Shown: positions 1 through 64,000 of the stretch, piece after piece
Layout: every line of letters begins with the position of its first letter
How positions within the stretch are numbered: position 1 is the first letter of the stretch
Origin: Agriterribacter humi
Lineage (GTDB): Bacteria; Bacteroidota; Bacteroidia; Chitinophagales; Chitinophagaceae
Direction: 5' to 3'
DNA length: 64,000 bases
NCBI RefSeq assembly: GCF_009192765.1
Contig: NZ_VOHQ01000001.1
Coordinates: 434,001 to 498,000, forward strand
Notes under the pieces: generated by a model
What the model saw: the letters and a program-made list of their open reading frames with translations, nothing else
Databases searched by the model: none
What the model was told of the DNA's origin: nothing
Program-made: the position numbers and the translations under genes

Positions 1-427
1 TCTGTTGCCATCGCAATGTTAATTTAGGTACAAATAAAAACCAGAACAATATAAAATAGGCAGGCATAACACTGTGCAGCAATTCATCAACAATCATTTG
101 TAAACCTTGCGGCTCCCACAATGGACGTAAAATAAGCTGGTATACTATTCCCACCACAGCTATATACACAGCAACTGCACTTAATACGCCGGGACGCGAA
201 AAAAAATTTCCTTTTTCAGAGCCGGGCTTAAATGCAAATACTGTAAAGCAAATTGCTACCAATATATTACAGAGTATAGTGAAGAAGGTAAAAAAACGTA
301 AAAGGGTTTCGGGAACGGAAACGGTTCTGTTCACTATGATCAGGTATAATTGAAGGATCACTGCTGACCAGGCTACTATGGCACCAGTCGCTGAAAAAAA
401 GCGAATTCCTGACGGCTTTGTATTCAT
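1..427 (-). CDS. Pr6Pr family membrane protein (3' end beyond window)
   Basis: Reading leftward from the ATG at 425-427 gives 142 codons without a stop before the window edge, so the C-terminus is missing. The protein is very hydrophobic, with about four membrane segments separated by short loops, and has an LLRFFTFFTILCN segment followed by LWEPQG, typical of the Pr6Pr/FAR-17a-AIG1-like integral membrane family of unknown function. There is no signal peptide beyond the first helix. Its upstream neighbour is the divergent secreted hydrolase at 599, so the 170-bp gap should hold both promoters. Function is unknown. The family call rests on recognised motifs and topology; a different small membrane family is possible. 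Confidence 0.7.
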   Translation of the reverse strand, partial: MNTKPSGIRFFSATGAIVAWSAVILQLYLIIVNRTVSVPETLLRFFTFFTILCNILVAICFTVFAFKPGSEKGNFFSRPGVLSAVAVYIAVVGIVYQLILRPLWEPQGLQMIVDELLHSVMPAYFILFWFLFVPKLTLRWQQ

Positions 428-598
428 TCTGGAATTTTTTATTGTTGAATTGACTAACCCGCAATTCCAAAGACATTTAATAAAAATAGGTTTTCCGGCA
501 GAAAGTTTTCTATTTATTCTATTCCTTTCGGCAGTAAGAAAGAAAATCCTAAATTGTAGCTACTATTATCTGTATAAAGTACCTTTTCATTTTATATC

Positions 599-1753
599 AT
601 GAATAAAATACTGGCACTCGCCTGCTTTTGCTTGCTCTGTTCAGGCAATCTGACCGCCCAGGATGAATTGTGTAAAGGCGCTTATTTTACCGAAGCGCAG
701 GGTAAAGCATTTTTAGAGGAGCATACGCCTGCTTCTTTAAACGACTGGCAGTACCGTGCAGAACAAATACGGGCACGCATACGCGAAGGCATGCAATTAG
801 AAACATTGCCGGCTAAGCCCGTATCGGAACCCATCATTCACAGCAAAAAGATAATGGATGGTTATACAGTAGAAAATGTAGCGTTTGAAAGCTTGCCCGG
901 TTTTTATGTTACAGGAAATTTATATCGTCCGCTCAGGCCTCAAAAATCCTACGCTGGTATTCTTTGCCCCCACGGACATGGCAGTAATCCCGAGGGGCGG
1001 TTTCGCGAACAAACCCAAAAACGATGTGCCACTTTGGCCCGCATGGGCGCCATAGTATTTGTATGGGATATGATCGGGCAGGGCGATTCAAAGCAATGTG
1101 AGCACAGCTTGAAAAAGGGATTGAAGCTGCAAACCATCAACAGTACAAGAGCATTGGATTTCCTGTTGTCTGTTCCCGGCGTTGATCCTGACCGGATCGG
1201 TATGACGGGTGAATCGGGCGGTGGTACGCAAACTTTTTTACTAACGGCGCTCGATCCGCGCATTAAAGTTTCGGTACCCTGTGTAATGGTATCTGCGCAT
1301 TTCTTTGGCGGCTGCACTTGCGAAAGTGGTATGCCCATTCACAAGAAAGGCGATTTTCAAACCAATAACGTGGAGATAGCCGCATTAGCTGCTCCACGTC
1401 CCATGCTGCTAATTTCAGACGGTGATGACTGGACAAAAAATAATCCCACGGTGGAATACCCGTTTATGCAGAAAGTCTATCGTTTGTATAAAAAAGAAAA
1501 CAATGTTGCATTGGTTCACCTGGCCAACGAAAAACATGATTACGGCCCATCCAAGCGAAAAGCCATGTACCCTTTTATGGCCAAACACCTTAAACTGAAC
1601 CTGGAAGCTGTTACAGGCTCCAATGGAAATATTGATGAAACACCCGCAAAAGTATTGGATCAGAAAGAGCTGGAAGTTTTTAATGCAGCACACCCACGGC
1701 CAGCCAATGCAGTAATGGGTGATGAAGCAGTGATGAAACTATTAGACCAGTAA
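599..1753 (+). CDS. secreted alpha/beta-hydrolase (acetylxylan esterase / dienelactone hydrolase-like)
   Basis: 384 residues with a Sec signal peptide (about residues 1-21, ending LTAQ). The alpha/beta-hydrolase fold shows an oxyanion-region PHGHG motif (about residue 125), the nucleophile elbow GESGGG with Ser206, an acidic residue in SDGDDW (Asp274 or neighbours) and His313 in EKHDYG. The combination resembles large acetylxylan-esterase-like hydrolases of Bacteroidota, which act on acylated sugars in the periplasm; the actual substrate is not visible. The start is the ATG at 599, directly before the signal peptide. A TACCTTTT box at 579-586 could be its -7 element. It stands alone, convergent with dcd, with an 83-bp repeat-rich gap between them. 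Confidence 0.8.
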   Translation: MNKILALACFCLLCSGNLTAQDELCKGAYFTEAQGKAFLEEHTPASLNDWQYRAEQIRARIREGMQLETLPAKPVSEPIIHSKKIMDGYTVENVAFESLPGFYVTGNLYRPLRPQKSYAGILCPHGHGSNPEGRFREQTQKRCATLARMGAIVFVWDMIGQGDSKQCEHSLKKGLKLQTINSTRALDFLLSVPGVDPDRIGMTGESGGGTQTFLLTALDPRIKVSVPCVMVSAHFFGGCTCESGMPIHKKGDFQTNNVEIAALAAPRPMLLISDGDDWTKNNPTVEYPFMQKVYRLYKKENNVALVHLANEKHDYGPSKRKAMYPFMAKHLKLNLEAVTGSNGNIDETPAKVLDQKELEVFNAAHPRPANAVMGDEAVMKLLDQ

Positions 1754-1767
1754 GACCAGTCTCATAT

Positions 1768-1836
1768 TTATTGTTTGTGGTTTATTGTTTGAAGTTTGTA
1801 CAAAGCTTGCAACTTGTGCCCTGCAACCTGTAACTA
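1768..1836. repeat. degenerate heptanucleotide repeat between convergent genes
   Basis: The gap between the esterase and dcd is filled by two 7-base-period word families. Left part: GTTTGTG, GTTTATT, GTTTGAA, GTTTGTA in a row. Right part, read on the dcd strand: GTTACAG, GTTGCAG, GGCACAA, GTTGCAA. The second block begins within four bases of the dcd stop codon. The same words recur after other stops at 11.7, 13.7 and 53.7 kb. Confidence 0.7.
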
Positions 1837-2373
1837 TTAAAAACTGTTCTTCCACATCATACTTTCAACAGGTTTTTCAGGCTGACCGCTGTATTTGGCA
1901 TTTTTTTTCTGGTTGTATTTTACTTCAATTTCACCATCCACCGGAAAATAGATCAATTGACCGATCGGCATACCTTTATAAATACGCACCGGCTGCTTAA
2001 CGGATATTTCCAGCGTCCAGTTACCGCAAAAACCAACATCTCCCTTGCCGGCAGTGGCATGTATATCAATACCCAGGCGACCGGTAGAAGATTTGCCTTC
2101 CAGGAAAGGTACATGGGCATGGGTTTCTGTATACTCAAGCGTTGCACCCAGGTAAAAAATATGCGGGTACAATACAAACCCCTCATCAGGGATTTCAAAA
2201 TATTCTATTTCGTTATGCTTCTTGGCATCTAATATATGTTCGCGGTACGTAGCCAGCCATTTACCCAGGTGCACATCGTAAGAGTTACTCCCCAAACATT
2301 CCCTGTCGTAAGGCACTAATTTAATAGTTCCTTTTTCTATTTCTTCGAGTATTCTTGTATCAGATAGTATCAT
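1837..2373 (-). CDS. dcd: dCTP deaminase
   Basis: 178 residues, close to the usual length. The enzyme deaminates dCTP to dUTP (some family members go on to dUMP) and feeds thymidylate synthesis in the cytoplasm. The dUTPase-fold signature is intact: EGKSSTGRLGI (Ser95, Ser96, Arg99), HATAG, GFCGNWTLE with the catalytic glutamate at Glu122, and a C-terminal region rich in Lys and Tyr that closes over the substrate. The ATG start is standard for the family (MILSD). It is divergent from the phosphopantetheinyl transferase gene with about 70 bp between the starts, and its stop is directly followed by heptanucleotide repeats. Confidence 0.95.
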   Translation of the reverse strand: MILSDTRILEEIEKGTIKLVPYDRECLGSNSYDVHLGKWLATYREHILDAKKHNEIEYFEIPDEGFVLYPHIFYLGATLEYTETHAHVPFLEGKSSTGRLGIDIHATAGKGDVGFCGNWTLEISVKQPVRIYKGMPIGQLIYFPVDGEIEVKYNQKKNAKYSGQPEKPVESMMWKNSF

Positions 2374-2442
2374 TCCCTGATTTATTTGTTTATTTGTTTC
2401 CGGAATCCTTTTCGCGGCGAATTTCGGATTTCGTTTCTTGTA

Positions 2443-3108
2443 ATGCCTTTATTTTATCAACATAATATCAACGAATCAACAAAATTAGGGGTTTGGCATA
2501 TTGCCGAGCCCGAAGATTTCTTTCTGGCCAAGGTTCCGCTGCAGCATGACATCACTCATCCACATAAACGTCTGCAACATTTGGCAGGACGCTACCTGCT
2601 GCGCTTTTTATTTCCCGATTTCCCCAACGAATTGATCCAGATCGCCAGTACCAAAAAGCCTTTCCTCGCCGATGAAGCTTTTCATTTCTCCATTTCACAT
2701 TGTGGCGATTATGCCGCTGCTATTGTTAGTCGCACAAACCGCGTGGGCATTGATATTGAAATTCCTACGCCCAAAGTTGCCCGTGTACGCCATAAATTCC
2801 TGCATGCAGAAGAGTTGGCCAATATAGGAAAAGAAAGCAGTGCGTTTCCTTCACCGGATGCTGCAACTGAAGATATTTTTCTCCGTAAATTAACGTTGTT
2901 ATGGAGTGCAAAAGAAGCAGTTTTCAAATGGTATGGCAATGGTGAAGTGGATTTTAGTGATCAGATCAGGCTACAACCGCTCGACGATGTGCTGTCCATA
3001 CCGGGAAAAGGAAAGATGAATGGTTCGTTTTTAAAGCGCCGCACTTTATCATTGGTACTACCCTTTATTAATTTTAAGGAGATATGCTTAGTTTGGGTGA
3101 TGACCTGA
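2443..3108 (+). CDS. 4'-phosphopantetheinyl transferase superfamily protein
   Basis: I place the start at the ATG at 2443 (221 residues). The reading frame is open further upstream to 2386, but that stretch is repeat-like (GAATTTCGGATTTCG) and does not look like protein. Diagnostic Sfp-type motifs are present: GIDIE (Mg-binding Asp and Glu, about residue 107) and WSAKEAVFKWYG (Glu and Lys, about residue 155). The enzyme transfers the 4'-phosphopantetheine arm of CoA to a carrier-protein serine. No fatty acid, polyketide or peptide synthase gene is in the window, so the partner is unknown; it may be the housekeeping enzyme for acyl carrier protein. Confidence 0.85.
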   Translation: MPLFYQHNINESTKLGVWHIAEPEDFFLAKVPLQHDITHPHKRLQHLAGRYLLRFLFPDFPNELIQIASTKKPFLADEAFHFSISHCGDYAAAIVSRTNRVGIDIEIPTPKVARVRHKFLHAEELANIGKESSAFPSPDAATEDIFLRKLTLLWSAKEAVFKWYGNGEVDFSDQIRLQPLDDVLSIPGKGKMNGSFLKRRTLSLVLPFINFKEICLVWVMT

Positions 3109-3195
3109 CCTGTTTTAAAAACGATCTATATATTACCGGCACAGTCCTTTGGCAATCACCGGGTTTATTTATCTTAATCTTAACCAAATTCGCGG

Positions 3196-3223
3196 TTTGC
3201 ACTATATAAAATTTTTACCTTGC
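3196..3223 (+). promoter_or_regulatory. possible promoter of the alpha-2-macroglobulin gene
   Basis: TTTG at 3196-3199 and TACCTTGC at 3216-3223 resemble the Bacteroidota -33 (TTTG) and -7 (TAnnTTTG) elements, separated by 16 bases, slightly short. The -7 box has one mismatch. It lies about 30 bp before the ATG at 3253. Confidence 0.4.
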
Positions 3224-3252
3224 TTTATGCAAGTTTAAACCTTTCCTGCATC

Positions 3253-6200
3253 ATGAATATTATCAAGCGCTGCATCGTTCTTTGTAAACAATGGTATATT
3301 CCTTTTTTATTAATCTCTGTGCTGTTGTTTGCCTGTAATAAAAAAGAAAAAATAGCGGGGGTTGATCCTGCTTTCAGTAAATATATAGACGGGTATACTT
3401 CGGGCGTTATTTCTAAAGCGGCGGCCATACGGATACGCCTGGCCGCAGAAGCTCCTTCTGCTCATGTACTGAATGAAGTGCTAAAAGATCCTCTATTTTT
3501 TTTTTCCCCTTCCATAAAAGGCAAAGCATATTGGGTAGATGCCCGAACCATCGAATTCAAACCCGATGAATACCTTACACCGGGACAGTTGTATACTGTA
3601 AATTTCAAACTCGACAAGGCAACCGATGTGCCCGATGCTTTTAAAACTTTTACATTTAATGTACAGGCTGTAAAGCCTGGCTTCCTGGTAAAAGAAACCG
3701 GGCTGAAAGTAGTTGGCAATTCAAAAGAAATGATGGCATTGAATGGTGCAATTGAAACTGCGGATATCGAATCGTCTGCCACAGTTGAAAAAATATTGAC
3801 TGTTGAGTACGGGGGTAAATCGCCTGCAATAAAATGGGAACACAATGAAAGCACCCGTATCCATCGCTTTACTGTGGAAGACATTAAACGGGCCACCAGC
3901 ACTTCTTCCTTAAAATTACAGTGGGATGGCACTCCGTTAGGATTGGAGGAAAAAGACAGCAAGGAAGTAGAAATACCGGCAGTGGGTGATTTTAAAATAT
4001 TGAACGTTCGGGCAGTGCAGGAAACGGAGAATTATGTACTTGTACAATTTTCCGGAGCCATCGCCACCAACCAGCAACTGAACGGGCTGATCACCGTGAG
4101 CAACAAAACGGATCTCAGCTACAGTATTGATGGAAGCGAAGTTAAATTATATGTGCCCGACAGCTTTGACGGTAATTATACCGTTACGGTACATGAAGGA
4201 GTACAAACGGTGTGGGGCACCAAATTAAACAAAGCGTTTTCCGCCAACTTGTTTTTTGAAAACCGGTTACCTTCTGTCACCATTCGCGGTCGCGGCGTTA
4301 TATTACCCAACTCCGGGAAGCTGGTATTGCCTTTTGAAAGTATTAACCTCAGCGCCGTAGATATCAGCATCATTAAAGTATATGAAAATAATATTCCCCA
4401 GTTTTTTCAGTCCAATAATTTTGACGGCGAATCCGATCTTCGTCGGGTAGCTACTCCTGTTGTACAGCAAACGCTGCGGCTGGATAACGATAAAACACTT
4501 GACCTGCACCGTAAGCAGAAATTTTCATTAGACATTGACAAATACCTGAAAGCGGAACCCGGCGCCATATATCACATAACCATAGGATTCAGACCGGAAT
4601 ATTCGTTGTATACCTGTCGCGCGGCTGATAAAACAAGTGAAGAGGAAGATGAACCAGGTGGTTGGTATGACGGCGGCGATCAGGATGGATTGGATAGTGA
4701 TAATGATTTCTGGAAAGTATACAACACGTATTATCCCTACGGTTATAACTGGAAGCAGCGCGATAATCCCTGCAGCCCCTCTTATTACAATAAAGAAAGA
4801 TGGGCCAGCCGCAATATCATTGCTTCCAATATTGGGCTAACGGCCAAGCGTGCCGGCGATAACAGCATGCTTATTGCCGTAACCGATATTCTTACTGCCA
4901 GTCCAATGAACAATGTGGAACTGGAACTGCTCGATTACCAGCAGCAGGTGATTTTTAAAACCAAAAGTGATAAGAACGGACTGGCAAATTTTGACCTGAA
5001 GAAAAAGCCCTATTTGTTGGTTGCCAAAAAAGGCAACGAAAGAGGTTACCTGAAATTAGACGATGGCAGTTCGCTTATGCTGAGCCGTTTTGATGTATCG
5101 GGCGTGGAAGTAAAAAACGGACTGAAAGGTTTTATTTTCGGGGAACGCGGGGTATGGCGTCCGGGCGATACAATGTATATCAATTTTATTATGGAAGATA
5201 AAGCGGGTAAACTGCCTGCAGATCATCCTGTAGAATTTAATTTAATTACACCGCAGGGACAATTATACAAACGCCTGGTGGAAACCTCCGGCCAACATGG
5301 CTTTTATCTTTTTACTGCATCCACCGATGCCTCTTCGCCAACAGGCAACTGGCTGGCAAAAATTAAGGTAGGCGGCGCAGTATTCGAAAAAAGGTTAAAG
5401 GTGGAAACGGTAATGCCTAACCGCCTGAAGATTGACCTGGATTTTGGTAAGGATCCCATATTGGGTAAAGATGGTACTTTGGGCACACTCCAATCGCAAT
5501 GGCTTTTTGGCACGCCGGCAAGAAACCTTGCAGCAAAGGTTGACGCCTCATTGTATGCAAGGAGAACGGTTTTCAAAAAATACCCGGCCTATCATTTTGA
5601 TGATCCTACGGCAGCATATACTACTGAAACCAAAACCATCTTCGATGGAAAGCTGAATGAAGAAGGTGCTGCGTCTGTGAATACAAAATTTGGCGCCATA
5701 AAGAATGCACCGGGTATGCTCAACGCCAGCCTGCTGGTAAAAGTATTTGAGCCGGGCGGCGCTTTCAGCGTGGATAATATGGTTATACCCTACAGCCCTT
5801 ATAAAAGCTACGCGGGCATCAATATGCCCGAAGGACAAAAACCCTGGGGCTTTTTGCTAACAGACAAAAGCTATGAACTGCCAATTGTAAATGTGGATGT
5901 CAATGGCAATGCGTTAAAAGGCACGCAACAAATGGAAGTAGAGCTGTACCGGGTAAGCTGGCGCTGGTGGTGGGATAATACAGGCGATGGCTTCAGCAAT
6001 TTTACACAGGACACCTATAATAAATTATTACAGAAAGATACTGTTCGTTTAACCAATGGCGCGGGCAAATGGCATTTTTCTGCTCCCGGCAGCGAATGGG
6101 GCCGCTACCTTGTTTTAGTAAGAGACAGGAGCAGCGGTCACACTACTGGCCAGGTAGTATACTTCGATGATCCCTGGTGGCAAACCCGCGGCAATGCCAC

Positions 6201-8829
6201 CGATCCTTCGGCGGCAGCAATGCTGTCGTTTACCTCCGGCAAGGAAAAGTATAATGTGAATGAAGATATTACGCTTCATATACCAAGCAGTAAGGGCGGC
6301 AGGGCGTTGATCAGCATTGAATCGGGAAGCCGTATTATAAAAACAGACTGGATCGAAACACAGGAAGGCCAAACCGTTTATACATTTAAAGCTGAAGCAG
6401 GCATGGCGCCCAACATATATGCCAATGTAAGTTTACTGCAACCCCATGCACAAACCGCAAACGATTTACCTATCCGCATGTATGGTGTTATTCCAATTTT
6501 AATTGAAGATAAAAATACAGTGATCAAACCGGTGATCAATATGCCCGATATAATACGCCCGGAACAAAAAACCTCCGTTACAGTTTCTGAAATTTCAGGC
6601 AGGGCGATGACCTACTGCGTAGCGATTGTGGACGAAGGCTTGCTTGATCTTACCCGTTTTAAAACACCTGATCCACATGCTTCACTTTACGCAAGAGAAG
6701 CGCTTGGTGTAAAAAGCTGGGACCTGTTCGATAATGTAATTGGCGCATGGGGCAATGGGCTGGAACGAATTTTAACCATTGGTGGCGACGAGGAAGCGAG
6801 TGGCGGGGCAAAGGAAAGAAGAGCCAACCGTTTTAAACCCGTGGTAAAATATCTCGGTCCGTTTCACTTGAATAAAAGCCAAAAACAAACACACAACTTT
6901 CAACTGCCACCTTATGTAGGTTCAGTAAGAACAATGGTAGTTGCCGCCGGAGAAGGCGCCTATGGATTTGCAGAAAAAACAATAGCCGTAAAGAAGCCCT
7001 TAATGTTATTGGGTACGCTGCCCAGGGTATTGGGCCCAACAGAAACCATTAAGCTGCCGGTAACAGTTTTTGCGATGGAAAATAATGTACGCAATGTTAC
7101 GGTAACCCTGCAAAACAATGCTTATCTCGAAACCGTTGGCAGCGCTTTTCAACAGGTATCTTTTGCATCGCCCGGTGAAAAGATGGTTTATTTTGACGTA
7201 AAAGTGAAAGAAAATACAGGCATTGGTAAAGTGAAATTGCTGGCAACAAGTGGCAATGAAAAGGCTAATTATGAAGTGGAATTAGATGTGCGCAATCCTA
7301 ATCCGGCAATAACCAATGTAGTTTCATCTGTACTCAATGCAGGTCAGCGATGGAATGAAACAGTAAAACCTGTTGGCATTCCGGAAAACGGAAAAGCTAC
7401 ACTTGAAATTTCAAGTATACCACCTATTAATCTCGAAAAAAGATTAGATTACCTTATACAATATCCGCATGGATGTATTGAGCAAATTACTTCTGCAGTA
7501 TTTCCGCAATTGGTACTTGGCCAGCTAACGGATCTGAGCGACCGCAAAAAAGCGGAAACAGAAAGAAATATCCGTTCTGGTATTGAACGTTATAAAAACT
7601 TTCAGCTTCCGGATGGCGGGTTCAGTTATTGGCCCGGGTTGCCGGAAAGTGATGAATGGGGAACCAATTATGCCGGACATTTTTTACTGAAGGCACGGGA
7701 GAAAGGATATATTGTACCGGTAGATATGCTGCAAAAGTGGCTTACTTATCAACGCGGCAAAGCCAACAGGTGGTCACCATCTACCACTAATTTTTACGGC
7801 GGTGATCTTACACAATCCTATCGTTTATACCTTCTGGCTTTAGCCAAATCGCCTGAGCTGGGCGCCATGAACCGGTTGAAAGAATTCAAATATCTTTCGC
7901 CCGAAGCCAAATGGCGGCTGGCGGCTGCATATCAACTGGCAGGTCAGCAAAAAGTTGCCACAGCGCTAATCATGGGTTTACCAACCCGCTTCGAACAACG
8001 CAAATCGCCAGGCAATACATATGGCTCCGGCTTGCGCGATGAAGCGATGGTTTTGGAAACACTAACATTAATGGGTAAGCGGAAAGAAGCAGCTGCTGTA
8101 TTGCAATTTGTTTTGGCGCAGTTGGCAACCGAAAGCTGGTACAGCACACAAACCACGGCCTATAGCCTGATAGCCATTGCCGCTTATTGCGGAACAAACG
8201 TCAGTGGAGAAAAAATAGTGGCAACTGCCAGTGTAAACGGTAAAACTGTAAATATCAATTCACACTCCTATATTACACAAACACCTGTAAGTGTTACAGA
8301 CATCAATAAAAAAATAACCGTTACCAATAAAGGAACGAACGTTTTATATGCACGGCTGATCACGCAGGGACAGCCGGTTACCGGGGAAGATATAGCAGTA
8401 AATAACAATGCTGATGTATTGTCAATGCATGTAAGCTACCTTAATCTAAACGGCAGCCCGCTGAATATCGAAGCTATAGAACAGGGAACTGATTTTGTTG
8501 CTAAAGTAAGTATTCGTAATCCGGGTATACGGGGTAGGTACAACAATATGACGCTTTCACAAATTTTTCCCGGCGGGTGGGAAATACTGAATACACGGAT
8601 GCTGGATAATGAAGGAAGTTTTAAACCTTCTCCATTCAATTACCAGGATATTCGCGATGACAGAGTATATACGCACTTTGACATTAAAGAAGGCGAAACA
8701 AATACATATTATGTAATGCTGAACGCGGCTTACCTGGGGAAATATTTTTTACCGGGAGGTTATTGTGAAGCCATGTACGACAATACCATCAGTGCGGGGG
8801 TAAAAGGGAAGTGGGTGGAAGTAAAGTGA
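3253..8829 (+). CDS. alpha-2-macroglobulin family lipoprotein (YfhM-like, thioester-containing)
   Basis: 1858 residues from the ATG at 3253; a TTG 33 bp upstream is in frame but less likely. A lipobox LLFAC places the lipid anchor at Cys28, so the protein is tethered in the periplasm or at the surface. The long N-terminal part is made of MG-type beta-sandwich domains. The thioester motif CIEQ is at residues 1408-1411 inside YPHGCIEQ, followed by the helical thioester domain (repeated GG/W turns) and a C-terminal receptor-binding-like domain. Family knowledge: bacterial alpha-2-macroglobulins trap attacking proteases through the thioester and occur next to pbpC, as here. Residues about 470-500 form an acidic, Gly/Asp-rich insertion. 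It is probably co-transcribed with pbpC 123 bp downstream. Confidence 0.92.
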   Translation: MNIIKRCIVLCKQWYIPFLLISVLLFACNKKEKIAGVDPAFSKYIDGYTSGVISKAAAIRIRLAAEAPSAHVLNEVLKDPLFFFSPSIKGKAYWVDARTIEFKPDEYLTPGQLYTVNFKLDKATDVPDAFKTFTFNVQAVKPGFLVKETGLKVVGNSKEMMALNGAIETADIESSATVEKILTVEYGGKSPAIKWEHNESTRIHRFTVEDIKRATSTSSLKLQWDGTPLGLEEKDSKEVEIPAVGDFKILNVRAVQETENYVLVQFSGAIATNQQLNGLITVSNKTDLSYSIDGSEVKLYVPDSFDGNYTVTVHEGVQTVWGTKLNKAFSANLFFENRLPSVTIRGRGVILPNSGKLVLPFESINLSAVDISIIKVYENNIPQFFQSNNFDGESDLRRVATPVVQQTLRLDNDKTLDLHRKQKFSLDIDKYLKAEPGAIYHITIGFRPEYSLYTCRAADKTSEEEDEPGGWYDGGDQDGLDSDNDFWKVYNTYYPYGYNWKQRDNPCSPSYYNKERWASRNIIASNIGLTAKRAGDNSMLIAVTDILTASPMNNVELELLDYQQQVIFKTKSDKNGLANFDLKKKPYLLVAKKGNERGYLKLDDGSSLMLSRFDVSGVEVKNGLKGFIFGERGVWRPGDTMYINFIMEDKAGKLPADHPVEFNLITPQGQLYKRLVETSGQHGFYLFTASTDASSPTGNWLAKIKVGGAVFEKRLKVETVMPNRLKIDLDFGKDPILGKDGTLGTLQSQWLFGTPARNLAAKVDASLYARRTVFKKYPAYHFDDPTAAYTTETKTIFDGKLNEEGAASVNTKFGAIKNAPGMLNASLLVKVFEPGGAFSVDNMVIPYSPYKSYAGINMPEGQKPWGFLLTDKSYELPIVNVDVNGNALKGTQQMEVELYRVSWRWWWDNTGDGFSNFTQDTYNKLLQKDTVRLTNGAGKWHFSAPGSEWGRYLVLVRDRSSGHTTGQVVYFDDPWWQTRGNATDPSAAAMLSFTSGKEKYNVNEDITLHIPSSKGGRALISIESGSRIIKTDWIETQEGQTVYTFKAEAGMAPNIYANVSLLQPHAQTANDLPIRMYGVIPILIEDKNTVIKPVINMPDIIRPEQKTSVTVSEISGRAMTYCVAIVDEGLLDLTRFKTPDPHASLYAREALGVKSWDLFDNVIGAWGNGLERILTIGGDEEASGGAKERRANRFKPVVKYLGPFHLNKSQKQTHNFQLPPYVGSVRTMVVAAGEGAYGFAEKTIAVKKPLMLLGTLPRVLGPTETIKLPVTVFAMENNVRNVTVTLQNNAYLETVGSAFQQVSFASPGEKMVYFDVKVKENTGIGKVKLLATSGNEKANYEVELDVRNPNPAITNVVSSVLNAGQRWNETVKPVGIPENGKATLEISSIPPINLEKRLDYLIQYPHGCIEQITSAVFPQLVLGQLTDLSDRKKAETERNIRSGIERYKNFQLPDGGFSYWPGLPESDEWGTNYAGHFLLKAREKGYIVPVDMLQKWLTYQRGKANRWSPSTTNFYGGDLTQSYRLYLLALAKSPELGAMNRLKEFKYLSPEAKWRLAAAYQLAGQQKVATALIMGLPTRFEQRKSPGNTYGSGLRDEAMVLETLTLMGKRKEAAAVLQFVLAQLATESWYSTQTTAYSLIAIAAYCGTNVSGEKIVATASVNGKTVNINSHSYITQTPVSVTDINKKITVTNKGTNVLYARLITQGQPVTGEDIAVNNNADVLSMHVSYLNLNGSPLNIEAIEQGTDFVAKVSIRNPGIRGRYNNMTLSQIFPGGWEILNTRMLDNEGSFKPSPFNYQDIRDDRVYTHFDIKEGETNTYYVMLNAAYLGKYFLPGGYCEAMYDNTISAGVKGKWVEVK

Positions 8830-8852
8830 CTTATGATTTGAGATTGTAAATA

Positions 8853-8925
8853 CAATTTATAGTTTTTGGTTTATTGTTTATTGTTTATTGTTAATACAGA
8901 TTTGTGATTTATTGTTAATACTCAA
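8853..8925. repeat. TTTATTG heptanucleotide repeat in the gap before pbpC
   Basis: Between the macroglobulin stop and pbpC lies a run with the unit GTTTATT three times in tandem (about 8870-8890), then degenerate copies (GTTAATA, GATTTATT). It has the 7-base period of the other intergenic repeats in this window. No terminator is visible, in keeping with read-through into pbpC. Confidence 0.65.
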
Positions 8926-8951
8926 TTAAAGGTTGGATGATATATTTTTAA

Positions 8952-11369
8952 ATGAACCTGTTTTTCTCTTCCATATATCAACGGATCCGCAAACTGAAAA
9001 GAAAAACCAAAATTATTGGGGTTATTGCTATTGCCGGATTGCTATGGTTTTGGATTTGTTTACCTGATCCCCTGTTTCATTCGCCCACTTCTTATGTTAT
9101 TGAAGATGCACAGGGTGAATTGTTGGGCGCAAGCATTACTGCCGACGGGCAATGGCGTTTCCCTTACAATGAAAACGTGCCGGAAAAATTCAGGCAATGC
9201 ATTATAAGTTTTGAAGACAGGCGTTTCAACCACCATCCCGGCATTGATCCTTTAGCTATATTAAGGGCTATACGGCAAAATGTACGCTCTTCCAAAATAG
9301 TGAGCGGTGGCAGTACCATTACCATGCAGGTGATCCGCTTATCACGTAATGAAAACAGGAATATTTTCCAAAAGCTGATCGAGGGTATTTTAGCCGTACG
9401 CCTTGAAATAGCCCGTTCCAAAAATGACATCCTTGCATTGTATGCATCTAATGCACCCTTTGGCAGTAATATAATAGGACTGGATGCGGCAGCATGGCGG
9501 TATTATGGAAGAAGTGCGGATAAGCTTAGTTGGGGCGAGATGGCAATGCTGGCTGTATTGCCCAACGCTCCGGCATTGGTGCATCCGGGAAAAAACAGGC
9601 AGGTATTATTAAGAAAAAGAAATCGTTTACTCGACAGATTGAAAGAACAGGAAAAAATAGACAGTACCACTTGTGAATTGGCGAAACTGGAGCCTTTGCC
9701 GGATGAACCTAAGCCTCTGCCTCAACTGGCGCCCCATTTATTGCAGCGCTTTAAAAAAGAAGCTGCCCCGGGCGATTATACCCGTGTTCAAACCACGATT
9801 AACCGCAACCTGCAAAACACGGTTAGCCAAATTGTTGAGCAGCACCATCGTTTTTTAAAAGGCAATGGTATTAACAACGCCTGTGCATTAGTGCTGGAAG
9901 TTGAAACCGGTAAAACCCTAGCATACGTGGGCAATGCCTATCATCCCGAAAATCCTGAACTGCAAAGCCATGTTGATATCATTACATCGGCCAGGAGCCC
10001 GGGCAGCGCCTTAAAACCTTTATTATATGCCGGCATGCTTACCAATGGATTGTTGCTACCCCATACTTTAGTGCCTGATATTCCCACACAGATCGGTGGA
10101 TATACTCCTCAAAATTTCGACCGCGATTACAATGGTGCAGTTTCGGCGTCCCGTGCCTTATCAAGATCACTAAATGTGCCCGCAGTACGCATGTTGCGTG
10201 ACTATAAATATTCCCGGTTTTATGATTTGCTGAAAAGAACAGGCATCACTACTTTAAACCAGCCGGCAGATCATTACGGACTATCGCTTATATTGGGCGG
10301 CTGTGAAGTGACACTATGGGATTTAGCAGGCGTATATGCCGGAATGGCCAGAGTGCTCAATCATGCAAAAAGAAATAATGGAAAAGTACTGGCAAAGGAT
10401 TTTCATGCGCCCTATTATCTTTCCGCTACCAGCCAACCAATCAACCAATCAACTACTCAGCCAACCAACCAGCCAACCCTCAACTTTATAGATCCCCTAT
10501 CTGCCTGGTATATGTTTCATGCAATGGAGGAAGTAATGCGCCCGGGAGAAGAGGGATTGTGGAAACAGTTCAGTTCATCGCAGCGGGTAGCATGGAAAAC
10601 CGGCACCAGCTTCGGCTTCAGGGATGCATGGGCTATTGGGGTAACGCCACGTTACGTAATTGCCGTATGGGCAGGTAATGGTAACGGAGAAGGAAGGCCC
10701 GGGCTCATTGGTGTGCAGGCTGCAGCGCCCATCATGTTTGATATAGTGCGTGCCCTGCCATCATCGCCATGGTTTGCTGAACCCGGATTACAATATACAA
10801 ATATTGCCATGTGCCGTCAAAGCGGGTTCCGGGCCAATATTAATTGCGGTGATATTGATACGATAAAGGTTTCACCCAATAGCATAAATGTCCCGCTTTG
10901 CCCCTATCACACCATCATTCACTTAGATGTAACCCAACAATACCGGGTAACCGAAAATTGCTCGGCTCCTTCATCTATGGTACATAAAAACTGGTTTGTG
11001 TTACCACCCGCCATAGAATGGTATTACAAAAGAAAACATTTGGATTACCGGACGCTGCCCCCATACCTGCCGGGTTGCGCTGTTTTGGAAATGCGTAAAC
11101 CAATGGCGCTTATTTACCCGGAACCTTATGCCAAAATTTATGTTCCCCGTGAGATAACCGGAGAAAAAGGCCGAACCGTGTTTACAGCCGCCCATCAAAA
11201 AAAGGATGCAAAAATTTTCTGGCACTTAGACGATGAATATATCGGAACTACAGTCCATTTTCATCAAATGGCTTTGGATCCCAAACCAGGCAAACATTTT
11301 TTAACAATTGTAGACGAAACGGGCGAACGGATTACAAGGCAGTTTGAAGTTTTGGAGAAAGGGGAATAA
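8952..11369 (+). CDS. pbpC: penicillin-binding protein 1C (bifunctional peptidoglycan synthase)
   Basis: 805 residues. One N-terminal transmembrane helix (about 20-37), then a GT51 glycosyltransferase domain with the catalytic-glutamate motif FEDRRFNHHPG (about residue 88) and GGSTITMQ. The transpeptidase domain has SALK (Ser352, Lys355), SLN and KTGTSFG, all three active-site motifs. The C-terminal segment of about 100 residues is the PBP1C-specific beta domain. Known role: PBP1C polymerises glycan strands in the periplasm and is found with alpha-2-macroglobulin, probably to repair wall damage after attack. Residues about 494-511 are a Gln/Pro/Thr/Asn-rich stretch encoded by a four-base repeat (see separate entry), placed before KTG. 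Otherwise all domains are complete. Confidence 0.93.
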   Translation: MNLFFSSIYQRIRKLKRKTKIIGVIAIAGLLWFWICLPDPLFHSPTSYVIEDAQGELLGASITADGQWRFPYNENVPEKFRQCIISFEDRRFNHHPGIDPLAILRAIRQNVRSSKIVSGGSTITMQVIRLSRNENRNIFQKLIEGILAVRLEIARSKNDILALYASNAPFGSNIIGLDAAAWRYYGRSADKLSWGEMAMLAVLPNAPALVHPGKNRQVLLRKRNRLLDRLKEQEKIDSTTCELAKLEPLPDEPKPLPQLAPHLLQRFKKEAAPGDYTRVQTTINRNLQNTVSQIVEQHHRFLKGNGINNACALVLEVETGKTLAYVGNAYHPENPELQSHVDIITSARSPGSALKPLLYAGMLTNGLLLPHTLVPDIPTQIGGYTPQNFDRDYNGAVSASRALSRSLNVPAVRMLRDYKYSRFYDLLKRTGITTLNQPADHYGLSLILGGCEVTLWDLAGVYAGMARVLNHAKRNNGKVLAKDFHAPYYLSATSQPINQSTTQPTNQPTLNFIDPLSAWYMFHAMEEVMRPGEEGLWKQFSSSQRVAWKTGTSFGFRDAWAIGVTPRYVIAVWAGNGNGEGRPGLIGVQAAAPIMFDIVRALPSSPWFAEPGLQYTNIAMCRQSGFRANINCGDIDTIKVSPNSINVPLCPYHTIIHLDVTQQYRVTENCSAPSSMVHKNWFVLPPAIEWYYKRKHLDYRTLPPYLPGCAVLEMRKPMALIYPEPYAKIYVPREITGEKGRTVFTAAHQKKDAKIFWHLDDEYIGTTVHFHQMALDPKPGKHFLTIVDETGERITRQFEVLEKGE
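10430..10484 (+). repeat. CAAC/CAAT four-base repeat inside the pbpC reading frame
   Basis: About 13 units of CAAC, CAAT or CAGC in near-perfect four-base register encode a run of Gln, Pro, Asn, Ser and Thr in pbpC. The same word type (AACCAACCAATC) lies in the intergenic gap at 13.62-13.65 kb, which suggests an intergenic repeat family that expanded inside a gene. A change by other than three units would shift the frame. Confidence 0.75.
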
Positions 11370-11719
11370 GCCTTTGCGAATCATTGAGAAGGTCTGTTTG
11401 AATAATCACAGTTCTTAAATATCTAAAAGTGAACTCCCATTCAGCTTATTGCTGAATCGAATCATTCTGGCTTCAGCGCTGGCGCACGGCAGACTTTGTA
11501 TTCTTTGCGTTTTTTCTTAGTGCTCCCTGCCTGCCGGCAAGCAGGTTTGCGGTAAAAAATATAACCGCAAAAGAAATACAAAATTTTTCGCCCGACTGAA
11601 CGCCATTCGGGCGGGCAAAGACCGCTATGGTGTCATAACCTGCAGCAATTTGCACCTTATGCCTTGTACCCTGCAACTTGTACCCTACAACTTGCACCTT
11701 GCAACCTGTACCCTGCACC
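11370..11719. repeat. gene-free 350-bp gap built of repeats and hairpins
   Basis: No convincing gene. In order: a perfect 7-bp hairpin ATTCAGC/GCTGAAT (11439-11457), possibly ending pbpC transcripts; a 20-bp near-palindrome with one mismatched pair (11526-11545, CCTGCCTGCC/GGCAAGCAGG); words such as TTTGCGGTAAAAA shared with the gap at 26.4 kb; an inverted repeat CGCCCGA/TCGGGCG (11589-11613); and from about 11639 to the Rieske stop codon at least ten heptanucleotides of the GKTRCAR type read on the minus strand (GGTGCAG, GGTACAG, GTTGCAA and so on). A leftward reading frame across this gap translates the repeats and is not protein-like. Confidence 0.65.
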
Positions 11720-12148
11720 TTAACTAACCGTCAGGGTATTGTTATTAACCGCAACGGTATACTTTTTCAACGATGATGGAGCTGGTCCCTGGGTTACAGC
11801 TCCGCTGAGATTATACTCACTGCCATGACAGGGGCATTTGAATCCGCTGGCGCCGGCATCGTAATTTACGGTGCACTGCATATGTGTGCAAATAAGGCTT
11901 AATGCCACAAAAGAAGCCGGCACATTGCCTGCTGCCGTTCTGATAACAATTACACTGCCGCCGGTTTTTGAACTTCCTACTGAAGTAAGTTCCGAATTAA
12001 GATTGGCTGTAATCAAAGCATTTCCGCCGCCGGGTGGAGGAGGTGTAACATTATTATCTGAAGATTTGGAACAGGCCGCTAATAAACTTCCCGCGCATAT
12101 GGCTACGGTTGCCTGGCTGATGTCATGAAGAAAATCCCTGCGTTCCAT
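11720..12148 (-). CDS. Rieske (2Fe-2S) lipoprotein
   Basis: 142 residues. The N-terminus combines a twin-arginine-like ERRDFL with a lipobox LLAAC (lipid Cys26), followed by a Pro/Gly linker, so it is likely exported folded and membrane-anchored. Both Rieske boxes are intact: CTHMQC (Cys87, His89, Cys92) and CPCHGS (Cys105, Cys107, His108), giving two Cys and two His cluster ligands and the disulfide pair. It is an electron carrier; no cytochrome b is nearby, so it is not an obvious bc1 subunit. It is the last gene of a leftward unit, 22 bp after the DUF5777 gene. The stop is directly followed by heptanucleotide repeats. Confidence 0.88.
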   Translation of the reverse strand: MERRDFLHDISQATVAICAGSLLAACSKSSDNNVTPPPPGGGNALITANLNSELTSVGSSKTGGSVIVIRTAAGNVPASFVALSLICTHMQCTVNYDAGASGFKCPCHGSEYNLSGAVTQGPAPSSLKKYTVAVNNNTLTVS

Positions 12149-12170
12149 ATATTTTTTTTATGATGAACAA

Positions 12171-13076
12171 TTAACGTTTTTTAGCAAGATTGAAAGCACG
12201 TGAAATATTGAAGCCAAAATAAATATCACCCTTGCCCCAGCTTCCGGTGGTACGTCCAAGGAACAAAGGTTCCACCATACCCTGCGAATTGGTAACATGC
12301 ACCTGGAAAACATGTCCCCCCGTTTCAATATCAAAGCCGGCCGAAAATGAATTGTACACTTTAAATGAATTGACCTGGTTATCCGGCAGGTAATTATACT
12401 CTACATTTATGCTTGAACGTTTGGTGATCTTCATTCTACCTCCTATGCCCAATACAAATACATCATTTTTATCGGCTACCGTTGGCACCAGGTTATAATG
12501 GAGGTAAGCCGGAGATAATTGTATTGACAAATTCCTGTTCAACTTCCTAGCTACCAGCAATTGCAAAGTATAATTGGTGCGGTATCTGGCATTGAGATAC
12601 GGTTTATCAGTATACCTTAACGAAGTATAAGCTATACCTGCCAGCGCGGTAACCGAAAGCGGAATACGCCCTCCGGGGCCTTCTGATTGACGCAATAGCT
12701 TACCTTTTAAATATCCGTCATAAGTTTTCTGAAATGTACTTCGGCCAATGCCCACCGTTAGTTCATCGGTTAATCCATAGTCAAATCCCATACGCATGGT
12801 AGCATTGTCTAATCCGAAAAATTCGTATGCGCCTTCATTTATTTTTCCAAAACGATGCATGATCATAAACAACAGCACTCCTTTGGCCGGTGTTTCCACA
12901 GAGTGTGTATTAATGATATGCGTGGCCTTGAATGTTCCGGTAACATGGCCGCCCTGTTTATTCACCATCATGGAATCTTCCAGCATATTCAGCAAACTGG
13001 AATCCTGCGCCATTGCGATCTTACCGAAGCCAGTGCATAAAAAGAAAAACAATGCATAATATTTCATACGATTCAT
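12171..13076 (-). CDS. DUF5777 family beta-barrel protein
   Basis: 301 residues with a signal peptide (about 1-23, ending AMAQ). The remainder alternates polar and hydrophobic residues with many aromatic girdle positions and ends in ...FGFNISRAFNLAKKR, typical of an outer-membrane barrel. It matches what I know of DUF5777, a Bacteroidota barrel family of unknown function often found beside YceI and cytochrome genes. The start codon overlaps the YceI stop (ATGA, 4 bp), which shows translational coupling. In this position it may be the outer-membrane part of a redox or small-molecule module; that is inference from context only. Confidence 0.8.
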   Translation of the reverse strand: MNRMKYYALFFFLCTGFGKIAMAQDSSLLNMLEDSMMVNKQGGHVTGTFKATHIINTHSVETPAKGVLLFMIMHRFGKINEGAYEFFGLDNATMRMGFDYGLTDELTVGIGRSTFQKTYDGYLKGKLLRQSEGPGGRIPLSVTALAGIAYTSLRYTDKPYLNARYRTNYTLQLLVARKLNRNLSIQLSPAYLHYNLVPTVADKNDVFVLGIGGRMKITKRSSINVEYNYLPDNQVNSFKVYNSFSAGFDIETGGHVFQVHVTNSQGMVEPLFLGRTTGSWGKGDIYFGFNISRAFNLAKKR

Positions 13077-13618
13077 TTTACAGGTTTGCAGTCAATTTTT
13101 ACCTGCACATCAATTTGTTTGGCAATCTTGTCTCTTACAATACCCGGGATTTCGATATCAAAATCCTGCGGCAAAAGATTAAAACGGGCCGTTCCCGTTA
13201 AACCATCCCCGGTAATCTCAATAGTTGCCGGAGTATTAACAGATTTTTCCACACCATGTAATGTAAGCACACCCTGCGCCTGAACATTGTATACTCCTGG
13301 TTTCTGCGGATCAACATCGCCGGTAAATGTTCCTTTAAAAGTAGATTTGGGATGCCTGTCGCTTTCTACATAATTTTCATTAAAATGCTCCTGCATCAGT
13401 TCCTTCCTGAATAAAAAACTTTTCATGAGCATGGAAAAAGCGATTGTCTTTTTGGAAAGATCAATAGCGGCATATACCTGGTTATTTTCTGCCTTAATGT
13501 CTTCCATTGGTGTTTTGGAAAAAAAATTGATCACACCCGTCCTGGTGATATACACCTGTGCTGATGCCGCCGAAATTATAAGTCCGCAGCACGCAATAAG
13601 TAATACAGATTTCTTCAT
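13073..13618 (-). CDS. YceI family protein, secreted
   Basis: 181 residues from the ATG at 13616-13618, directly before a clear signal peptide (MKKSVLLIACCGLIISAASA). The frame is open further upstream, but that stretch translates repeats and the tail of the cytochrome gene region. The YceI lipocalin-like barrel is recognisable by SDRHPKSTFKG, LTLHGVEK and the closing LLPQDFDIEIPGIVRDKI. Family members bind isoprenoid-type lipids in the periplasm; some are linked to respiration. It lies between a c-type cytochrome lipoprotein and the DUF5777 barrel, which it overlaps by 4 bp. The ligand is unknown. Confidence 0.88.
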   Translation of the reverse strand: MKKSVLLIACCGLIISAASAQVYITRTGVINFFSKTPMEDIKAENNQVYAAIDLSKKTIAFSMLMKSFLFRKELMQEHFNENYVESDRHPKSTFKGTFTGDVDPQKPGVYNVQAQGVLTLHGVEKSVNTPATIEITGDGLTGTARFNLLPQDFDIEIPGIVRDKIAKQIDVQVKIDCKPVK

Positions 13619-13722
13619 AATTGGTTGATTTGCTGATTGGTTGGTTGATTCTCTTCCTTCATCAGGGATGGACACCCTGCAACCTGCAACTTGTAACTTG
13701 TCCTGTAACCTGCAACCTGTCT
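13619..13722. repeat. heptanucleotide and CAAC-type repeats inside the operon
   Basis: The 104-bp gap between the cytochrome stop and the YceI start is nearly all repeat. Read on the minus strand it starts within six bases of the stop with GTTGCAG, GTTACAG, later GTTACAA, GTTGCAG, GTTGCAG, then a short unique stretch, then CAACCAACCAATC-type words up to the YceI start. The latter words match the repeat within pbpC. Confidence 0.7.
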
Positions 13723-14094
13723 CTAATCCTGCTTCGCTCCTGCCACTATCCACGCTTTTATTTTATTGATCTCGCAGTCAGAGAGCTTGCCTCCGTTATC
13801 TGGCATCGGAGGATAGCCGCTGGCGTGGGTAATTACCCCTACGAGGTTGCCGTTATCGGCCTGCGTTTTAAGATTAGCATATCCATCTAAACTAACATTA
13901 CCATTTACGATACCATTGGCATGACAGGAATAACAATTGGTTGTAATAATGGGTAAAATATCTGCATTGTATTTCATGCCGCTGGTATCGCATTGCTGTA
14001 CTGTCATCAACATATCTTCGGATGCTTTGGAACAGCTACCCAAAGCTGAAATAAAAAGAATCAGAGCCCATATATATAGAAGACTACGGATCAT
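13723..14094 (-). CDS. c-type cytochrome lipoprotein
   Basis: 123 residues. Signal peptide with lipobox LGSC (lipid Cys21). One haem-binding motif CYSCH (Cys54, Cys57, His58) and a plausible axial Met in YPPMPDNGG (Met97), followed by the closing helix IKAWIVAGA that is usual in class I cytochromes. It is a single-haem electron carrier at the membrane. Gaps to the OB-fold gene upstream (12 bp) and YceI downstream (104 bp of repeats) suggest one transcript. The nearest kin are the small cytochrome c lipoproteins of Bacteroidota that accompany YceI and DUF5777; the redox partner is unknown. Confidence 0.88.
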   Translation of the reverse strand: MIRSLLYIWALILFISALGSCSKASEDMLMTVQQCDTSGMKYNADILPIITTNCYSCHANGIVNGNVSLDGYANLKTQADNGNLVGVITHASGYPPMPDNGGKLSDCEINKIKAWIVAGAKQD

Positions 14095-14106
14095 ACGCTT
14101 AAGATT

Positions 14107-14526
14107 TTATAAAATGATGATGCAATCGGTTAAGTTAACATCCATGTTAAAGCCTGTGCATTTTCCTTTCACCACTATTTCCATCCCTTTTTTTACATGA
14201 TTCGACTCTAATGCTGATGCCGGTGAAAAAAAACAACTTATACCTCCTCCCTCCGGCTGCATACCCAGTATTAACACTGCATCATTGCCATTAAGGATAA
14301 TATCATCCACCTTTCCTTTAACTTCAACTACTTTGTTTAAAAACTTTTCATTCGCCGCAGTCTCATCGGTACTATAACCTTCATACAAAAGCGCGGCGCT
14401 GATAGTCAGTTGTGTGTCTTTACCGGCTATGCCTTCCCGGGGCTTATTGTACCAGTACCAGGCAACTGCCAGGCATACGGCTACCACTGCCAAAAAAAGA
14501 ATTATTTTTTTTCGCATATACTTCAA
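14107..14526 (-). CDS. OB-fold (tRNA_anti-like) membrane-anchored protein
   Basis: 139 residues. A short positive N-terminus and one membrane helix (about 7-25) are followed by an outside domain containing KVVEVKGKVDDI, ISCFFSP and VVKGKCTGFNMDVNLTDC, the typical strand pattern of the tRNA_anti-like OB-fold family of Bacteroidota. Despite the name, this family has no shown role in tRNA; the domain is predicted outside the cytoplasm. Function unknown. It lies 14 bp after the barrel gene and 12 bp before the cytochrome gene, so it belongs to the same transcript. The start could also be the Met four codons in. Confidence 0.75.
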   Translation of the reverse strand: MKYMRKKIILFLAVVAVCLAVAWYWYNKPREGIAGKDTQLTISAALLYEGYSTDETAANEKFLNKVVEVKGKVDDIILNGNDAVLILGMQPEGGGISCFFSPASALESNHVKKGMEIVVKGKCTGFNMDVNLTDCIIIL

Positions 14527-14540
14527 TGCTATTGCTATGG

Positions 14541-15902
14541 TTAATGGAATTTTTTTCCGATACCTATAAATATACCACCACTGTTTAGTGAAAGATTACC
14601 CTTGCCCATACCGGAAACAGGCAACCTGAAATAAGGCTCTACACGAAACTGAAAGGATTTCCCGATCCTTCGTTCATACCCCAGCCCCAGGTTTATAGCT
14701 GCCATCCAGGCTTGTGAATTTTCTTTGTATGTATACCCTTTTGTATGTACATCTCCATAGTATTCATACGTGTAATCGTAATATTCTTTGTTCATCAAAT
14801 AAGAAGACATGCCGCCCGTAATGAACCAGTCGTTCCTTTTACCGGTACTGAAATTATAGCGTATATTAACCGGTATAGTGATCATATGGCAATTCCCGTC
14901 AACCGAATAAATTTCTGCATTGTTCCAGTATTGACCCAGTTTAGATTTATCAAAATATTCACCTTTAGTATAGTATAATTTCTTTTCCCATAATGCCCCG
15001 GCTTCCACATTCCACCGTTTATTGATCCGGTAGCCGAACAATAACCCCGCACCATATCCTAAACCCGATATTTTTTGAAACTTAACCGTACTTATATCGG
15101 GAGATAGTAGTGCCTGCACATAGAAATACCGGTTTTTGGTTAAAGGTGAAACCGGTTTTGTTTGTTCCCGTGGCAGCGGATCCTGTTGAACCGTGCTGCT
15201 TTGCATTATATATTGTTCCACTGTTAGCGCGGGCAATACCATGCTCCTCATGCCAATTTTTTGCAGGAGCAAAGCAGGTGCATACGACAAACCCCTTAAT
15301 GACTCTCCTGCTTTGTCCTGCATATTTCCCAACTTGCCCTTGTAACTGGCTTCATGCTGTGAACTTCCATTAACATAAGGTAAAGGTGCGGCGTTTGCCC
15401 TTTTATAACGGGTATATTGATTTTCAGGATCATTTTTTGATAGTGCATTGTTCCGCTTTTTACTAACGTTATGGCCCAAATGCAAATCGCCGGTTTTGTT
15501 TACATCTCTTATCAAAGAACTGCTATTGGCTTGGTCATGGACGGAACTGCTGCCTGATTTTGTTTTATTTGCGCCTGTAAAATCAATGTCATGCGCTGCA
15601 CCAGCAGGCTGCATCTTAATGGCGCCGGGCTGCTGGTAAGTAACTTCACCTGCATTTTTTACCGGGCGTTTATTAAAGTTTTTTTCCCAGGTGTTATGCG
15701 CCATCCACCCGGCAGGGAACAACAGGAACCACCAGAAAATAAACCGGCGTTTCTTCTTTTTGCCCGCTTCCGGTAAGTTTTGCCCGCCATGTAAAGTGGC
15801 ATGCACCCCTTCCCAGTCAGACGCCTTTTGGGTATCCACCTCATAGTTTTCCGCAGCTTTACGGAAAACCTCTTCCATATCATCGTTCTTCAGGTAAAAC
15901 AT
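14541..15902 (-). CDS. anti-sigma-like N-terminus fused to an outer-membrane-type beta-barrel
   Basis: 453 residues. Residues 1-47 are charged and cytoplasmic-like (EEVFRKAAENYEV, SDWEGV, as in Bacteroidota anti-sigma partners), followed by KKKKRR and one membrane helix (about 54-68). A long Ser/Asn-rich linker comes next, then a C-terminal domain from about residue 268 with barrel-type strands and the ending GIFIGIGKKFH. The first ATG overlaps the sigma-factor stop by 13 bp; a second Met at residue 9 is also possible. Context and N-terminus suggest it binds or regulates the ECF sigma factor encoded just upstream. How a protein with an inner-membrane helix places a barrel in the outer membrane is unclear. 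Confidence 0.72.
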   Translation of the reverse strand: MFYLKNDDMEEVFRKAAENYEVDTQKASDWEGVHATLHGGQNLPEAGKKKKRRFIFWWFLLFPAGWMAHNTWEKNFNKRPVKNAGEVTYQQPGAIKMQPAGAAHDIDFTGANKTKSGSSSVHDQANSSSLIRDVNKTGDLHLGHNVSKKRNNALSKNDPENQYTRYKRANAAPLPYVNGSSQHEASYKGKLGNMQDKAGESLRGLSYAPALLLQKIGMRSMVLPALTVEQYIMQSSTVQQDPLPREQTKPVSPLTKNRYFYVQALLSPDISTVKFQKISGLGYGAGLLFGYRINKRWNVEAGALWEKKLYYTKGEYFDKSKLGQYWNNAEIYSVDGNCHMITIPVNIRYNFSTGKRNDWFITGGMSSYLMNKEYYDYTYEYYGDVHTKGYTYKENSQAWMAAINLGLGYERRIGKSFQFRVEPYFRLPVSGMGKGNLSLNSGGIFIGIGKKFH

Positions 15903-16525
15903 AACACATTATCCTTATTATCTTTTACAAGGTATTTTTGCAGAAACGCCCTGGCCCTGGCAAGGTTCGATTTTGATGTACCAACAGATATGCCCAGTAT
16001 CTTCCCGATTTCCTGGTGCGAATAACCGTCAATTACATACATATTGAACACGGCCCTGTATGAGGGACTCAACTTTCTTATCAGTTCAATGATTTCTTTA
16101 TACAGCAACTGCTCATCCGATCTTACTTCCGCTTCATGACCGTTCCACGCATCTTCTGTTATAGGTTGATACTTTTTTTGTGCCTGGTTTACACGTATAT
16201 GGTCTATAGCCGTATTAACTATTATCCTGCGCATCCAGGCCATCAATAAGCTTTCCACATTAGCAGCATGCTGGTATTCAAATTTGCCGAAAGCCCGGAA
16301 TATCTTTATGAAAGCATCATTCGTAACTTCAGCGGCGGCTTCATAGGAACTGAGATAACGGTATACCGTTTTCAATGCAAATCCCAGGTATTTTTCGTAA
16401 AAAACCTTCTGACATTTCGCATCATTGGCAGCACAGCCCTTTATCAGATATAACAATTGTTCCAAACCGCGGTAAACTTTATTGCTATTAATTACGGGGT
16501 TTGCTGAGCAAAGGTTGCGCAGCAA
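15890..16525 (-). CDS. ECF-type RNA polymerase sigma-70 factor
   Basis: 211 residues. Region 2 is visible at about residues 38-100 (FYEKYLGFALKTVYRY, EVTNDAFIKIF, WMRRIIVNTAIDHIR) and region 4 at about 145-200 (LSPSYRAVFNMYVIDGYSHQEIGKILGISVGTSKSNLARAR, split here as YRAVFNMYVIDGYSHQEI plus GISVGTSKSNLARAR). The start is uncertain: the first 25 residues are weakly conserved in character and a TTG near residue 21 is an alternative. It heads the leftward seven-gene unit and overlaps the barrel/anti-sigma gene by 13 bp, so it probably controls the redox cluster in response to an envelope signal. Confidence 0.85.
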   Translation of the reverse strand: MLRNLCSANPVINSNKVYRGLEQLLYLIKGCAANDAKCQKVFYEKYLGFALKTVYRYLSSYEAAAEVTNDAFIKIFRAFGKFEYQHAANVESLLMAWMRRIIVNTAIDHIRVNQAQKKYQPITEDAWNGHEAEVRSDEQLLYKEIIELIRKLSPSYRAVFNMYVIDGYSHQEIGKILGISVGTSKSNLARARAFLQKYLVKDNKDNVLCFT

Positions 16526-16707
16526 CCCTAAATTTTTACCCTTGTTAAAAAAACAGAGGGGTAAAGATTTATCAAAGGTATGTGGTTGGTTTGCAGATAC
16601 GGCAAAAAGGGAAATTGATAATTTCCCTGTAAAACGGTTACAAATTCAAAAGTTTGGGTTCCTTTTTAAAGCCGGTGCCTGCTTAAAGGAAGGTATGGAT
16701 ATATGGT

Positions 16708-17208
16708 CTAAAACCCTCTGTCATCTGCCGAAGGACCGTAAATAGCAGGCACAGGTATATTATTCAGGCGCATGTATACCGTTAATTGCCCGCGATGATG
16801 AACCATATGATTAATCGTTGATTCGATATTTTCCTTTTTAGGAGAACTGTAAAGCAGCTTTCCCTGGTTTTTAAGAGAGAAGGGTTCGGCAAGTTCCCCT
16901 TCTTTAATAAGACTTAATGCTTTTTTTGCGCCCTTCACATTTTCATCAAAATGCGCTACCAGCTCAGCCGCGTTTGTTGGTTTAAAATGTTCAAAACTGG
17001 CAAAATCAATTTCAGATTTCTCGATCATATGTGTGATCCATTTAGGAATTTCCGCCACCAGCAAAGCCAGGTAACCCATGGTCATAGATTTTTCGTGGGG
17101 CTTCCAGTCAAATAAACTTTCAGGGATCCTCTCTAAACATTTACGGGTGGCGGTAACTTCTGCTTCCAGTTCTTTTACAAATGCTTCGCTAAAAATGGCA
17201 TCGGTCAT
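16708..17208 (-). CDS. DinB family protein
   Basis: 166 residues forming the four-helix DinB/YfiT-type bundle. The metal-binding pattern is seen as His in LVAHFDENV-like helix 2 and the C-terminal NHMVHHRGQL, which gives the closely spaced His residues usual in this family. Members act as metal-dependent thiol transferases or have unknown small-molecule roles. It is one of three DinB-type genes in this window (others at 18969 and 41470). It is divergent from the NmrA gene with 273 bp between the starts. No neighbour fixes the substrate. Confidence 0.85.
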   Translation of the reverse strand: MTDAIFSEAFVKELEAEVTATRKCLERIPESLFDWKPHEKSMTMGYLALLVAEIPKWITHMIEKSEIDFASFEHFKPTNAAELVAHFDENVKGAKKALSLIKEGELAEPFSLKNQGKLLYSSPKKENIESTINHMVHHRGQLTVYMRLNNIPVPAIYGPSADDRGF

Positions 17209-17481
17209 AATATTTGTTTATATCAAAAGAATACTGACTGCAAATTTGCTACCAAATTCAAGCCATAATTTGCGATATAACTGCATAAAGATGCCGGAAA
17301 GCAAGATAATTTGTAGCTGTGATAAATTTAAAAAATGACCCATCTGCAGGCTTTGTTTTAGTCCGGAATGGCCCACATGCAAAAAAATTATATCACTTTA
17401 AAGTAGATACCCCAGAATATAAATCGCCTAAAAAAAGAACATTGCATTATTTGCGCTGTAACTTTAAAGCAAATATTTTTT

Positions 17482-18429
17482 ATGCCTAAAAAAATCATTG
17501 TTGTATTTGGAGCAACCGGCGCGCAGGGTGGCGGACTTGCTTACGCCATACTAAACGATAAAAATAGTGAATTCGCCGTTAGGGCTGTAACAAGAGATCC
17601 CAGTTCCGATAAGGCCAAAGCTCTCGCCGCATTGGGGGCGGAAGTAGTGGCTGCCGATATTGATGATATAGATAGCGTTACAGGGGCGTTACAGGGTGCT
17701 TACGGCGCTTATTTTGTAACTTTTTTCTGGGATCATTTTTCGCCTGAAAAAGAATATGAGCAGGCAAAAAATTTTGCTAATGCCGCTAATGCCGCCGGCT
17801 TAAAACATTTAATATGGTCAACGCTGGAAGACACCCGAAAATGGGTTCCGCTGAATGATGACAGAATGCCCACCCTGCATGGCAAATATAAAGTACCGCA
17901 TTTTGACGCCAAAGGCGAAGCCGACCAGTTGTTTACAGACAAAGGCCTTCCGGTTACTTTTATGAGAGCCTCTTTTTACTGGGATAACTTAATTTATTTT
18001 GGCAGTGGTCCTAAAAAAGGACCAGATGGTAAACTGTATATTACGTTTCCAATGGATGACAAAAAAATGGCGGGCATTGCATCTGAAGATATTGGGAAAT
18101 GCGCCTATGGCATTTTTAAGAAAGGAAAATCTTTGCTGGGTAAAACGGTTGGTATTGCCGGCGAACAGCTTACCGGCAAAGAAATGGCCGAAGCCCTTAC
18201 AAAAGCTTTGGGGCAGGAAGTTGGCTACAACAATGTAACCCCCGAAACCTACCGTGGATTTGGTTTTCCGGGAGCAGACGACCTGGGAAATATGTTTCAA
18301 TTTTACCGCGATTTTGATGAAGTGTGCAACGGCGTTCGCGATGTAAAATTTTCAAGGGAACTAAATCCTGAATTAAAATCGTTTGAAACCTGGCTTTCGG
18401 AAAATGCGCAACGTATACCAATAGAATAA
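17482..18429 (+). CDS. NmrA/HSCARG family NAD(P)-binding protein
   Basis: 315 residues. Rossmann nucleotide-binding motif GATGAQGGGLA at residues 10-20, then the HSCARG-type core with DRMPTLHGKYKVPHFDAKG and a C-terminal part with LTGKEMAEALTKALG. NmrA-like proteins are atypical short-chain dehydrogenases that usually sense NAD(P)/NAD(P)H ratio rather than catalyse a reaction, lacking the Tyr-x-x-x-Lys pair. The start is the ATG at 17482, preceded by a TAACTTTA box about 30 bp upstream. Downstream is a 540-bp gap. It ends with ATAGAATAACCA, a word repeated twice in that gap. Confidence 0.88.
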   Translation: MPKKIIVVFGATGAQGGGLAYAILNDKNSEFAVRAVTRDPSSDKAKALAALGAEVVAADIDDIDSVTGALQGAYGAYFVTFFWDHFSPEKEYEQAKNFANAANAAGLKHLIWSTLEDTRKWVPLNDDRMPTLHGKYKVPHFDAKGEADQLFTDKGLPVTFMRASFYWDNLIYFGSGPKKGPDGKLYITFPMDDKKMAGIASEDIGKCAYGIFKKGKSLLGKTVGIAGEQLTGKEMAEALTKALGQEVGYNNVTPETYRGFGFPGADDLGNMFQFYRDFDEVCNGVRDVKFSRELNPELKSFETWLSENAQRIPIE

Positions 18430-18508
18430 CCACCGCGGAATATTACCGCAAGCTGATGCGAGAACAGGCGATAGTAGTTAGCCCTTTAAAAAAAAAGCCC
18501 ATTCTCCG

Positions 18509-18538
18509 TTATCCGCACTGCAATTGCAGTACGGATAA
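18509..18538. repeat. 30-bp near-perfect palindrome
   Basis: TTATCCG and CGGATAA flank a perfect 14-base palindrome ACTGCAATTGCAGT, with a single mismatched pair. It lies 80 bp after the NmrA stop. No T-run follows on either side, so a plain rho-independent terminator is doubtful; a dimer-binding operator or a transcript-end hairpin are both possible. Confidence 0.6.
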
Positions 18539-18763
18539 TGTTTAGCTTTTGGGGAAATAAAATGCCGCTTCGCCAGGATTGGGCTTACACACTTTTGCTT
18601 CTCATTGAACATTAATGAAGGTTGGGTCGCCTGCTAGTCCGGCCGATACGTTTTTGATCATGTGTTAGTGTGCCGCGCAGCACTGTTATTGTTACATGGT
18701 GTGAGTGGGCTATGCAGCTAAGTACCACCAACAATAGAATACCAGGTAAATGTCTGTCGCAGC

Positions 18764-18824
18764 CAACCCCTTAAATTGCCGTATTTATACCCTAACAAAA
18801 CCATTTAATGGTATTAGGTTTGTC
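18764..18824 (+). promoter_or_regulatory. putative AraC-regulated promoter (copy A) for the DinB-VOC genes
   Basis: CAACCCC, then AAATTGCCGTATT at 18773-18785, then CCC, and a perfect -7 box TAGGTTTG at 18815-18822 within TAGGTTTGTC. The same elements occur at 21241-21300 with the identical 43-base offset between the AAATTG block and AGGTTTGTC. There is no TTTG -33 element, as expected when an activator bound at the upstream block replaces it. Transcription would run rightward, giving a leader of about 140 nt before the DinB gene at 18969. Confidence 0.6.
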
Positions 18825-18848
18825 GTACTATATTGAATTTTCCAATCA

Positions 18849-18944
18849 ATGCTGGCAGGTGCATTGAACAATAGTGAACAGAACCCCGAATGGAGCGCCG
18901 CAACAGGTGATCCTAAAAAAACCAATGCTGGAACAATAGAATAA
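18849..18944 (+). CDS. possible 31-codon leader peptide or gene remnant
   Basis: An ATG frame of 31 codons (MLAGALNNSEQ... ending NAGTIE) lies in the predicted leader of the DinB mRNA. Its stop falls within the repeated word CAATAGAATAACCAGG, which also covers the NmrA stop. It could be the tail of a lost gene, a leader peptide or chance; composition is protein-like but there is no family match I know. Confidence 0.25.
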   Translation: MLAGALNNSEQNPEWSAATGDPKKTNAGTIE

Positions 18945-18968
18945 CCAGGTAACAAACAAATTAAAAAT

Positions 18969-19466
18969 ATGGAAACAAAAACAGTCAGCAACCGGATGTT
19001 TTCTATTGTTGTGTTGTATGATATGCAGACAACTTTTTTCGCGAATGCCATTGAAGGACTTTCTGATGAAGACAGGCATAAGCGGCTGAATACAAAAGCC
19101 AATCATGTTGCCTGGCTTACCGGAAGCCTGGTTGAACAGCGCTACGAAATTGCGAATATACTGGGCGCTGATCTTAAACAGTCGGCGCATGAGCTTTTTA
19201 AAGACAATAAGGGTATACAGGATGATGTTGTTTATCCTTCGCTGACCGAATTTAAAAAAGACTGGGAAAACATTACGCCTGTTTTAAGAGAAGCGCTGAT
19301 CAGTGCAGACGATAAAAAACTCGATGAATCTTTTGAGATGATGCCGGGAATGAGCATGACCTATTATGATCTCATCTCTTTTTGTTCTTATCGTGAAGCG
19401 AACTGCATCGGACAGATCGCGCTATGGCGGAGGCTGTTGGGTTATCCGGGAATGAAATATAATTAA
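18969..19466 (+). CDS. DinB family protein
   Basis: 165 residues. Four-helix bundle: helix 1 with MFSIVVLYDMQTTFFANA, then NHVAWLTGSLVEQRYEIAN, which carries the first metal-binding His, and a C-terminal helix EANCIGQIALWRRLLG. The final His pair seen in other DinB proteins is replaced here by SYREANCIGQI, so metal binding may be altered; the protein is closer to the DfsB-like branch. The upstream promoter block shared with the regulator region places it in the AraC regulon proposed here. The VOC gene follows 120 bp downstream and may be co-transcribed. Confidence 0.78.
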   Translation: METKTVSNRMFSIVVLYDMQTTFFANAIEGLSDEDRHKRLNTKANHVAWLTGSLVEQRYEIANILGADLKQSAHELFKDNKGIQDDVVYPSLTEFKKDWENITPVLREALISADDKKLDESFEMMPGMSMTYYDLISFCSYREANCIGQIALWRRLLGYPGMKYN

Positions 19467-19586
19467 ACAGATGGCGCATATAGCACAAGGCAAACGGAAT
19501 GACAGGAAACAATAGTCAATGTTACCTGTGGAAGTACTATGGATTTCGCTGAATTTATTTATACCCAAACCAAAATAAACCCAACC

Positions 19587-20000
19587 ATGTCAACCAAAAT
19601 ATTCGTGAATTTACCCGTAAAAGATCTCAACAGGTCCATAAAATTTTTCACTCAACTGGGATTTAGTTTTAATACGCACTATACCAACGACCAGGGCGCA
19701 TGCATGATTGTGAGTGAGGATATATTTGTAATGCTGCTTGTAGAAAAATTCTTTAAAACATTTACCAAAAAACAAGTTGCCGATGCTACCAAAAGTACGG
19801 AAGCCATCCTGGCATTGTCGGCCAACAGCAGGGAAGAAGTAGATGAACTCGTAAGCAAGGCGCTGAAAGCAGGAGCAACAATCCCAAATCAGAAACAGGA
19901 CCAGGGATGGATGTACGGCCACGGCTTCCAGGATTTAGACGGACACCTGTGGGAAACCATTTATATGGATTCGAAGGCGATTCAGCAAGACCTGGAATAG
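19587..20000 (+). CDS. VOC family protein (glyoxalase/bleomycin-resistance fold)
   Basis: 137 residues from the ATG at 19587 (MSTKIFVNLPVKD); the frame is open from 19539 but the upstream part is not conserved in character. The paired beta-alpha-beta-beta-beta modules are visible: NLPVKDLNRSIKFFTQLGF at the start and the closing GHGFQDLDGHLWETIYMD. VOC proteins bind a metal and act as glyoxalases, dioxygenases or binding proteins. The family is broad and the substrate cannot be read. It follows a DinB gene and precedes the convergent GlxA/AraC regulator, a grouping common for small accessory operons in this phylum. Confidence 0.85.
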   Translation: MSTKIFVNLPVKDLNRSIKFFTQLGFSFNTHYTNDQGACMIVSEDIFVMLLVEKFFKTFTKKQVADATKSTEAILALSANSREEVDELVSKALKAGATIPNQKQDQGWMYGHGFQDLDGHLWETIYMDSKAIQQDLE

Positions 20001-20135
20001 ATGATTATCGTGAAGCGATTTTTATCCGTCATTAATGTCAATAACGCATAAGCCCGCCATTGGCATCATGCTCATCCCCTGTTTCCTTTAGAAGAAAATG
20101 AAAGATTCAAAACTATCTCCTGTCGAAGACATATA

Positions 20136-21119
20136 CTATGCAGTCAATACTTCTTTATTGTATTTATTTTTATATTCAACAGGCGATAAGCCGGTAACTT
20201 TTCTGAATGTTGTTCTGAAGGCTTTCACATCGTTATAGCCCACTTCATACATCACTTCATTAATGTTTTTACGGCCGGTTTCCAGGTCTTTTTTTGCCGC
20301 TTCAATTTTCACTCTTTGTATATATTCCGTAACCGTATTGCTGGTAGCTTTTTTAAACCTGCGTTCCAGGCTTCTGCGGCCCAGCGCAAACATAGACGCC
20401 AACTGGTCAACGGTTATTTTTTCTTCGAAGTTCTTCTCAATAAATTCCTGGGCTTTTTTCACAGGCTCATCTTTATGCGCTTTCTGTCCTTCGAATATAA
20501 TAAATGGCGATTGGCTGTACCGGTCTATATCAATCATAAATGCTTTGGAAACAAGGATAGCGATATCTCTCCCTGCGTATTTTTCAATAAGGTACAGCAG
20601 CAGGTTTAAAAACGAATAGGCGCCGCCACTGGTATAAATGCCATCGGCTTCTGTCATGATCTTATCATCTACCAGGTTCACATCAGGAAACATACTTCTG
20701 AATTGATTGGCCAACTGCCAATGCGTAGCGCATTGCTTTCCTTTTAACAATCCTGTAGATGCCAGGAAAAAAGAGCCAATGCAAAAACTGGCGAGTTCTG
20801 CTCCCCTGCTGTATTGCTGCAGTATCCAGGGAATAAATGCCTTATTGAGTTCTATAGCTTTTGGCAGGTCGCCATGCATAGCAGGAACAATGATGAGGTC
20901 TGTTTTCGACACCTCACCAACTAAACAATCAGGGCTCACAGTATACAACCCGTTACGCTGGCTTGTTTCCTTAGAAAGTCCTACCAGTTTGATATTAAAC
21001 ATAGGAGATCTCCCCATTGCAGTGAGAAAACCATTCGCTTCGGAAAGTATCTGGTGGGTACCGTCAATATTGGGTAAGCTGCTGTGTCCTAAAGGAACAA
21101 GAATGGATACATGTTTCAT
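20136..21119 (-). CDS. GlxA family transcriptional regulator (DJ-1/PfpI domain plus AraC HTH)
   Basis: 327 residues. N-terminal DJ-1/PfpI-like domain (about 1-190) with a cysteine in ASFCIGSFFLASTGLL at the nucleophile-elbow position, and a C-terminal AraC/XylS DNA-binding domain (about 220-315) with two helix-turn-helix units (LASMFALGRRSLERRFKK and INEVMYEVGYNDVKAFRTTF). Such proteins are one-component regulators in the cytoplasm. It is divergent from the small CxxC protein gene. Two promoters on either side share a 13-base block and spacing, which I propose as its operator. The ligand is unknown. Confidence 0.9.
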   Translation of the reverse strand: MKHVSILVPLGHSSLPNIDGTHQILSEANGFLTAMGRSPMFNIKLVGLSKETSQRNGLYTVSPDCLVGEVSKTDLIIVPAMHGDLPKAIELNKAFIPWILQQYSRGAELASFCIGSFFLASTGLLKGKQCATHWQLANQFRSMFPDVNLVDDKIMTEADGIYTSGGAYSFLNLLLYLIEKYAGRDIAILVSKAFMIDIDRYSQSPFIIFEGQKAHKDEPVKKAQEFIEKNFEEKITVDQLASMFALGRRSLERRFKKATSNTVTEYIQRVKIEAAKKDLETGRKNINEVMYEVGYNDVKAFRTTFRKVTGLSPVEYKNKYNKEVLTA

Positions 21120-21240
21120 CCGTATATTTTTTGTTTTTTATTTTTTGTCGGATGGGACGCCCTTAGGCATTCCCTTGTGTGAAAAGCTCTTTATACGCGC
21201 GTTTCATAGGGTAAATGTAAAACATTCTTTTGTCGTAATC

Positions 21241-21300
21241 AACCCCCGAAATTGCCGTATTAACCCCCGCATTTGTTGCCTCAGGGATAGTAGGTTTGTC
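21241..21300 (+). promoter_or_regulatory. putative AraC-regulated promoter (copy B) for the CxxC protein
   Basis: CAACCCCC, AAATTGCCGTATT at 21249-21261, CCCCC, and the -7 box TAGGTTTG at 21291-21298. The 43-base offset from the first block to AGGTTTGTC equals that of copy A at 18.8 kb. It points rightward; the expected start of transcription falls at or next to the ATG at 21304, so the mRNA would have almost no leader. It also sits in the divergent region of the regulator gene and could serve autoregulation. Confidence 0.62.
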
Positions 21301-21303
21301 TTA

Positions 21304-21567
21304 ATGATAGAAGTGTTCAAAACCAATGTTTGCGACCGCTGTGATGCCAATATGCTAATTGAACAGATACAACAATCTTTCTTTAATTACCAGGTTAATT
21401 TCGACCTTGAAGATTGTGATCGGATTCTTCGTGTGAAATGCATAACAGGAACAATACAATCCGCTTTGCTCATAGATTTTTTAAAAAATCTTGGATTTGA
21501 TGCTGAAGTATTACCTGATGAAATTCCTTTTGCCGGCCGTAGCAGTATTGATACAATAACCCTGTAA
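21304..21567 (+). CDS. small heavy-metal-associated-like (HMA-fold) protein with CxxC
   Basis: 87 residues. The opening MIEVFKTNVCDRCDANM carries a CxxC pair (Cys10, Cys13) in the loop where HMA/copper-chaperone folds bind metal. The remainder (strand, helix, strand, strand IDRILRV-like DRILRVKC, helix, GFDAEVLPD) fits a beta-alpha-beta-beta-alpha-beta fold. Many Bacteroidota relatives lack the CxxC, so metal binding is uncertain for the family but possible here. The frame is open far upstream, but the antisense overlap with the regulator and the promoter at 21291 fix the start at 21304. Function unknown. Confidence 0.7.
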   Translation: MIEVFKTNVCDRCDANMLIEQIQQSFFNYQVNFDLEDCDRILRVKCITGTIQSALLIDFLKNLGFDAEVLPDEIPFAGRSSIDTITL

Positions 21568-21669
21568 AAGCATTCATTATGAATGAAGAACTCACAATGC
21601 ACATCAGGATACTGATATTAAAAAACTCATTTCATATAATATTCCGATTTTTGGCATCTAAACTGCGAA

Positions 21670-22923
21670 ATGCCCTCTACACTCATCACCCATATTAAAT
21701 GCCTGGTAAACACACGCGAAACTTCGGGTATACTTTATGGCAATGCCCTGGCTGAGCTGCCTTGCATCAACAATGCCTGGCTGCTGGTTGAAGATGATGA
21801 GATAGCCGCTTTTGGTTCAATGAACAATATGCCTCTTAATACAGCGGAAACCCTCAATGTATCCGGGCAATTCGTGCTGCCCGCCTGGTGCGACAGCCAT
21901 ACGCATCTTGTATTTGCTGCCAGCAGGGAGGAAGAGTTTGTGGATAAGATCAAGGGACTGAGTTATGCGGAGATCGCAGCAAATGGCGGTGGCATCCTCA
22001 ATTCGGCTCAAAAATTAAATGAAACCTCCGAAGATGAGTTGTTTGCCCGGGCATGGCAACGATTGGATGAAGTACGCAAGCTGGGCACCGGCGCCATTGA
22101 AATAAAAAGCGGTTACGGGTTAACGGTAGAAGGGGAACTGAAGATGCTCCGGGTGGTTAAAAAGCTTAAAGAAAAATCTACACTTCATATCCGTTCCACC
22201 TTTTTGGGTGCTCACACCTATCCCCTCCCCTATAAAAATAACCACACCGGCTATATAGACCAGATCATTGATGAAATGCTCCCTGTAATTGCAACAGAAA
22301 AATTAGCAGATTATATTGATGTATTTTGTGAAAAGGATTTCTTTTCCCCGGAGGAGACAGAAAAGATATGCAGGGCAGGCATGCAATATGGTTTAAAACC
22401 CAAGCTGCATGTAAACCAGTTGAACAGCATTGGTGGCATTGAAACCGGGCTTCAACTCAATGCCCTTTCTTTGGATCATTTAGAAACAATGACTGACCAG
22501 GATATTGCATTGGTGGGCGATGCTTCACGCAACGGAAACTGGAAGGGTATCTGCACGCTGCTGCCCACTGCAGCTTTCTTTTTGCGCATGTCTTACCAGC
22601 CTGCCCGTAAACTGATAAATGCAGGCTGCGCTATAGCTTTGGCCACCGACTATAATCCCGGTTCATCGCCGGGCGGCAATATGAACTTTGTGGTATCACT
22701 GGCCTGTATACAAATGAAAATGCTTCCCGAAGAAGCTATTAATGCCGCTACATTAAATGGCGCTTATGCTATGGGGTTGGGCGATACACTGGGAAGCATT
22801 ACGCCTGGCAAAAAAGCCAATCTTATATTCACCCGGCCCATTTCCTCCCTTGCATACCTGCCCTATGCATTCAGCACCAATTGCATCAACAGGGTAATGA
22901 TTGCCGGAGAATTTATTTCCTGA
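21670..22923 (+). CDS. hutI: imidazolonepropionase
   Basis: 417 residues, usual length. It hydrolyses 4-imidazolone-5-propanoate to N-formimidoyl-L-glutamate, step three of histidine degradation, in the cytoplasm. Amidohydrolase metal site HTH at His77/His79 in CDSHTHLVF, the family motif GGGILNSAQK, the substrate loop IKSGYGL, and later ligands in KLHVNQLNS and ATDYNPGSSPGGN. The start is an ATG eight bases after a TCTAAAC-rich spacer. hutG follows 131 bp downstream. hutH and hutU are not in the window. Confidence 0.95.
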   Translation: MPSTLITHIKCLVNTRETSGILYGNALAELPCINNAWLLVEDDEIAAFGSMNNMPLNTAETLNVSGQFVLPAWCDSHTHLVFAASREEEFVDKIKGLSYAEIAANGGGILNSAQKLNETSEDELFARAWQRLDEVRKLGTGAIEIKSGYGLTVEGELKMLRVVKKLKEKSTLHIRSTFLGAHTYPLPYKNNHTGYIDQIIDEMLPVIATEKLADYIDVFCEKDFFSPEETEKICRAGMQYGLKPKLHVNQLNSIGGIETGLQLNALSLDHLETMTDQDIALVGDASRNGNWKGICTLLPTAAFFLRMSYQPARKLINAGCAIALATDYNPGSSPGGNMNFVVSLACIQMKMLPEEAINAATLNGAYAMGLGDTLGSITPGKKANLIFTRPISSLAYLPYAFSTNCINRVMIAGEFIS

Positions 22924-23054
22924 ACAGAAATACGTATCTTTTGATGGCATTTCTGATCTTAAGATTTTTAGCGGATGCCATTGCACTACGTAAATCTCAT
23001 GGTCAGGCAGCTATATCGCACTTCACATTCACACATCAAATAAATAACCGGCTT

Positions 23055-24128
23055 ATGGGTTATCCGCATTTCCGTTTTTATAAAAGACAGGATATACTCA
23101 GTCTTACCCGCCTGCGCCGCTTTGAAACCAAATTGGGCGAATGTTTGCAAACCGCAGATGACGCAGATCTTTCTCAATCATTGCTTCAATCCAAAGCAGC
23201 TTTTGTTTTAATAGGGATTCCGGAAGATATTGGCGTAATGGCCAATTGCGGTACGGGCGGGGCAGATACGGCATGGCTGCCCTTTCTGAAAGCGTTTTGC
23301 AATATACAGAGCACCGATTACTTTACAGGAGAAGAAACAATAGCATTGGGACATTTTGATTTCAGCGATATTAAGTCAATGATACTTTCCAATGCAAAGA
23401 ACGAAGAAGAACTGGTGGATGCCTGCCGACATGCCGTTGCCAATATCATAGATACAGAAGTTGAAGCGCTGATCAAGCTGGTTACCGCAGCCGGTAAAAC
23501 ACCGGTTGTAATAGGCGGTGGTCACAACAACGTCTACCCGCTTATTAAGGGAACTGTTAAAGGACTTCTTAAAGCGGGAAAACTTGCTGCTGCCCACTTA
23601 AATGTAATTAATGCAGACGCACATGCCGACTACCGCAGCATGGAAGGGCGGCATAGCGGTAACGGCTTCCGGTATGCGAAGCAGGAAGGGTTTCTTAACA
23701 GGTACGCTGTTATTGGCCTGCAGGAAAATTACAACAACCAGGGTATGCTGGACGAGTTGTATAATGACATTACCATTCAATACAGCACATTTGAAGATAT
23801 TTTCATCAGGGAAAAGCTCAATTTCAGGCAGGCAGTGGTACAGGCTATATCGTTTACTGAAGACGGCTATACGGGCATAGAACTGGACATAGACAGCATT
23901 GCACAAATGCTGAGCAGCGCTGCCGGGCCTTCGGGCTTTACCAGCCTGCAGGCCAGGCAATACATCTCTTTGTCCGGCAGCTACGCCAAAGTGGCTTACC
24001 TCCATATTTGCGAAGGGGCCGAACAACTGGTTAACGGGCAAACCAACCCGCTGGCAGGCAAATTCATCAGTGAACTGGTGAGTGATTTTATTAAAGCCCG
24101 CCACAACTGGTCAGAAGCTGATGCCTAA
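23055..24128 (+). CDS. hutG: formimidoylglutamase, arginase family
   Basis: 357 residues from the ATG at 23055 (MGYPHFRFYKRQDILSL); an open frame begins at 22881 within hutI, and an ATG at 22944 is an alternative, but the 5' part is not family-like. It cleaves formimidoyl-glutamate to glutamate and formamide. The ureohydrolase manganese motifs are GGGHNN (about residue 155), NADAHADYR (about 187) and ELDIDS (about 276). It pairs with hutI just upstream, so the operon covers the last two steps of histidine breakdown. Its 3' end overlaps the convergent patatin gene by 18 bp. Confidence 0.9.
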   Translation: MGYPHFRFYKRQDILSLTRLRRFETKLGECLQTADDADLSQSLLQSKAAFVLIGIPEDIGVMANCGTGGADTAWLPFLKAFCNIQSTDYFTGEETIALGHFDFSDIKSMILSNAKNEEELVDACRHAVANIIDTEVEALIKLVTAAGKTPVVIGGGHNNVYPLIKGTVKGLLKAGKLAAAHLNVINADAHADYRSMEGRHSGNGFRYAKQEGFLNRYAVIGLQENYNNQGMLDELYNDITIQYSTFEDIFIREKLNFRQAVVQAISFTEDGYTGIELDIDSIAQMLSSAAGPSGFTSLQARQYISLSGSYAKVAYLHICEGAEQLVNGQTNPLAGKFISELVSDFIKARHNWSEADA

Positions 24129-26387
24129 GCTCACATAGGAACTTACTTTTCGCAACTGATCGCTGTACATGGCGCTGATTTCCAGCGGACCTAAAGCAAA
24201 GTTGTAACCGAAAGTAAGGGCATATCCCGAAAAGAAACTGGGGTTATCGAAAAATACACTGCTGCTAATAAAATTGGTAAACAGTACATTGGCCCGGGCA
24301 GTAGCATAGGTGTTCGACAAAAATTCATATCGCGCACCGCCCATAAAGGCAGCTACCGTAGGCGCATAGGTTATGGCTTCAGGCAATCCTGCAAACGTAA
24401 TCTGGTTTTGATAGAGGGGAATAAGCCCCCCTATAGAAAACTCATTCATTACATTATTGGTATAGTTAAAATTAATTCCGGATTGCATGGAAGCCAGCAT
24501 CGTAGTTCTGTGCGTAATATGATAATAGGATTCTATGCTTAACGAAGTCCGCCAATAGGGATGAGTAGCAACGGCGTATTGATCGGGGGAACCAGGTAAG
24601 CCATCTTTAAGAATAGAAACATGCTCATGTTGTTTCAGCACTCTTCCTATTTCAGCGTCTATTTTTACTCCTCTTGTGGGAAAAACCGGTTTATCCAGTA
24701 TGTCATATTTTAAAAAAGTATAGGCGGTAGGAAAACTACTGTTGCCATTCAATTCAAGCGGTGCAGAAATAACAGGTGAATAATTAATAAACTCCATACG
24801 AAAGCCCAGCCCGGTTGACAATTTCCGGTTCGATGAAAAGGTTGTTTTAGCATTAAACACCGAATATTGCCTTTTATACAACCCCGTTTCCTTGTATGCG
24901 TTATTGGCCTGAAATAAATTGTAGGTATTGATATCAAACCTGTCGTATTGAGCGCCCAGCGAGAAAGAAAAGTTTTTATGTCTCCCTATATACTGCAGGT
25001 GTTCCGCCCTTGCCCGAATGTTATCGCCGATATTGAGTGTAACGAGACTCCTGGAATTGGTAGTAATAAAATTACGACTGGTAAAATTAACAATAGCGCT
25101 GATGCCGCTGAACTTATCATAGTGCAAACCCAGCTTTGCAAAAGTCAGCGGGTTCTCCACAATGTCAAAAACAATTTTATAGCTGCCATCGGGTTGTTCA
25201 TGCAATGAATATAATATACGGTTATAATATCTTGTACCAAATGCATGCCGTATCATTTCCGATATGTCCTTTGCTGTGTACCACTCATCCATAAACAAGC
25301 TAAGGGTGTTAATAAAAAATTCAATAGTGGTATTTTTCAGGCCGCTTAATTCAAAGGATGATATTTTAACCTTTTTCATTTCAGGCAACCGGTTCATTTT
25401 AGGCGGGGTAGTACCATATAATGCATTTAAGGAATCGGCAAGCTCCTTCAACCGCGGATACAATTCCCTTCCTTTTTTAATGCCGGCTTCCAGGATATCT
25501 TCGGATTGTCCGAAGCTGCCCATATTGTATTTTTCCAGCGGGTAGGTTACATAAATATCACAAAGCGGAACTTCCGTACGGTGGTCTTCCGCCTCCCTGA
25601 AAAAAGCCACCTGCAAAAGCACCTGTATCACATTGCGCACTTTATTAGATGCCAGCAGTCCCGTAGATACATTGCTGCCTACAACAATATCGGCGCCCAT
25701 TCTTTTTACATCCTGAACAGGAAAGTTCCGCACTATTCCACCATCTACCAGGAATCTGTCGTTCATCTTAACTGCCGTAAAAAAAGACGGTATAGCCATA
25801 CTGGACCTTATGGATGAAACAATTTCCCCATTTTCCATAACCACGGCCTCACCTGTTCCTACATCGGTAGCGATGCATTTAAAAGGAATGCTGAACTGTG
25901 AAAAATCTTTGATATGACTTACCGGGAAAAACAATTCTGAAAATTTCAGCCATAATTCCTGTCCTTCCAATATACCGGTGGGCAAGGTAAACCGATGGTT
26001 TACCCAGGGTAGTTCTACCACATATTTTGAATATTCATCCTTTTCCTCCATAAACACACTCCGAAGGGATGACTGGTTGCTTAATAAGAGTTCCCAATCA
26101 ATGTTTCTTGCTATTTTTTCAATGGAATCGGCAGAATAACCAACAGCATATAAACTGCCAATAACACCACCCATGCTTGTGCCGGTAATATAATCAATGT
26201 TGAGCCCTGCTGAATCAATTGCTTTTAATATACCGATATGTGCAAGTCCTTTTGCCCCGCCACCACTTAATGTTAAGCCTATTTTAGGACGCCCCGGCGG
26301 TTGCTGGGCAAGCCCCGGATGCGTAAAAAAGAAAAGAAGCATGCATGATATAAGGAGAAATCTCATAGCTTTAAAACTGTTTTTCAC
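24111..26387 (-). CDS. patatin-like phospholipase fused to a BamA-type barrel
   Basis: 758 residues. Signal peptide (about 1-28, ending GLAQ; the Met at residue 8 is an alternative start). The patatin domain shows the oxyanion stretch SGGGAKGLAHIG (41-52), nucleophile Ser71 in GTSMGG and the catalytic Asp in FLVDGGIVRNFP (about 213). A POTRA-like segment follows (about 330-420), then a C-terminal 16-strand surface-antigen barrel ending in YVSLGISF with a terminal Phe. The layout matches type Vd autotransporter-like patatins (PlpD/FplA kind), which place a lipase at or across the outer membrane. Convergent with hutG with overlapping ends. Confidence 0.9.
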   Translation of the reverse strand: MKNSFKAMRFLLISCMLLFFFTHPGLAQQPPGRPKIGLTLSGGGAKGLAHIGILKAIDSAGLNIDYITGTSMGGVIGSLYAVGYSADSIEKIARNIDWELLLSNQSSLRSVFMEEKDEYSKYVVELPWVNHRFTLPTGILEGQELWLKFSELFFPVSHIKDFSQFSIPFKCIATDVGTGEAVVMENGEIVSSIRSSMAIPSFFTAVKMNDRFLVDGGIVRNFPVQDVKRMGADIVVGSNVSTGLLASNKVRNVIQVLLQVAFFREAEDHRTEVPLCDIYVTYPLEKYNMGSFGQSEDILEAGIKKGRELYPRLKELADSLNALYGTTPPKMNRLPEMKKVKISSFELSGLKNTTIEFFINTLSLFMDEWYTAKDISEMIRHAFGTRYYNRILYSLHEQPDGSYKIVFDIVENPLTFAKLGLHYDKFSGISAIVNFTSRNFITTNSRSLVTLNIGDNIRARAEHLQYIGRHKNFSFSLGAQYDRFDINTYNLFQANNAYKETGLYKRQYSVFNAKTTFSSNRKLSTGLGFRMEFINYSPVISAPLELNGNSSFPTAYTFLKYDILDKPVFPTRGVKIDAEIGRVLKQHEHVSILKDGLPGSPDQYAVATHPYWRTSLSIESYYHITHRTTMLASMQSGINFNYTNNVMNEFSIGGLIPLYQNQITFAGLPEAITYAPTVAAFMGGARYEFLSNTYATARANVLFTNFISSSVFFDNPSFFSGYALTFGYNFALGPLEISAMYSDQLRKVSSYVSLGISF

Positions 26388-26450
26388 ACAGACAAAAAAT
26401 ATTCCACTTTCGTTGCGGTCTTAGCGGTAAAAACGCAATAACAGGCTTCC
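26388..26450. repeat. GCGGT/AAAACGC intergenic repeat word
   Basis: The patatin upstream gap holds CTTTCGTTGCGGTCTTAGCG followed by GTAAAAACGCAATAAC, related to TTTGCGGTAAAAA and CGCAAAAG in the gap at 11.5 kb. It is one of several short intergenic word families of this genome. Confidence 0.45.
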
Positions 26451-26556
26451 GGAATATAAGCTGTGATACAATAGCAGTATTCCTTTCAAATATACCAACA
26501 TAAAAACACATAGAAAATGTAATGTACGCTTCCATGCTGTCCTGACCTTGTTTTAC

Positions 26557-26564
26557 TACATTTG
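26557..26564 (+). promoter_or_regulatory. -7 promoter box of the ABC transporter gene
   Basis: TACATTTG is a perfect TAnnTTTG box 16 bp before the TTG start at 26581. No good TTTG lies at the -33 distance. The predicted leader is only about 10 nt. Confidence 0.45.
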
Positions 26565-26580
26565 CACAAATTAAACTGTA

Positions 26581-28434
26581 TTGAAGCATTTAAAAGCCGT
26601 TAACAAATATTTCAGAAAGTACAGGTGGCGTTTTTTGCTTGGCATCATCTTCGTAATCGTTTCCAACTATTTTGGCATACTGGCACCACAGGTTACGGGT
26701 TATGTAATGGATAAGGTACAGATAAAAATAAGCCAGATCAATGATGAGCAGCAGGTGTATACAAAAGCTTTTTCAAAAGAATATGACCCTCTTGTTAAAG
26801 CTTTTATAAACCAGGCTGAAGAAAGAATACAAGCCCACGATTTTACCTGGCTGGTTATGGTGTGTGGCGTCACTTTACTGGTGCTGGCTTTATTACGGGG
26901 TGTTTTTATGTTCTTTATGCGGCAAACAATCATCGTAATGAGCCGTCTGATCGAATTTGATCAGAAAAACGAGGTATACCTGCACTACCAGCAATTGGAT
27001 ACTGCTTTTTATAAAACACACAGCACCGGCGACTTAATGAGCCGCATGGCCGAAGATGTAAGCCGCGTTAGAATGTATACCGGTCCTGCCATGATGTATT
27101 TTATTAACCTCGTAGCCCTTATTGGACTCAGCCTTTTTTATATGTTCCAGAAAAACTGGGAGCTCACCATTTATGTGCTTGCGCCGCTTCCCATTCTTGC
27201 CATAACCATTTATATTGTTAACACCATTATTCATAAAAGAAGCGAGAATATCCAGGCGCAGCTCAGCACCCTTACTACCAATGCGCAGGAATCGTATTCG
27301 GGCATACGGGTGATCAAGTCATTTGTACAGGAAACCACAATGGAACATTTTTTTGAAAAGAATAGTGAAGCCTATAAAAAAAGTGCGGTTAATCTCGCAA
27401 AGATCGAAGCCATTTACTTTCCTTCTATAAGTTTGCTGATCGGGCTAAGCACCCTGCTTACCATTATGATTGGCGGCTTATACCATATACAAAACCCCGA
27501 TGATATCAGCATCGGAACCATCGCCGAATTTGTAGTGTATATTAATATGCTCACTTTCCCGGTAAGCTCCATAGGCTGGGTTGCCAGTATGATACAAAGA
27601 GCGTCCGCTTCTCAAAAAAGGCTAAATGAATTTTTAGATACGGTTCCCGACATCCAGAATGCTGCAGCGGCGGTTTCAGTTCAATTGCAGGGACATATCC
27701 GGTTTGAGCATGTAGATTTCACGTATCCGCACACCGGTATCAGGGCGCTGAAGGATTTTTCATTGGATATTCCAAAAGGCAGTAAAATAGCAGTTATCGG
27801 AAAAACAGGCAGCGGTAAATCTACTATCGCACAATTGCTGTTGCGGATGTATGATCCAACCCGCGGCAGAATATTGATGGATGGAACCGATATCCGGCAA
27901 ATGGATATGCGTCAAATGAGAGCTCAGATCAGCTATGTGCCCCAGGATATGTTTTTGTTTAGCGACAGCATAGCCGGAAATATTCGTTTTGGGCTGGATG
28001 AAGCGTCAGAAGATATGATCCACAAAGCTGCCCGCCAGGCGAGCGTGGAAAAAGAGATCAGCCGGTTCCCGGAAGGCTTTAAAACATTGGTGGGTGAACG
28101 TGGCGTTACACTTAGTGGTGGCCAAAAGCAAAGGATCTCTATTGCCCGGGCTATGATCAAAGACCCTGAGATCGTGGTATTTGACGATTGCCTGAGTGCA
28201 GTGGACGCCAGAACTGAAAATGAGATTATTGGTAATTTATATGAATTTTTAAAAGAAAAAACAGCTATAATCATTACGCACCGCATTTTCAGTCTTTTTG
28301 CATTTGATAGTATAATAGTGATGGATGACGGAAAAATAGTGGAGAAAGGAACGCACGATGAATTGATGATGCTGAACGGCTATTATACCGAAATGTACCG
28401 CCAGCAACAGGAGCAGGAATTAAAAGAAGAATAA
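26581..28434 (+). CDS. ABC exporter, fused permease and ATPase (MsbA/multidrug type)
   Basis: 617 residues. I place the start at a TTG codon (26581), because the encoded KHLKAVNKYFRKYRW is the usual N-terminus of this exporter group and no ATG is near. Six membrane helices (about 18-310) form the exporter domain, then the ATPase: Walker A GKTGSGKST (about 407-415), Q-loop YVPQD, signature LSGGQ (about 514), Walker B IVVFDD (about 536) and the H-loop in ITHR. It works as a homo- or heterodimer exporting lipids or drugs across the inner membrane. The insertion between helices 1 and 2 (about 45-85) is long and charged. No second half-transporter is adjacent. Confidence 0.92.
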   Translation: MKHLKAVNKYFRKYRWRFLLGIIFVIVSNYFGILAPQVTGYVMDKVQIKISQINDEQQVYTKAFSKEYDPLVKAFINQAEERIQAHDFTWLVMVCGVTLLVLALLRGVFMFFMRQTIIVMSRLIEFDQKNEVYLHYQQLDTAFYKTHSTGDLMSRMAEDVSRVRMYTGPAMMYFINLVALIGLSLFYMFQKNWELTIYVLAPLPILAITIYIVNTIIHKRSENIQAQLSTLTTNAQESYSGIRVIKSFVQETTMEHFFEKNSEAYKKSAVNLAKIEAIYFPSISLLIGLSTLLTIMIGGLYHIQNPDDISIGTIAEFVVYINMLTFPVSSIGWVASMIQRASASQKRLNEFLDTVPDIQNAAAAVSVQLQGHIRFEHVDFTYPHTGIRALKDFSLDIPKGSKIAVIGKTGSGKSTIAQLLLRMYDPTRGRILMDGTDIRQMDMRQMRAQISYVPQDMFLFSDSIAGNIRFGLDEASEDMIHKAARQASVEKEISRFPEGFKTLVGERGVTLSGGQKQRISIARAMIKDPEIVVFDDCLSAVDARTENEIIGNLYEFLKEKTAIIITHRIFSLFAFDSIIVMDDGKIVEKGTHDELMMLNGYYTEMYRQQQEQELKEE

Positions 28435-28475
28435 AAATGCCTGCAAATCAGCATTATAAGAGTTTAGGTTAAAAT

Positions 28476-28505
28476 TTTGTCAATTCAAAAACAATTTTAT
28501 CTTTG
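28476..28505 (+). promoter_or_regulatory. promoter of the DUF3276 gene
   Basis: TTTG at 28476-28479, an 18-base spacer, and TATCTTTG at 28498-28505 form a full match to the Bacteroidota housekeeping promoter. The start of transcription should be near 28512, giving a leader of about 40 nt. Confidence 0.75.
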
Positions 28506-28551
28506 TCACTCTTAAAAACAGGACAAGTTAAACCTTTAAAAAATTATTACT

Positions 28552-28980
28552 GTGGCGTACGACAACAATGACAAAAGGATGGAGAGTGTGTACAGCAAGC
28601 GCATCCGCGCAGGAAAACGCAGAACATATTTCTTTGATGTTAGAAGCACACGCAATCAGGATTATTATTTAACGATCACTGAAAGCCGCAAGCGTTTTAA
28701 TGACAATGGGTATGACAGGCACAAGATCTTTCTGTACAAGGAAGATTTCAACAAATTCATTAAGGCGCTTAATGAAGCTGTTGATCATGTAAAAACCGAA
28801 TTGATGCCCGATTTTGATTTTGATGCATTCAATCATGACACGCCTGTTGGTGAAAATGAAGAATCAGAAGTTGAAGCAGTAAATGAAGAAGTAGTTACAG
28901 CGGTAGTAGCCGAAACGCCTGTTGTTAATGAAGCCCCCGTTCAAAATAACGGTGCGGATGAAGAAGTAGATAAGTGGTAA
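28552..28980 (+). CDS. DUF3276 (Pur-alpha-like nucleic-acid-binding) protein
   Basis: 142 residues, starting at a GTG (28552) right where family members begin (MAYDNNDKRMESVYSKRI). The PUR domain spans residues about 10-85 (RAGKRRTYFFDVRSTRNQDYY, in parts; KIFLYKEDFNKFIKALNEAVDHV) and is followed by an acidic Glu/Val/Asn-rich tail of about 50 residues. Related PUR proteins such as Borrelia BpuR bind single-stranded DNA and RNA and act as regulators. A strong promoter at 28476-28505 and a terminator at 29013-29042 show a single-gene unit, probably highly expressed. Confidence 0.9.
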   Translation: MAYDNNDKRMESVYSKRIRAGKRRTYFFDVRSTRNQDYYLTITESRKRFNDNGYDRHKIFLYKEDFNKFIKALNEAVDHVKTELMPDFDFDAFNHDTPVGENEESEVEAVNEEVVTAVVAETPVVNEAPVQNNGADEEVDKW

Positions 28981-29012
28981 CCGGTTCATTGCTTTAATTG
29001 CCTAACATATTG

Positions 29013-29042
29013 AAAGACCCCGGATACATGCCCGGGGTCTTT
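29013..29042. terminator. bidirectional terminator between the DUF3276 gene and pgi
   Basis: An 11-bp perfect stem AAAGACCCCGG / CCGGGGTCTTT with an 8-base loop, followed by TTTTC on the plus strand and by an A/T-rich stretch on the minus strand. It lies 33 bp after the DUF3276 stop and 22 bp after the pgi stop, so it can serve both convergent genes. Confidence 0.88.
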
Positions 29043-29063
29043 TCTTGCTATACAAATATTCCA

Positions 29064-30716
29064 TTACAATTTTCTCATTTCCTTATACCGGTTAATCAAC
29101 CCGTTGGTTGAAGCATCATGTGCAGTTATTTTTTCATTGTCCTGTAACTCCGGTAAAATTTTATTGGCCAATTGTTTTCCCAATTCTACACCCCACTGGT
29201 CAAAGCTGAAAATATTCCATATTACACCCTGTACAAAAATTTTGTGTTCATACAATGCAATCAACTGTCCCAAACTGTATGGTGTAATTTTTTTAATTAA
29301 AAATGAATTGGTGGGTCTGTTGCCTTCGAAAATTTTAAATGGTACAAGTTTTTCCTTTTGCGCTTCGGTTAATTTGCCCAACTCACTTTCCACCTCTTCT
29401 TTTGTTTTACCATTCATTAACGCTTCTGTTTGCGCAAAAAAATTGGATAATAATTTCGGGTGATGATCACCGACAGGATTATGGCTGATGGCCGGAGCAA
29501 TAAAATCGCAGGGGATAAGAACTGTACCCTGGTGAATTAACTGGTAAAACGCATGCTGCCCGTTGGTTCCCGGTTCACCCCATATAACAGGTCCCGTGGC
29601 ATACGTAGTTCTTTTACCATTACGGTCAACATATTTGCCATTGCTCTCCATGTTGCCCTGCTGAAAATAAGCGGCAAAGCGGTGCATATACTGATCATAA
29701 GAAAGTATGGCTTCAGTTTGCGTACCAAAAAAATTGGTGTACCACATTCCAACAAGCGCCATAACAACAGGTATATTTTTTTCAAAAGTCGTGCTTTGAA
29801 AATGAAGATCGGCAGCATATCCGCCTTTCAGCAATTGTTCAAAATTATCATAGCCTATAGTAAGTACAATAGAAAGCCCGATAGCGCTCCAAAGGCTGTA
29901 GCGGCCGCCTACCCAATCCCAAAATTCAAACATATTGGCTTTGTCAATACCAAAAGCCACTACTTCTTTTTCATTGGTAGAAAGGGCTACAAAATGTTTG
30001 GCTACCTGCTTCTCATCTTTGGCCGTTTGCAAAAACCAGTTCCTTGCCGTGTGGGCGTTGGTCATGGTTTCCTGCGTAGTAAAAGTTTTAGAAGCGATAA
30101 GAAAAAGGGTTTCCTCCGGTGTTACTTTTTTTAAAGTTTCAACAATATGAGTGCCGTCAACATTCGACACGTACCAGGTTTGTATCCCTTCTACCCAATA
30201 AGGCTTCAACGCTTCCGTTACCATCACCGGCCCAAGGTCGCTGCCACCGATACCAATATTAACGATATACTTTATTTTTTTACCCGTATAACCCTTCCAT
30301 TCACCACTATGTATACGGTTTGCAAATGTTTTCATCTGCGCCAATACACGCTGTACACCGGGCATCACATCCTTTCCATCCGTAATAACCGGCTTCCCCG
30401 AAAAATTACGTAAAGCGGTGTGCAATACGGCGCGATCTTCCGACTGATTGATCCTTTCCCCGTTAAACATTGCCGCTATAGCATCCTTCAAATGGCATTC
30501 CCCAGCCAGGTTAAAAAGCAATGAAAGTGTTTTTGCATCAACAATGTTCTTGGAATAGTCGAATAAAATATCTTCAAAAGAAATTGAATATTGCTCAAAC
30601 CGCGCCGGGTTATCTTTAAAAAGCTCCTTTATTTTTTTACTGTGCATAGCAGCATAATGTTCATCAAGGGCTTTCCAGGCAGCAGTTTGAAGCGGATTTA
30701 CATGAGGGAATGACAT
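29064..30716 (-). CDS. pgi: glucose-6-phosphate isomerase
   Basis: 550 residues from the ATG at 30714-30716 ([11 protein letters not shown]), matching the long-form family length; a further upstream in-frame ATG gives an extension made of repeat-like sequence. It interconverts glucose-6-phosphate and fructose-6-phosphate in glycolysis and gluconeogenesis. Signatures: [10 protein letters not shown] (about 160), the family pattern [15 protein letters not shown] (about 275), and the C-terminal [10 protein letters not shown] (about 505) with the catalytic Lys. Convergent with the DUF3276 gene across a shared terminator. Confidence 0.96.
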
Positions 30717-30795
30717 ATGTGGTTGATTTGCCCAAAGATAGGAAGTCCTGCAATTACCCGGGAGAAAAGCATCAAAAACCAAATCGCAAAAAAAA

Positions 30796-30862
30796 CAAAC
30801 AAATTCCAAATCCGAAATCGAATACAACGATAAACAAAAAACTAAAAACCATAAACTTCCCG
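30796..30862. repeat. GATTTNG / TTTTTGTTT repeat upstream of pgi
   Basis: Read on the minus strand the gap holds GTTTATGG, TTTTTAGTTTTTTGTTTATC and then heptanucleotides GATTTCG, GATTTGG, AATTTGT. The last block recurs as GGATTTGAAATTTGTTTG at 53641-53658 and in short form (GAATTTCGGATTTCG) at 2420-2434. Confidence 0.6.
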
Positions 30863-30901
30863 GCCGAAGGACATCCTATATCTTAAATATCAAATTTCAG
30901 A

Positions 30902-31945
30902 TCAGGTACCTCTTTCTTTCTCATCTAACTGCAAACCGGCCACAATAGCACAGCTTGCATCTACCATAGCCGGCGTAACACCGAGATGCAGCACCATACG
31001 TATACGTGTAAGCGAAATAGCATATACGAGCACTCCTTTTTCTTTTAATTTTTCTGTAACCTGCATGGCAGTATAGGGAGGGCTTACTTCAAATATGATG
31101 ATATTGGTTTCTGCAGGCATTATACTTTTTACAAAATGCTGCTCCTGTAATGTTTTTGCTATTTGTTGTGCATGGCGGTGATCTTCGCTCAACCTGCTAA
31201 CGTGGTGCTGCAATGCATATAGGCCGGCAGCCGCCAGGTAACCTGCCTGGCGCATGCCTCCGCCCAAAAGCTTTCTTATACGCCGCGCTTTATGAATAAA
31301 TTCTTTTTTACCTAATAATATGCTGCCAACAGGTGCGCCCAAACTTTTGCTCAGGCAAATGGATATACTGTCAAATAATTTTCCGTAAACAGCAGGAGCC
31401 TCATTACGGGCTACCATTGCATTAAACAACCTGGCCCCGTCTAAATGCAGTTGTAAATTCTTCTGATCGCACAATTCCTTTATTTTTTCTATCTCATGTA
31501 TATCATAGCAGCTTCCCCCGCCGCGGTTTGAAGTATTTTCAAGACTCACCAGCCTGCTGGGTGGTTTGTGTACATCGTTGGGATTGATGGCAGCGCAGAT
31601 CTCTTCTGCGGTTATACGTCCCCGGTTGCCTTCAATGAGATTAACCTGGCAGCCCGAATTAAAAGCTATACCACCACCTTCATACTGGTAAACATGCGAC
31701 TGTTTTTCACAGATTACTTCTTCAGCGGGTTGTGTATGGCATTTTATGGCAATTTGATTTGTCATAGTACCACTTGCACAAAAAATACCGGCTTCCATCC
31801 CGAACATATCCGCCGCAAAAGCTTCCAAACTGTTTACAGTGGAATCTTCACCAAAAACATCATCCCCAACATCAGCCTTCATCATGGCTTCCAGCATGGC
31901 TGGGGTTGGCCGGGTAACCGTATCTGAACGAAAATCTATAGTCAT
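30902..31945 (-). CDS. ltaE: low-specificity L-threonine aldolase
   Basis: 347 residues from the ATG at 31943-31945 (MTIDFRSDTVTRPT, the standard family opening). A fold-type I PLP enzyme cleaving L-threonine or L-allo-threonine to glycine and acetaldehyde. The PLP aspartate/arginine region is LHLDGARLFNA (about 168) and the Schiff-base lysine lies in SICLSKSLGAPVGS (about 198). It stands alone, downstream of nothing on its strand until rpoD diverges at 32310. An upstream in-frame ATG at 31984 is less likely. Confidence 0.93.
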   Translation of the reverse strand: MTIDFRSDTVTRPTPAMLEAMMKADVGDDVFGEDSTVNSLEAFAADMFGMEAGIFCASGTMTNQIAIKCHTQPAEEVICEKQSHVYQYEGGGIAFNSGCQVNLIEGNRGRITAEEICAAINPNDVHKPPSRLVSLENTSNRGGGSCYDIHEIEKIKELCDQKNLQLHLDGARLFNAMVARNEAPAVYGKLFDSISICLSKSLGAPVGSILLGKKEFIHKARRIRKLLGGGMRQAGYLAAAGLYALQHHVSRLSEDHRHAQQIAKTLQEQHFVKSIMPAETNIIIFEVSPPYTAMQVTEKLKEKGVLVYAISLTRIRMVLHLGVTPAMVDASCAIVAGLQLDEKERGT

Positions 31946-32309
31946 ATTGCGAATATAATTAAAGGAAAAATTAAAAATATACAAGCCTATCCAACAAAAT
32001 TAACCAAGACAGTACAGCACAGCTGCAACAACGCAATCGTTTGCATTCAGTGGCAAATGTTAATTACACATTTTATTTTGTCATTTTTGGGTCTTTTTCT
32101 CCCAAACATTATGAGATGAAAATTCTGTGTATTACCTTTGCCAATCGTCTCAGGCACAGTTTCGGGAAAAATAACATATCGTTTGCACTCAGATTGCAAC
32201 TCATAAGCCCACAAACCTGTCTCTATCCAGACGCATGCAGCTTTTTTAGCTAATTCGTTTTTTCAGGACCGCTTATATTAAAAAATCATTTTATACTAAT
32301 TAAAAGGAT
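31946..32309. other. divergent regulatory gap of ltaE and rpoD
   Basis: 364 bp without a gene. It holds a perfect -7 box TACCTTTG at 32133-32140 pointing to rpoD (leader about 160 nt, no clear -33) and an AT-rich stretch before the rpoD start with AATTAAAAGGAT, which includes a weak AAGGA ribosome-binding-like site. I see no riboswitch or small RNA with confidence. Confidence 0.45.
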
Positions 32310-33167
32310 ATGAGACAATTAAAAATTGCAACACAAATTACCAACCGTGATTCCCAGGCGGTTGAAAAATATCTGCAGGAAATATCTAAAATTTCTATGA
32401 TCACACCAGAAGAAGAAACTGTGCTGGCACAGCGCATTAAAATGGGTGATCAGAGGGCTTTGGATAAATTGGTGCAGGCTAACCTCAGGTTCGTTGTTTC
32501 CGTTGCAAAACAATACCAGCACCAGGGGCTATCATTGAGTGACCTGATCAACGAGGGAAATCTGGGCTTAATTAAGGCTGCACAGCGATTTGATGAAACC
32601 AAGGGTTTTAAATTCATTTCTTATGCAGTTTGGTGGATCCGCCAGTCTATTTTACAAGCTTTGGCCGAACAGGGTCGTTTGGTACGTTTACCTCAAAATA
32701 AAATTGGCACCTATAATAAGGCCAATAAAGCCTATATGGCATTTGAACAGGAACATGAGCGCGAACCGAGCACCGAAGAATTGGCCGAACTGCTGGAAAT
32801 GAGCGAAACAGAGATCAACAACATTTTTCAAAGCAATACCCGCCATACTTCTTTAGATGCACCCGTGCATGAAGCGGAAGATGTGGCAATGGGCGACCTG
32901 CTGGAAGGTGGCTCAGAAACAGATGATGATGTAATGAAGGATTCTTTGCGCAATGAAATTCGCAGGGTATTGAAGTCACTCAGCCCGCGTGAAGCTGAAA
33001 TTGTGAATGCTTATTTTGGACTGGATGGCGAAAACGGCGTTACAATTGAACAGATTGGACAAAAATACGACCTTACCAAAGAACGTATCCGCCAGATCAA
33101 GGAAAGAGCGATCAAACGCCTCCAAAAGGCACGTTACAGCAGCTCACTGAAAGCATATTTGGGATAA
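32310..33167 (+). CDS. rpoD: primary RNA polymerase sigma factor (RpoD/SigA)
   Basis: 285 residues, the short form usual in Bacteroidota, which lack the large region 1.1. Region 1.2 (AVEKYLQEISKISMITPEEE), region 2 with the -10 recognition helix (ISYAVWWIRQSILQALAEQ), region 3 (EREPSTEELAELLEM) and region 4 (EQIGQKYDLTKERIRQIKERAIKRL, split as LTKERIRQIKERAIKRL for the HTH) are all present. It directs RNA polymerase to the TAnnTTTG promoters found throughout this window. Single-gene unit ending in a terminator at 33197-33233. Confidence 0.96.
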   Translation: MRQLKIATQITNRDSQAVEKYLQEISKISMITPEEETVLAQRIKMGDQRALDKLVQANLRFVVSVAKQYQHQGLSLSDLINEGNLGLIKAAQRFDETKGFKFISYAVWWIRQSILQALAEQGRLVRLPQNKIGTYNKANKAYMAFEQEHEREPSTEELAELLEMSETEINNIFQSNTRHTSLDAPVHEAEDVAMGDLLEGGSETDDDVMKDSLRNEIRRVLKSLSPREAEIVNAYFGLDGENGVTIEQIGQKYDLTKERIRQIKERAIKRLQKARYSSSLKAYLG

Positions 33168-33196
33168 ATTCTTAAAAAAGAAAAGCCTGAAAATAT

Positions 33197-33233
33197 TCCC
33201 GGTATTTGAAAAATTCAGATGCCGGGATTTTTT
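33197..33233 (+). terminator. rho-independent terminator of rpoD
   Basis: Stem TCCCGG (33197-33202) with CCGGGA (33222-33227), extended by an inner imperfect stem (TATTTGAA with TTCAGATG), followed by six T. It lies 30 bp after the rpoD stop. Confidence 0.85.
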
Positions 33234-33438
33234 ATTTGTATATAATTCTAAAATATCAATCCTGCATTTAATGAGACCCCCCTGATAGCATGCTGAGTTA
33301 TTCACATGATATTCAATGCTTGCGATATGCCTTTTTACCGATTGCATAATTACAGTTAATTTTGCAGGATTTTATTTGATAAAAAATAGACATGTGGTTT
33401 AGTTATAACACGTGGCAAGACGATTAAAAGAACGTATT

Positions 33439-34386
33439 ATGGATAATAAAGCAACGGAAAAAGTACATTGTTTAATTATTGGCTCGGGACCAGCAGGATA
33501 TACGGCGGCTATTTATGCAGCCCGTGCAAACCTGAAACCTGTTTTATACCAGGGCATTCAACCCGGCGGACAACTGACCATTACTACAGAAGTTGAAAAC
33601 TACCCAGGCTATGCCGATGGTGTGCAGGGGCCGGAAATGATGGTTGATTTTGAAAAGCAGGCTACCCGTATGGGCGCCGATGTTCGTTTTGGGCTGGCAA
33701 CTAAGGTTGATTTCTCAGAACAACCCTACAAAGTATGGATAGATGATGAAAAATTAATAGAAGCCGATGCAGTGATCATTGCAACTGGTGCTTCTGCCAA
33801 ATGGCTTGGACTGGAGAGCGAGGAACGCCTGAATGGTTTTGGTGTAAGCGCCTGCGCGGTATGTGACGGATTTTTCTTTCGCGGAAAAGAAGTGGCGATT
33901 GTGGGGGCCGGCGATACCGCTGCTGAGGAGGCCCTGTACCTCTCCAAACTCTGCTCTGCTGTACACATGTTTGTGCGCCGTGATGAAATGCGGGCTTCAA
34001 AAGTGATGCAGGAAAGGGTTTTTAAAACACCTAATATAAAGATTTACTGGAATACAGAAACAGAAGAAATACTCGGAGAAAATAAAACAGAGGCTGTACG
34101 CATAAAAAATATAAAAACCGGCGAATCGCAAACTATTCCCGTTAGCGGATTTTTTGTGGCTATAGGTCATGAGCCCAATTCCACTATTTTTAAGGGCTGG
34201 CTCGAAATGGATGAAGCGGGTTATCTTAAAACAATACCCGGAACTACCAAAACCAACGTTGAAGGCGTATTCGCTGCCGGCGATGTGCAGGATAAAGTAT
34301 ACCGCCAGGCAGTAACGGCAGCGGGCACCGGCTGTATGGCCGCATTAGATGCCGAAAGATGGCTGGGCGAAAAAGGGTTGCATTGA
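33439..34386 (+). CDS. trxB: thioredoxin-disulfide reductase
   Basis: 315 residues from the ATG at 33439 (MDNKATEKVHC); a GTG nine codons upstream is in frame. It reduces thioredoxin with NADPH. FAD motif IIGSGPAGYTAA (13-24), redox-active CAVC (Cys139, Cys142), NADPH motif VGAGDTAAEEA (about 156-166) and the second FAD motif FAAGDVQD near the C-terminus. Length and all motifs fit the low-molecular-weight bacterial type. The stop is directly followed by GTGAATA-type heptanucleotide repeats before folB. Confidence 0.96.
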   Translation: MDNKATEKVHCLIIGSGPAGYTAAIYAARANLKPVLYQGIQPGGQLTITTEVENYPGYADGVQGPEMMVDFEKQATRMGADVRFGLATKVDFSEQPYKVWIDDEKLIEADAVIIATGASAKWLGLESEERLNGFGVSACAVCDGFFFRGKEVAIVGAGDTAAEEALYLSKLCSAVHMFVRRDEMRASKVMQERVFKTPNIKIYWNTETEEILGENKTEAVRIKNIKTGESQTIPVSGFFVAIGHEPNSTIFKGWLEMDEAGYLKTIPGTTKTNVEGVFAAGDVQDKVYRQAVTAAGTGCMAALDAERWLGEKGLH

Positions 34387-34512
34387 GAGAAGTGAGTGGT
34401 GAATAGTGAATAGCGAATAGTGAGGGAAGGAGTACCAGGCCCATCATTAGTAATATTCAACTGATAGCTGACTGCCGATAGCTGAAACCTCAACCAGATA
34501 CCTCATACCTAT
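34387..34512. repeat. GTGAATA heptanucleotide repeat between trxB and folB
   Basis: Starting six bases after the trxB stop: GTGAGTG, GTGAATA, GTGAATA, GCGAATA, GTGAGGG in exact 7-base register. Further on come two GATAGCTGA words (about 34464 and 34480) and GAAACCTCAACC. No terminator is visible. Confidence 0.7.
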
Positions 34513-34872
34513 ATGCTAAAGATATCCCTCCATCACTTAAAATTTCATGCTTTTCATGGTTTGTATAAAGAAGAAAGATCTACCGGCAATGATTTTGAAG
34601 TAAACTTAGATGCATATTTTAATGAATCCGTGGAAATGATCACCCGGTTGCAGGATACTATTAATTACGCCGTATTATACCAATTGGTAAAAGACAGAAT
34701 GGCCATCCCCGAACCTCTGCTGGAAACCGTAGCAATGGATCTTGCGCAACAGGTTAAAAAGCAATTTCCTGCAGTGTGTGAAATTAACGTTTCTGTAAGC
34801 AAAATTAACCCGCCCATGCTTAATTTTCAGGGTGAAACCAGCGTTACCTATAGTAAACGGTATTCCGGTTGA
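34513..34872 (+). CDS. folB: dihydroneopterin aldolase
   Basis: 119 residues, normal length. It converts 7,8-dihydroneopterin to 6-hydroxymethyl-dihydropterin in folate synthesis and forms an octamer in the cytoplasm. Motifs: FHAFHGLYKEER at 11-22 (pterin pocket with the conserved Glu in EE), INYAVLYQLV (about 56) and the catalytic-lysine region VSVSKINPPM (about 95-104). The next gene starts 38 bp later on the same strand, so co-transcription is likely although functions differ. Confidence 0.93.
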   Translation: MLKISLHHLKFHAFHGLYKEERSTGNDFEVNLDAYFNESVEMITRLQDTINYAVLYQLVKDRMAIPEPLLETVAMDLAQQVKKQFPAVCEINVSVSKINPPMLNFQGETSVTYSKRYSG

Positions 34873-34910
34873 TATTACGATCACTCATCATCCAAAACCA
34901 GTATTCAATT

Positions 34911-35663
34911 ATGAAATATGGTATTTTATCTGTAATAGCATTGTTGTTTGCCTGTATGGTGTATACGCAGGATATGGAGCCCGTTTTGGAGGAAGCCGCA
35001 AAGCTCGAAAAAAATTTAAAAGAAACAGAAGCATTAGATACATATATCTCTGTATTGAAGATTCAACCCTCTAATGTTAAAGCTTTATGCAGGGCAGCAG
35101 AACTTACAGGAAGAATTGGCAGCAGGCTTAAAGACGACAATCAGAAAACTGAATATTTTACCACCGCGAAATCTTATGCTGAAGCGGCGTTAAAACAAAA
35201 ACAGAACTACGCAGACGCCAATTACGCAATGGCATATGCAGCTATGAAAATGGCTACCGTGACCAAAGGCAAAGAAAAGGCAGCATATCTGAGAGATATG
35301 AAATACTATGCTGATTCTGCTTTGCTTTTCAACCCCGCACATGCGGGAGCTTTATATATAACAGGGAAATGGAATACCGAGATTTATAACCTTAATGTAG
35401 CTGAAAAAGCTGCTGTTAAGGTATTATTTGGAGGAATGCCCAAAGCTTCACTTGAAACTGCCATCCTGAATTTTGAAAAAGCCCGTGCCGCCAATCCGTG
35501 GATGCTGGTCAATTACTTTGACCTGGCCAATACTTATATAAAAAATCACAGCACCGGTAAAGCAATAGAAATACTCAATAAAATGGTAAAAATGCCGCCT
35601 CGTACCGGCGATGATGAATCGCTGAAAGCAGAGGGCAGAACTTTATTGGCTTCCCTGCAATAA
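34911..35663 (+). CDS. secreted TPR-repeat protein
   Basis: 250 residues from the ATG at 34911 (MKYGILSVIALLFACMVYTQ), a signal peptide; the Cys in LLFAC might also serve as a lipobox, but the following residues do not look typical. The mature part is helical with TPR-like pairs (AAKLEKNLKETEALDTYI, AEAALKQKQNYADANYAMAY, NPWMLVNYFDLANTYIKN) and resembles the RMD1-like/TPR family of Bacteroidota. Likely a periplasmic scaffold. Partner unknown; folB lies upstream and an M1 peptidase gene 130 bp downstream. Confidence 0.75.
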   Translation: MKYGILSVIALLFACMVYTQDMEPVLEEAAKLEKNLKETEALDTYISVLKIQPSNVKALCRAAELTGRIGSRLKDDNQKTEYFTTAKSYAEAALKQKQNYADANYAMAYAAMKMATVTKGKEKAAYLRDMKYYADSALLFNPAHAGALYITGKWNTEIYNLNVAEKAAVKVLFGGMPKASLETAILNFEKARAANPWMLVNYFDLANTYIKNHSTGKAIEILNKMVKMPPRTGDDESLKAEGRTLLASLQ

Positions 35664-35793
35664 CAAACCATTTATAAAATAAGCAAATTTACATTGCCCG
35701 TTTTACCTATTTTCAGCCATACAATCTTAAATAAGCAGCGTTAAGGATATGCCATGATGCCGGCGATGCCACCTGCACAAAAACGATAACCAG

Positions 35794-37755
35794 ATGATGA
35801 AGAAAAGTTTACTGATTTTGATTACAGCATTCACCTCTATGGAAATGATGGCGCAGGTAGCGCCGGCAACAGGTTCAGGTTTTGATTATCATGCACTGTT
35901 TTCCCCGCTCTTTTACACCTATAACGGCAATGAATACCGCGCAGCAAATGGTGAGCCGGGCTCTGCCTACTGGCAAAATAAGGCCAGCTACCAGATTGAC
36001 GCGGCATTAAACGACAGTAAAAATGAAGTAACGGCAACGGTTACCCTCGAATACAAAAACAACAGCCCTCACCAGCTTCCTTACCTATGGCTGCAACTCG
36101 ATCAGAATTTATTTAACGATACATCAAGGGGGCATGCCAAAATACCAGCAACGGGGCGTAGCCGGTATGGAGATGCCAGCAGCGAATTTAAAGGCGGATA
36201 CCGGCTTCAGTCCGTTAAACTGGTTAATGGACAAACACAGACCAATGCCAGTTATATAATAACGGATACGCGTATGCAGGTGAGGCTTGATAAGCCCCTT
36301 GCATCAAAAGGCGGCGAGTTGAAACTTAAAATAGCCTATAGCTACACTATACCGCAATATGGCGCCGACAGAACAGGTATTTTAAATACCATCAATGGAG
36401 ATATCTTTTCTGTAGCCCAATGGTATCCCCGCATGTGCGTGTTTGACGACATAAGGGGATGGAACACCGATCCTTACCTGGGAGCCAGTGAGTTTTACTT
36501 AGAATATGGTGACTTTGATGTAAACATTACCGCCCCTTCCGGTATGATTGTAGTTGGCTCCGGAGAATTGCAGAATCCTAAAGAAGTATTAACGGCGCAA
36601 CAACTGCAACGTTATAACCAGGCTAAAGAAAGTGATAAAACGATAATCATTCGTGGAAAAGATGAAATAACCAAAGCAAAAGCGCCTCCGGGAAAATCAA
36701 CACTTACCTGGAATTTTAAGATCAGTAACTCACGCGATTTTGCGTGGGCTGCATCCCGGTCATTTATTTGGGATGCGGCTAAGATCAATCTTCCCGATGG
36801 AAAAAAAGGGCTGGCTATGTCGGTATACCCGGTTGAATCGGATGGAAAAGGCGCATGGGGCAGGTCTACAGAATATACCAAAGCTTCTATAGAAAATTAT
36901 TCGAAGCGCTGGTTCGCCTATCCTTATTACTCAGCCGTAAATGTGGCAAGCAATGTAGGGGGAATGGAATATCCAGGCATTGTATTTTGCGGGGCAAAAG
37001 CTACTGGTTCAGGATTGTGGGGGGTAACCGATCATGAGTTCGGGCATACATGGTTTCCAATGATTGTTGGCAGCAACGAAAGAAGGTATGGCTGGATGGA
37101 TGAAGGTTTCAATACTTTTATTAACGGCATTTCTTCCGGCGATTTCAATAAAGGAGAATACAAAGCTCAAAGAAGAGATGCTCACCAGATCGGGTATATG
37201 TTTGGTCCGCAGTCTGAAGCCATATACAATACACCGGATGCAATGAAGGAAAGAAATATTGGTAACCTGCTTTATTTTAAACCCGGTTATGCATTGGGGT
37301 TATTACGTGATCATATTCTGGGACAGGACAGGTTTGATTATGCCTTTAAAAAATACATCAGGGACTGGGCATATAAACATCCCACACCCTGGGACTTTTT
37401 CCGCAGCATGGAAAATAGTGCCGGGGAAGATTTAGCCTGGTTTTGGAGAGGTATGATCCTGGATAATTATGCATTAGACCAGGTGCTTAAAAATGTGGAA
37501 TATGTAAATGACGATCCGGCACAAGGCGCATTGATCAGCATAGAGAATGCAGATCAGATGGCAATGCCGGTAATTGTGGAATATACTACTGCAAGCGGCA
37601 AAACCGCAAGGAAAACATTACCTGTTGAAATCTGGCAAAACAATAATACATGGATATTGAAAGTGTACACCAAAGAAGCATTGAGCAAAGTAGTGATTGA
37701 TCCTGACCATGTATTTCCGGATGTAGATGACTCGAACAATACCTGGACAAAATGA
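35794..37755 (+). CDS. M1 family metallopeptidase, secreted
   Basis: 653 residues with a signal peptide (about 1-21). Zinc site HEFGH at 414-418 and Glu437 in [10 protein letters not shown], 18 residues later, as in gluzincins. The substrate-binding GxMEN loop appears as GGMEYPGI (about 389-396). The N-terminal beta-sandwich domain starts around residue 60 and a short C-terminal domain holds [14 protein letters not shown]. These periplasmic aminopeptidase-like enzymes are common in Bacteroidota. Start codons at 35794 and 35797 are both possible (Met-Met). Confidence 0.92.
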
Positions 37756-37795
37756 TTAGTGCAAATTTTGTTGGGAGACGGGAACCGGTTTGTTA

Positions 37796-37835
37796 AAAGA
37801 AAAACACATAGGCACAGTAGGCACATAGGAACACA
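37796..37835. repeat. CACATAGG intergenic repeat
   Basis: CACATAGG, CACAGTAGG, CACATAGG in tandem 40 bp after the M1 peptidase stop. Period 8-9, unlike the heptanucleotide families. Confidence 0.5.
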
Positions 37836-37908
37836 ATAGAAGAAAAAGGAACCTGCACACGATAATTACGAAATGGTTTTTGTTTTAGAGCAGATGAAGC
37901 AGTCCGTT

Positions 37909-38523
37909 TCAATCTGCTTTCATTTCGTATTCGGGGCAGTCTATCCGGAGGTCTGTAACCTGCAAATTTTGATTTAGTAATTTACAAAAATGCTTTTGCC
38001 CATTTTCGGACGGCTGATAATAAGCGCAGGTCAAGCACATTCGCTGAATGGTAATAACGCCTGCTTTGTTTAAATGCCGGATGATATTAAGCAGGCTCAA
38101 CAGCAGGGTCTCCTTATCATCAGCATGCAATTGGTCAACAGGAGCATGTATTTCCCGGGTGAAAAGTGAAGTTTTTTTTGCTATTTCCCTGCCTTTTTCC
38201 GTGAGGTGCATAATGTAGCTCCTGGTGTCGTTCGGTTCATACGCTTTCCTTATCAGCCCTTTTTGATCAAGCGCTTTTATCGTGTCGCTGATGGTAGCTT
38301 TGGTCATATTAAACTCGGCTGCCAGGTAGCTCACTTTTCTTTTTTCTTCGCTGTGATACAGCAAAAAAATCAATACCTGCACCTGTATCGGACTTAATGC
38401 AAAATCCCTGCTTTCCTGCCATAGCAAAACGCGGAAAGCCTGCGATATTTTCTCCAAAGAAGCCACTATCCTGCTTTCCGTGCTCTGGTTCTGGTGATCC
38501 AGGTCAAAATCTGATTTTTTCAT
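37909..38523 (-). CDS. MarR family regulator with Cys-rich C-terminal extension
   Basis: 204 residues. Winged-helix core at about 40-130 (LSYLAAEFNMTKATISDTIK-type recognition helix; YEPNDTRSYIMHLTEKG wing). After the dimerisation helices, residues 161-204 add a Cys-rich tail: Cys163-x2-Cys166, His178-x-Cys180 and Cys196. This tail could bind zinc or an iron-sulfur cluster, or act as a thiol switch. A thioredoxin-like gene lies 210 bp upstream on the same strand, preceded by a perfect 25-bp palindrome, so the protein probably controls thiol, sulfur or redox genes. The palindrome as its operator is inference. Confidence 0.85.
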   Translation of the reverse strand: MKKSDFDLDHQNQSTESRIVASLEKISQAFRVLLWQESRDFALSPIQVQVLIFLLYHSEEKRKVSYLAAEFNMTKATISDTIKALDQKGLIRKAYEPNDTRSYIMHLTEKGREIAKKTSLFTREIHAPVDQLHADDKETLLLSLLNIIRHLNKAGVITIQRMCLTCAYYQPSENGQKHFCKLLNQNLQVTDLRIDCPEYEMKAD

Positions 38524-38733
38524 CCGTTACCATTTTCCGTTTCATAAATATAATATCCTTTTCCATCATCAATATCCCGGACCATTATTTTCATTTTTGT
38601 GAATTATTGGTTTTGAGTGGTTGCCGGTAAATAAGCAACGCCGCTCAACCAGGATTGAATGATTTATTTACATTTTAAAAAAATCAGAATGGCCAGGATC
38701 GTGATAACGAATCCTAACCATTCAGGGTAATTT

Positions 38734-38967
38734 TTACCCTTTAACGTCAGCTATCAAAGCGCCAAAATTAATGTGGAGTACATTGCCGTTTGGAGTTACC
38801 AGGGCGGGAACAGATTTTACACCCAATTTTTCCGCTTCTTCAATCCTGCTCCTGTTTTCTCCTATATGAACCACTTCCACATTGTCTTTGCCGATAAGGT
38901 TAATAATGTCGTGTTCTGCGCTTATACAAACAGGACATCCTGCGTGATAAAAAATGGTTTTGCTCAT
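38734..38967 (-). CDS. small thioredoxin-family protein (glutaredoxin-like)
   Basis: 77 residues from the ATG at 38965-38967 (MSKTIFYHAGCPVC); an ATG eight codons upstream is also possible. Redox motif CPVC (Cys11, Cys14) at the usual place after the first strand, then a cis-Pro region KSVPALVT and GNVLHINFGA. It is shorter than thioredoxin, near glutaredoxin size. A thiol-disulfide or trafficking role in the cytoplasm is likely. The upstream palindrome (39011-39035) and the Cys-rich MarR gene downstream suggest thiol-responsive regulation. Confidence 0.82.
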   Translation of the reverse strand: MSKTIFYHAGCPVCISAEHDIINLIGKDNVEVVHIGENRSRIEEAEKLGVKSVPALVTPNGNVLHINFGALIADVKG

Positions 38968-39010
38968 TTTGTTCTGTATTAAATTATTCATGGCAATATT
39001 GCCGCCTCAA

Positions 39011-39035
39011 ATTTAGTTAGGAATCCTAACTAAAT
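39011..39035. promoter_or_regulatory. perfect 25-bp palindrome, likely MarR operator
   Basis: ATTTAGTTAGGA (39011-39022), one central A, TCCTAACTAAAT (39024-39035): 12-bp arms without mismatch, 44 bp upstream of the thioredoxin-like start. A half-site GAATCCTAAC recurs at 38709-38718, just after that gene and before marR. Size and symmetry fit a MarR dimer site. A symmetrical terminator is unlikely because the stem is A/T-rich with no T-tract. Confidence 0.72.
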
Positions 39036-39153
39036 AAAATTTTAAACCAACATTTTTAAGCTTTTTGAATTCCGTGTTTAGTTTAGTATACAATATCCAA
39101 AGAAGGGAGGGTCACACCACAGGTTGCGATGGCTTTTCTTTTGCCTGCCCCAT

Positions 39154-39188
39154 AAAAAAATCCGTCATGCTTTTAAACATGACGGATT
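39154..39188 (-). terminator. rho-independent terminator of rpsA
   Basis: Read leftward: AATCCGTCATG, 8-base loop, CATGACGGATT, then a run of seven T in all. An 11-bp perfect stem 30 bp after the rpsA stop. Confidence 0.9.
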
Positions 39189-39218
39189 ATATTTTCATGA
39201 AACAGGAACGTACTGCTG

Positions 39219-41159
39219 TTACTCTGCTGCCGGTTTTTCGCCGGAAGCGGGAGCTTCGCCACCCTGTTCCATCTTTTTCTTCAGTTCCGCAAGAACACCC
39301 AAATCGCCTAAGGTAGTTTTTTCAACTTTACCCTGTATATCTTTTACGGCCTTTTTGGTTTTTGCAGCTTCTACTTTCCTTTCTTTGTTCTCTGCTTCTT
39401 TTTCATCGGCCTTTGCCTGCTCCCAAATGCGGGTATGGCTCAGTACGATGCGTTTCTCGTTCCTGTCGAATTCAATCACTACAAACTGGCTGGTTTCATC
39501 GGCGCCAACTGTTTTTCCATCTTCTTTCAACAGATGACGGTTGGGTGCAAAACCTTCCAATCCGTAAGGCAATTGAACAATAGCGCCTTTTTCATCCTTA
39601 CGCGTTACAGCGCCTTCATGAACAGAGCCTACTGCAAAAGTATCCTGTAAAGCATTCCAGGGATCTTCTTCTAATTGCTTATGTCCTAACTGCAGTTTAC
39701 GATTGTCTTTATCAATACCGAGAATTACTACATCTATATCAGATCCTACTTTGGTATACTCGCTTGGGTGATTGAAACGTTTGAGCCAGCTCAGATCGCT
39801 GATATGGATCATGCCGCCAATGCCTGGCTCCAGTTCAACAAATACACCATAGGGAGTGATGTTCTTTACCAGCCCTTTATGACGGCTGTCAACCGGATAC
39901 TTGTTCTCAATTTCATTCCATGGATCGGGAGTAAGCTGTTTAATAGACAAACTCATCTTCCTTGAATCTTTGTCAAGCGTTACAATTTTAGCTTCGTGCT
40001 CATCGCCTAACTTAAAGAATTCCTTAGCGTTGATAGGCGTATTGGCCCATGTAATTTCACTTACATGCACCAGTCCTTCCACTCCCGGTAATATTTCAAG
40101 GAAAGCACCATAATCTTCAATATTCACCACTTTACCTTTCACTACCTTGCCTTCTCCTACTGCTTCAGGCAATGTATCCCATGGATGTGGTGTAAGTTGT
40201 TTCAATCCTAAGCTGATGCGCTTTTTGTCATCATCAAAATCAAGAACAACCACATTCAGCTTCTGATCCATTTTCAGTACTTCGCTTGGATGGCTGATAC
40301 GTCCCCAACTGATGTCGGTGATATACAGTAACCCATCCAGTCCGCCAAGGTCAAGGAATGCACCAAAGTCTGTAATGTTTTTAATGGTTCCTTCCAGCAC
40401 CTGGCCTTTTTCCAGCTTGCTGATAATTTCTGCACGTTGTGCTTCAATATCGCTTTCAATAAGTGCTTTATGAGATACAACAGCGTTTTTAATGGTTTCA
40501 TTGATCTTAACCACTTTAAATTCCATGGTTTTACCAACAAACTGATCGTAGTCTGTAACGGGTTTCACATCTATCTGTGAACCGGGCAGGAAGGTTTCCA
40601 TACCAAACACATCTACAATCAAACCACCTTTGGTTTTGCTGGTAACGATACCAGTTACCACTTCACCTGTTTTATGTATTTCCACAATGCGTTCCCATGC
40701 ACGTGTAATACGGGCCTGCTTGCGGCTCAGGTGCAGGTGACCTTCCCTGTCTTCCTTTTCCACTACCATTACCTCAACTACATCACCTACTTTTAATCCC
40801 TGTAAATCGCGGAATTCGTTTAAAGAGATTAATCCGTCACTTTTAAAACCAATATTTATTACAACATCGGTTTTTGTAACGCCTACCACAATGCCTTCCA
40901 CCATTTCATTATCCGTAATAGCCTTGAAAGTGCCTTCGTAAACGGTATCATACTTTTCTTTTTCTTCTTTGGTATAAGAAGAAACATTCCGTTTGTCAAT
41001 GCTCCAGTCAAAATCGTCATGCGCAGTGGCCGGCTCTTCGGCTACTGCTGCTACAGGTTCATTTGTTGTCGCTGCAGGCTCATGGGCAACCTCCTGTACA
41101 TCAGCGTTTGTGCCTTCTTGTCCGGCAGGCAGGTTAATAATTTGATTTTCTTCTGACAT
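39219..41159 (-). CDS. rpsA: 30S ribosomal protein S1
   Basis: 646 residues. After an acidic Ala/Glu-rich N-terminus (1-60) come six S1 RNA-binding domains, each with a GxVxxVxxxGAFVxL-like core (for example GTIKNITDFGAFLDLGGLDG, GLVKNITPYGVFVELEPGIG), with linkers marked by DPWN or HPWD. The tail (about 590-646) is Lys/Glu/Ala-rich. It binds mRNA on the small ribosomal subunit; in this phylum Shine-Dalgarno use is weak. It has a clear promoter (41192-41222) and its own terminator. Confidence 0.95.
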   Translation of the reverse strand: MSEENQIINLPAGQEGTNADVQEVAHEPAATTNEPVAAVAEEPATAHDDFDWSIDKRNVSSYTKEEKEKYDTVYEGTFKAITDNEMVEGIVVGVTKTDVVINIGFKSDGLISLNEFRDLQGLKVGDVVEVMVVEKEDREGHLHLSRKQARITRAWERIVEIHKTGEVVTGIVTSKTKGGLIVDVFGMETFLPGSQIDVKPVTDYDQFVGKTMEFKVVKINETIKNAVVSHKALIESDIEAQRAEIISKLEKGQVLEGTIKNITDFGAFLDLGGLDGLLYITDISWGRISHPSEVLKMDQKLNVVVLDFDDDKKRISLGLKQLTPHPWDTLPEAVGEGKVVKGKVVNIEDYGAFLEILPGVEGLVHVSEITWANTPINAKEFFKLGDEHEAKIVTLDKDSRKMSLSIKQLTPDPWNEIENKYPVDSRHKGLVKNITPYGVFVELEPGIGGMIHISDLSWLKRFNHPSEYTKVGSDIDVVILGIDKDNRKLQLGHKQLEEDPWNALQDTFAVGSVHEGAVTRKDEKGAIVQLPYGLEGFAPNRHLLKEDGKTVGADETSQFVVIEFDRNEKRIVLSHTRIWEQAKADEKEAENKERKVEAAKTKKAVKDIQGKVEKTTLGDLGVLAELKKKMEQGGEAPASGEKPAAE

Positions 41160-41469
41160 GATATAAACCCAACGGTTTTAAATTGGGACGGCAAAGTTAC
41201 TACATATAACCGCAACAGGCAAGGATTATTCCGGTTTTTTTGCTTATTAAATCACGATTAAAGTACTCTTAATCAGACAATTGCTATTTGGAGGTAAAAG
41301 ATTTTTTTTAGAGAAAATCTAAATTTGCATTACCTTTTGGCCCGGAAAAAGTTTTAATTAAACATCGCAGCGAACAAAGACATGGTATAGGATTTGATGA
41401 AAAGGCATCTTAATAAAATTTTTGTTTAACAACATCGTTCGTATACCACAATACATTTAAAGTTTAAGT
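41160..41469. other. divergent gap between rpsA and the DUF1572 gene
   Basis: 310 bp. The left quarter is the rpsA promoter. The rest is A/T-rich, with TAAATTTG around 41320 and TACCTTTT around 41331 as possible rightward -7 boxes. No gene, repeat or strong hairpin is seen. Confidence 0.4.
41192..41222 (-). promoter_or_regulatory. promoter of rpsA
   Basis: On the minus strand TTG (41222-41220), 20-base spacer, TAACTTTG (41199-41192): a good match to TTTG/TAnnTTTG spacing. The leader to the ATG at 41159 is about 25 nt. Confidence 0.68.
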
Positions 41470-41934
41470 ATGATCACCAAACATCTCATTCCTCTTTTTC
41501 AAAAAGACCTTGACAAACTGAAAGAAGAAATCAGCCTTTACCCCAAAGATGAACAACTATGGCAAGTAAAAGAAGGCATTAACAATAGTGGGGGAAATCT
41601 CTGCCTGCATCTTACCGGCAACCTCCAGCATTTTATTGGGGCGGTACTGGGCGACTCGGGCTATGTGCGGAACAGGGATGCGGAGTTCCGGGTGAAGAAT
41701 ATACCCCGGAGCAAGCTGCTGGAAGATATAGATACTACCCGTTCTGTTGTTACAGATACCCTGGAACAGCTTTCTAAAAACGATTTACAAAAAGATTATA
41801 TACTGCCGGTTCTGGATGAAAAAACAAATACCAGTTACTTTCTTATATACCTGCTCTCCCATCTAAATTATCATATCGGGCAAATCAATTATCACCGGCG
41901 GATTATAGCCGGAACTCCAAAAACAGAAAATTAA
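41470..41934 (+). CDS. DinB-like (DUF1572) protein
   Basis: 154 residues. Helical bundle with GNLCLHLTGNLQHFIG (His in helix 2), SEKDLQKDY-like loop and the C-terminal HLNYHIGQINYHRRI with spaced His residues that complete a metal site. It matches the DUF1572 branch of DinB-like proteins. The 310-bp gap upstream holds the rpsA promoter and TAAATTTG at about 41322, a possible -7 box for this gene, leaving a long leader. Function unknown. Confidence 0.82.
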   Translation: MITKHLIPLFQKDLDKLKEEISLYPKDEQLWQVKEGINNSGGNLCLHLTGNLQHFIGAVLGDSGYVRNRDAEFRVKNIPRSKLLEDIDTTRSVVTDTLEQLSKNDLQKDYILPVLDEKTNTSYFLIYLLSHLNYHIGQINYHRRIIAGTPKTEN

Positions 41935-42039
41935 GGAGGATAATTACCCGAAAAAATAAAAGAAAAGAAATGGGGGGCAATCTCTGCCGTTTCTTTTTCC
42001 CAGAAATGGCATATCACCGGTATTGCCATAGGGCCGCTT

Positions 42040-43227
42040 CTATTTGTTTTCCAACTGGCGAATGGCTATGTAGGCCATAAGCCCGGTACTGAGCGCCAAT
42101 GCATTTTCATCAATATCAAATGTGGGGGTATGAAGAGCGGAATGGATTTGCTTTTGCGCATTGCCAACTCCCAGAAAATAAAAGCAGCTATCCGCTAACT
42201 GTGAATAATAGGCGAAATCTTCCGAAGCCATCCAGGTACCAGGATCAATAATATTTTCTTTACCCAGGTATTCTTCCGCAAAAACATCCACCTGCCCGGT
42301 AAGCTTTTCTTCGTTGATCAAAAACGGGTAGCCGCGGTTAATAATAAAATCGCAACTGCCCCCCATACTCTCTGCAATACCTGTTGCCATTTTTTTTATT
42401 TGAATATGCGCTTCATTGCGCCAGCTTTCATTTAATGTGCGGAATGTGCCTTCCATATACACCGTATCCGGAATTACATTAACTGCACCATCAGCCATTA
42501 GTTTTCCAAAAGATAAAACGGTTGGATTATTTGGATTGGCCATCCGGCTTACAATTTGCTGCAATGCAATAACAATATGCGAGGCGATCAAAACAGGATC
42601 AACATTCTGCTGAGGCTGGGCGCCATGACCGCCTTTTCCTTTTACCGTAACCAGCAGTTCATCCATAGACGCCATGAGCTTTCCTTTTCTTATTCCTATT
42701 TTACCGCATTCAATGGATGGCATCACATGCTGACCAATTACACAATGAGGCCGGGGATTTTCTAATACACCCTCTTCAATCATGAGGCTGGCTCCTCCGG
42801 GAAGTTTTTCTTCCGCTGGTTGAAAAATGAGTTTTACTGTTCCGCCGAATTTGTTTTTAACGGATTGTAATATGTGCGCTGTGCCCAAAAGGGATGAAGT
42901 GTGTGCATCGTGACCGCAGGCATGCATTATCCCTTCATGCTGAGAAGCATATTCTGCCTCGTTGGCTTCCGTAATAGGCAAAGCGTCCATATCTGCACGT
43001 AAGGCTATAACTTTATCAGAAGGCAATGCTCCTTTTACAATAGCTACCACTCCCGTGTTGGCAATGGCTTTCCAGGAAATGCCCATTTCATCCAGCCGGG
43101 CTTTTACAAATGCCGAAGTATTGTATTCTTTAAAAGACAATTCGGGATGTGCGTGCAAATGCCTGCGGTTATTGATTACCGTTTGATGAATATTTTTAGC
43201 CAGTTGCATTATCTCTTCTTTTAACAT
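42040..43227 (-). CDS. M20 family amidohydrolase/carboxypeptidase
   Basis: 395 residues. The di-metal site is visible: HPELSFKEYNT near the start (with Glu), HACGHDAHTSSLLG (about 102-115), FQPAEEKLPGGA (about 137, with the catalytic Glu pair), GQHVMPS, and SEDFAYYSQ near the C-terminus. An inserted lid/dimerisation domain covers about 185-300. This is the IAA-amino acid/hippurate hydrolase subgroup (cytoplasmic, no signal peptide), which removes acyl groups from amino acids. The PhyH dioxygenase gene starts 33 bp upstream on the same strand, so the two may form one unit. Confidence 0.92.
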   Translation of the reverse strand: MLKEEIMQLAKNIHQTVINNRRHLHAHPELSFKEYNTSAFVKARLDEMGISWKAIANTGVVAIVKGALPSDKVIALRADMDALPITEANEAEYASQHEGIMHACGHDAHTSSLLGTAHILQSVKNKFGGTVKLIFQPAEEKLPGGASLMIEEGVLENPRPHCVIGQHVMPSIECGKIGIRKGKLMASMDELLVTVKGKGGHGAQPQQNVDPVLIASHIVIALQQIVSRMANPNNPTVLSFGKLMADGAVNVIPDTVYMEGTFRTLNESWRNEAHIQIKKMATGIAESMGGSCDFIINRGYPFLINEEKLTGQVDVFAEEYLGKENIIDPGTWMASEDFAYYSQLADSCFYFLGVGNAQKQIHSALHTPTFDIDENALALSTGLMAYIAIRQLENK

Positions 43228-43260
43228 ACATTCAGCAGCTATGGCTTTTGATAAGCGATA

Positions 43261-44157
43261 TCATTTTACTTCAGCGGGATCAAACAGGAGTGGAAAGAAT
43301 TGTCCTTCCATTTTTTGTCCTTTGGTTATAACGGGCACACCCTGCAGCAGTTCTTCATCTGTATTGGAAATGGTGCCTTCCTTAAATACATTGAGCACAA
43401 AAGCTCTTCGTGAACGGTTAGAACGATTTTCATGCGATCCATGCACCATAAGCGGGTGATGAAATGTGGCATACCCGGCTTTTAATTCAATGGGCACAGG
43501 TTTGAAAGCAGCTTTTTGCTCTTCCGTTAAAAATTGCTTTAACCCATCCATTTCTCCCGCCAGTTCAGGTTTCTTCAGCAATCCCCATTTATGGCTTCCG
43601 GGTATATAATATAAACACCCGTTTTCGGTAGTAGCATCGTCCAATGCCACCCAGCAGGTAAGATGCTGAATCGGGCCGGTACGTGTCCAGTAAGAATAAT
43701 CCTGGTGCCATGCCACTACACCTCCGTGATGAGCGGGCTTGCAAAAAAGCTGGTCGTGCCAGAACCGCACCGCCGCATTACCAAACAACTGGCTGGCAGC
43801 CATTACAAAGGCAGGATTCCAGAGCACATCATGAAAACCAGGCGTAATCCGCCAATGTCCGAGTGCATGGAACAATACCGTGTCCGGATCGGCCGATTCA
43901 TTAGAATGAAACTCGTGAAAAAGCCTGTTGCCCGGGTGAGCAGGATCTGTTATTTCAGCCAATTCCTTATTCAGTTGTTCAACCTGTTCGCTATCAAGCA
44001 ATTTAATGCCGCTGATATAGCCATATTCATTAAAAAAATCAATTTGCGCCTGCGTGAGTTTGTATTGTTCCCATCCTGCAGGAGTAGATGGCCATTGTAC
44101 AAAATCTGAAACAGGTGAAGAAGCAGTAGATAAATCTTTTATGATTGCATGATTCAT
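43261..44157 (-). CDS. phytanoyl-CoA dioxygenase (PhyH) family protein
   Basis: 298 residues from the ATG at 44155-44157 (MNHAIIKDL); the frame is open upstream to 44265 but that part is not family-like. Fe(II)/2-oxoglutarate oxygenase: the iron triad is His and Asp in WHQDYSYW (about 147-152) and the distal His in HHPLMVHGSHEN (about 238), with the 2-oxoglutarate Arg in RSRRAF. Substrate unknown; bacterial relatives hydroxylate small metabolites. It is followed by the M20 gene after 33 bp. Confidence 0.9.
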   Translation of the reverse strand: MNHAIIKDLSTASSPVSDFVQWPSTPAGWEQYKLTQAQIDFFNEYGYISGIKLLDSEQVEQLNKELAEITDPAHPGNRLFHEFHSNESADPDTVLFHALGHWRITPGFHDVLWNPAFVMAASQLFGNAAVRFWHDQLFCKPAHHGGVVAWHQDYSYWTRTGPIQHLTCWVALDDATTENGCLYYIPGSHKWGLLKKPELAGEMDGLKQFLTEEQKAAFKPVPIELKAGYATFHHPLMVHGSHENRSNRSRRAFVLNVFKEGTISNTDEELLQGVPVITKGQKMEGQFFPLLFDPAEVK

Positions 44158-44601
44158 ATTGCCTGGATTTGAAGTAAATATACAAAGTATAGCAAGATGC
44201 TTATTTTCCCGAACGCTAAAAATAGCATTTTCATCTGTAATAATAATTCTTTGCCTGTATTCCATGCTTACATGTTATGATACAAATACACTTTGCATGC
44301 GCAATTACTACAATACGGCGATCAATTTTGAAGAATGAAGATGCAAGCTGTTTATCGTTTATCATCCATATTGCCGACGATTATCATTCCTTCCTGCTTT
44401 CTCCTTTACTATTAAAAAACAGTTATTTCGGCACCGGGTTCGTATTGGTTTAAAATCCGGGAAATCAAAGAAGCCATTCCGGAGATACCCGGAATGGCTT
44501 CTTTAGTCATATTCAAGCACAATAACTCTATTATCCCTCATTTTGTGTTAACGCACCACCACTGCGGTCAATCTGGCTTACAACAGTTTTTCTTGAACTG
44601 C
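44158..44601. other. 444-bp gap upstream of PhyH and after GH16
   Basis: No gene. It holds the PhyH promoter region (A/T-rich, up to about 44300), a unique stretch with no clear signal, and the strong hairpin at 44467-44504 that ends GH16 transcripts. Between hairpin and GH16 stop there are about 95 bp of 3' untranslated sequence. Confidence 0.45.
44467..44504 (-). terminator. terminator after the GH16 gene
   Basis: A perfect 16-bp stem AAAGAAGCCATTCCGG / CCGGAATGGCTTCTTT with a 6-base loop. On the minus strand it ends in CTTTGATTTC, a weak T-tract. It is about 100 bp after the GH16 stop. Confidence 0.8.
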
Positions 44602-45408
44602 TTACTGGTATACTCTCACATAATCTATATCCATTGTCTGGGGAAAAACGGTATCATCAATTCCCATTTTCCCTCCCCAATCGCCACCAACAGCAACATT
44701 CAGCAACAAATGAAAACGCTGATCAAAAGGCCATTCCCGGAATGTTTTCTTTTCATTTGTGTAAGTAAAGTACAGCTCCTTATCTATAAAAATTTTAATC
44801 TCATTTTCATTCCAATCCAGGGTATACACGTGAAAAGCATCCGATAAATCAGAACGAAATACTTTTGCCCCTTTTTGTGTACCGATACTATGATTGTAGG
44901 CTCCTGTATGCACGGTACCAAAAATCGAATCGGGTAAATAACCCACATGTTCCATTATATCTATTTCGCCACTTACCGGCCAGTCGCCGTATTTCCATTC
45001 GGTGGGCAACATCCAGATGGCAGGCCACAAACCACGCCCCTCTGGCATTTTAGCCCTTATCTCAAACCTTCCGTATTTCCAGTCGCCCTTGTTTTTACTT
45101 AACAGCCTCGCAGATGTATAGGAAACTTCACCAATGTTTTCTTTAATAGCTGTAATATTCAATACACCATTTTTTACTGAAGCATTCTCCAGTTTTTTTT
45201 GAGTGTAATACTGCTTTTCATTATTGCCCCAGCCATGTCCCCCGGTATCATAACCCCATTTGGTGCTGTCGGGCAGGCCTGTATAATTGAACTCATCGCT
45301 CCACACCAATTTTCTTTTCAGTTTTCCGGGTTCATCTTTCTGTGCTTTTGCAGCCATGCAAAAGAAGCCGGACGTTGTTATTATTAGTATCGCAATTTTT
45401 CTAATCAT
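44602..45408 (-). CDS. glycoside hydrolase family 16 beta-glucanase, secreted
   Basis: 268 residues. Signal peptide 1-22 (ending KAQ). GH16 jelly-roll with the catalytic motif GEIDIMEH: nucleophile Glu148, Asp150 and acid/base Glu153. Other marks are LVWSDEFNYTG near the start, RFEIRAKMPEGRGLWPAIWMLP (in two parts, 114-135) and the end DYVRVYQ. The motif type ExDxxE (not ExDxE's variant) and the sequence surroundings fit laminarinases (beta-1,3- or 1,3-1,4-glucan). It follows susC and susD on the same strand and is the enzyme of this utilisation locus. Confidence 0.92.
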   Translation of the reverse strand: MIRKIAILIITTSGFFCMAAKAQKDEPGKLKRKLVWSDEFNYTGLPDSTKWGYDTGGHGWGNNEKQYYTQKKLENASVKNGVLNITAIKENIGEVSYTSARLLSKNKGDWKYGRFEIRAKMPEGRGLWPAIWMLPTEWKYGDWPVSGEIDIMEHVGYLPDSIFGTVHTGAYNHSIGTQKGAKVFRSDLSDAFHVYTLDWNENEIKIFIDKELYFTYTNEKKTFREWPFDQRFHLLLNVAVGGDWGGKMGIDDTVFPQTMDIDYVRVYQ

Positions 45409-45473
45409 TTTCCTTTTTTAAAATGTAAAAAATCGTTACAGCTAGCCGCTACAATATGTCTGCCCCAATACCC

Positions 45474-45522
45474 CCTGTTGCTGTTGTTGCACGTTTGTAC
45501 AACAACAGCAATACAAACAGGA
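45474..45522. other. long hairpin between susD and GH16
   Basis: TTGCTGTTGTTG (45478-45489) and CAACAACAGCAA (45500-45511) form a perfect 12-bp stem with a 10-base loop; an outer CCTGT/ACAGG pair extends it. No T-tract follows on the minus strand, so it may be an attenuating or RNA-protecting structure that sets the ratio of SusCD to enzyme. Confidence 0.6.
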
Positions 45523-45590
45523 GTTCTATACTAAAAAAGAGGTTATTATACCGGTATTACCCCTTTCATTTTTCACCTTAGAGAACAGCA

Positions 45591-47303
45591 TTAGTATCCG
45601 GGGTTTTGGTGATCCGTCAACGCCGGATTTCGTCCTAATGCACTCAACGGAATAGGCAACAGGTAATTCTTATTTTTGTCAAACGACCATTGCGGCGCCG
45701 CAGGAGGAATGGCACTGATTCTTTCGTAGTTATACCCACCACCACTCTTGGGAGTAATTTTCATTCCATGCATTATCTTGTTGAGGTTCACTTCTGCTAT
45801 TTCCCAGCGGATCAGATCGAAATAACGTTTACCCTCAAACGCCAGTTCTATTCTTCTTTCTCTACGGATCAGGTCGCGCATTTCTGCCTGCGTGGCGCCA
45901 GGATACACTTCAGTAAAAGTTGGAATGCCGGCACGTGTTCTTATTTCGTCTATTGCCGCGTATACTGATTCATCGGGACCCACAGCTTCATTCTGTGCTT
46001 CAGCATAATTCAACAATACTTCCGCATAGCGGAAATAGTAATAATTCTGCGCGCTGGCCGCCCACTGGAAAATGTTCACTGTAGTGTCCATGCGCTTTTT
46101 GGTGCAATAGCCTGTATTGGTATTATCGCTGGCATCTGCCAGGTCTATTTCATTACTACCCGATCCTACAGCACTCATAAAGGGTAGCCCGTTAAATGTA
46201 TTGCCGTTATATAAGATCGACTGCATGAAACGCGGCTCCCTGTTGGCATAAGGATTATGTGGATCATATCCCGATCCTGCATCCGTAATAGCCTTACCGT
46301 TAGCCATGGCGTAATCGTCTACCAGTTCCTGCGTAGGTGTAGAACCGCCCCAGCTCAGCCATTGCGTACCCACGTTGTTAGGTCCCTGGTAGCCAAGAAT
46401 ATTACTGCCCTGTTTTACAGTAAGGTATTCGCGGTACAATATTCCTTCGTTGTTGTTGTTGCCGGTGGTGAGAAAAAATTCATCGTATTTGGGATGAAGC
46501 GAATAACCCATTTCCATTACCTGTTTGTTGGTAGCGGCGGCTGTAGCCCACCTGCTCAATTCATTACCGGGGTTGTTGTGTTTGCTTGCGTAAAACAATT
46601 CTACCCAGCCTTTAATGGTCAAAGCTGCACCCCTGGTTATCTTTCCGGCGCCATCATTACCGTTGTTTGCGGGCAGCATCGCAGCGGCATCTGCCAATTC
46701 CTTTTGTATAAAATCAAAAGTTTCGTCAAAACTGGCCCGGGGATGAAAGATCGCTTCTCCGTCAGTTTCGCGGTTGTCTGGCTTAGTGATAAGTGGCACG
46801 CCCCCGTACAGCATCCATAGCTGGTGGTAAAAATAAGCACGCAATACTTTTGCTTCTCCCAACTTTCTTTGTTTATATTCATCAGACAAAACTGAGTTTT
46901 CAACTCCCTGGATAAACACATTGCATTTTCTCACTCGTTTGTACAGTGTAGTCCAGTCGAGCCACATAGAAGCAGGCGCCCAATCGTACCAAAGAACCGT
47001 ATTCGCGTTTATGGTAGTCTTGCTCCTTGCCACCTGCGAACTGATGTTCCAGTTAAAACCTGTCATTAAATCATCTGTCCACGCGTCAAATGGTTCGAAT
47101 ATAAAATTGTACAAGTCGGGAAGATTACTGTATACATCGTTCAACACCAGGTCGGCAGATGCTTCGGTAGAAAATGCCGTTTCACTGGTCACCGCGCCAG
47201 TGTTGGGTACTTCCAGAAAATCGTCTTTGCTGCAACCCGAAAATAAAATAGCAACAGCAACACTCAATGAAAAAAATCGATTCTTATTTATGATAAATGT
47301 CAT
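45591..47303 (-). CDS. SusD/RagB family nutrient-binding lipoprotein
   Basis: 570 residues. Lipobox LFSGC (Cys24) for surface anchoring. SusD N-terminal FLEVPNTGAV, TPR-like helices, and the C-terminal RRERRIELAFEGKRYFDLIRW (in two pieces) plus PIPLSALGRNPALTDHQNPGY, all typical. It caps the SusC barrel on the cell surface and binds the glycan to be imported. It starts 25 bp after the susC stop, so the two are coupled. The glycan is probably a beta-glucan in view of GH16 downstream; that is inference. Confidence 0.94.
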   Translation of the reverse strand: MTFIINKNRFFSLSVAVAILFSGCSKDDFLEVPNTGAVTSETAFSTEASADLVLNDVYSNLPDLYNFIFEPFDAWTDDLMTGFNWNISSQVARSKTTINANTVLWYDWAPASMWLDWTTLYKRVRKCNVFIQGVENSVLSDEYKQRKLGEAKVLRAYFYHQLWMLYGGVPLITKPDNRETDGEAIFHPRASFDETFDFIQKELADAAAMLPANNGNDGAGKITRGAALTIKGWVELFYASKHNNPGNELSRWATAAATNKQVMEMGYSLHPKYDEFFLTTGNNNNEGILYREYLTVKQGSNILGYQGPNNVGTQWLSWGGSTPTQELVDDYAMANGKAITDAGSGYDPHNPYANREPRFMQSILYNGNTFNGLPFMSAVGSGSNEIDLADASDNTNTGYCTKKRMDTTVNIFQWAASAQNYYYFRYAEVLLNYAEAQNEAVGPDESVYAAIDEIRTRAGIPTFTEVYPGATQAEMRDLIRRERRIELAFEGKRYFDLIRWEIAEVNLNKIMHGMKITPKSGGGYNYERISAIPPAAPQWSFDKNKNYLLPIPLSALGRNPALTDHQNPGY

Positions 47304-47327
47304 AACGTTTACAATTAAGGTTTACGA

Positions 47328-50300
47328 TTAAAATTGTACTCTTAATCCTGCTGTCAATGCTTTTTGCGTAGGGAAATACCAACCCCTGCCATTGCTCACT
47401 TCCGGATCGAAGTTTTCTATAGGCGTCCAGGTAATGATGTTCTGTCCCGACAGGTATACAGAAACCATACTCATTCCCCACTTGCTGGTAATGCTGTTAG
47501 GAATGGTATAGCTCAGCATTCCTGTTCTTAAGCGCAGGTAAGCCACACTTCTCTGCCAAAAGGTAGAAGTTTGTACGTTGTTTGCGCTGGGCGTGGTGGT
47601 CATCCTTGGATAGGAGGCATTTGGGTTTTCCGGTGTCCAATAGTCGAGTGTAGTAATCGCGGCGTTCTTGTTGTTATCGAATGCCCAGGCCGCACTGCTC
47701 GAAATTTGTATATCCCGCTGCCCCACACCCTGGAAAAGCAAAGACAATTCAAAACCCTTCCAACTGATGCTGGGCGTAAAGCCATATATAATAGCAGGAT
47801 AAGTAGGATATCCCATAGCTACCTGGTCGTTAAAATCAATCAATCCATCGGGTTTGCCATCAGGTCCGCTGATATCTGCATACCTGATGTCGCCCGGATA
47901 CAAATTCTGGGTAAATACCTGCTTTGCAATTCCATCTTTCAAAACCCCCGGAGCGGAAAAATCACCTTCAGTAAAATATCCGGTCGCTTTATATCCAAAC
48001 GGCACATCCAATGACCTGCCGGTTTTACGAAGATTCGGATTGTCGAAGGTGGCAGGATCTTCAAATATCTCTACCATTTTGTTCTTCACATAGGTAAAGT
48101 TACCGGTGACGCCTACCCGAAGATCGTTATTGATATTGTAGCCGCTTGAAACAGTGAATTCAAAGCCGCGGTTATCCATGATACCGGCATTCACCTGCGA
48201 AAGGTCTACCCCATATTCCACCGGTACGGTTACATTAGGAGCAAGCAACATATTAGCTCTTTTCTCCTTGAAATAATCGGCCTCGATATTCAACAAGCCT
48301 CCAAACAATCTCGCTTCAATACCAATATCGGTTTTAGATGCTTTTTCCCAGGTGATATTGGGATTGGGTTCTGCCCTTTCATACAAGCCCTGGGTTTGCG
48401 ATCCGTTTAAAATTGCCGAATTGCCGTATAAGGTAAACCCTGTTTGATATTGGTAGGGACTTCCTGCAAGATTTGCCGACTGCCCCCATGATCCACGCAG
48501 TTTCAGTTCATCTATCCACTTTATGTTCTCCATGAATTTTTCCTGCGATAAACGCCATGCGGCGGAAAATGCCGGGAAAAATCCAAACCTGCGGCCCGGG
48601 GCAAAAAAGTAGTGCCCATCGTAGCGGCCTGCAGCTTCGAACAAATATTTGTCGTTGTAACCATATGTTACCCTATACACTACCGAACGTTGTTTGGTGC
48701 CCATAGAATTACCATCATTGCTGAGATCGGTTTCGCCCGAACCACCTGCAAACAATTCGGGGATGGGCAGGTTATAATTATTCCTGCCGGCACTAAAACG
48801 TTGTGACGTAGTATTTCTTGATTCAAGCACCACTAAACCGGTTACATCATGATTACCGAAATTTCCTGAATAATTGATATAGCCCTGGTAAGTAAATGCC
48901 TGGGTTTGGTGATACTCCTGGCTGAATGATGGAAGTGTTGATGGCGCTATCAATGGATAAGTATAAGGGTTTGTAGTAGTATCAACAGTATAAAAAGGAA
49001 AAGGCTCGTACCACGCACGGGTAACACTTGCTATACCGCTATTGGTAGTATTGAACGGGTCGAAGGGATTAAAATCGTATGAACCTACAAATTTCAGGCT
49101 CAATCCTTTTACTGGTAATTTTTGCTCTATAGAGAGCTGACTAAGCAGCGTGTTACCTGTAATATCCTGGTAACTTGGATTATCATAAAAATAGGCATAC
49201 ATGTAAGGATGCAGCCCGTTGCTATATATTAAAGGAGTGCTGTTGGAAACGGTGTTGATCAGGTTTTCAAAAAGGCTCTGGTTGTTATATCCTGCACCGG
49301 TAAGGTCTCTTTTTTCAACGCGACCATTTAATGACAGGTCTATTGTTGTAGTTTTGGTAGCCTGAGCCTGGAGGCTGGCAGAAACATTATAACGCTGGTA
49401 TTTTATACCCGGGAACATCCCTTCCTGGTTCAGGTAGCCCAACCCCATTGCATACTTAATTGCTTCCGTACCGCCATTAAGCGTTAAACTATGACTCGTT
49501 ATTAAGGTATTTTTTGAAATCATATCTCCTACCGGGTCAATATTGGGATATTTGTCCGGATCAGAGCCATCCCGGTATTTTTGTAATTCATTTTCGTCAA
49601 AAGGCATTTCTGTTGATCCCGCATTACGGGCGCCTTCATTTTTCATCAGGGCATACTGATACGAATTAACGAAACGCGGGATAACTGTAGGATTTTGAAA
49701 GCCCACATACCCTTCATAGCTCAGGGTAGGTTTCCCGGTTTTCCCCTTTTTTGTGGTAACCAGGATTACTCCGTTAGCACCACCCAGGCCGTAAGGCGCC
49801 ACGGCAGCGGCGTCTTTTAATACATTAATGGTTTCAATATCCGCCGGGTTTAACTGGCTGAAGTTCCTGGGAACTCCATCCACTATTATCAGCGGAGCTG
49901 AGTTACCATTAGTGCCAATACCCCGTATCATTATCCGGGAAGCATCGTTACCCGCCTGGCCGCTGGCTTGGGTAAACAATACGCCGGATGCCCTGCCACC
50001 CAACGCATTGGTGAGGTCGCCTACGGGCTGGCGTTGAATATCTCCCCCTTTAACAGAGGAAACCGAGGCTGTGAGCGAGGTTTTCTTTTGCGTACCATAT
50101 CCCACTACCACCACCTCTTCTAAATTGTCGCCACCGGTTTCCAGCTCAAAATTTTGTACGCCGCCATTAGTGATTACCCGCTCCAGGCTCACCATGCCGG
50201 CATAAGTTACCACTAAAATACTGCCCGACTTAGGGACAGTGATTGTAAAGCTCCCTTGCGCATCAGTAATAACAGACGCACTCCCGTCTTTTATACTAAC

Positions 50301-50444
50301 AGTAGCGCCTGGCAGCGATTCGCCTGTTGCCCTGCTGGTTACTTTACCCGAAATCTGTAGTGATTGTGAAAAAACTTTAAAAGTGAGGCTATGCAATAGA
50401 AATACTATGCATAGTTGCAATGCAATTTTCATTTTCATAAGCAA
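47328..50444 (-). CDS. SusC/RagA family TonB-linked outer membrane transporter
   Basis: 1038 residues. Signal peptide (about 1-27, ending FSQ), a CarboxypepD-regulatory-like domain (ISGKVTSRATGESLPGATV; about 30-110), the SusC motif EEVVVVGYGTQKK, a plug domain with LIIVDGVP and LKDAAAVAPYGLGGANGVILVTTKKG (in pieces, 180-225), then a 22-strand barrel ending LTAGLRVQF with the terminal Phe. With SusD it imports oligosaccharides at the cost of TonB energy. The start may be Met1 or Met3. The divergent SusR-like gene lies 184 bp upstream and is the likely activator. Confidence 0.95.
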   Translation of the reverse strand: MLMKMKIALQLCIVFLLHSLTFKVFSQSLQISGKVTSRATGESLPGATVSIKDGSASVITDAQGSFTITVPKSGSILVVTYAGMVSLERVITNGGVQNFELETGGDNLEEVVVVGYGTQKKTSLTASVSSVKGGDIQRQPVGDLTNALGGRASGVLFTQASGQAGNDASRIMIRGIGTNGNSAPLIIVDGVPRNFSQLNPADIETINVLKDAAAVAPYGLGGANGVILVTTKKGKTGKPTLSYEGYVGFQNPTVIPRFVNSYQYALMKNEGARNAGSTEMPFDENELQKYRDGSDPDKYPNIDPVGDMISKNTLITSHSLTLNGGTEAIKYAMGLGYLNQEGMFPGIKYQRYNVSASLQAQATKTTTIDLSLNGRVEKRDLTGAGYNNQSLFENLINTVSNSTPLIYSNGLHPYMYAYFYDNPSYQDITGNTLLSQLSIEQKLPVKGLSLKFVGSYDFNPFDPFNTTNSGIASVTRAWYEPFPFYTVDTTTNPYTYPLIAPSTLPSFSQEYHQTQAFTYQGYINYSGNFGNHDVTGLVVLESRNTTSQRFSAGRNNYNLPIPELFAGGSGETDLSNDGNSMGTKQRSVVYRVTYGYNDKYLFEAAGRYDGHYFFAPGRRFGFFPAFSAAWRLSQEKFMENIKWIDELKLRGSWGQSANLAGSPYQYQTGFTLYGNSAILNGSQTQGLYERAEPNPNITWEKASKTDIGIEARLFGGLLNIEADYFKEKRANMLLAPNVTVPVEYGVDLSQVNAGIMDNRGFEFTVSSGYNINNDLRVGVTGNFTYVKNKMVEIFEDPATFDNPNLRKTGRSLDVPFGYKATGYFTEGDFSAPGVLKDGIAKQVFTQNLYPGDIRYADISGPDGKPDGLIDFNDQVAMGYPTYPAIIYGFTPSISWKGFELSLLFQGVGQRDIQISSSAAWAFDNNKNAAITTLDYWTPENPNASYPRMTTTPSANNVQTSTFWQRSVAYLRLRTGMLSYTIPNSITSKWGMSMVSVYLSGQNIITWTPIENFDPEVSNGRGWYFPTQKALTAGLRVQF

Positions 50445-50628
50445 TCAATTAATAATGGCAGTAGTGATGAATAGTTTGGTCAGATCATAAAACTATCAAA
50501 AAAAATCGCTATTGATTGGTTTTACACTACATCACTACTTCATCATATCATACTATCTGCATTTAAATTGCTACTTCAATAATACATCTAAGTGCTTTTT
50601 CCTTAATTTAGTTTTAACTTTCTGCTAT

Positions 50629-53547
50629 ATGAAGCAAACGTTTGCATTGCTGATTGCCTTACAATGCTCTGTATGCGGGCTTTGTCAAAATACGATTGGA
50701 CTCCCGGAAATCATCAACTTTTCCAAACATGTGTATAAGGCCGGAACTCAAAATTGGGACATTTGCCAGGATGCAAACGGGCTTCTTTATTTTGCCAATA
50801 ATGAAGGGCTTTTAAGCTTTGATGGTACCTACTGGAAAATTTACCCGCTTCCCAATAAAACAATTGTTCGTTCGGTAGCCATAGGCGCCGACAATAATAT
50901 ATATACGGGCGGGCAGGATGAGATCGGTTATTTTTCACCCGATTCAAATGGCTCCCTGACTTATCATTCCCTAAAAAGCCTTATTCCGGAAAAATACAGA
51001 TCCTTTGCCGATGTATGGGATATTGTTTGCAGGGATAACCAGGTTTTTTTTCGTTCCAATGAACAAATATTACAGTTTTCGGGCAGCACAATTACGGTGC
51101 ACCCTGCCGCCAACTGGTTATTCATGGGCGCCACCAAAGACATGTTCATTGCACAGGATTATTACAGGGGTATACTCAAATTCGATAAAGATATGTGGAT
51201 ACCGGTTGCCGGCAAAGGTGCATTGCCAGAGGGTTTCCTTATTACAGCCGTACTGCCAGCCGGAAAAGACAGCGCTTTTATAACCAGTCTAAAACATGGC
51301 ATATACCTGTACACAAAAAACAGCCTTACTCCCTTTTCTTCACCAGCGCTTAAAGCCATTGCAGCGTATCATATATACAGTGCTGCAGTTATTGATGGGA
51401 ACCGCTTTGCCCTTGCTACCACCACTAAGGGTTGCATCATAATAGATAAAAAAGGCAACCCCGTTCAGCAATTTTCGCGTTTGGAAGGTCTCCAAAATAA
51501 TAATGTGCTTAGTATTTTCCCTGATAAGAATAAAAATCTTTGGCTGGGACTTGACAGCGGTATTGATTTCATAGCTTATAACAGCGCTATCAAGCACATC
51601 TTTCCTGATATGCCCAATGAAGGAGCCGGTTATTCCTCCATTATTTACAACAATCATTTATATATAGCTACTACCAATGGTTTATACCAGGCTCCATTAT
51701 ATGAAAATGAAGATCTAAGCTTTGTAAAGGGAAGCTTTAAGCTGGTTGAAAACACCAGGGGGCAGGTATGGAATCTTTCTGAAGTAAATGGAAAACTGCT
51801 GATCGGACATCATGAAGGCTTCCGTGAGGTCAAAGGCGACAGGGCCATTACTATGGATAATACTATAGGATTCTGGACCTTTTTGCCTTTAACTTCCGTT
51901 CTCCCCTCCCCTGTTATGGTAGCAGGCACTTACAATGGGATACGATTTTATAATTATCAAAACGGGCAATTCAGTAAGAAACATGTTGACGCAAACTTTG
52001 AGTCGGCCCGTTTTGTAACCGTCTCCAATAACAATGTATGGGTGTCTCATCCCTATAAAGGTATATACCGTGTGCAGTTGCAGAGCAATGGTGAGCCAAT
52101 AGTAAAAGCATATACGGGTAAACAAGGTGTAGGACTCAGCCTCAATGGCAACTATATTTTTAAAATAAAGAACCGGGTGGTGGTTGCTACTGAAAACGGT
52201 ATATATGAATACAATGAACAGTCTGATCAATTTGAGCCTTCCGCTTATTTTAGATCTCTTTTCGGGCAAACCATTGTGCGTTACCTGAAAGAAGATCCGG
52301 CAGGAAATATATGGTTTGTGTTTGGCAAAAACCTTGGAGTAGTAGACTATTCAACCAATAAGCCAAATATCATTTATATAAGCGAGCTTAACCGCAAATT
52401 AGTGAGTGGATTTGAACAGGTATATCCTGCAGACGAGAGCAATATCTTTGTTGGATCAGAAAAAGGATATTTTCATATCAATTACGCCAAATACAAACGC
52501 AATCACCCACTCCTGCAGGTACAGCTACGGAAAGCTACGGCAAGGGGGGCAACAGACAGCCTTTTATTCAACGGCTATTTTAATAAGGTTAACGAACCAC
52601 AACTGCAGATCGCTACACCTGCTGTTTCATATCAATGGAATTCATTTCATTTCGAATTTTCATCTCCCCTCTATGAGCAACAATCCAATATTGAATACAG
52701 TTGCTTTTTGAAAGGCTACGACAACAAATGGTCGGAATGGAACAATAAAACAGAAAGGGATTATGTATACCTGCCGGCAGGCAGTTACGCGCTTGAGATA
52801 AGAGGCAGAAATAACATGGGGAGTGAATCGCAGGTATACAAATATTCATTTATGATACTTCCTCCCTGGTATCAAACATGGTGGGCATACGCCATTTATG
52901 CCTGTATATTGTTGTATGGCTTGTATATGATATACCGCTGGCAAAAACAAAAATTCATGCGGCAGCGTGAGCGATATGAAGAAAGGCAGAAGCAACTGCG
53001 TGACCTGCACCAGCTTGAGATGGAAAAAAATGAAAAGGAAATTGTAACGCTGCGCAATGAAAAGCTTGAAGCAGAAATAAATCATAAAAACAAAGAGATG
53101 GCCTCAGCCACCATGCACCTTGTAAAAAAAGGAGAGCTGATAACCCGGATAAAAGATGAATTGCAGCGCCTTACTAAAAATACAGGGGAAGAAAAATCGC
53201 TGGATGCACTAAAAAAAATGATCAGGACCTTAGGTGAGGACGACAAGGTGGATGAGGACTGGGATCATTTTACGGTTCATTTTGATAAAGCGCATAATGA
53301 TTTTTTTGTAGCCCTAAAGGAAAAACACATCAATCTTACTCCCAACGAGCTGAAATTATGCGCCTATCTGCGTATGAATCTCAGCACCAAAGAAATGGCA
53401 CAACTCATGAACATTTCCGTTAGAGGCGTGGAAATAAGCCGGTACCGACTGAGAAAAAAATTACAAATCCCCACAGAAACCAATTTGTTTACGTACTTAC
53501 TCAATTTTCACGGAAATGGCAAAGAAGATAACCATGAATTGAACTAA
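50629..53547 (+). CDS. SusR-like one-piece sensor-regulator (propeller, Y_Y_Y, LuxR HTH)
   Basis: 972 residues from the ATG at 50629 (MKQTFALLIALQC...GLCQ), a signal peptide. Residues about 25-650 carry repeated Reg_prop-type blades (QDANGLLYFANNEGLLSFDG, FPDKNKNLWLGLDSGI, EDPAGNIWFVFGKNLG), then a triple-Tyr (Y_Y_Y) domain (about 660-742), one membrane helix (about 751-772), a charged coiled coil (775-865) and a C-terminal LuxR-type HTH (LTPNELKLCAYLRMNLSTKE, 903 on; ISVRGVEISRYRLRKKL). The protein senses oligosaccharide in the periplasm and binds DNA directly, without a kinase. It is divergent from the susC operon, its probable target. Confidence 0.9.
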   Translation: MKQTFALLIALQCSVCGLCQNTIGLPEIINFSKHVYKAGTQNWDICQDANGLLYFANNEGLLSFDGTYWKIYPLPNKTIVRSVAIGADNNIYTGGQDEIGYFSPDSNGSLTYHSLKSLIPEKYRSFADVWDIVCRDNQVFFRSNEQILQFSGSTITVHPAANWLFMGATKDMFIAQDYYRGILKFDKDMWIPVAGKGALPEGFLITAVLPAGKDSAFITSLKHGIYLYTKNSLTPFSSPALKAIAAYHIYSAAVIDGNRFALATTTKGCIIIDKKGNPVQQFSRLEGLQNNNVLSIFPDKNKNLWLGLDSGIDFIAYNSAIKHIFPDMPNEGAGYSSIIYNNHLYIATTNGLYQAPLYENEDLSFVKGSFKLVENTRGQVWNLSEVNGKLLIGHHEGFREVKGDRAITMDNTIGFWTFLPLTSVLPSPVMVAGTYNGIRFYNYQNGQFSKKHVDANFESARFVTVSNNNVWVSHPYKGIYRVQLQSNGEPIVKAYTGKQGVGLSLNGNYIFKIKNRVVVATENGIYEYNEQSDQFEPSAYFRSLFGQTIVRYLKEDPAGNIWFVFGKNLGVVDYSTNKPNIIYISELNRKLVSGFEQVYPADESNIFVGSEKGYFHINYAKYKRNHPLLQVQLRKATARGATDSLLFNGYFNKVNEPQLQIATPAVSYQWNSFHFEFSSPLYEQQSNIEYSCFLKGYDNKWSEWNNKTERDYVYLPAGSYALEIRGRNNMGSESQVYKYSFMILPPWYQTWWAYAIYACILLYGLYMIYRWQKQKFMRQRERYEERQKQLRDLHQLEMEKNEKEIVTLRNEKLEAEINHKNKEMASATMHLVKKGELITRIKDELQRLTKNTGEEKSLDALKKMIRTLGEDDKVDEDWDHFTVHFDKAHNDFFVALKEKHINLTPNELKLCAYLRMNLSTKEMAQLMNISVRGVEISRYRLRKKLQIPTETNLFTYLLNFHGNGKEDNHELN

Positions 53548-53584
53548 TTCGGAATGCCGGGTATTAATGGACTGCAAAAGCATC

Positions 53585-53692
53585 AAAAAACAAAAAACAA
53601 GAACCAAATTATATACAGATGGTTCGTTCCTCACCATGACAAACAAATTTCAAATCCTTCCCTGAAACCTGTAACTTGAAACCTGCTCCTCT
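53585..53692. repeat. heptanucleotide repeats after the propeller lipoprotein stop
   Basis: Read on the minus strand from the stop at 53693: GAGCAG, GTTTCAA, GTTACAG, GTTTCAG, then GGATTTGAAATTTGTTTG (matching the block before pgi), and CAAAAAAC words further left. It is the fourth GTTRCAR-type block that begins next to a stop codon on this strand. Confidence 0.65.
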
Positions 53693-54919
53693 TCACTCCA
53701 GCATTACCTGTTTAAACAAAACATATTCACTATCCTTTATTCTTTCAGTATAGGCAACCAATACCTTATTTGCATTAACAGGATGTATAACCGGGAAAGA
53801 AGCATCACCGTTAACAGCCGTGATATATGCTTTGCTCATTACATTTCCGTCTGCGTTCCGTTCTTCAATACCAATCCGGCTATTAAAATTTCCGCCATCC
53901 GCGAAACTTTCATTCCAAACGATTAAGATATTATCATTAGAAAGTGATGCGATCTGGCAATGTTTGGAGGCCTTACCACTTACATTGTTACGGTTTGAAA
54001 ACGACTGCCCATTATCAGAAGAGTTATTATAATAAACACCCGCACTACCTCCGCCCGAAAACCATGTAAAATGCAAACCTTCTTTATTTTCCGCTATTGC
54101 CGGACCGGTATGCGGGCAACCACTAATGACCCAATTGTCTTCGCTTATTCTTTTAGGTGATGAAAACGAATATCCTTTATCTGTGGATACGATATGCACC
54201 ATATCCCGGATGCTGTCATTGATGATCGCCCGGTATAATACATGGATATTTTCCTTTTTATCAATAAACAGATCCGTACGGCAACACTGGCAACAAGGTT
54301 CGCTGATCAATTGTTCATCTTCAAAACCATTATTACCTTTTGTTACGGCATAGTATAATCCCGAGCCTTCTTTTTTTGACCGCTTCCTGTTATCCAGCCA
54401 AACAATACCGGCTTCCCCACCGGGCAACAATGCCACATCAAAATAGCGCTGATCGAAACTGGCAGTATCTTTCGTTAAAGAAACAGGCTTCGTCCATATT
54501 TTACCGTTATCAAATGATTGTGTATAGTACACTAAACCGGAATAAGCATTTTCTGGATTCGGATTAGCGGCGCCCCAAACAGCAATGATCTCCCCGGATG
54601 GCTTAAATATTATTTTTGGCATATTCTCACCATGCGGATGAACATTGTTACTTCCGGGTACTTCAACAGGTCTGTTAAACGTTTTTCCTTCGTCCCCGGA
54701 AACCGCATAACACAAAACAGAGGTGGCAGTATCTACCTGCTTAACCCAGCTTAAAACGATATTATTTTTATTGTCTCTTGTAAGATAAGGACAGGAGCCT
54801 TTAGCCGCATCTATCAATGTTCCCTGCGAAGCAGCAATGGTTTGCTTTTTATTTTCGGTTTGGCACCCATAAATAAAGACAGCGCTTATGAATGCTACTA
54901 AAATTAACTCTTTTTTCAT
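53693..54919 (-). CDS. sialidase-fold (BNR propeller) lipoprotein with CCxCC cluster
   Basis: 408 residues from the ATG at 54917-54919 (MKKELILVAF, lipobox IYGC). Asp-box-like turns (SGDEGKTFNRP, SFDNGKIWTKP, STDKGYSFSSP, SSDNGQSFSN) repeat through the protein, which gives a sialidase-type beta-propeller. Residues 209-213 are Cys-Cys-Gln-Cys-Cys in ISEPCCQCCRTDL. I see no clear set of catalytic Arg triad and Tyr/Glu, so a binding role (perhaps metal) is at least as likely as glycosidase activity. It follows the TonB receptor by 37 bp in the same transcript. Confidence 0.8.
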   Translation of the reverse strand: MKKELILVAFISAVFIYGCQTENKKQTIAASQGTLIDAAKGSCPYLTRDNKNNIVLSWVKQVDTATSVLCYAVSGDEGKTFNRPVEVPGSNNVHPHGENMPKIIFKPSGEIIAVWGAANPNPENAYSGLVYYTQSFDNGKIWTKPVSLTKDTASFDQRYFDVALLPGGEAGIVWLDNRKRSKKEGSGLYYAVTKGNNGFEDEQLISEPCCQCCRTDLFIDKKENIHVLYRAIINDSIRDMVHIVSTDKGYSFSSPKRISEDNWVISGCPHTGPAIAENKEGLHFTWFSGGGSAGVYYNNSSDNGQSFSNRNNVSGKASKHCQIASLSNDNILIVWNESFADGGNFNSRIGIEERNADGNVMSKAYITAVNGDASFPVIHPVNANKVLVAYTERIKDSEYVLFKQVMLE

Positions 54920-54956
54920 GCTTTTGATTTTGAAGAAACAACTCACTCCCTTTTCA

Positions 54957-57242
54957 TTATTGATCATTGAAACTGTATGCCAGTCCCACATTGAAAGTTC
55001 TTAACTGGCCGGGGCGATAGGAAGTACCATATGCGCTTTTATCTACAGTGGTTGCGTAAATTTTGTTTGCTATATTGAGACAGTTTGTCCAAAGCTCAAA
55101 CCCTTTGAAGCCGTATCCTGCTCTTACATTGAGTACCGTAAAACCCTTATACTTGGCTGTATTTTGAGGATCCGTATAATAATTGCTCATGCCCTGCAAT
55201 TCTGCTGCTATTCTAAGGCCTTTGCAATAGTGAGGTCTGTAGGTAATTTCTCCGTTATAAATATAAGCCGGCGCCTGTGCCATCCTGTTGCCCGAAAAAT
55301 CTTTACCCTGTTGTATATAATCAATGTAGGTATGTTCGGCATAAGAGCCTGCGATGCGAATGGCTATATCTTCCACAAGCGTATATTTTATATTGGCTTC
55401 AATGCCCTTGTGGCTTGTTTTACCCGTATTTTGATTTTGATAAAATCCATCCGCAAGTCTTACGCTTACAATTTCATTTTTGCCATCCAGTTTGTATACC
55501 GAAACTTCTGCATACCCTTTGCCGGCAGCAAATGAAACCCATCCTCCCGCCTCATAATTTTGGTATGAGGCTGCTTTTAATACAGGCACCTGCACACCGG
55601 CATACATATCCGTAATATTGGGAGGAGCAAAACCTACGCTGTAATTAATATAGGCCCCTTTATTTTTTCCAAAGTCGTAGGTAATACCAAGCTTGGGCGT
55701 AAAATTATCAAAGTGATCTGTAGCATCCCGGGCGCCTGTAAATGCACCAGGTAATAAATGATTATCGAACTGGTAATCCAGTCTGTCGTAACGGGCCGCA
55801 GCTACTAATTTCAATTTACCGGTTGGCTTATATTCAAACTGGGTATATACAGCGCTATTAAAAAGATCCACATTGTAATAGGTGAGCAAACTGTCTTTTG
55901 CTGTATAGTTATAATAAATTCCATTTGCATTCCTGTCAATATCTGTGAACTGTGCATGGTAAGCGGCAGGACTGTAATCCATACTTACACCTGAGATGAA
56001 TCTCGCATTTATGGCTTTCAATTCTGTTGTATGCTGCAGCACTGCTCCATAGCTTTTGAAAGCATCTTCATTGATCTGTCCTTTAGCTTTTGCTGTATTG
56101 CCGGCAATATTACTTATTGAATAAAAAGGATTTTGACCAATAGTGGTATTCCGGTAGAAAATGGTAAGATTTGTTTTATTATCATCATTCCATTCCTTGT
56201 TCAATGTAGTTCTCAACCGAAAAGCATTCACTTTCCTGCAGGTGAAGCGGTAAAAGCTGGTATAATCTTTATTATAAAAATGAGCGCTGTCCAAACCTCC
56301 TTTCTGATCTGTTTTATAGCTGATATAGTCAGCAACAGCAGTCAGTTTCATTTTGCTGTTAAAACTATAATCAGTCCTCAGTGTTAAAGCTGTTTTTTCA
56401 AAATCGTTGTGCTCCTCAGGTGGCTGATTTTGATGAACATAATAGCCACCTATATACATGCCGAGCTTTTTATACGTATTGCTCATATTGAAATCCGTAC
56501 GCTTATATCCCCTGCTTCCGCCTTCTACCTGGATTTTCCCCGACAAAAACGGAGAAGGCGCCTGTGTAATAAAATTGATCGCTCCTCCTACGGCCTCACT
56601 TCCGTACAGGGAGGATGCCGGGCCTTTAATAACCTCAATACGCTGGAGTGACGCCTGGTTAATTTCTATCAGTGCATTGTGATTAAAGTCTCCTACCGTT
56701 CTGATGGGAATGCCATCTTCGAGATACAGGAACAGGTTTTTTGTACCCATGGGCTGGCGAACCGCCATGCTGTGCTGTTCGTTGCCCAGGTCAACCATAA
56801 ATACACCGGGAACTTTATTGACCAGCATATCGAGCCTTGTTGCTTTTGCATCATTTATCGCTGATTTTGAAATGACATTAATAGCCACCGGCACTTCGGT
56901 GCGCCGTTGAGCATCCCTGCTGCCCGAAACCACAATTTCATTGAGATTGGTAAAGGAAGGCGTAAGTAAAACGAAGGCTCCAAAATCTGGTAATGCAATA
57001 TTCCTGGGCTCATACCCGGCCGAACTAAACCTGATGCTATCCTCTTTTGAACCGCAATACAATGTAAAGCTCCCGTCCTTACCTGAAAGGGCACTGGTTT
57101 GATTATTTAAACCCGAAACTGTTACGCCCCCAAGCGGCTGGTTGGTGGCTGCATCAATAACTTTTCCTTCTATTTTTATTTGAGCGTATGCAACATGGAG
57201 CGCTAATATCAACAGCACGGCTAAGCACAATGGCTTATTCAT
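54957..57242 (-). CDS. TonB-dependent receptor
   Basis: 761 residues. Signal peptide (ending AYAQ, about 1-21), a CarboxypepD-regulatory-like domain (GKVIDAATNQPLGGVTVSG; about 23-100), plug domain (SGSRDAQRRTEVPVAINVIS; IEVIKGPASSLYGSEAVGGAINF in part) and a barrel of about 22 strands ending NVGLAYSFNDQ. It lacks the SusC motif and no SusD is near, so it belongs to the siderophore/vitamin/metal class. In the plug, Met and His residues cluster (EQHSMAVRQPMG). Neighbours with CNGKC and CCxCC motifs suggest a metal ligand; that is inference. Confidence 0.9.
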   Translation of the reverse strand: MNKPLCLAVLLILALHVAYAQIKIEGKVIDAATNQPLGGVTVSGLNNQTSALSGKDGSFTLYCGSKEDSIRFSSAGYEPRNIALPDFGAFVLLTPSFTNLNEIVVSGSRDAQRRTEVPVAINVISKSAINDAKATRLDMLVNKVPGVFMVDLGNEQHSMAVRQPMGTKNLFLYLEDGIPIRTVGDFNHNALIEINQASLQRIEVIKGPASSLYGSEAVGGAINFITQAPSPFLSGKIQVEGGSRGYKRTDFNMSNTYKKLGMYIGGYYVHQNQPPEEHNDFEKTALTLRTDYSFNSKMKLTAVADYISYKTDQKGGLDSAHFYNKDYTSFYRFTCRKVNAFRLRTTLNKEWNDDNKTNLTIFYRNTTIGQNPFYSISNIAGNTAKAKGQINEDAFKSYGAVLQHTTELKAINARFISGVSMDYSPAAYHAQFTDIDRNANGIYYNYTAKDSLLTYYNVDLFNSAVYTQFEYKPTGKLKLVAAARYDRLDYQFDNHLLPGAFTGARDATDHFDNFTPKLGITYDFGKNKGAYINYSVGFAPPNITDMYAGVQVPVLKAASYQNYEAGGWVSFAAGKGYAEVSVYKLDGKNEIVSVRLADGFYQNQNTGKTSHKGIEANIKYTLVEDIAIRIAGSYAEHTYIDYIQQGKDFSGNRMAQAPAYIYNGEITYRPHYCKGLRIAAELQGMSNYYTDPQNTAKYKGFTVLNVRAGYGFKGFELWTNCLNIANKIYATTVDKSAYGTSYRPGQLRTFNVGLAYSFNDQ

Positions 57243-57317
57243 ACCAAAGAAAATTTAAGTAAATAATATTTCATCCTTAAGAAAGGACAACTGCAATCTT
57301 AAAACCGTAAAATAAGG

Positions 57318-57686
57318 CTATGCCGAAGGGGGATGAAATATGGAACGGTGGAAGGACGAAGTAAGCATATCGTTTTCAGTATGGTACTCTGCTGTAACCA
57401 AAAACGGATCATTTGAAAAGTCGAGTGATTTTGGAAGAAAAAAAAGTTGCATGTCGAACTTCTCCCATTTGGGAACAGGCGCCTGCTGATCCTGCTTCTC
57501 CTGCTGGTTTAATTGCTTAGTGAGATAACATTTACCGTTACAATGGGCTTGGGGCTTTTCTTTATTGATACAAAGAACCCTGGCTATATAGCTTTTATTA
57601 AAAAAATAATCTGCCCGAATTACAAATGAGCTGAATGTTTGTAAAAAGATAATGGTAAAAAGCAGTATGGTAGTAAAAACCTTCAA
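57318..57686 (-). CDS. small membrane protein with CxN...CNGKC motif
   Basis: 122 residues if translated from a TTG at 57684-57686 (KVFTTILLFTIIFLQ), which I prefer because a perfect -7 box TATCTTTG sits just upstream (57720-57713); an ATG at 57746 lies before that box. One N-terminal membrane helix, then VLCINKEKPQAHCNGKCYLTKQL with three cysteines, a Gln/Lys-rich linker and a hydrophobic C-terminus. I know similar unnamed proteins beside TonB receptors in this group but no function. The CNGKC pattern may bind copper or another soft metal. It is 75 bp upstream of the receptor gene. Confidence 0.7.
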   Translation of the reverse strand: MKVFTTILLFTIIFLQTFSSFVIRADYFFNKSYIARVLCINKEKPQAHCNGKCYLTKQLNQQEKQDQQAPVPKWEKFDMQLFFLPKSLDFSNDPFLVTAEYHTENDMLTSSFHRSIFHPPSA

Positions 57687-57712
57687 TTTGCTGGTATAAT
57701 AATCTAATGCTG

Positions 57713-57720
57713 CAAAGATA
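57713..57720 (-). promoter_or_regulatory. -7 promoter box of the TonB receptor operon
   Basis: TATCTTTG on the minus strand, a perfect TAnnTTTG, 26 bp before the TTG start at 57686. A TTTTG lies only 13 bases upstream of it, too close for a standard -33, so activation by another factor is possible. Confidence 0.55.
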
Positions 57721-57960
57721 TAACAGGAAAGATCAAAACAGTTCATTTTCTTTTATGATATTCATCATAATCAAGGCTGTTTTAAATTATATGGTAAGAA
57801 AAACATTATTCAGTTTAATTGCCGGTACCAATATTAGAGTATTTGCCGGCGTTAAGGTTACAAAACCCCTCCTTTATTTCCGCTCCGCATATACCCCTGC
57901 CTTGATAGAATACGATGGTTGAAGTAAAGTGAGCCCCGGGAGAGTTAAAGCTGCGATCTG

Positions 57961-60324
57961 TTATCTTGTTCTAAGCGTTAGGGTTACCAGTTGCTGATTG
58001 CGCATAATGGTAAGCGTAATTTCACCTGTCCAGTTCAGGGATTGATAAACATCCATCAGTTGTTTTACATCTTCAACATTTTTGTTCCCGGCAGTGCGAA
58101 TAACATCTTTGTTCTGCAACCCGGATAAAGATAAAAGACTGTTATCCCCTGCTGATATAACAATTACCCCTGCTTCATCAGGAAGTCCATAAGCCGAACG
58201 GTCTCCCAGTCCGTCAACAGATTTTACAGAACCTCCCAGGAATGATACTTCCACTGATTTATCTTCCAGTCCTGCATCTGTTATCAATACAGGTATCTGC
58301 GGCTGTAATGCTATTTTTTTTAAGGAAGGTTTTTTTACGCCAAATGCATCCATTGGAAAATTCTTAAACCCGGTTTTAAGTGCGGGAGAATTGGCAGCAA
58401 CTCTATAATCCCCTTTTTCAGGATCAACAAACAATGGATCTCCTGCCAAACTGTTTTTATCCGTCCCGTTGGACTTTGCATCATTGAGTGCAGTGGTATC
58501 GGGAAATAAATTATAATCAATGCGTTTTCCCCAGTCGCTGATTTGAATAGGCGCGTATTTTTTCATCACGATATTTCTTTCAAATACATCGCCACTGTTT
58601 TTAAACCACACATGCGGGTGAAAGGAATTATTGATCATAATATTATTCTCTACTATCCTGTAAAAACCTTCTCGCAGCTTAAGTCCGCCATTTAAGCAAA
58701 GATTATTATAGATATGATAGTTAGATGAACCGTCATCGAGGTCAATATCCCAGCCATGATCGCAACGGAAGCGGTTGTTGCGGATTATGGTTTGCTCCTG
58801 CGCATCAAGTAGTATCAGTTCAGGATGAACAGCCACCAGGCTGTCCATGTAATTTCTGTTTGGCGCCCAGAAACGGTCGCGCCCCCACGAATTAAAAGAT
58901 CCATGATCTCCTGTTTCTCTCACGGTATTAAATACGTCATTATATTCTATTATATGCCCGCCGAAACAACCATCGCCGATATTAATGCCAGCGCGTGAAG
59001 TATGGTAAATACTGTTATGGCTTACCGTAATGGAAGATGCTGCTTCTATTTCTACACCTGTTGCCTGTTTTTCTATATCGCCCAGGTCGTGAAAAAGATT
59101 GTCGGTAACGATACATTCCTGCGAAAAGTTATTGGTTAATGGCCCGGGCGTTTTATCTAACCGGGCATAAGGAATAAAATTTTCATACCCGAATGATGGA
59201 GAACGAACTGCTTTTGTGTCGCCGATAAAGCATACCGCATTAGCGCCAGTATTATAAATGTGACAACCAGTTACGGTATCCTTTTTATTGTAATTGCTGA
59301 ACATAATGGCATTGCCGCCAATACCTTCAAAAACACAATCCGCTATTTTACAGTTTTCAGTACCATCTAATAAAACAGCGCCACCTCTGTAAATTGTCCA
59401 GTCGCTGCGCAACAGTGGCTCTTTGGTATCCATGAAAGTGCGCTCGTTGTGTGCAAAATTCAGGTTAAGCAATTGTACATGGCGTAAAGGCTTTCCGGCA
59501 CTTCCTTTCAGTTCAATACTATTTTTAAGGTTCGATATTTCTACTACAGCTTTTGAGATATTTATTCCTTTTGGAGGATAATAATAGAGCAGTTGCTTTT
59601 TTTTATCCAGCCACCATTCTCCGGGCGCATCTAATTCTTCAAAAATATTTTCAACAAAGCGATATTCGTTATGCATTGCATTCGGGCGGTTATTCTGCCA
59701 GCCGCCTTCCAGTTGCACGTTACCTGTACGATCAACACCGGTTATACGGTAATGGAATCCTCCCCACTCATACGCATGCAATGCATGCACATATCCGCCC
59801 ACGGGGTTTTTCCATCGCTTTACTCTTTCCGGGGTGATAGCGTTTGCCGCTGTACCATGAAATATTCTTGCAGCAGAATCGTAATTCGGGTATCGCGCCG
59901 GCGGTTGCAGATTTTGATTGATATACAATCTTTCAAAAGAAATATCCGGGGGAACAGAAGCCACATATATCCCATTTTTATATGGCTTCCATTGAAGCTT
60001 TAAACGGCGTCCTGCACTGATGGTGACCTTTTCATTTTGATGGGCTTTGATTTGCAATGAAGCAGGTAAAAAATCTGCTGCATTTATTACAATGGTCTTG
60101 TTAAGATAGTAGGTACCTGCCCGTAATTCAATCGCTATGTCTTTATCGTTATTTCCAAGTGAATGATTAACAGCGTGCTGGATGGTTTTAAAAGGGCGGG
60201 CAAGGGTGCCAGGATTATTGTCGTTTCCGCCCGCAGCTACATACAATTTAACCTGCGTCATTGCAACTGTTCCTAAGCACAAAAAGAAAAAACACAATAC
60301 AAATTCTATTCTTAGCCTTTTCAT
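57961..60324 (-). CDS. right-handed beta-helix protein with C-terminal PDZ domain
   Basis: 787 residues. Signal peptide (about 1-23). The opening LYVAAGGNDNNPGTLARPFKTI is the start of pectate-lyase-like beta-helix enzymes; coil repeats such as ENCKIADCVFEGIGGNAIMF, VTGCHIYNTGANAVCF and ITVSHNSIYHTSRAGINIGD follow (about 320-560). Residues about 695-787 form a PDZ-like domain (GVIVISAGDNSLLSLSGLQN, KDVIRTAGNKNVEDVKQL). Related helix proteins are glycoside hydrolases or lyases, some in GH141-like groups; the activity here is not known. A PDZ at the end is unusual for such enzymes and may bind another envelope protein. Confidence 0.8.
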   Translation of the reverse strand: MKRLRIEFVLCFFFLCLGTVAMTQVKLYVAAGGNDNNPGTLARPFKTIQHAVNHSLGNNDKDIAIELRAGTYYLNKTIVINAADFLPASLQIKAHQNEKVTISAGRRLKLQWKPYKNGIYVASVPPDISFERLYINQNLQPPARYPNYDSAARIFHGTAANAITPERVKRWKNPVGGYVHALHAYEWGGFHYRITGVDRTGNVQLEGGWQNNRPNAMHNEYRFVENIFEELDAPGEWWLDKKKQLLYYYPPKGINISKAVVEISNLKNSIELKGSAGKPLRHVQLLNLNFAHNERTFMDTKEPLLRSDWTIYRGGAVLLDGTENCKIADCVFEGIGGNAIMFSNYNKKDTVTGCHIYNTGANAVCFIGDTKAVRSPSFGYENFIPYARLDKTPGPLTNNFSQECIVTDNLFHDLGDIEKQATGVEIEAASSITVSHNSIYHTSRAGINIGDGCFGGHIIEYNDVFNTVRETGDHGSFNSWGRDRFWAPNRNYMDSLVAVHPELILLDAQEQTIIRNNRFRCDHGWDIDLDDGSSNYHIYNNLCLNGGLKLREGFYRIVENNIMINNSFHPHVWFKNSGDVFERNIVMKKYAPIQISDWGKRIDYNLFPDTTALNDAKSNGTDKNSLAGDPLFVDPEKGDYRVAANSPALKTGFKNFPMDAFGVKKPSLKKIALQPQIPVLITDAGLEDKSVEVSFLGGSVKSVDGLGDRSAYGLPDEAGVIVISAGDNSLLSLSGLQNKDVIRTAGNKNVEDVKQLMDVYQSLNWTGEITLTIMRNQQLVTLTLRTR

Positions 60325-60529
60325 ATGCCCCGGGTAATTTTAAAATATTTATTTAACCATGCTAAAATTAATTGTTCCATGCCAATACCCGTGAAAATCA
60401 AACCGAATATTACATTATGATGATAAAGTGCCATCACATGCGTAAGCGGATGTAAAACTTCACAATTGCAGAACGTGCAGGGAAAATAGCGAAAAGGGGA
60501 TTCATTATGAGCTTAAACGCAAAGCATAT

Positions 60530-60757
60530 TTAATTTTCGTAGACCATTACCTTTGCTCTCAACAATATTTTAAGATAGGTTTTCAAATGTTTATCATCAT
60601 CAACATTATCAATCTTTTCAATATAAAATGGGGCTGACAGAAAGCCTTTATTATAAAAGGAGGCTTGCTTTTTATTATCTATTTCTACCCGGTAGTAGGC
60701 CTTTTCTCTATTGCTGGTGATATTGCATTCCTTAGTAAAGAAAAAAACTTTGTGCAT
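60530..60757 (-). CDS. small hypothetical protein
   Basis: 75 residues, rich in Lys, Tyr and Phe (YYRVEIDNKKQASFYNKGF, HLKTYLKILLRAKVMVYEN), with no signal peptide, membrane helix or known motif. The pattern of strand-like YYRVEI and a C-terminal helix is plausible for a small folded domain. It lies between the beta-helix gene and the SGNH hydrolase gene on the same strand. It may be real or chance. Confidence 0.4.
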   Translation of the reverse strand: MHKVFFFTKECNITSNREKAYYRVEIDNKKQASFYNKGFLSAPFYIEKIDNVDDDKHLKTYLKILLRAKVMVYEN

Positions 60758-60916
60758 TTTTATCCGGGTATTGAAGTGTACCTCCTATAACGGAAAACAA
60801 GGTATCTTAATTGGTGTCTTATGATAAATAAGTTTGGCAGGCACCCTTTCTGTCATAATAGAGATAACTTCTATCAAAAAACCGATAACCACTGGCTAAC
60901 GCGGGTTCACCTATAC

Positions 60917-62062
60917 CTACCGTATCAGCAATGCGCTCACTACCTGTGCATACCACCGGGCAAGGTAATCGTTGGGATGGTTAACATTATTTCCAGTCAT
61001 ATCCTGGTATGCCTTATGCCGCAATAATTCTTCATGTATAGCGGTCATGTCAGCAATGGCAATGCCGGTATCCTTCAGATTTAAGAGCGGTTGCTGATAT
61101 TCTTTTTGAATCTTGCTCTGAACAGCATCAGGATTAGCAAGCATAGGAGTAACCACAATAAATTCACACGAAGGATGTGCTGTTTTTACCTGTTGCATAA
61201 TATCCTTAACCTGTTGTACAAATACATTAGGCGCAATCTTAAACGTTCCATCGTTCATGCCAAACCCAATCACTACCAAATCGGGCTTTTCAGTATTCAA
61301 CAGGGCAACGGCATTCTCCACTCCCCAACTGGCCAACATTCCGCCTTTGGATTTGTTTTTATAATGAACAGGGCCTGCATAGTTATTGCGCAGGTTATTA
61401 ATAATCATTTCCGGCCAGGTTGGCAAAAAAGGTGGCTTATTAATTGTTGCACTTGAATTTGCCCCGGCTTCTATACTGTTGCCGTAAAATAAAATATTTA
61501 CCGGTGTACCGGTTTTTAACTTTGAAAGGATATTGGGAAGTTGTTTTTCTGCATACAAAGGAACCTTACCCTCCCACTGACTTTGAGATGCTCTTATGTA
61601 GGTTACAGACAATTGTTTTGACTGCAACAATCCGCCTTCACTAAAAAGCACGTAATGTTTTTCAGTGTTACTTTCCATAGAAACCCCGTCTTTTTTGTCC
61701 GAAAAAAACAACTCCTCCTTCGTAAAATAAGGAATAGCGGATTTCCGTGTAAGCACAATTTTTCCATTTTTATATTTCCAATCTTTCCCCCTTTTATATT
61801 CCCGCTGCAAATAGGTATCCTTCACCGATATGATGTTTCCTGCAGAAAATAACAACCGGCCTTCGGGAGCCTTTTTGCCATGCTTTATGGGCTGAACCGC
61901 TTCACTGTAAATGGTATCTGCTTTCCAAAATGGTTTTAAATAGTCCTTCAGATTAACATACCGTGCCCAGGCCAAGTTAGCTGTTTTATTATCCTGTGCA
62001 GCAGATTGCCGCCCCAGCAACATTAAAAAAAATACTGCCGGTATAAATATTTTATTACTCAT
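60917..62062 (-). CDS. secreted SGNH/GDSL hydrolase
   Basis: 381 residues from the ATG at 62060-62062 (MSNKIFIPAVFFLMLL, signal peptide to about 22); three more Met codons lie just upstream in frame. An N-terminal beta-sandwich of about 170 residues precedes the SGNH domain: block I YGNSIEAGAN (catalytic Ser about 195), block II Gly in KGGMLASWG, block III GFGMNDG (Asn), block V HPNDYLARWY with Asp and His. The two-domain layout fits carbohydrate esterases that deacetylate polysaccharides. It lies in the same direction as the beta-helix protein gene, perhaps one glycan-processing set. Confidence 0.88.
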   Translation of the reverse strand: MSNKIFIPAVFFLMLLGRQSAAQDNKTANLAWARYVNLKDYLKPFWKADTIYSEAVQPIKHGKKAPEGRLLFSAGNIISVKDTYLQREYKRGKDWKYKNGKIVLTRKSAIPYFTKEELFFSDKKDGVSMESNTEKHYVLFSEGGLLQSKQLSVTYIRASQSQWEGKVPLYAEKQLPNILSKLKTGTPVNILFYGNSIEAGANSSATINKPPFLPTWPEMIINNLRNNYAGPVHYKNKSKGGMLASWGVENAVALLNTEKPDLVVIGFGMNDGTFKIAPNVFVQQVKDIMQQVKTAHPSCEFIVVTPMLANPDAVQSKIQKEYQQPLLNLKDTGIAIADMTAIHEELLRHKAYQDMTGNNVNHPNDYLARWYAQVVSALLIR

Positions 62063-62284
62063 AATAACCATTATCATTATCAAACAATATAGCCAGATAA
62101 ATCATTACAAAATGTACCGATACTAATCTCATCCTCACGCAGCTTAATACTACTACCGGTAATAAATATTCAATTTCCTGACGGCAGCAGAAACATTATA
62201 CGTTCGCGATACTTCCGGCCAATACTGGCAGATGCTCTATGCAAGTAATCCTTACACGTATTTAGTTTTGAACCGGTGTGTACA
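62063..62284. other. gap between SGNH gene and sigma remnant
   Basis: About 200 bp without gene apart from the protein tail at 62262-62284. No promoter box with the TAnnTTTG pattern or strong hairpin is seen. It probably contains the SGNH promoter and the scar of the deletion described at 62.3 kb. Confidence 0.35.
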
Positions 62285-62343
62285 TCAAATCAAAACCGCT
62301 GAATTCAAATCCTGCATCAAAAGTTCCCGGCACTTCCCAGCCC
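62262..62343 (-). pseudogene. 3' tail of a lost gene
   Basis: A frame without a start reads GWEVPGTFDAGFEFSG and FDLMYTPVQN before a TAA at 62262-62264. It is protein-like (aromatic and Gly pattern) and is in a different frame from the sigma fragment that it overlaps at 62285-62343. I read it as the last 26 codons of a gene whose body was deleted. The family is not recognisable. Confidence 0.4.
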
Positions 62344-62515
62344 ATAAATCGGTGAAAATATCCTGCACAACATCGCTGCATATTTCCTTGTCCCGCAGTC
62401 GTTTGTAGGCACTGTTAAATAATGTATACCAATACCTGTTGTAAATTTCATCAAAGGCAGGACTGCTGCCCTGTTTTATAAGCAAAAAAAGTTGTTCATC
62501 ACTAAGGGTTGTCAT
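62285..62515 (-). pseudogene. truncated ECF sigma factor gene (region 2 only)
   Basis: From the ATG at 62513-62515 the frame reads MTTLSDEQLFLLIKQGSSPAFDEIY, NRYWYTLFNSAYKRLRDKE and DVVQDIFTDLW, a near-perfect FecI/ECF region 2 of the kind tied to SusCD or FecR in Bacteroidota. After FTDLW the sequence departs from the family and stops 18 codons later; region 3/4 linker and the region 4 HTH are absent. Downstream sequence in all three frames shows no region 4. The break lies at about 62340. It is most likely a decayed gene, although a short regulator peptide cannot be ruled out. Confidence 0.72.
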
Positions 62516-62593
62516 GGCAAGAGGTATTCCGATCTGGACAAATGTAGATAAAAACTGTTCATCACAAAAACAATACTGCCAGGTACAAGAAAA

Positions 62594-62622
62594 GAGGCGT
62601 CTCAAGTTTTTGAGACAGCCTC
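62594..62622 (-). terminator. terminator of the seven-repeat propeller gene
   Basis: Read leftward: GAGGC, bulge, GTCTCAA, 4-base loop, TTGAGAC, GCCTC, then TTTTCTT. A 12-bp stem with one bulged base and a T-tract, 57 bp after the stop at 62679. Confidence 0.8.
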
Positions 62623-62678
62623 CGTAGCTGTAAAGCATTGATTTTATCAACAGATCAATGCAGCCCGCTGACCAGGTA

Positions 62679-64000
62679 TCAGTTGTCTGATGTACTAAAT
62701 TTCACTACCCAGAAATCTCCCCCGCCATTGTTGGCGCCTACATCGCCTTTATTATTCGTGTAGGTAGATCCAACTGCAATGCAATTGCCGTCTTTGGTTG
62801 CACTGATGCTATACAATTGTTCATCCGAATCGCCACCCATTGTTTTTTTCCATACCACTGTACCATCGTTATTTAAACCCAATATAAAGTAATCAGAACC
62901 ACCCTGGTTATTGTCAACATCACCAATGTTATCGCTTTGTGTATATCCGCCAACTACAATTCCATTATCGTGTACGGCTACGCTGCGCCCGTAATCTGCC
63001 GCGTTGCCACCCAGCGTTTTTTGCCAGATCAGTGCACCCGTTTCACTGTTCACCCGCGTAACCCAGTAATCTTCATTTCCTTTCGACTGTCCCACATCTC
63101 CGCTGTTATTGCTTTTTGTAATACCTGTTGCCACTAAGGTATTATCGCTGCCCACTGCAAGCCCATACAGCGCTTCATTACCTGTTCCGCCAAAGGTTTT
63201 TGACCATACCGTATTGCCATCCCCGGTTAATCTTACCAGCCAAAAATCTATATTGCCTTTTGTGACCGGCACATCGCCATTATTACTGCTGCTGGCATCG
63301 CCGCCTACTATCACGCCTCCATCGGCTGTGGGAATAATTGACCTGGCTTTTTCGGAACCATTGCCACCCATTGTTTTTTTCCAGATGGTATTGCCGTTAT
63401 TGTTTTCCAATGCCACTACCCAATAATCTTCGCTGCCCTGGTTATTGCCCACATCGCCTGTTTGTTTGCTTGCTGTGTACCCTGCCACTACAATAGCACC
63501 CTGGGTGGTGACAGTAATACCGTTAGGGAAATCATCATGGGTGCCGCCCAATATTTTTTTCCAGCGAATATTTCCAGTTCCATCCAGCTTCAGTACCCAA
63601 TAATCCACGCCACCTTTGTTTTCGCCCACATCACCGTTATTGCTGTTGGAGTATCCGCACAATGCATAGCCGCCATCGGGTGTTGCGGCCAGTGAAGCGG
63701 GCACGTCATTGCCATTTCCGCCAAAGGTTTTTTGCCAGGTTAATGCACCGTTGCCATCAAGCTTTATTACCCAAAAATCTATGCCGCCTTTTGTAGCGCC
63801 TACATCGCCATTGGCATTGCTGGAAGTGCTGCCTGCAATCACGTGACTGCCATCGGGCAGGGCAACAACAGAATACGCATACTCATTACCGTTACCACCC
63901 AGTACTTTCTTCCAGGAAATGGTTACATTGTTCACGAAAACAGGTTGCTCTACCACCAGTTGTGCCGGGCTGGCCTGTCCTTCGGTAAGGCTGGCAGTAA
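62679..64000 (-). CDS. secreted seven-repeat beta-propeller-like protein (5' end beyond window)
   Basis: The frame is open to the window edge (LTEGQASPAQLVVEQPVFVNN precedes the first repeat), so at least 440 residues are seen and the N-terminus is missing. Seven repeats of about 58-60 residues follow, each with WxKxxGG, a PDGG-type turn, NxGDVG, and DYWVxKLD. They resemble the W-K-T-x-GG repeats of large surface proteins of Bacteroidota and add up to one seven-bladed propeller. Just before it is a low-complexity or Ig-like segment. There is no type IX secretion C-terminal domain: the protein ends FWVVKFSTSDN. Function unknown, probably a surface or extracellular binding protein. Confidence 0.8.
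   Translation of the reverse strand, partial: TASLTEGQASPAQLVVEQPVFVNNVTISWKKVLGGNGNEYAYSVVALPDGSHVIAGSTSSNANGDVGATKGGIDFWVIKLDGNGALTWQKTFGGNGNDVPASLAATPDGGYALCGYSNSNNGDVGENKGGVDYWVLKLDGTGNIRWKKILGGTHDDFPNGITVTTQGAIVVAGYTASKQTGDVGNNQGSEDYWVVALENNNGNTIWKKTMGGNGSEKARSIIPTADGGVIVGGDASSSNNGDVPVTKGNIDFWLVRLTGDGNTVWSKTFGGTGNEALYGLAVGSDNTLVATGITKSNNSGDVGQSKGNEDYWVTRVNSETGALIWQKTLGGNAADYGRSVAVHDNGIVVGGYTQSDNIGDVDNNQGGSDYFILGLNNDGTVVWKKTMGGDSDEQLYSISATKDGNCIAVGSTYTNNKGDVGANNGGGDFWVVKFSTSDN

Follow-up and report, generated by a model that had tools for sequence, protein, structure and literature searches.

ArgR and SouR are GATase-1-like regulators of the AraC family, and AdpA has the consensus TGGCSNGWWY, a string that occurs in the AdpA papers. 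To our knowledge, only few activators of Bacteroidota have a known operator. In the accessible parts of two reports, CdhR and GbdR are also described as GATase-1-like, and Pseudomonas regulators of this type bind tandem TGTCGC/GGTCGC half-sites (PMC5806209, PMC10963909). For AdpA, excerpts of two further papers state that Arg262 and Arg266 read DNA (PMC8994273) and that Cys62 responds to sulfane sulfur (PMC9952706). A literature search with thin coverage of subscription journals yielded no description of the operator presented below or of a Bacteroidota GATase-1-like regulon.

The window analyzed here is a stretch of 64,000 nucleotides of the Agriterribacter humi genome. It contains a gene for a GATase-1-like AraC regulator between two promoters that carry the same element. 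Based on the sequence comparisons described below, we consider it probable (roughly 0.83) that both elements are operators of this regulator, which would act on both neighbors in a class-II-like manner.

The two promoters and their genes

The following features were assigned in the window:

18755..18770, + strand, promoter-distal half-site of the DinB-VOC operator, TGTCGCAGCCAACCCC, fitting the consensus of the named-record and 85-site sets
18777..18792, + strand, promoter-proximal half-site of the DinB-VOC operator, TGCCGTATTTATACCC, holding most of the shared block, 22-bp pitch
18815..18822, + strand, -7 box TAGGTTTG of the DinB promoter, 59 bp past the first GTCG
18969..19466, + strand, protein with predicted DinB/YfiT/mycothiol-S-transferase fold, 165 aa
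19587..20000, + strand, VOC protein (glyoxalase/bleomycin-resistance fold; PF00903, 2.2e-09)
20136..21119, - strand, GlxA/FtrA-type regulator with DJ-1/PfpI domain and AraC HTH (PF01965, PF12833), 327 aa
21231..21246, + strand, promoter-distal half-site of the HMA-like operator, TGTCGTAATCAACCCC
21253..21268, + strand, promoter-proximal half-site of the HMA-like operator, TGCCGTATTAACCCCC
21291..21298, + strand, -7 box TAGGTTTG of the HMA-like promoter
21304..21567, + strand, small protein with HMA fold, family EVFKTNV...NFDL.DCD..LR, no Pfam match above cut-off

According to the original prediction, two promoters share a block and a -7 box at equal spacing, and the coordinates confirmed this. 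AAATTGCCGTATT is present at 18773-18785 and again at 21249-21261, and in both copies the T of TAGGTTTG follows at an offset of 42 bp and AGG at 43 bp. A 13-mer plus a 10-mer common at one offset was found at 2 places in the window compared to none in 40 first-order Markov resamplings. One of these places is the promoter pair itself, the other lies near 63185/63716. In the entire 5.69-Mb genome, the two promoters hold the only exact copies of the 12-mer AATTGCCGTATT. With up to one mismatch it matched 68 places in the source genome, the same number as the backwards pattern and thus chance level, showing that the block by itself does not make up the signal.

For this reason, the operator was sought by comparing regulator-adjacent regions. 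The full element is a tandem direct repeat, TGTCGYAATCAACCCC-N6-TGYCGTATTTACACC, with a pitch of 22 bp and a TAnnTTTG -7 box 59 bp past the first GTCG. The block, which had been taken for the whole shared operator, is real but represents only the promoter-proximal half of this repeat; the upstream half-sites TGTCGCAGCCAACCCC (18755) and TGTCGTAATCAACCCC (21231) had been missed, and the C-runs reported to flank the block turned out to be half-site ends. The DNA that separates operator and -7 box is not the same in the two copies, whereas boxes and spacings are kept.

Promoters of the primary sigma factor of Bacteroidota have a -33 element (TTTG or TTG) with a spacing of 17-23. The perfect -7 box that had been predicted was found at both window sites in the form of TAnnTTTG, and a -33 TTTG/TTG at proper spacing is absent from both, as predicted. 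There is a TTTG in copy 2, at 21272-21275, but it is only 15 bp away from the -7 box. If the box is taken as -12 to -5, as in the available portion of PMC9723704, transcription is predicted to start near 18827 at the DinB promoter and at about 21303, one base ahead of the ATG, at the HMA-like promoter, which would leave the HMA-like mRNA nearly leaderless.

The DinB-like and the HMA-like protein matched no Pfam family above cut-off, and both folds were obtained by structure prediction. The best Foldseek matches of the former (AlphaFold pLDDT 89.9) were DUF664, a putative hydrolase, mycothiol S-transferase, and YfiT (E 2.5e-04 to 1.9e-03). DinB proteins usually carry a His triad; since this was not evident in the DinB-like alignment, thiol-transferase activity is not claimed. 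The predicted fold of the HMA-like protein matched HMA domains (best E 1.1e-03). The assignment of this product as a CxxC HMA-like protein held for the fold, but of the 11 family members aligned, the window sequence is the only one with the CxxC motif. The metal-binding CxxC expected of an HMA metallochaperone is not conserved in the family.

The regulator combines an N-terminal DJ-1/PfpI-like domain (PF01965, 3.1e-12) with a C-terminal AraC HTH (PF12833, 5.7e-20). Its best NCBIfam match was FtrA (PRK09393; 8.7e-46, residues 45-322), and GbdR scored 4.9e-33 (residues 56-320), i.e., the similarity to named GATase-1-like members extends over most of its length. Both scores are below the equivalog cut-offs (156.6 bits versus 425 for FtrA), so the protein is neither FtrA nor GbdR. 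It is a DJ-1/PfpI-AraC protein of the type of ArgR, CdhR, GbdR, FtrA, and AdpA, best read as a Bacteroidota branch of the GATase-1-like AraC family.

Conservation of the element and proposed mode of action

A site scoring ≥ 19 of 31, with a consensus drawn from the same regulator-adjacent sites, was found upstream of 59 of 70 distinct regulator homologues; the 11 with lower scores were excluded from this set. Half-sites with a G-N-C-G core form tandem direct repeats about two turns apart, as in GATase-1-like systems, with a pitch of 22 bp in 56 of the 59 sites (21-23 allowed). In 45 of the 59, the -7 position (offset 58 or 59) carries TTTG, a feature that played no part in choosing the sites. 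Among named records, the element lies upstream of the regulator homologue in 72 of 79 cases compared to 1 of 79 after shuffling (one shuffle each), with a pitch of 22 in 67 of 72 (20-24 allowed), and is absent from seven loci. At least four of these 79 records duplicate genomes of the first set, and L249 was left out owing to too short upstream DNA.

Conservation in relatives, for which the original prediction had asked, was observed: the nearest relative, G006, has kept the element at both window-equivalent positions, and it also adjoins regulator homologues in further families of the phylum. The DinB orthologues of the source genome, G006, G012, and G027 have an upstream site, located 586 bp from the gene in G012 and weak in G027 (10 of 200 shuffles reach its score); seven distant DinB paralogues have none. 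In L154, a genome of another family, the HMA-like gene and the DinB orthologue share a single upstream operator. Cultivable relatives with this regulatory module include Niastella soli (L185) and Taibaiella helva (L208).

The -33 region was inspected in 85 distinct sites chosen for TTTG at offset 59. All 85, picked on TTTG alone, have A at the second position of the -7 box. As a set, they mostly lack the -33 element: TTTG occurs at -33 spacing in 8 of 85 (shuffled mean 2.7; none of 500 shuffles gave as many) and TTG in 12 of 85 (shuffled mean 8.7). This rarity fits an activator that replaces the -33 contact.

From these properties we infer how the regulator might bind, activate, and sense. Each subunit would read one GTCG half-site via its HTH (R248, R249, R253), placing a dimer on two direct repeats 22 bp, or two helical turns, apart. 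The predicted site would extend approximately from -72 to -35, just upstream of the primary-sigma -7 box, and as this box mostly lacks a -33 partner, the regulator probably replaces that contact (class-II-like activation). One operator, 111 bp from the start codon of the regulator gene, would drive the HMA-like gene and the other DinB-VOC, while the DJ-1/PfpI domain might sense a small reactive molecule. Since the paired site accompanies one regulator family in many Bacteroidota, the regulator very probably turns on both neighbors.

With a small but appreciable probability, the protein instead binds as a repressor, or mainly for autoregulation, and its targets are switched on upon release. In 46 of 59 loci, 18-48 bp separate the operator from the regulator start codon, which makes autoregulation likely, and the accessible part of PMC5806209 proposes that CdhR represses its own gene. 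However, a constant distance separates the end of the site from the downstream -7 box and TTTG is rare at -33, a geometry of activation that target promoters away from the regulator share.

Sites across genomes and their likely reader

Profile R1 was built from 22 sites, 21 of them from beside the regulator, so that the adjacency of the strongest Chitinophagaceae matches is partly circular; nine of the first 30 regulator loci were omitted by eye because of weak half-sites or a missing -7 box. In the source genome, the full-element profile gave 23 matches at E ≤ 10, eight of them at E ≤ 1e-4, which is far from the hundreds of promoters that the proposed genome search might have returned. Among the best 17, including these eight, 16 lie upstream of a gene, and the regulon is probably larger than two promoters. 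The genes concerned are the two window targets and those for AHSA1, VOC, RibD-like, DoxX-like, and DUF1801 proteins and a hydrolase. One site, C10:86685, adjoins an ECF-like gene (by eye). A second, paralogous regulator of this genome, encoded at C8:39631-40605, has sites of another letter type (GTCC); the two GTCC sites are C8:39407 and C8:25944.

In 58 relatives, 68 sites were among the matches listed at E ≤ 1e-4, and 39 genomes had matches at E ≤ 0.1. At the latter threshold, the reversed control matched 15 times in 12 of the 58 (best 0.0048) and not at all in the source genome. Of the 27 genomes that encode the regulator, 25 have sites at E ≤ 1e-4, compared to 0 of the 31 that lack it (within the family, 25 of 27 versus 0 of 8); G022 and G030 have the regulator and no strong site. 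This co-occurrence supports the predicted small regulon of a GlxA/AraC activator. A phylum-wide search of 395 genomes returned matches at E ≤ 0.001 in 64 of them. At the 27 new loci inspected in these 64 genomes, a divergent regulator homologue adjoins the site in 24, of which 12 lack TTTG at the -7 position, and three have no GlxA-type gene within 1.5 kb.

These three loci would agree with the improbable reading that a different protein, of the ArsR type or a non-GATase AraC member, accompanies the AHSA1/VOC/RibD-like genes and reads the element and the GlxA-type gene is a bystander. About 14 further sites in the source genome face only two close regulators, which leaves the reader of regulator-free sites ambiguous, and the sites on C8, C1, and C11 are surrounded by ArsR-like genes (assigned by eye) and further AraC genes. 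Several sites of the source genome are in clusters of this kind that have no GlxA-type gene close by. Eight of the regulator-free sites are weak (E 0.0035 to 0.6). Against a bystander role, strong sites track the GlxA-type regulator by genome, its homologue is the usual divergent neighbor across the phylum, and Pseudomonas members of this protein family have similar half-sites.

ECF41 and ECF42 sigma factors have a -35 consensus and target gene types that resemble TGTCG and the genes found here. A promoter of such a factor, with TGTCG as -35 and GTCG as -10 region, is nevertheless very improbable: the TAnnTTTG box lies at a fixed 59 bp with its invariant A, the neighbor at 24 of 27 phylum loci is an AraC-type regulator, and an adjacent ECF sigma gene did not characterize these loci. 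Chance, or a recent functionless duplication, would agree with the chance-level matches of the block alone and is hardly credible given the divergence between operator and box with boxes and spacings kept, and the retention of the element at both positions in G006 and next to regulator homologues elsewhere.

Specificity of the regulator and comparison with known systems

Residues were compared in 57 stop-free homologues of > 300 aa with a site score ≥ 19. C113 is present in 56 of 57, C130 in 55 of 57, and H133 in all 57, and the HTH residues R248, R249, and R253 are invariant. Recognition-helix residue 252 splits perfectly with the half-site letters (E252 in 47/47, D or V in 10/10); this is suggestive only, because the tree of the N-terminal domain shows two changes and one well-supported independent pair. 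In a mutual-information scan, residue 252 ranked first at none of the four letters tested, probably because ancestry dominates the ranking.

Tentatively, one may imagine a Bacteroidota-wide stress regulon in which DJ-1/PfpI-AraC regulators sense reactive small molecules through a nearly invariant cysteine pair, -33-less promoters are switched on from a fixed two-turn tandem operator, and paralogous circuits are kept apart by residue 252 (E252 for GTCG/GTCA, D or V for GTCC/GTCT). If true, the regulon of each regulator would be readable from sequence. The analysis provides a named regulator together with its predicted operator, whose geometry is fixed, and at most 16 candidate promoters in one genome. 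The predicted operator occurs in several classes of the phylum and offers a handle on many AHSA1/VOC/RibD/DinB/HMA-like genes whose roles are obscure. It also bears on how Bacteroidota promoters without recognizable -33 box work, as a test case for class-II-like activation at TAnnTTTG promoters.

AdpA of Streptomyces (PDB 3w6v, DNA-binding domain) is of the same two-domain type as the window regulator, and its RRxxxRR helix aligns with that of the latter (residue numbering matched by eye); it differs in having hundreds of targets and a D in the helix where the window regulator has E252. Related systems are also ArgR, CdhR, GbdR, and SouR of Pseudomonas, for which the available text describes tandem direct half-sites with a TGTCGC/GGTCGC core, as here, and for cdhR-caiX the same divergent layout of regulator and target (PMC5806209, PMC10963909). 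The pitch is 21 bp both for CdhR (GGTCGC plus 15-bp spacer) and for ArgR, whose boxes are 5 bp apart, and CdhR is described as class I, in contrast to the 22-bp pitch and the class-II-like action proposed here. The targets differ as well, being small stress-type proteins here and amine or arginine catabolism in Pseudomonas. The extended right parts AATCAACCCC/ATTTACACC and the fixed coupling to the Bacteroidota -7 box belong to the Bacteroidota element.

Two window promoters with a shared predicted tandem operator

Two promoters in the window had originally been predicted to share a sequence block and a -7 box and to form a small regulon of the GlxA/AraC regulator encoded between them. Our analysis confirmed the shared arrangement and supported such a regulon; the operator is longer than first described, more promoters are predicted to belong to the regulon, and its reach is phylum-wide. 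The features are:

18755 and 18777, half-site starts of the DinB-VOC operator; -7 box at 18815
18969..19466 (+) and 19587..20000 (+), DinB-VOC genes
20136..21119 (-), GlxA/FtrA-type regulator (DJ-1/PfpI domain and AraC HTH)
21231 and 21253, half-site starts of the HMA-like operator; -7 box at 21291
21304..21567 (+), HMA-like gene

Both blocks and both TAGGTTTG boxes lie where the original prediction had placed them, with an identical 42-bp offset. The exact 12-mer of the block occurs twice in the 5.69-Mb genome, both times in the window pair. In 40 Markov resamplings of the window, no 13-mer and 10-mer recurred together at a fixed spacing. When up to one mismatch is allowed, the block is no more frequent in the genome than expected by chance, and the true unit was therefore sought beyond it. 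A second pair of 13-mer and 10-mer repeats at one offset, perhaps a coding-region repeat, is present at 63185 and 63716.

The operator was derived from the DNA upstream of 30 regulator homologues in 58 related genomes, oriented toward the divergent gene. Most of these regions contain a tandem direct repeat, whose second half is the block. The element consists of TGTCGYAATCAACCCC, 6 bases, TGYCGTATTTACACC, a weakly conserved stretch of about 22 bases and TAnnTTTG. When only the half-sites were used to choose sites in an enlarged locus set, a site scoring ≥ 19 of 31 was present for 59 of 70 distinct homologues, a count that is not independent because the scoring consensus was drawn from the same kind of site. 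The pitch was 22 in 56 of the 59 sites. TTTG was located at offset 58 or 59 in 45/59 (background roughly 1% at any given position), a count independent of site choice. Among 85 distinct promoters for which TTTG was the sole selection criterion, all have A as the second -7 box base; a -33-spaced TTTG was present in 8 of these, which is rare, yet above all 500 shuffles. In four loci of other families (L146, L148, L149, L151) the operator is kept and the -7 position is TATAAT- or TATTTA/TTTTAT-like, not TAnnTTTG.

Co-occurrence of operator and regulator

Across the 58 relatives, the sequence-only profile R1, built from 22 sites, had at least 68 matches at E ≤ 1e-4, and 39 of these genomes had matches at E ≤ 0.1. 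The reversed-sequence control profile gave 15 matches at E ≤ 0.1 in 12 of the 58 genomes (best 0.0048) and none in the genome under study. The regulator was found at E ≤ 1e-40 in 27 relatives, and among the limited number of candidates scored per genome, 25 of these had an R1 match at E ≤ 1e-4, compared to 0 of the 31 relatives lacking it. Within the Chitinophagaceae, the numbers were 25/27 and 0/8, respectively. Since 21 of the 22 training sites adjoin a regulator, site-regulator adjacency is partly built in; the absence of sites from regulator-free genomes is not built into R1. Upstream of the regulator at locus L046, two stretches match the profile, one of them partial and closer to the gene, which suggests operator turnover.

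At least 64 of 395 Bacteroidota genomes had an R1 match at E ≤ 0.001 (12 candidates scored per genome), and in 24 of 27 new phylum loci examined a regulator homologue (50–75% identity) is divergent from the site. Of 80 named records retrieved with the regulator protein, 79 had sufficient upstream DNA; the site was present in 72 of these, compared to 1/79 after shuffling. L251 and L253 are apparently two names for a single contig, and genomes of the first set are apparently duplicated by at least four records (L180, L203, L206, L208). The records, many of them metagenome-assembled, include Niastella, Taibaiella, Spirosoma, Larkinella, Mucilaginibacter, Solitalea, Echinicola, Owenweeksia and Sunxiuqinia.

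Window targets and predicted regulon

The two window targets belong together. Both sites are kept in the nearest relative (G006), where the one upstream of DinB-VOC, outside the R1 training set, reached an E value of 3.4e-6. In the genome under study and in G006, G012 and G027, each DinB orthologue (≥ 47% identity) is preceded by a site, that of G027 being weak and that of G012 located 586 bp from the gene; none of seven distant DinB paralogues has one. In G176 from another family (L154), one operator is followed by an HMA-like gene and then a DinB orthologue (64% identity), and in Daejeonella oryzae (L240) the operator is followed by a DinB homologue (63%) with an HMA-like gene further on. 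Among the 79 named loci, 33 contain an HMA-like gene. The DinB-like protein has a YfiT/mycothiol-transferase fold. The small HMA-like family is characterized by the motif EVFKTNV...NFDL.DCD..LR; its window member, without a Pfam match above cut-off, had been described as a CxxC HMA-like protein, of which the HMA fold held, whereas CxxC is restricted to the window copy among 11 members. The HMA-like ATG follows the -7 box by 5 bp (21291-21306), and the mRNA would therefore be nearly leaderless; for the G006 orthologue, operator and ATG are 32 bp further apart. Near the cluster, a second, Pfam-recognised DinB protein (PF05163) is encoded at 16708-17208 (-), with no R1 match ahead of its gene.

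The window sites have the top R1 scores in the genome (52.2 and 51.6 bits). Sixteen of the 17 best matches (E ≤ 0.6) lie upstream of a gene; half of these sixteen reach E ≤ 1e-4, the other eight being weaker. Their downstream genes encode AHSA1 (four), RibD_C-like (four, one below the Pfam cut-off), alpha/beta hydrolase (two), VOC (two), DoxX-like and DUF1801 proteins and the two window targets. Two GTCC-type sites on contig C8, one adjoining a paralogous regulator (C8:39631-40605) and the other 13 kb off, constitute with this regulator another small circuit that is laid out alike. The window regulator, the C8 paralogue or another protein may act in trans on the sites that have no regulator gene nearby. 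Seven operator-like matches, some weak, lie within a stretch of about 54 kb on one contig (G000:C8:1-68000, L116-L119) among AHSA1, VOC, RibD-like, DoxX-like, DUF1801, ArsR-like and AraC genes, perhaps a stress-gene island.

Putative mode of action and relation to known regulators

In Flavobacterium psychrophilum, the -7 box has been reported at -12 to -5 (PMC9723704). With this position, transcription is predicted to start near 18827 and 21303, which would place the operator at about -72 to -35. Because a regulator dimer bound in this region would reach the point usually contacted via the -33 element, class-II-like activation is the most likely mode. In 46 of 59 loci, the distance between operator and regulator start codon is 18-48 bp, which suggests additional autoregulation. 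A reactive small molecule would be a first guess for the signal, based on the DJ-1/PfpI domain residues C113, C130 and H133 and on AdpA as precedent for a cysteine sensor (PMC9952706).

Residue 252 is E in 47/47 regulators with G or A at the fifth base of the first half-site and D (nine) or V (one) in 10/10 with C or T there. Because this split is essentially one clade on the tree (two changes), residue 252 as a possible specificity determinant is a lead, not a rule.

No publication describing the system was found in literature searches, most subscription journals being outside their coverage. The regulator matches PF01965 and PF12833, and FtrA and GbdR across most of its length. The AdpA helix bearing DNA-reading arginines (PMC8994273) aligns with R248-R254 of the regulator (position judged by eye); R248, R249 and R253 are invariant in 57/57 homologues. 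Pseudomonas members of this type are reported to bind tandem half-sites: that of ArgR is TGTCGCN6GNAA, repeated with 5 bp between copies, and the CdhR site, GGTCGC with a 15-bp spacer, resembles those of GbdR, SouR and ArgR (PMC10963909, PMC5806209). The system described here is a Bacteroidota variant of this known regulator type.
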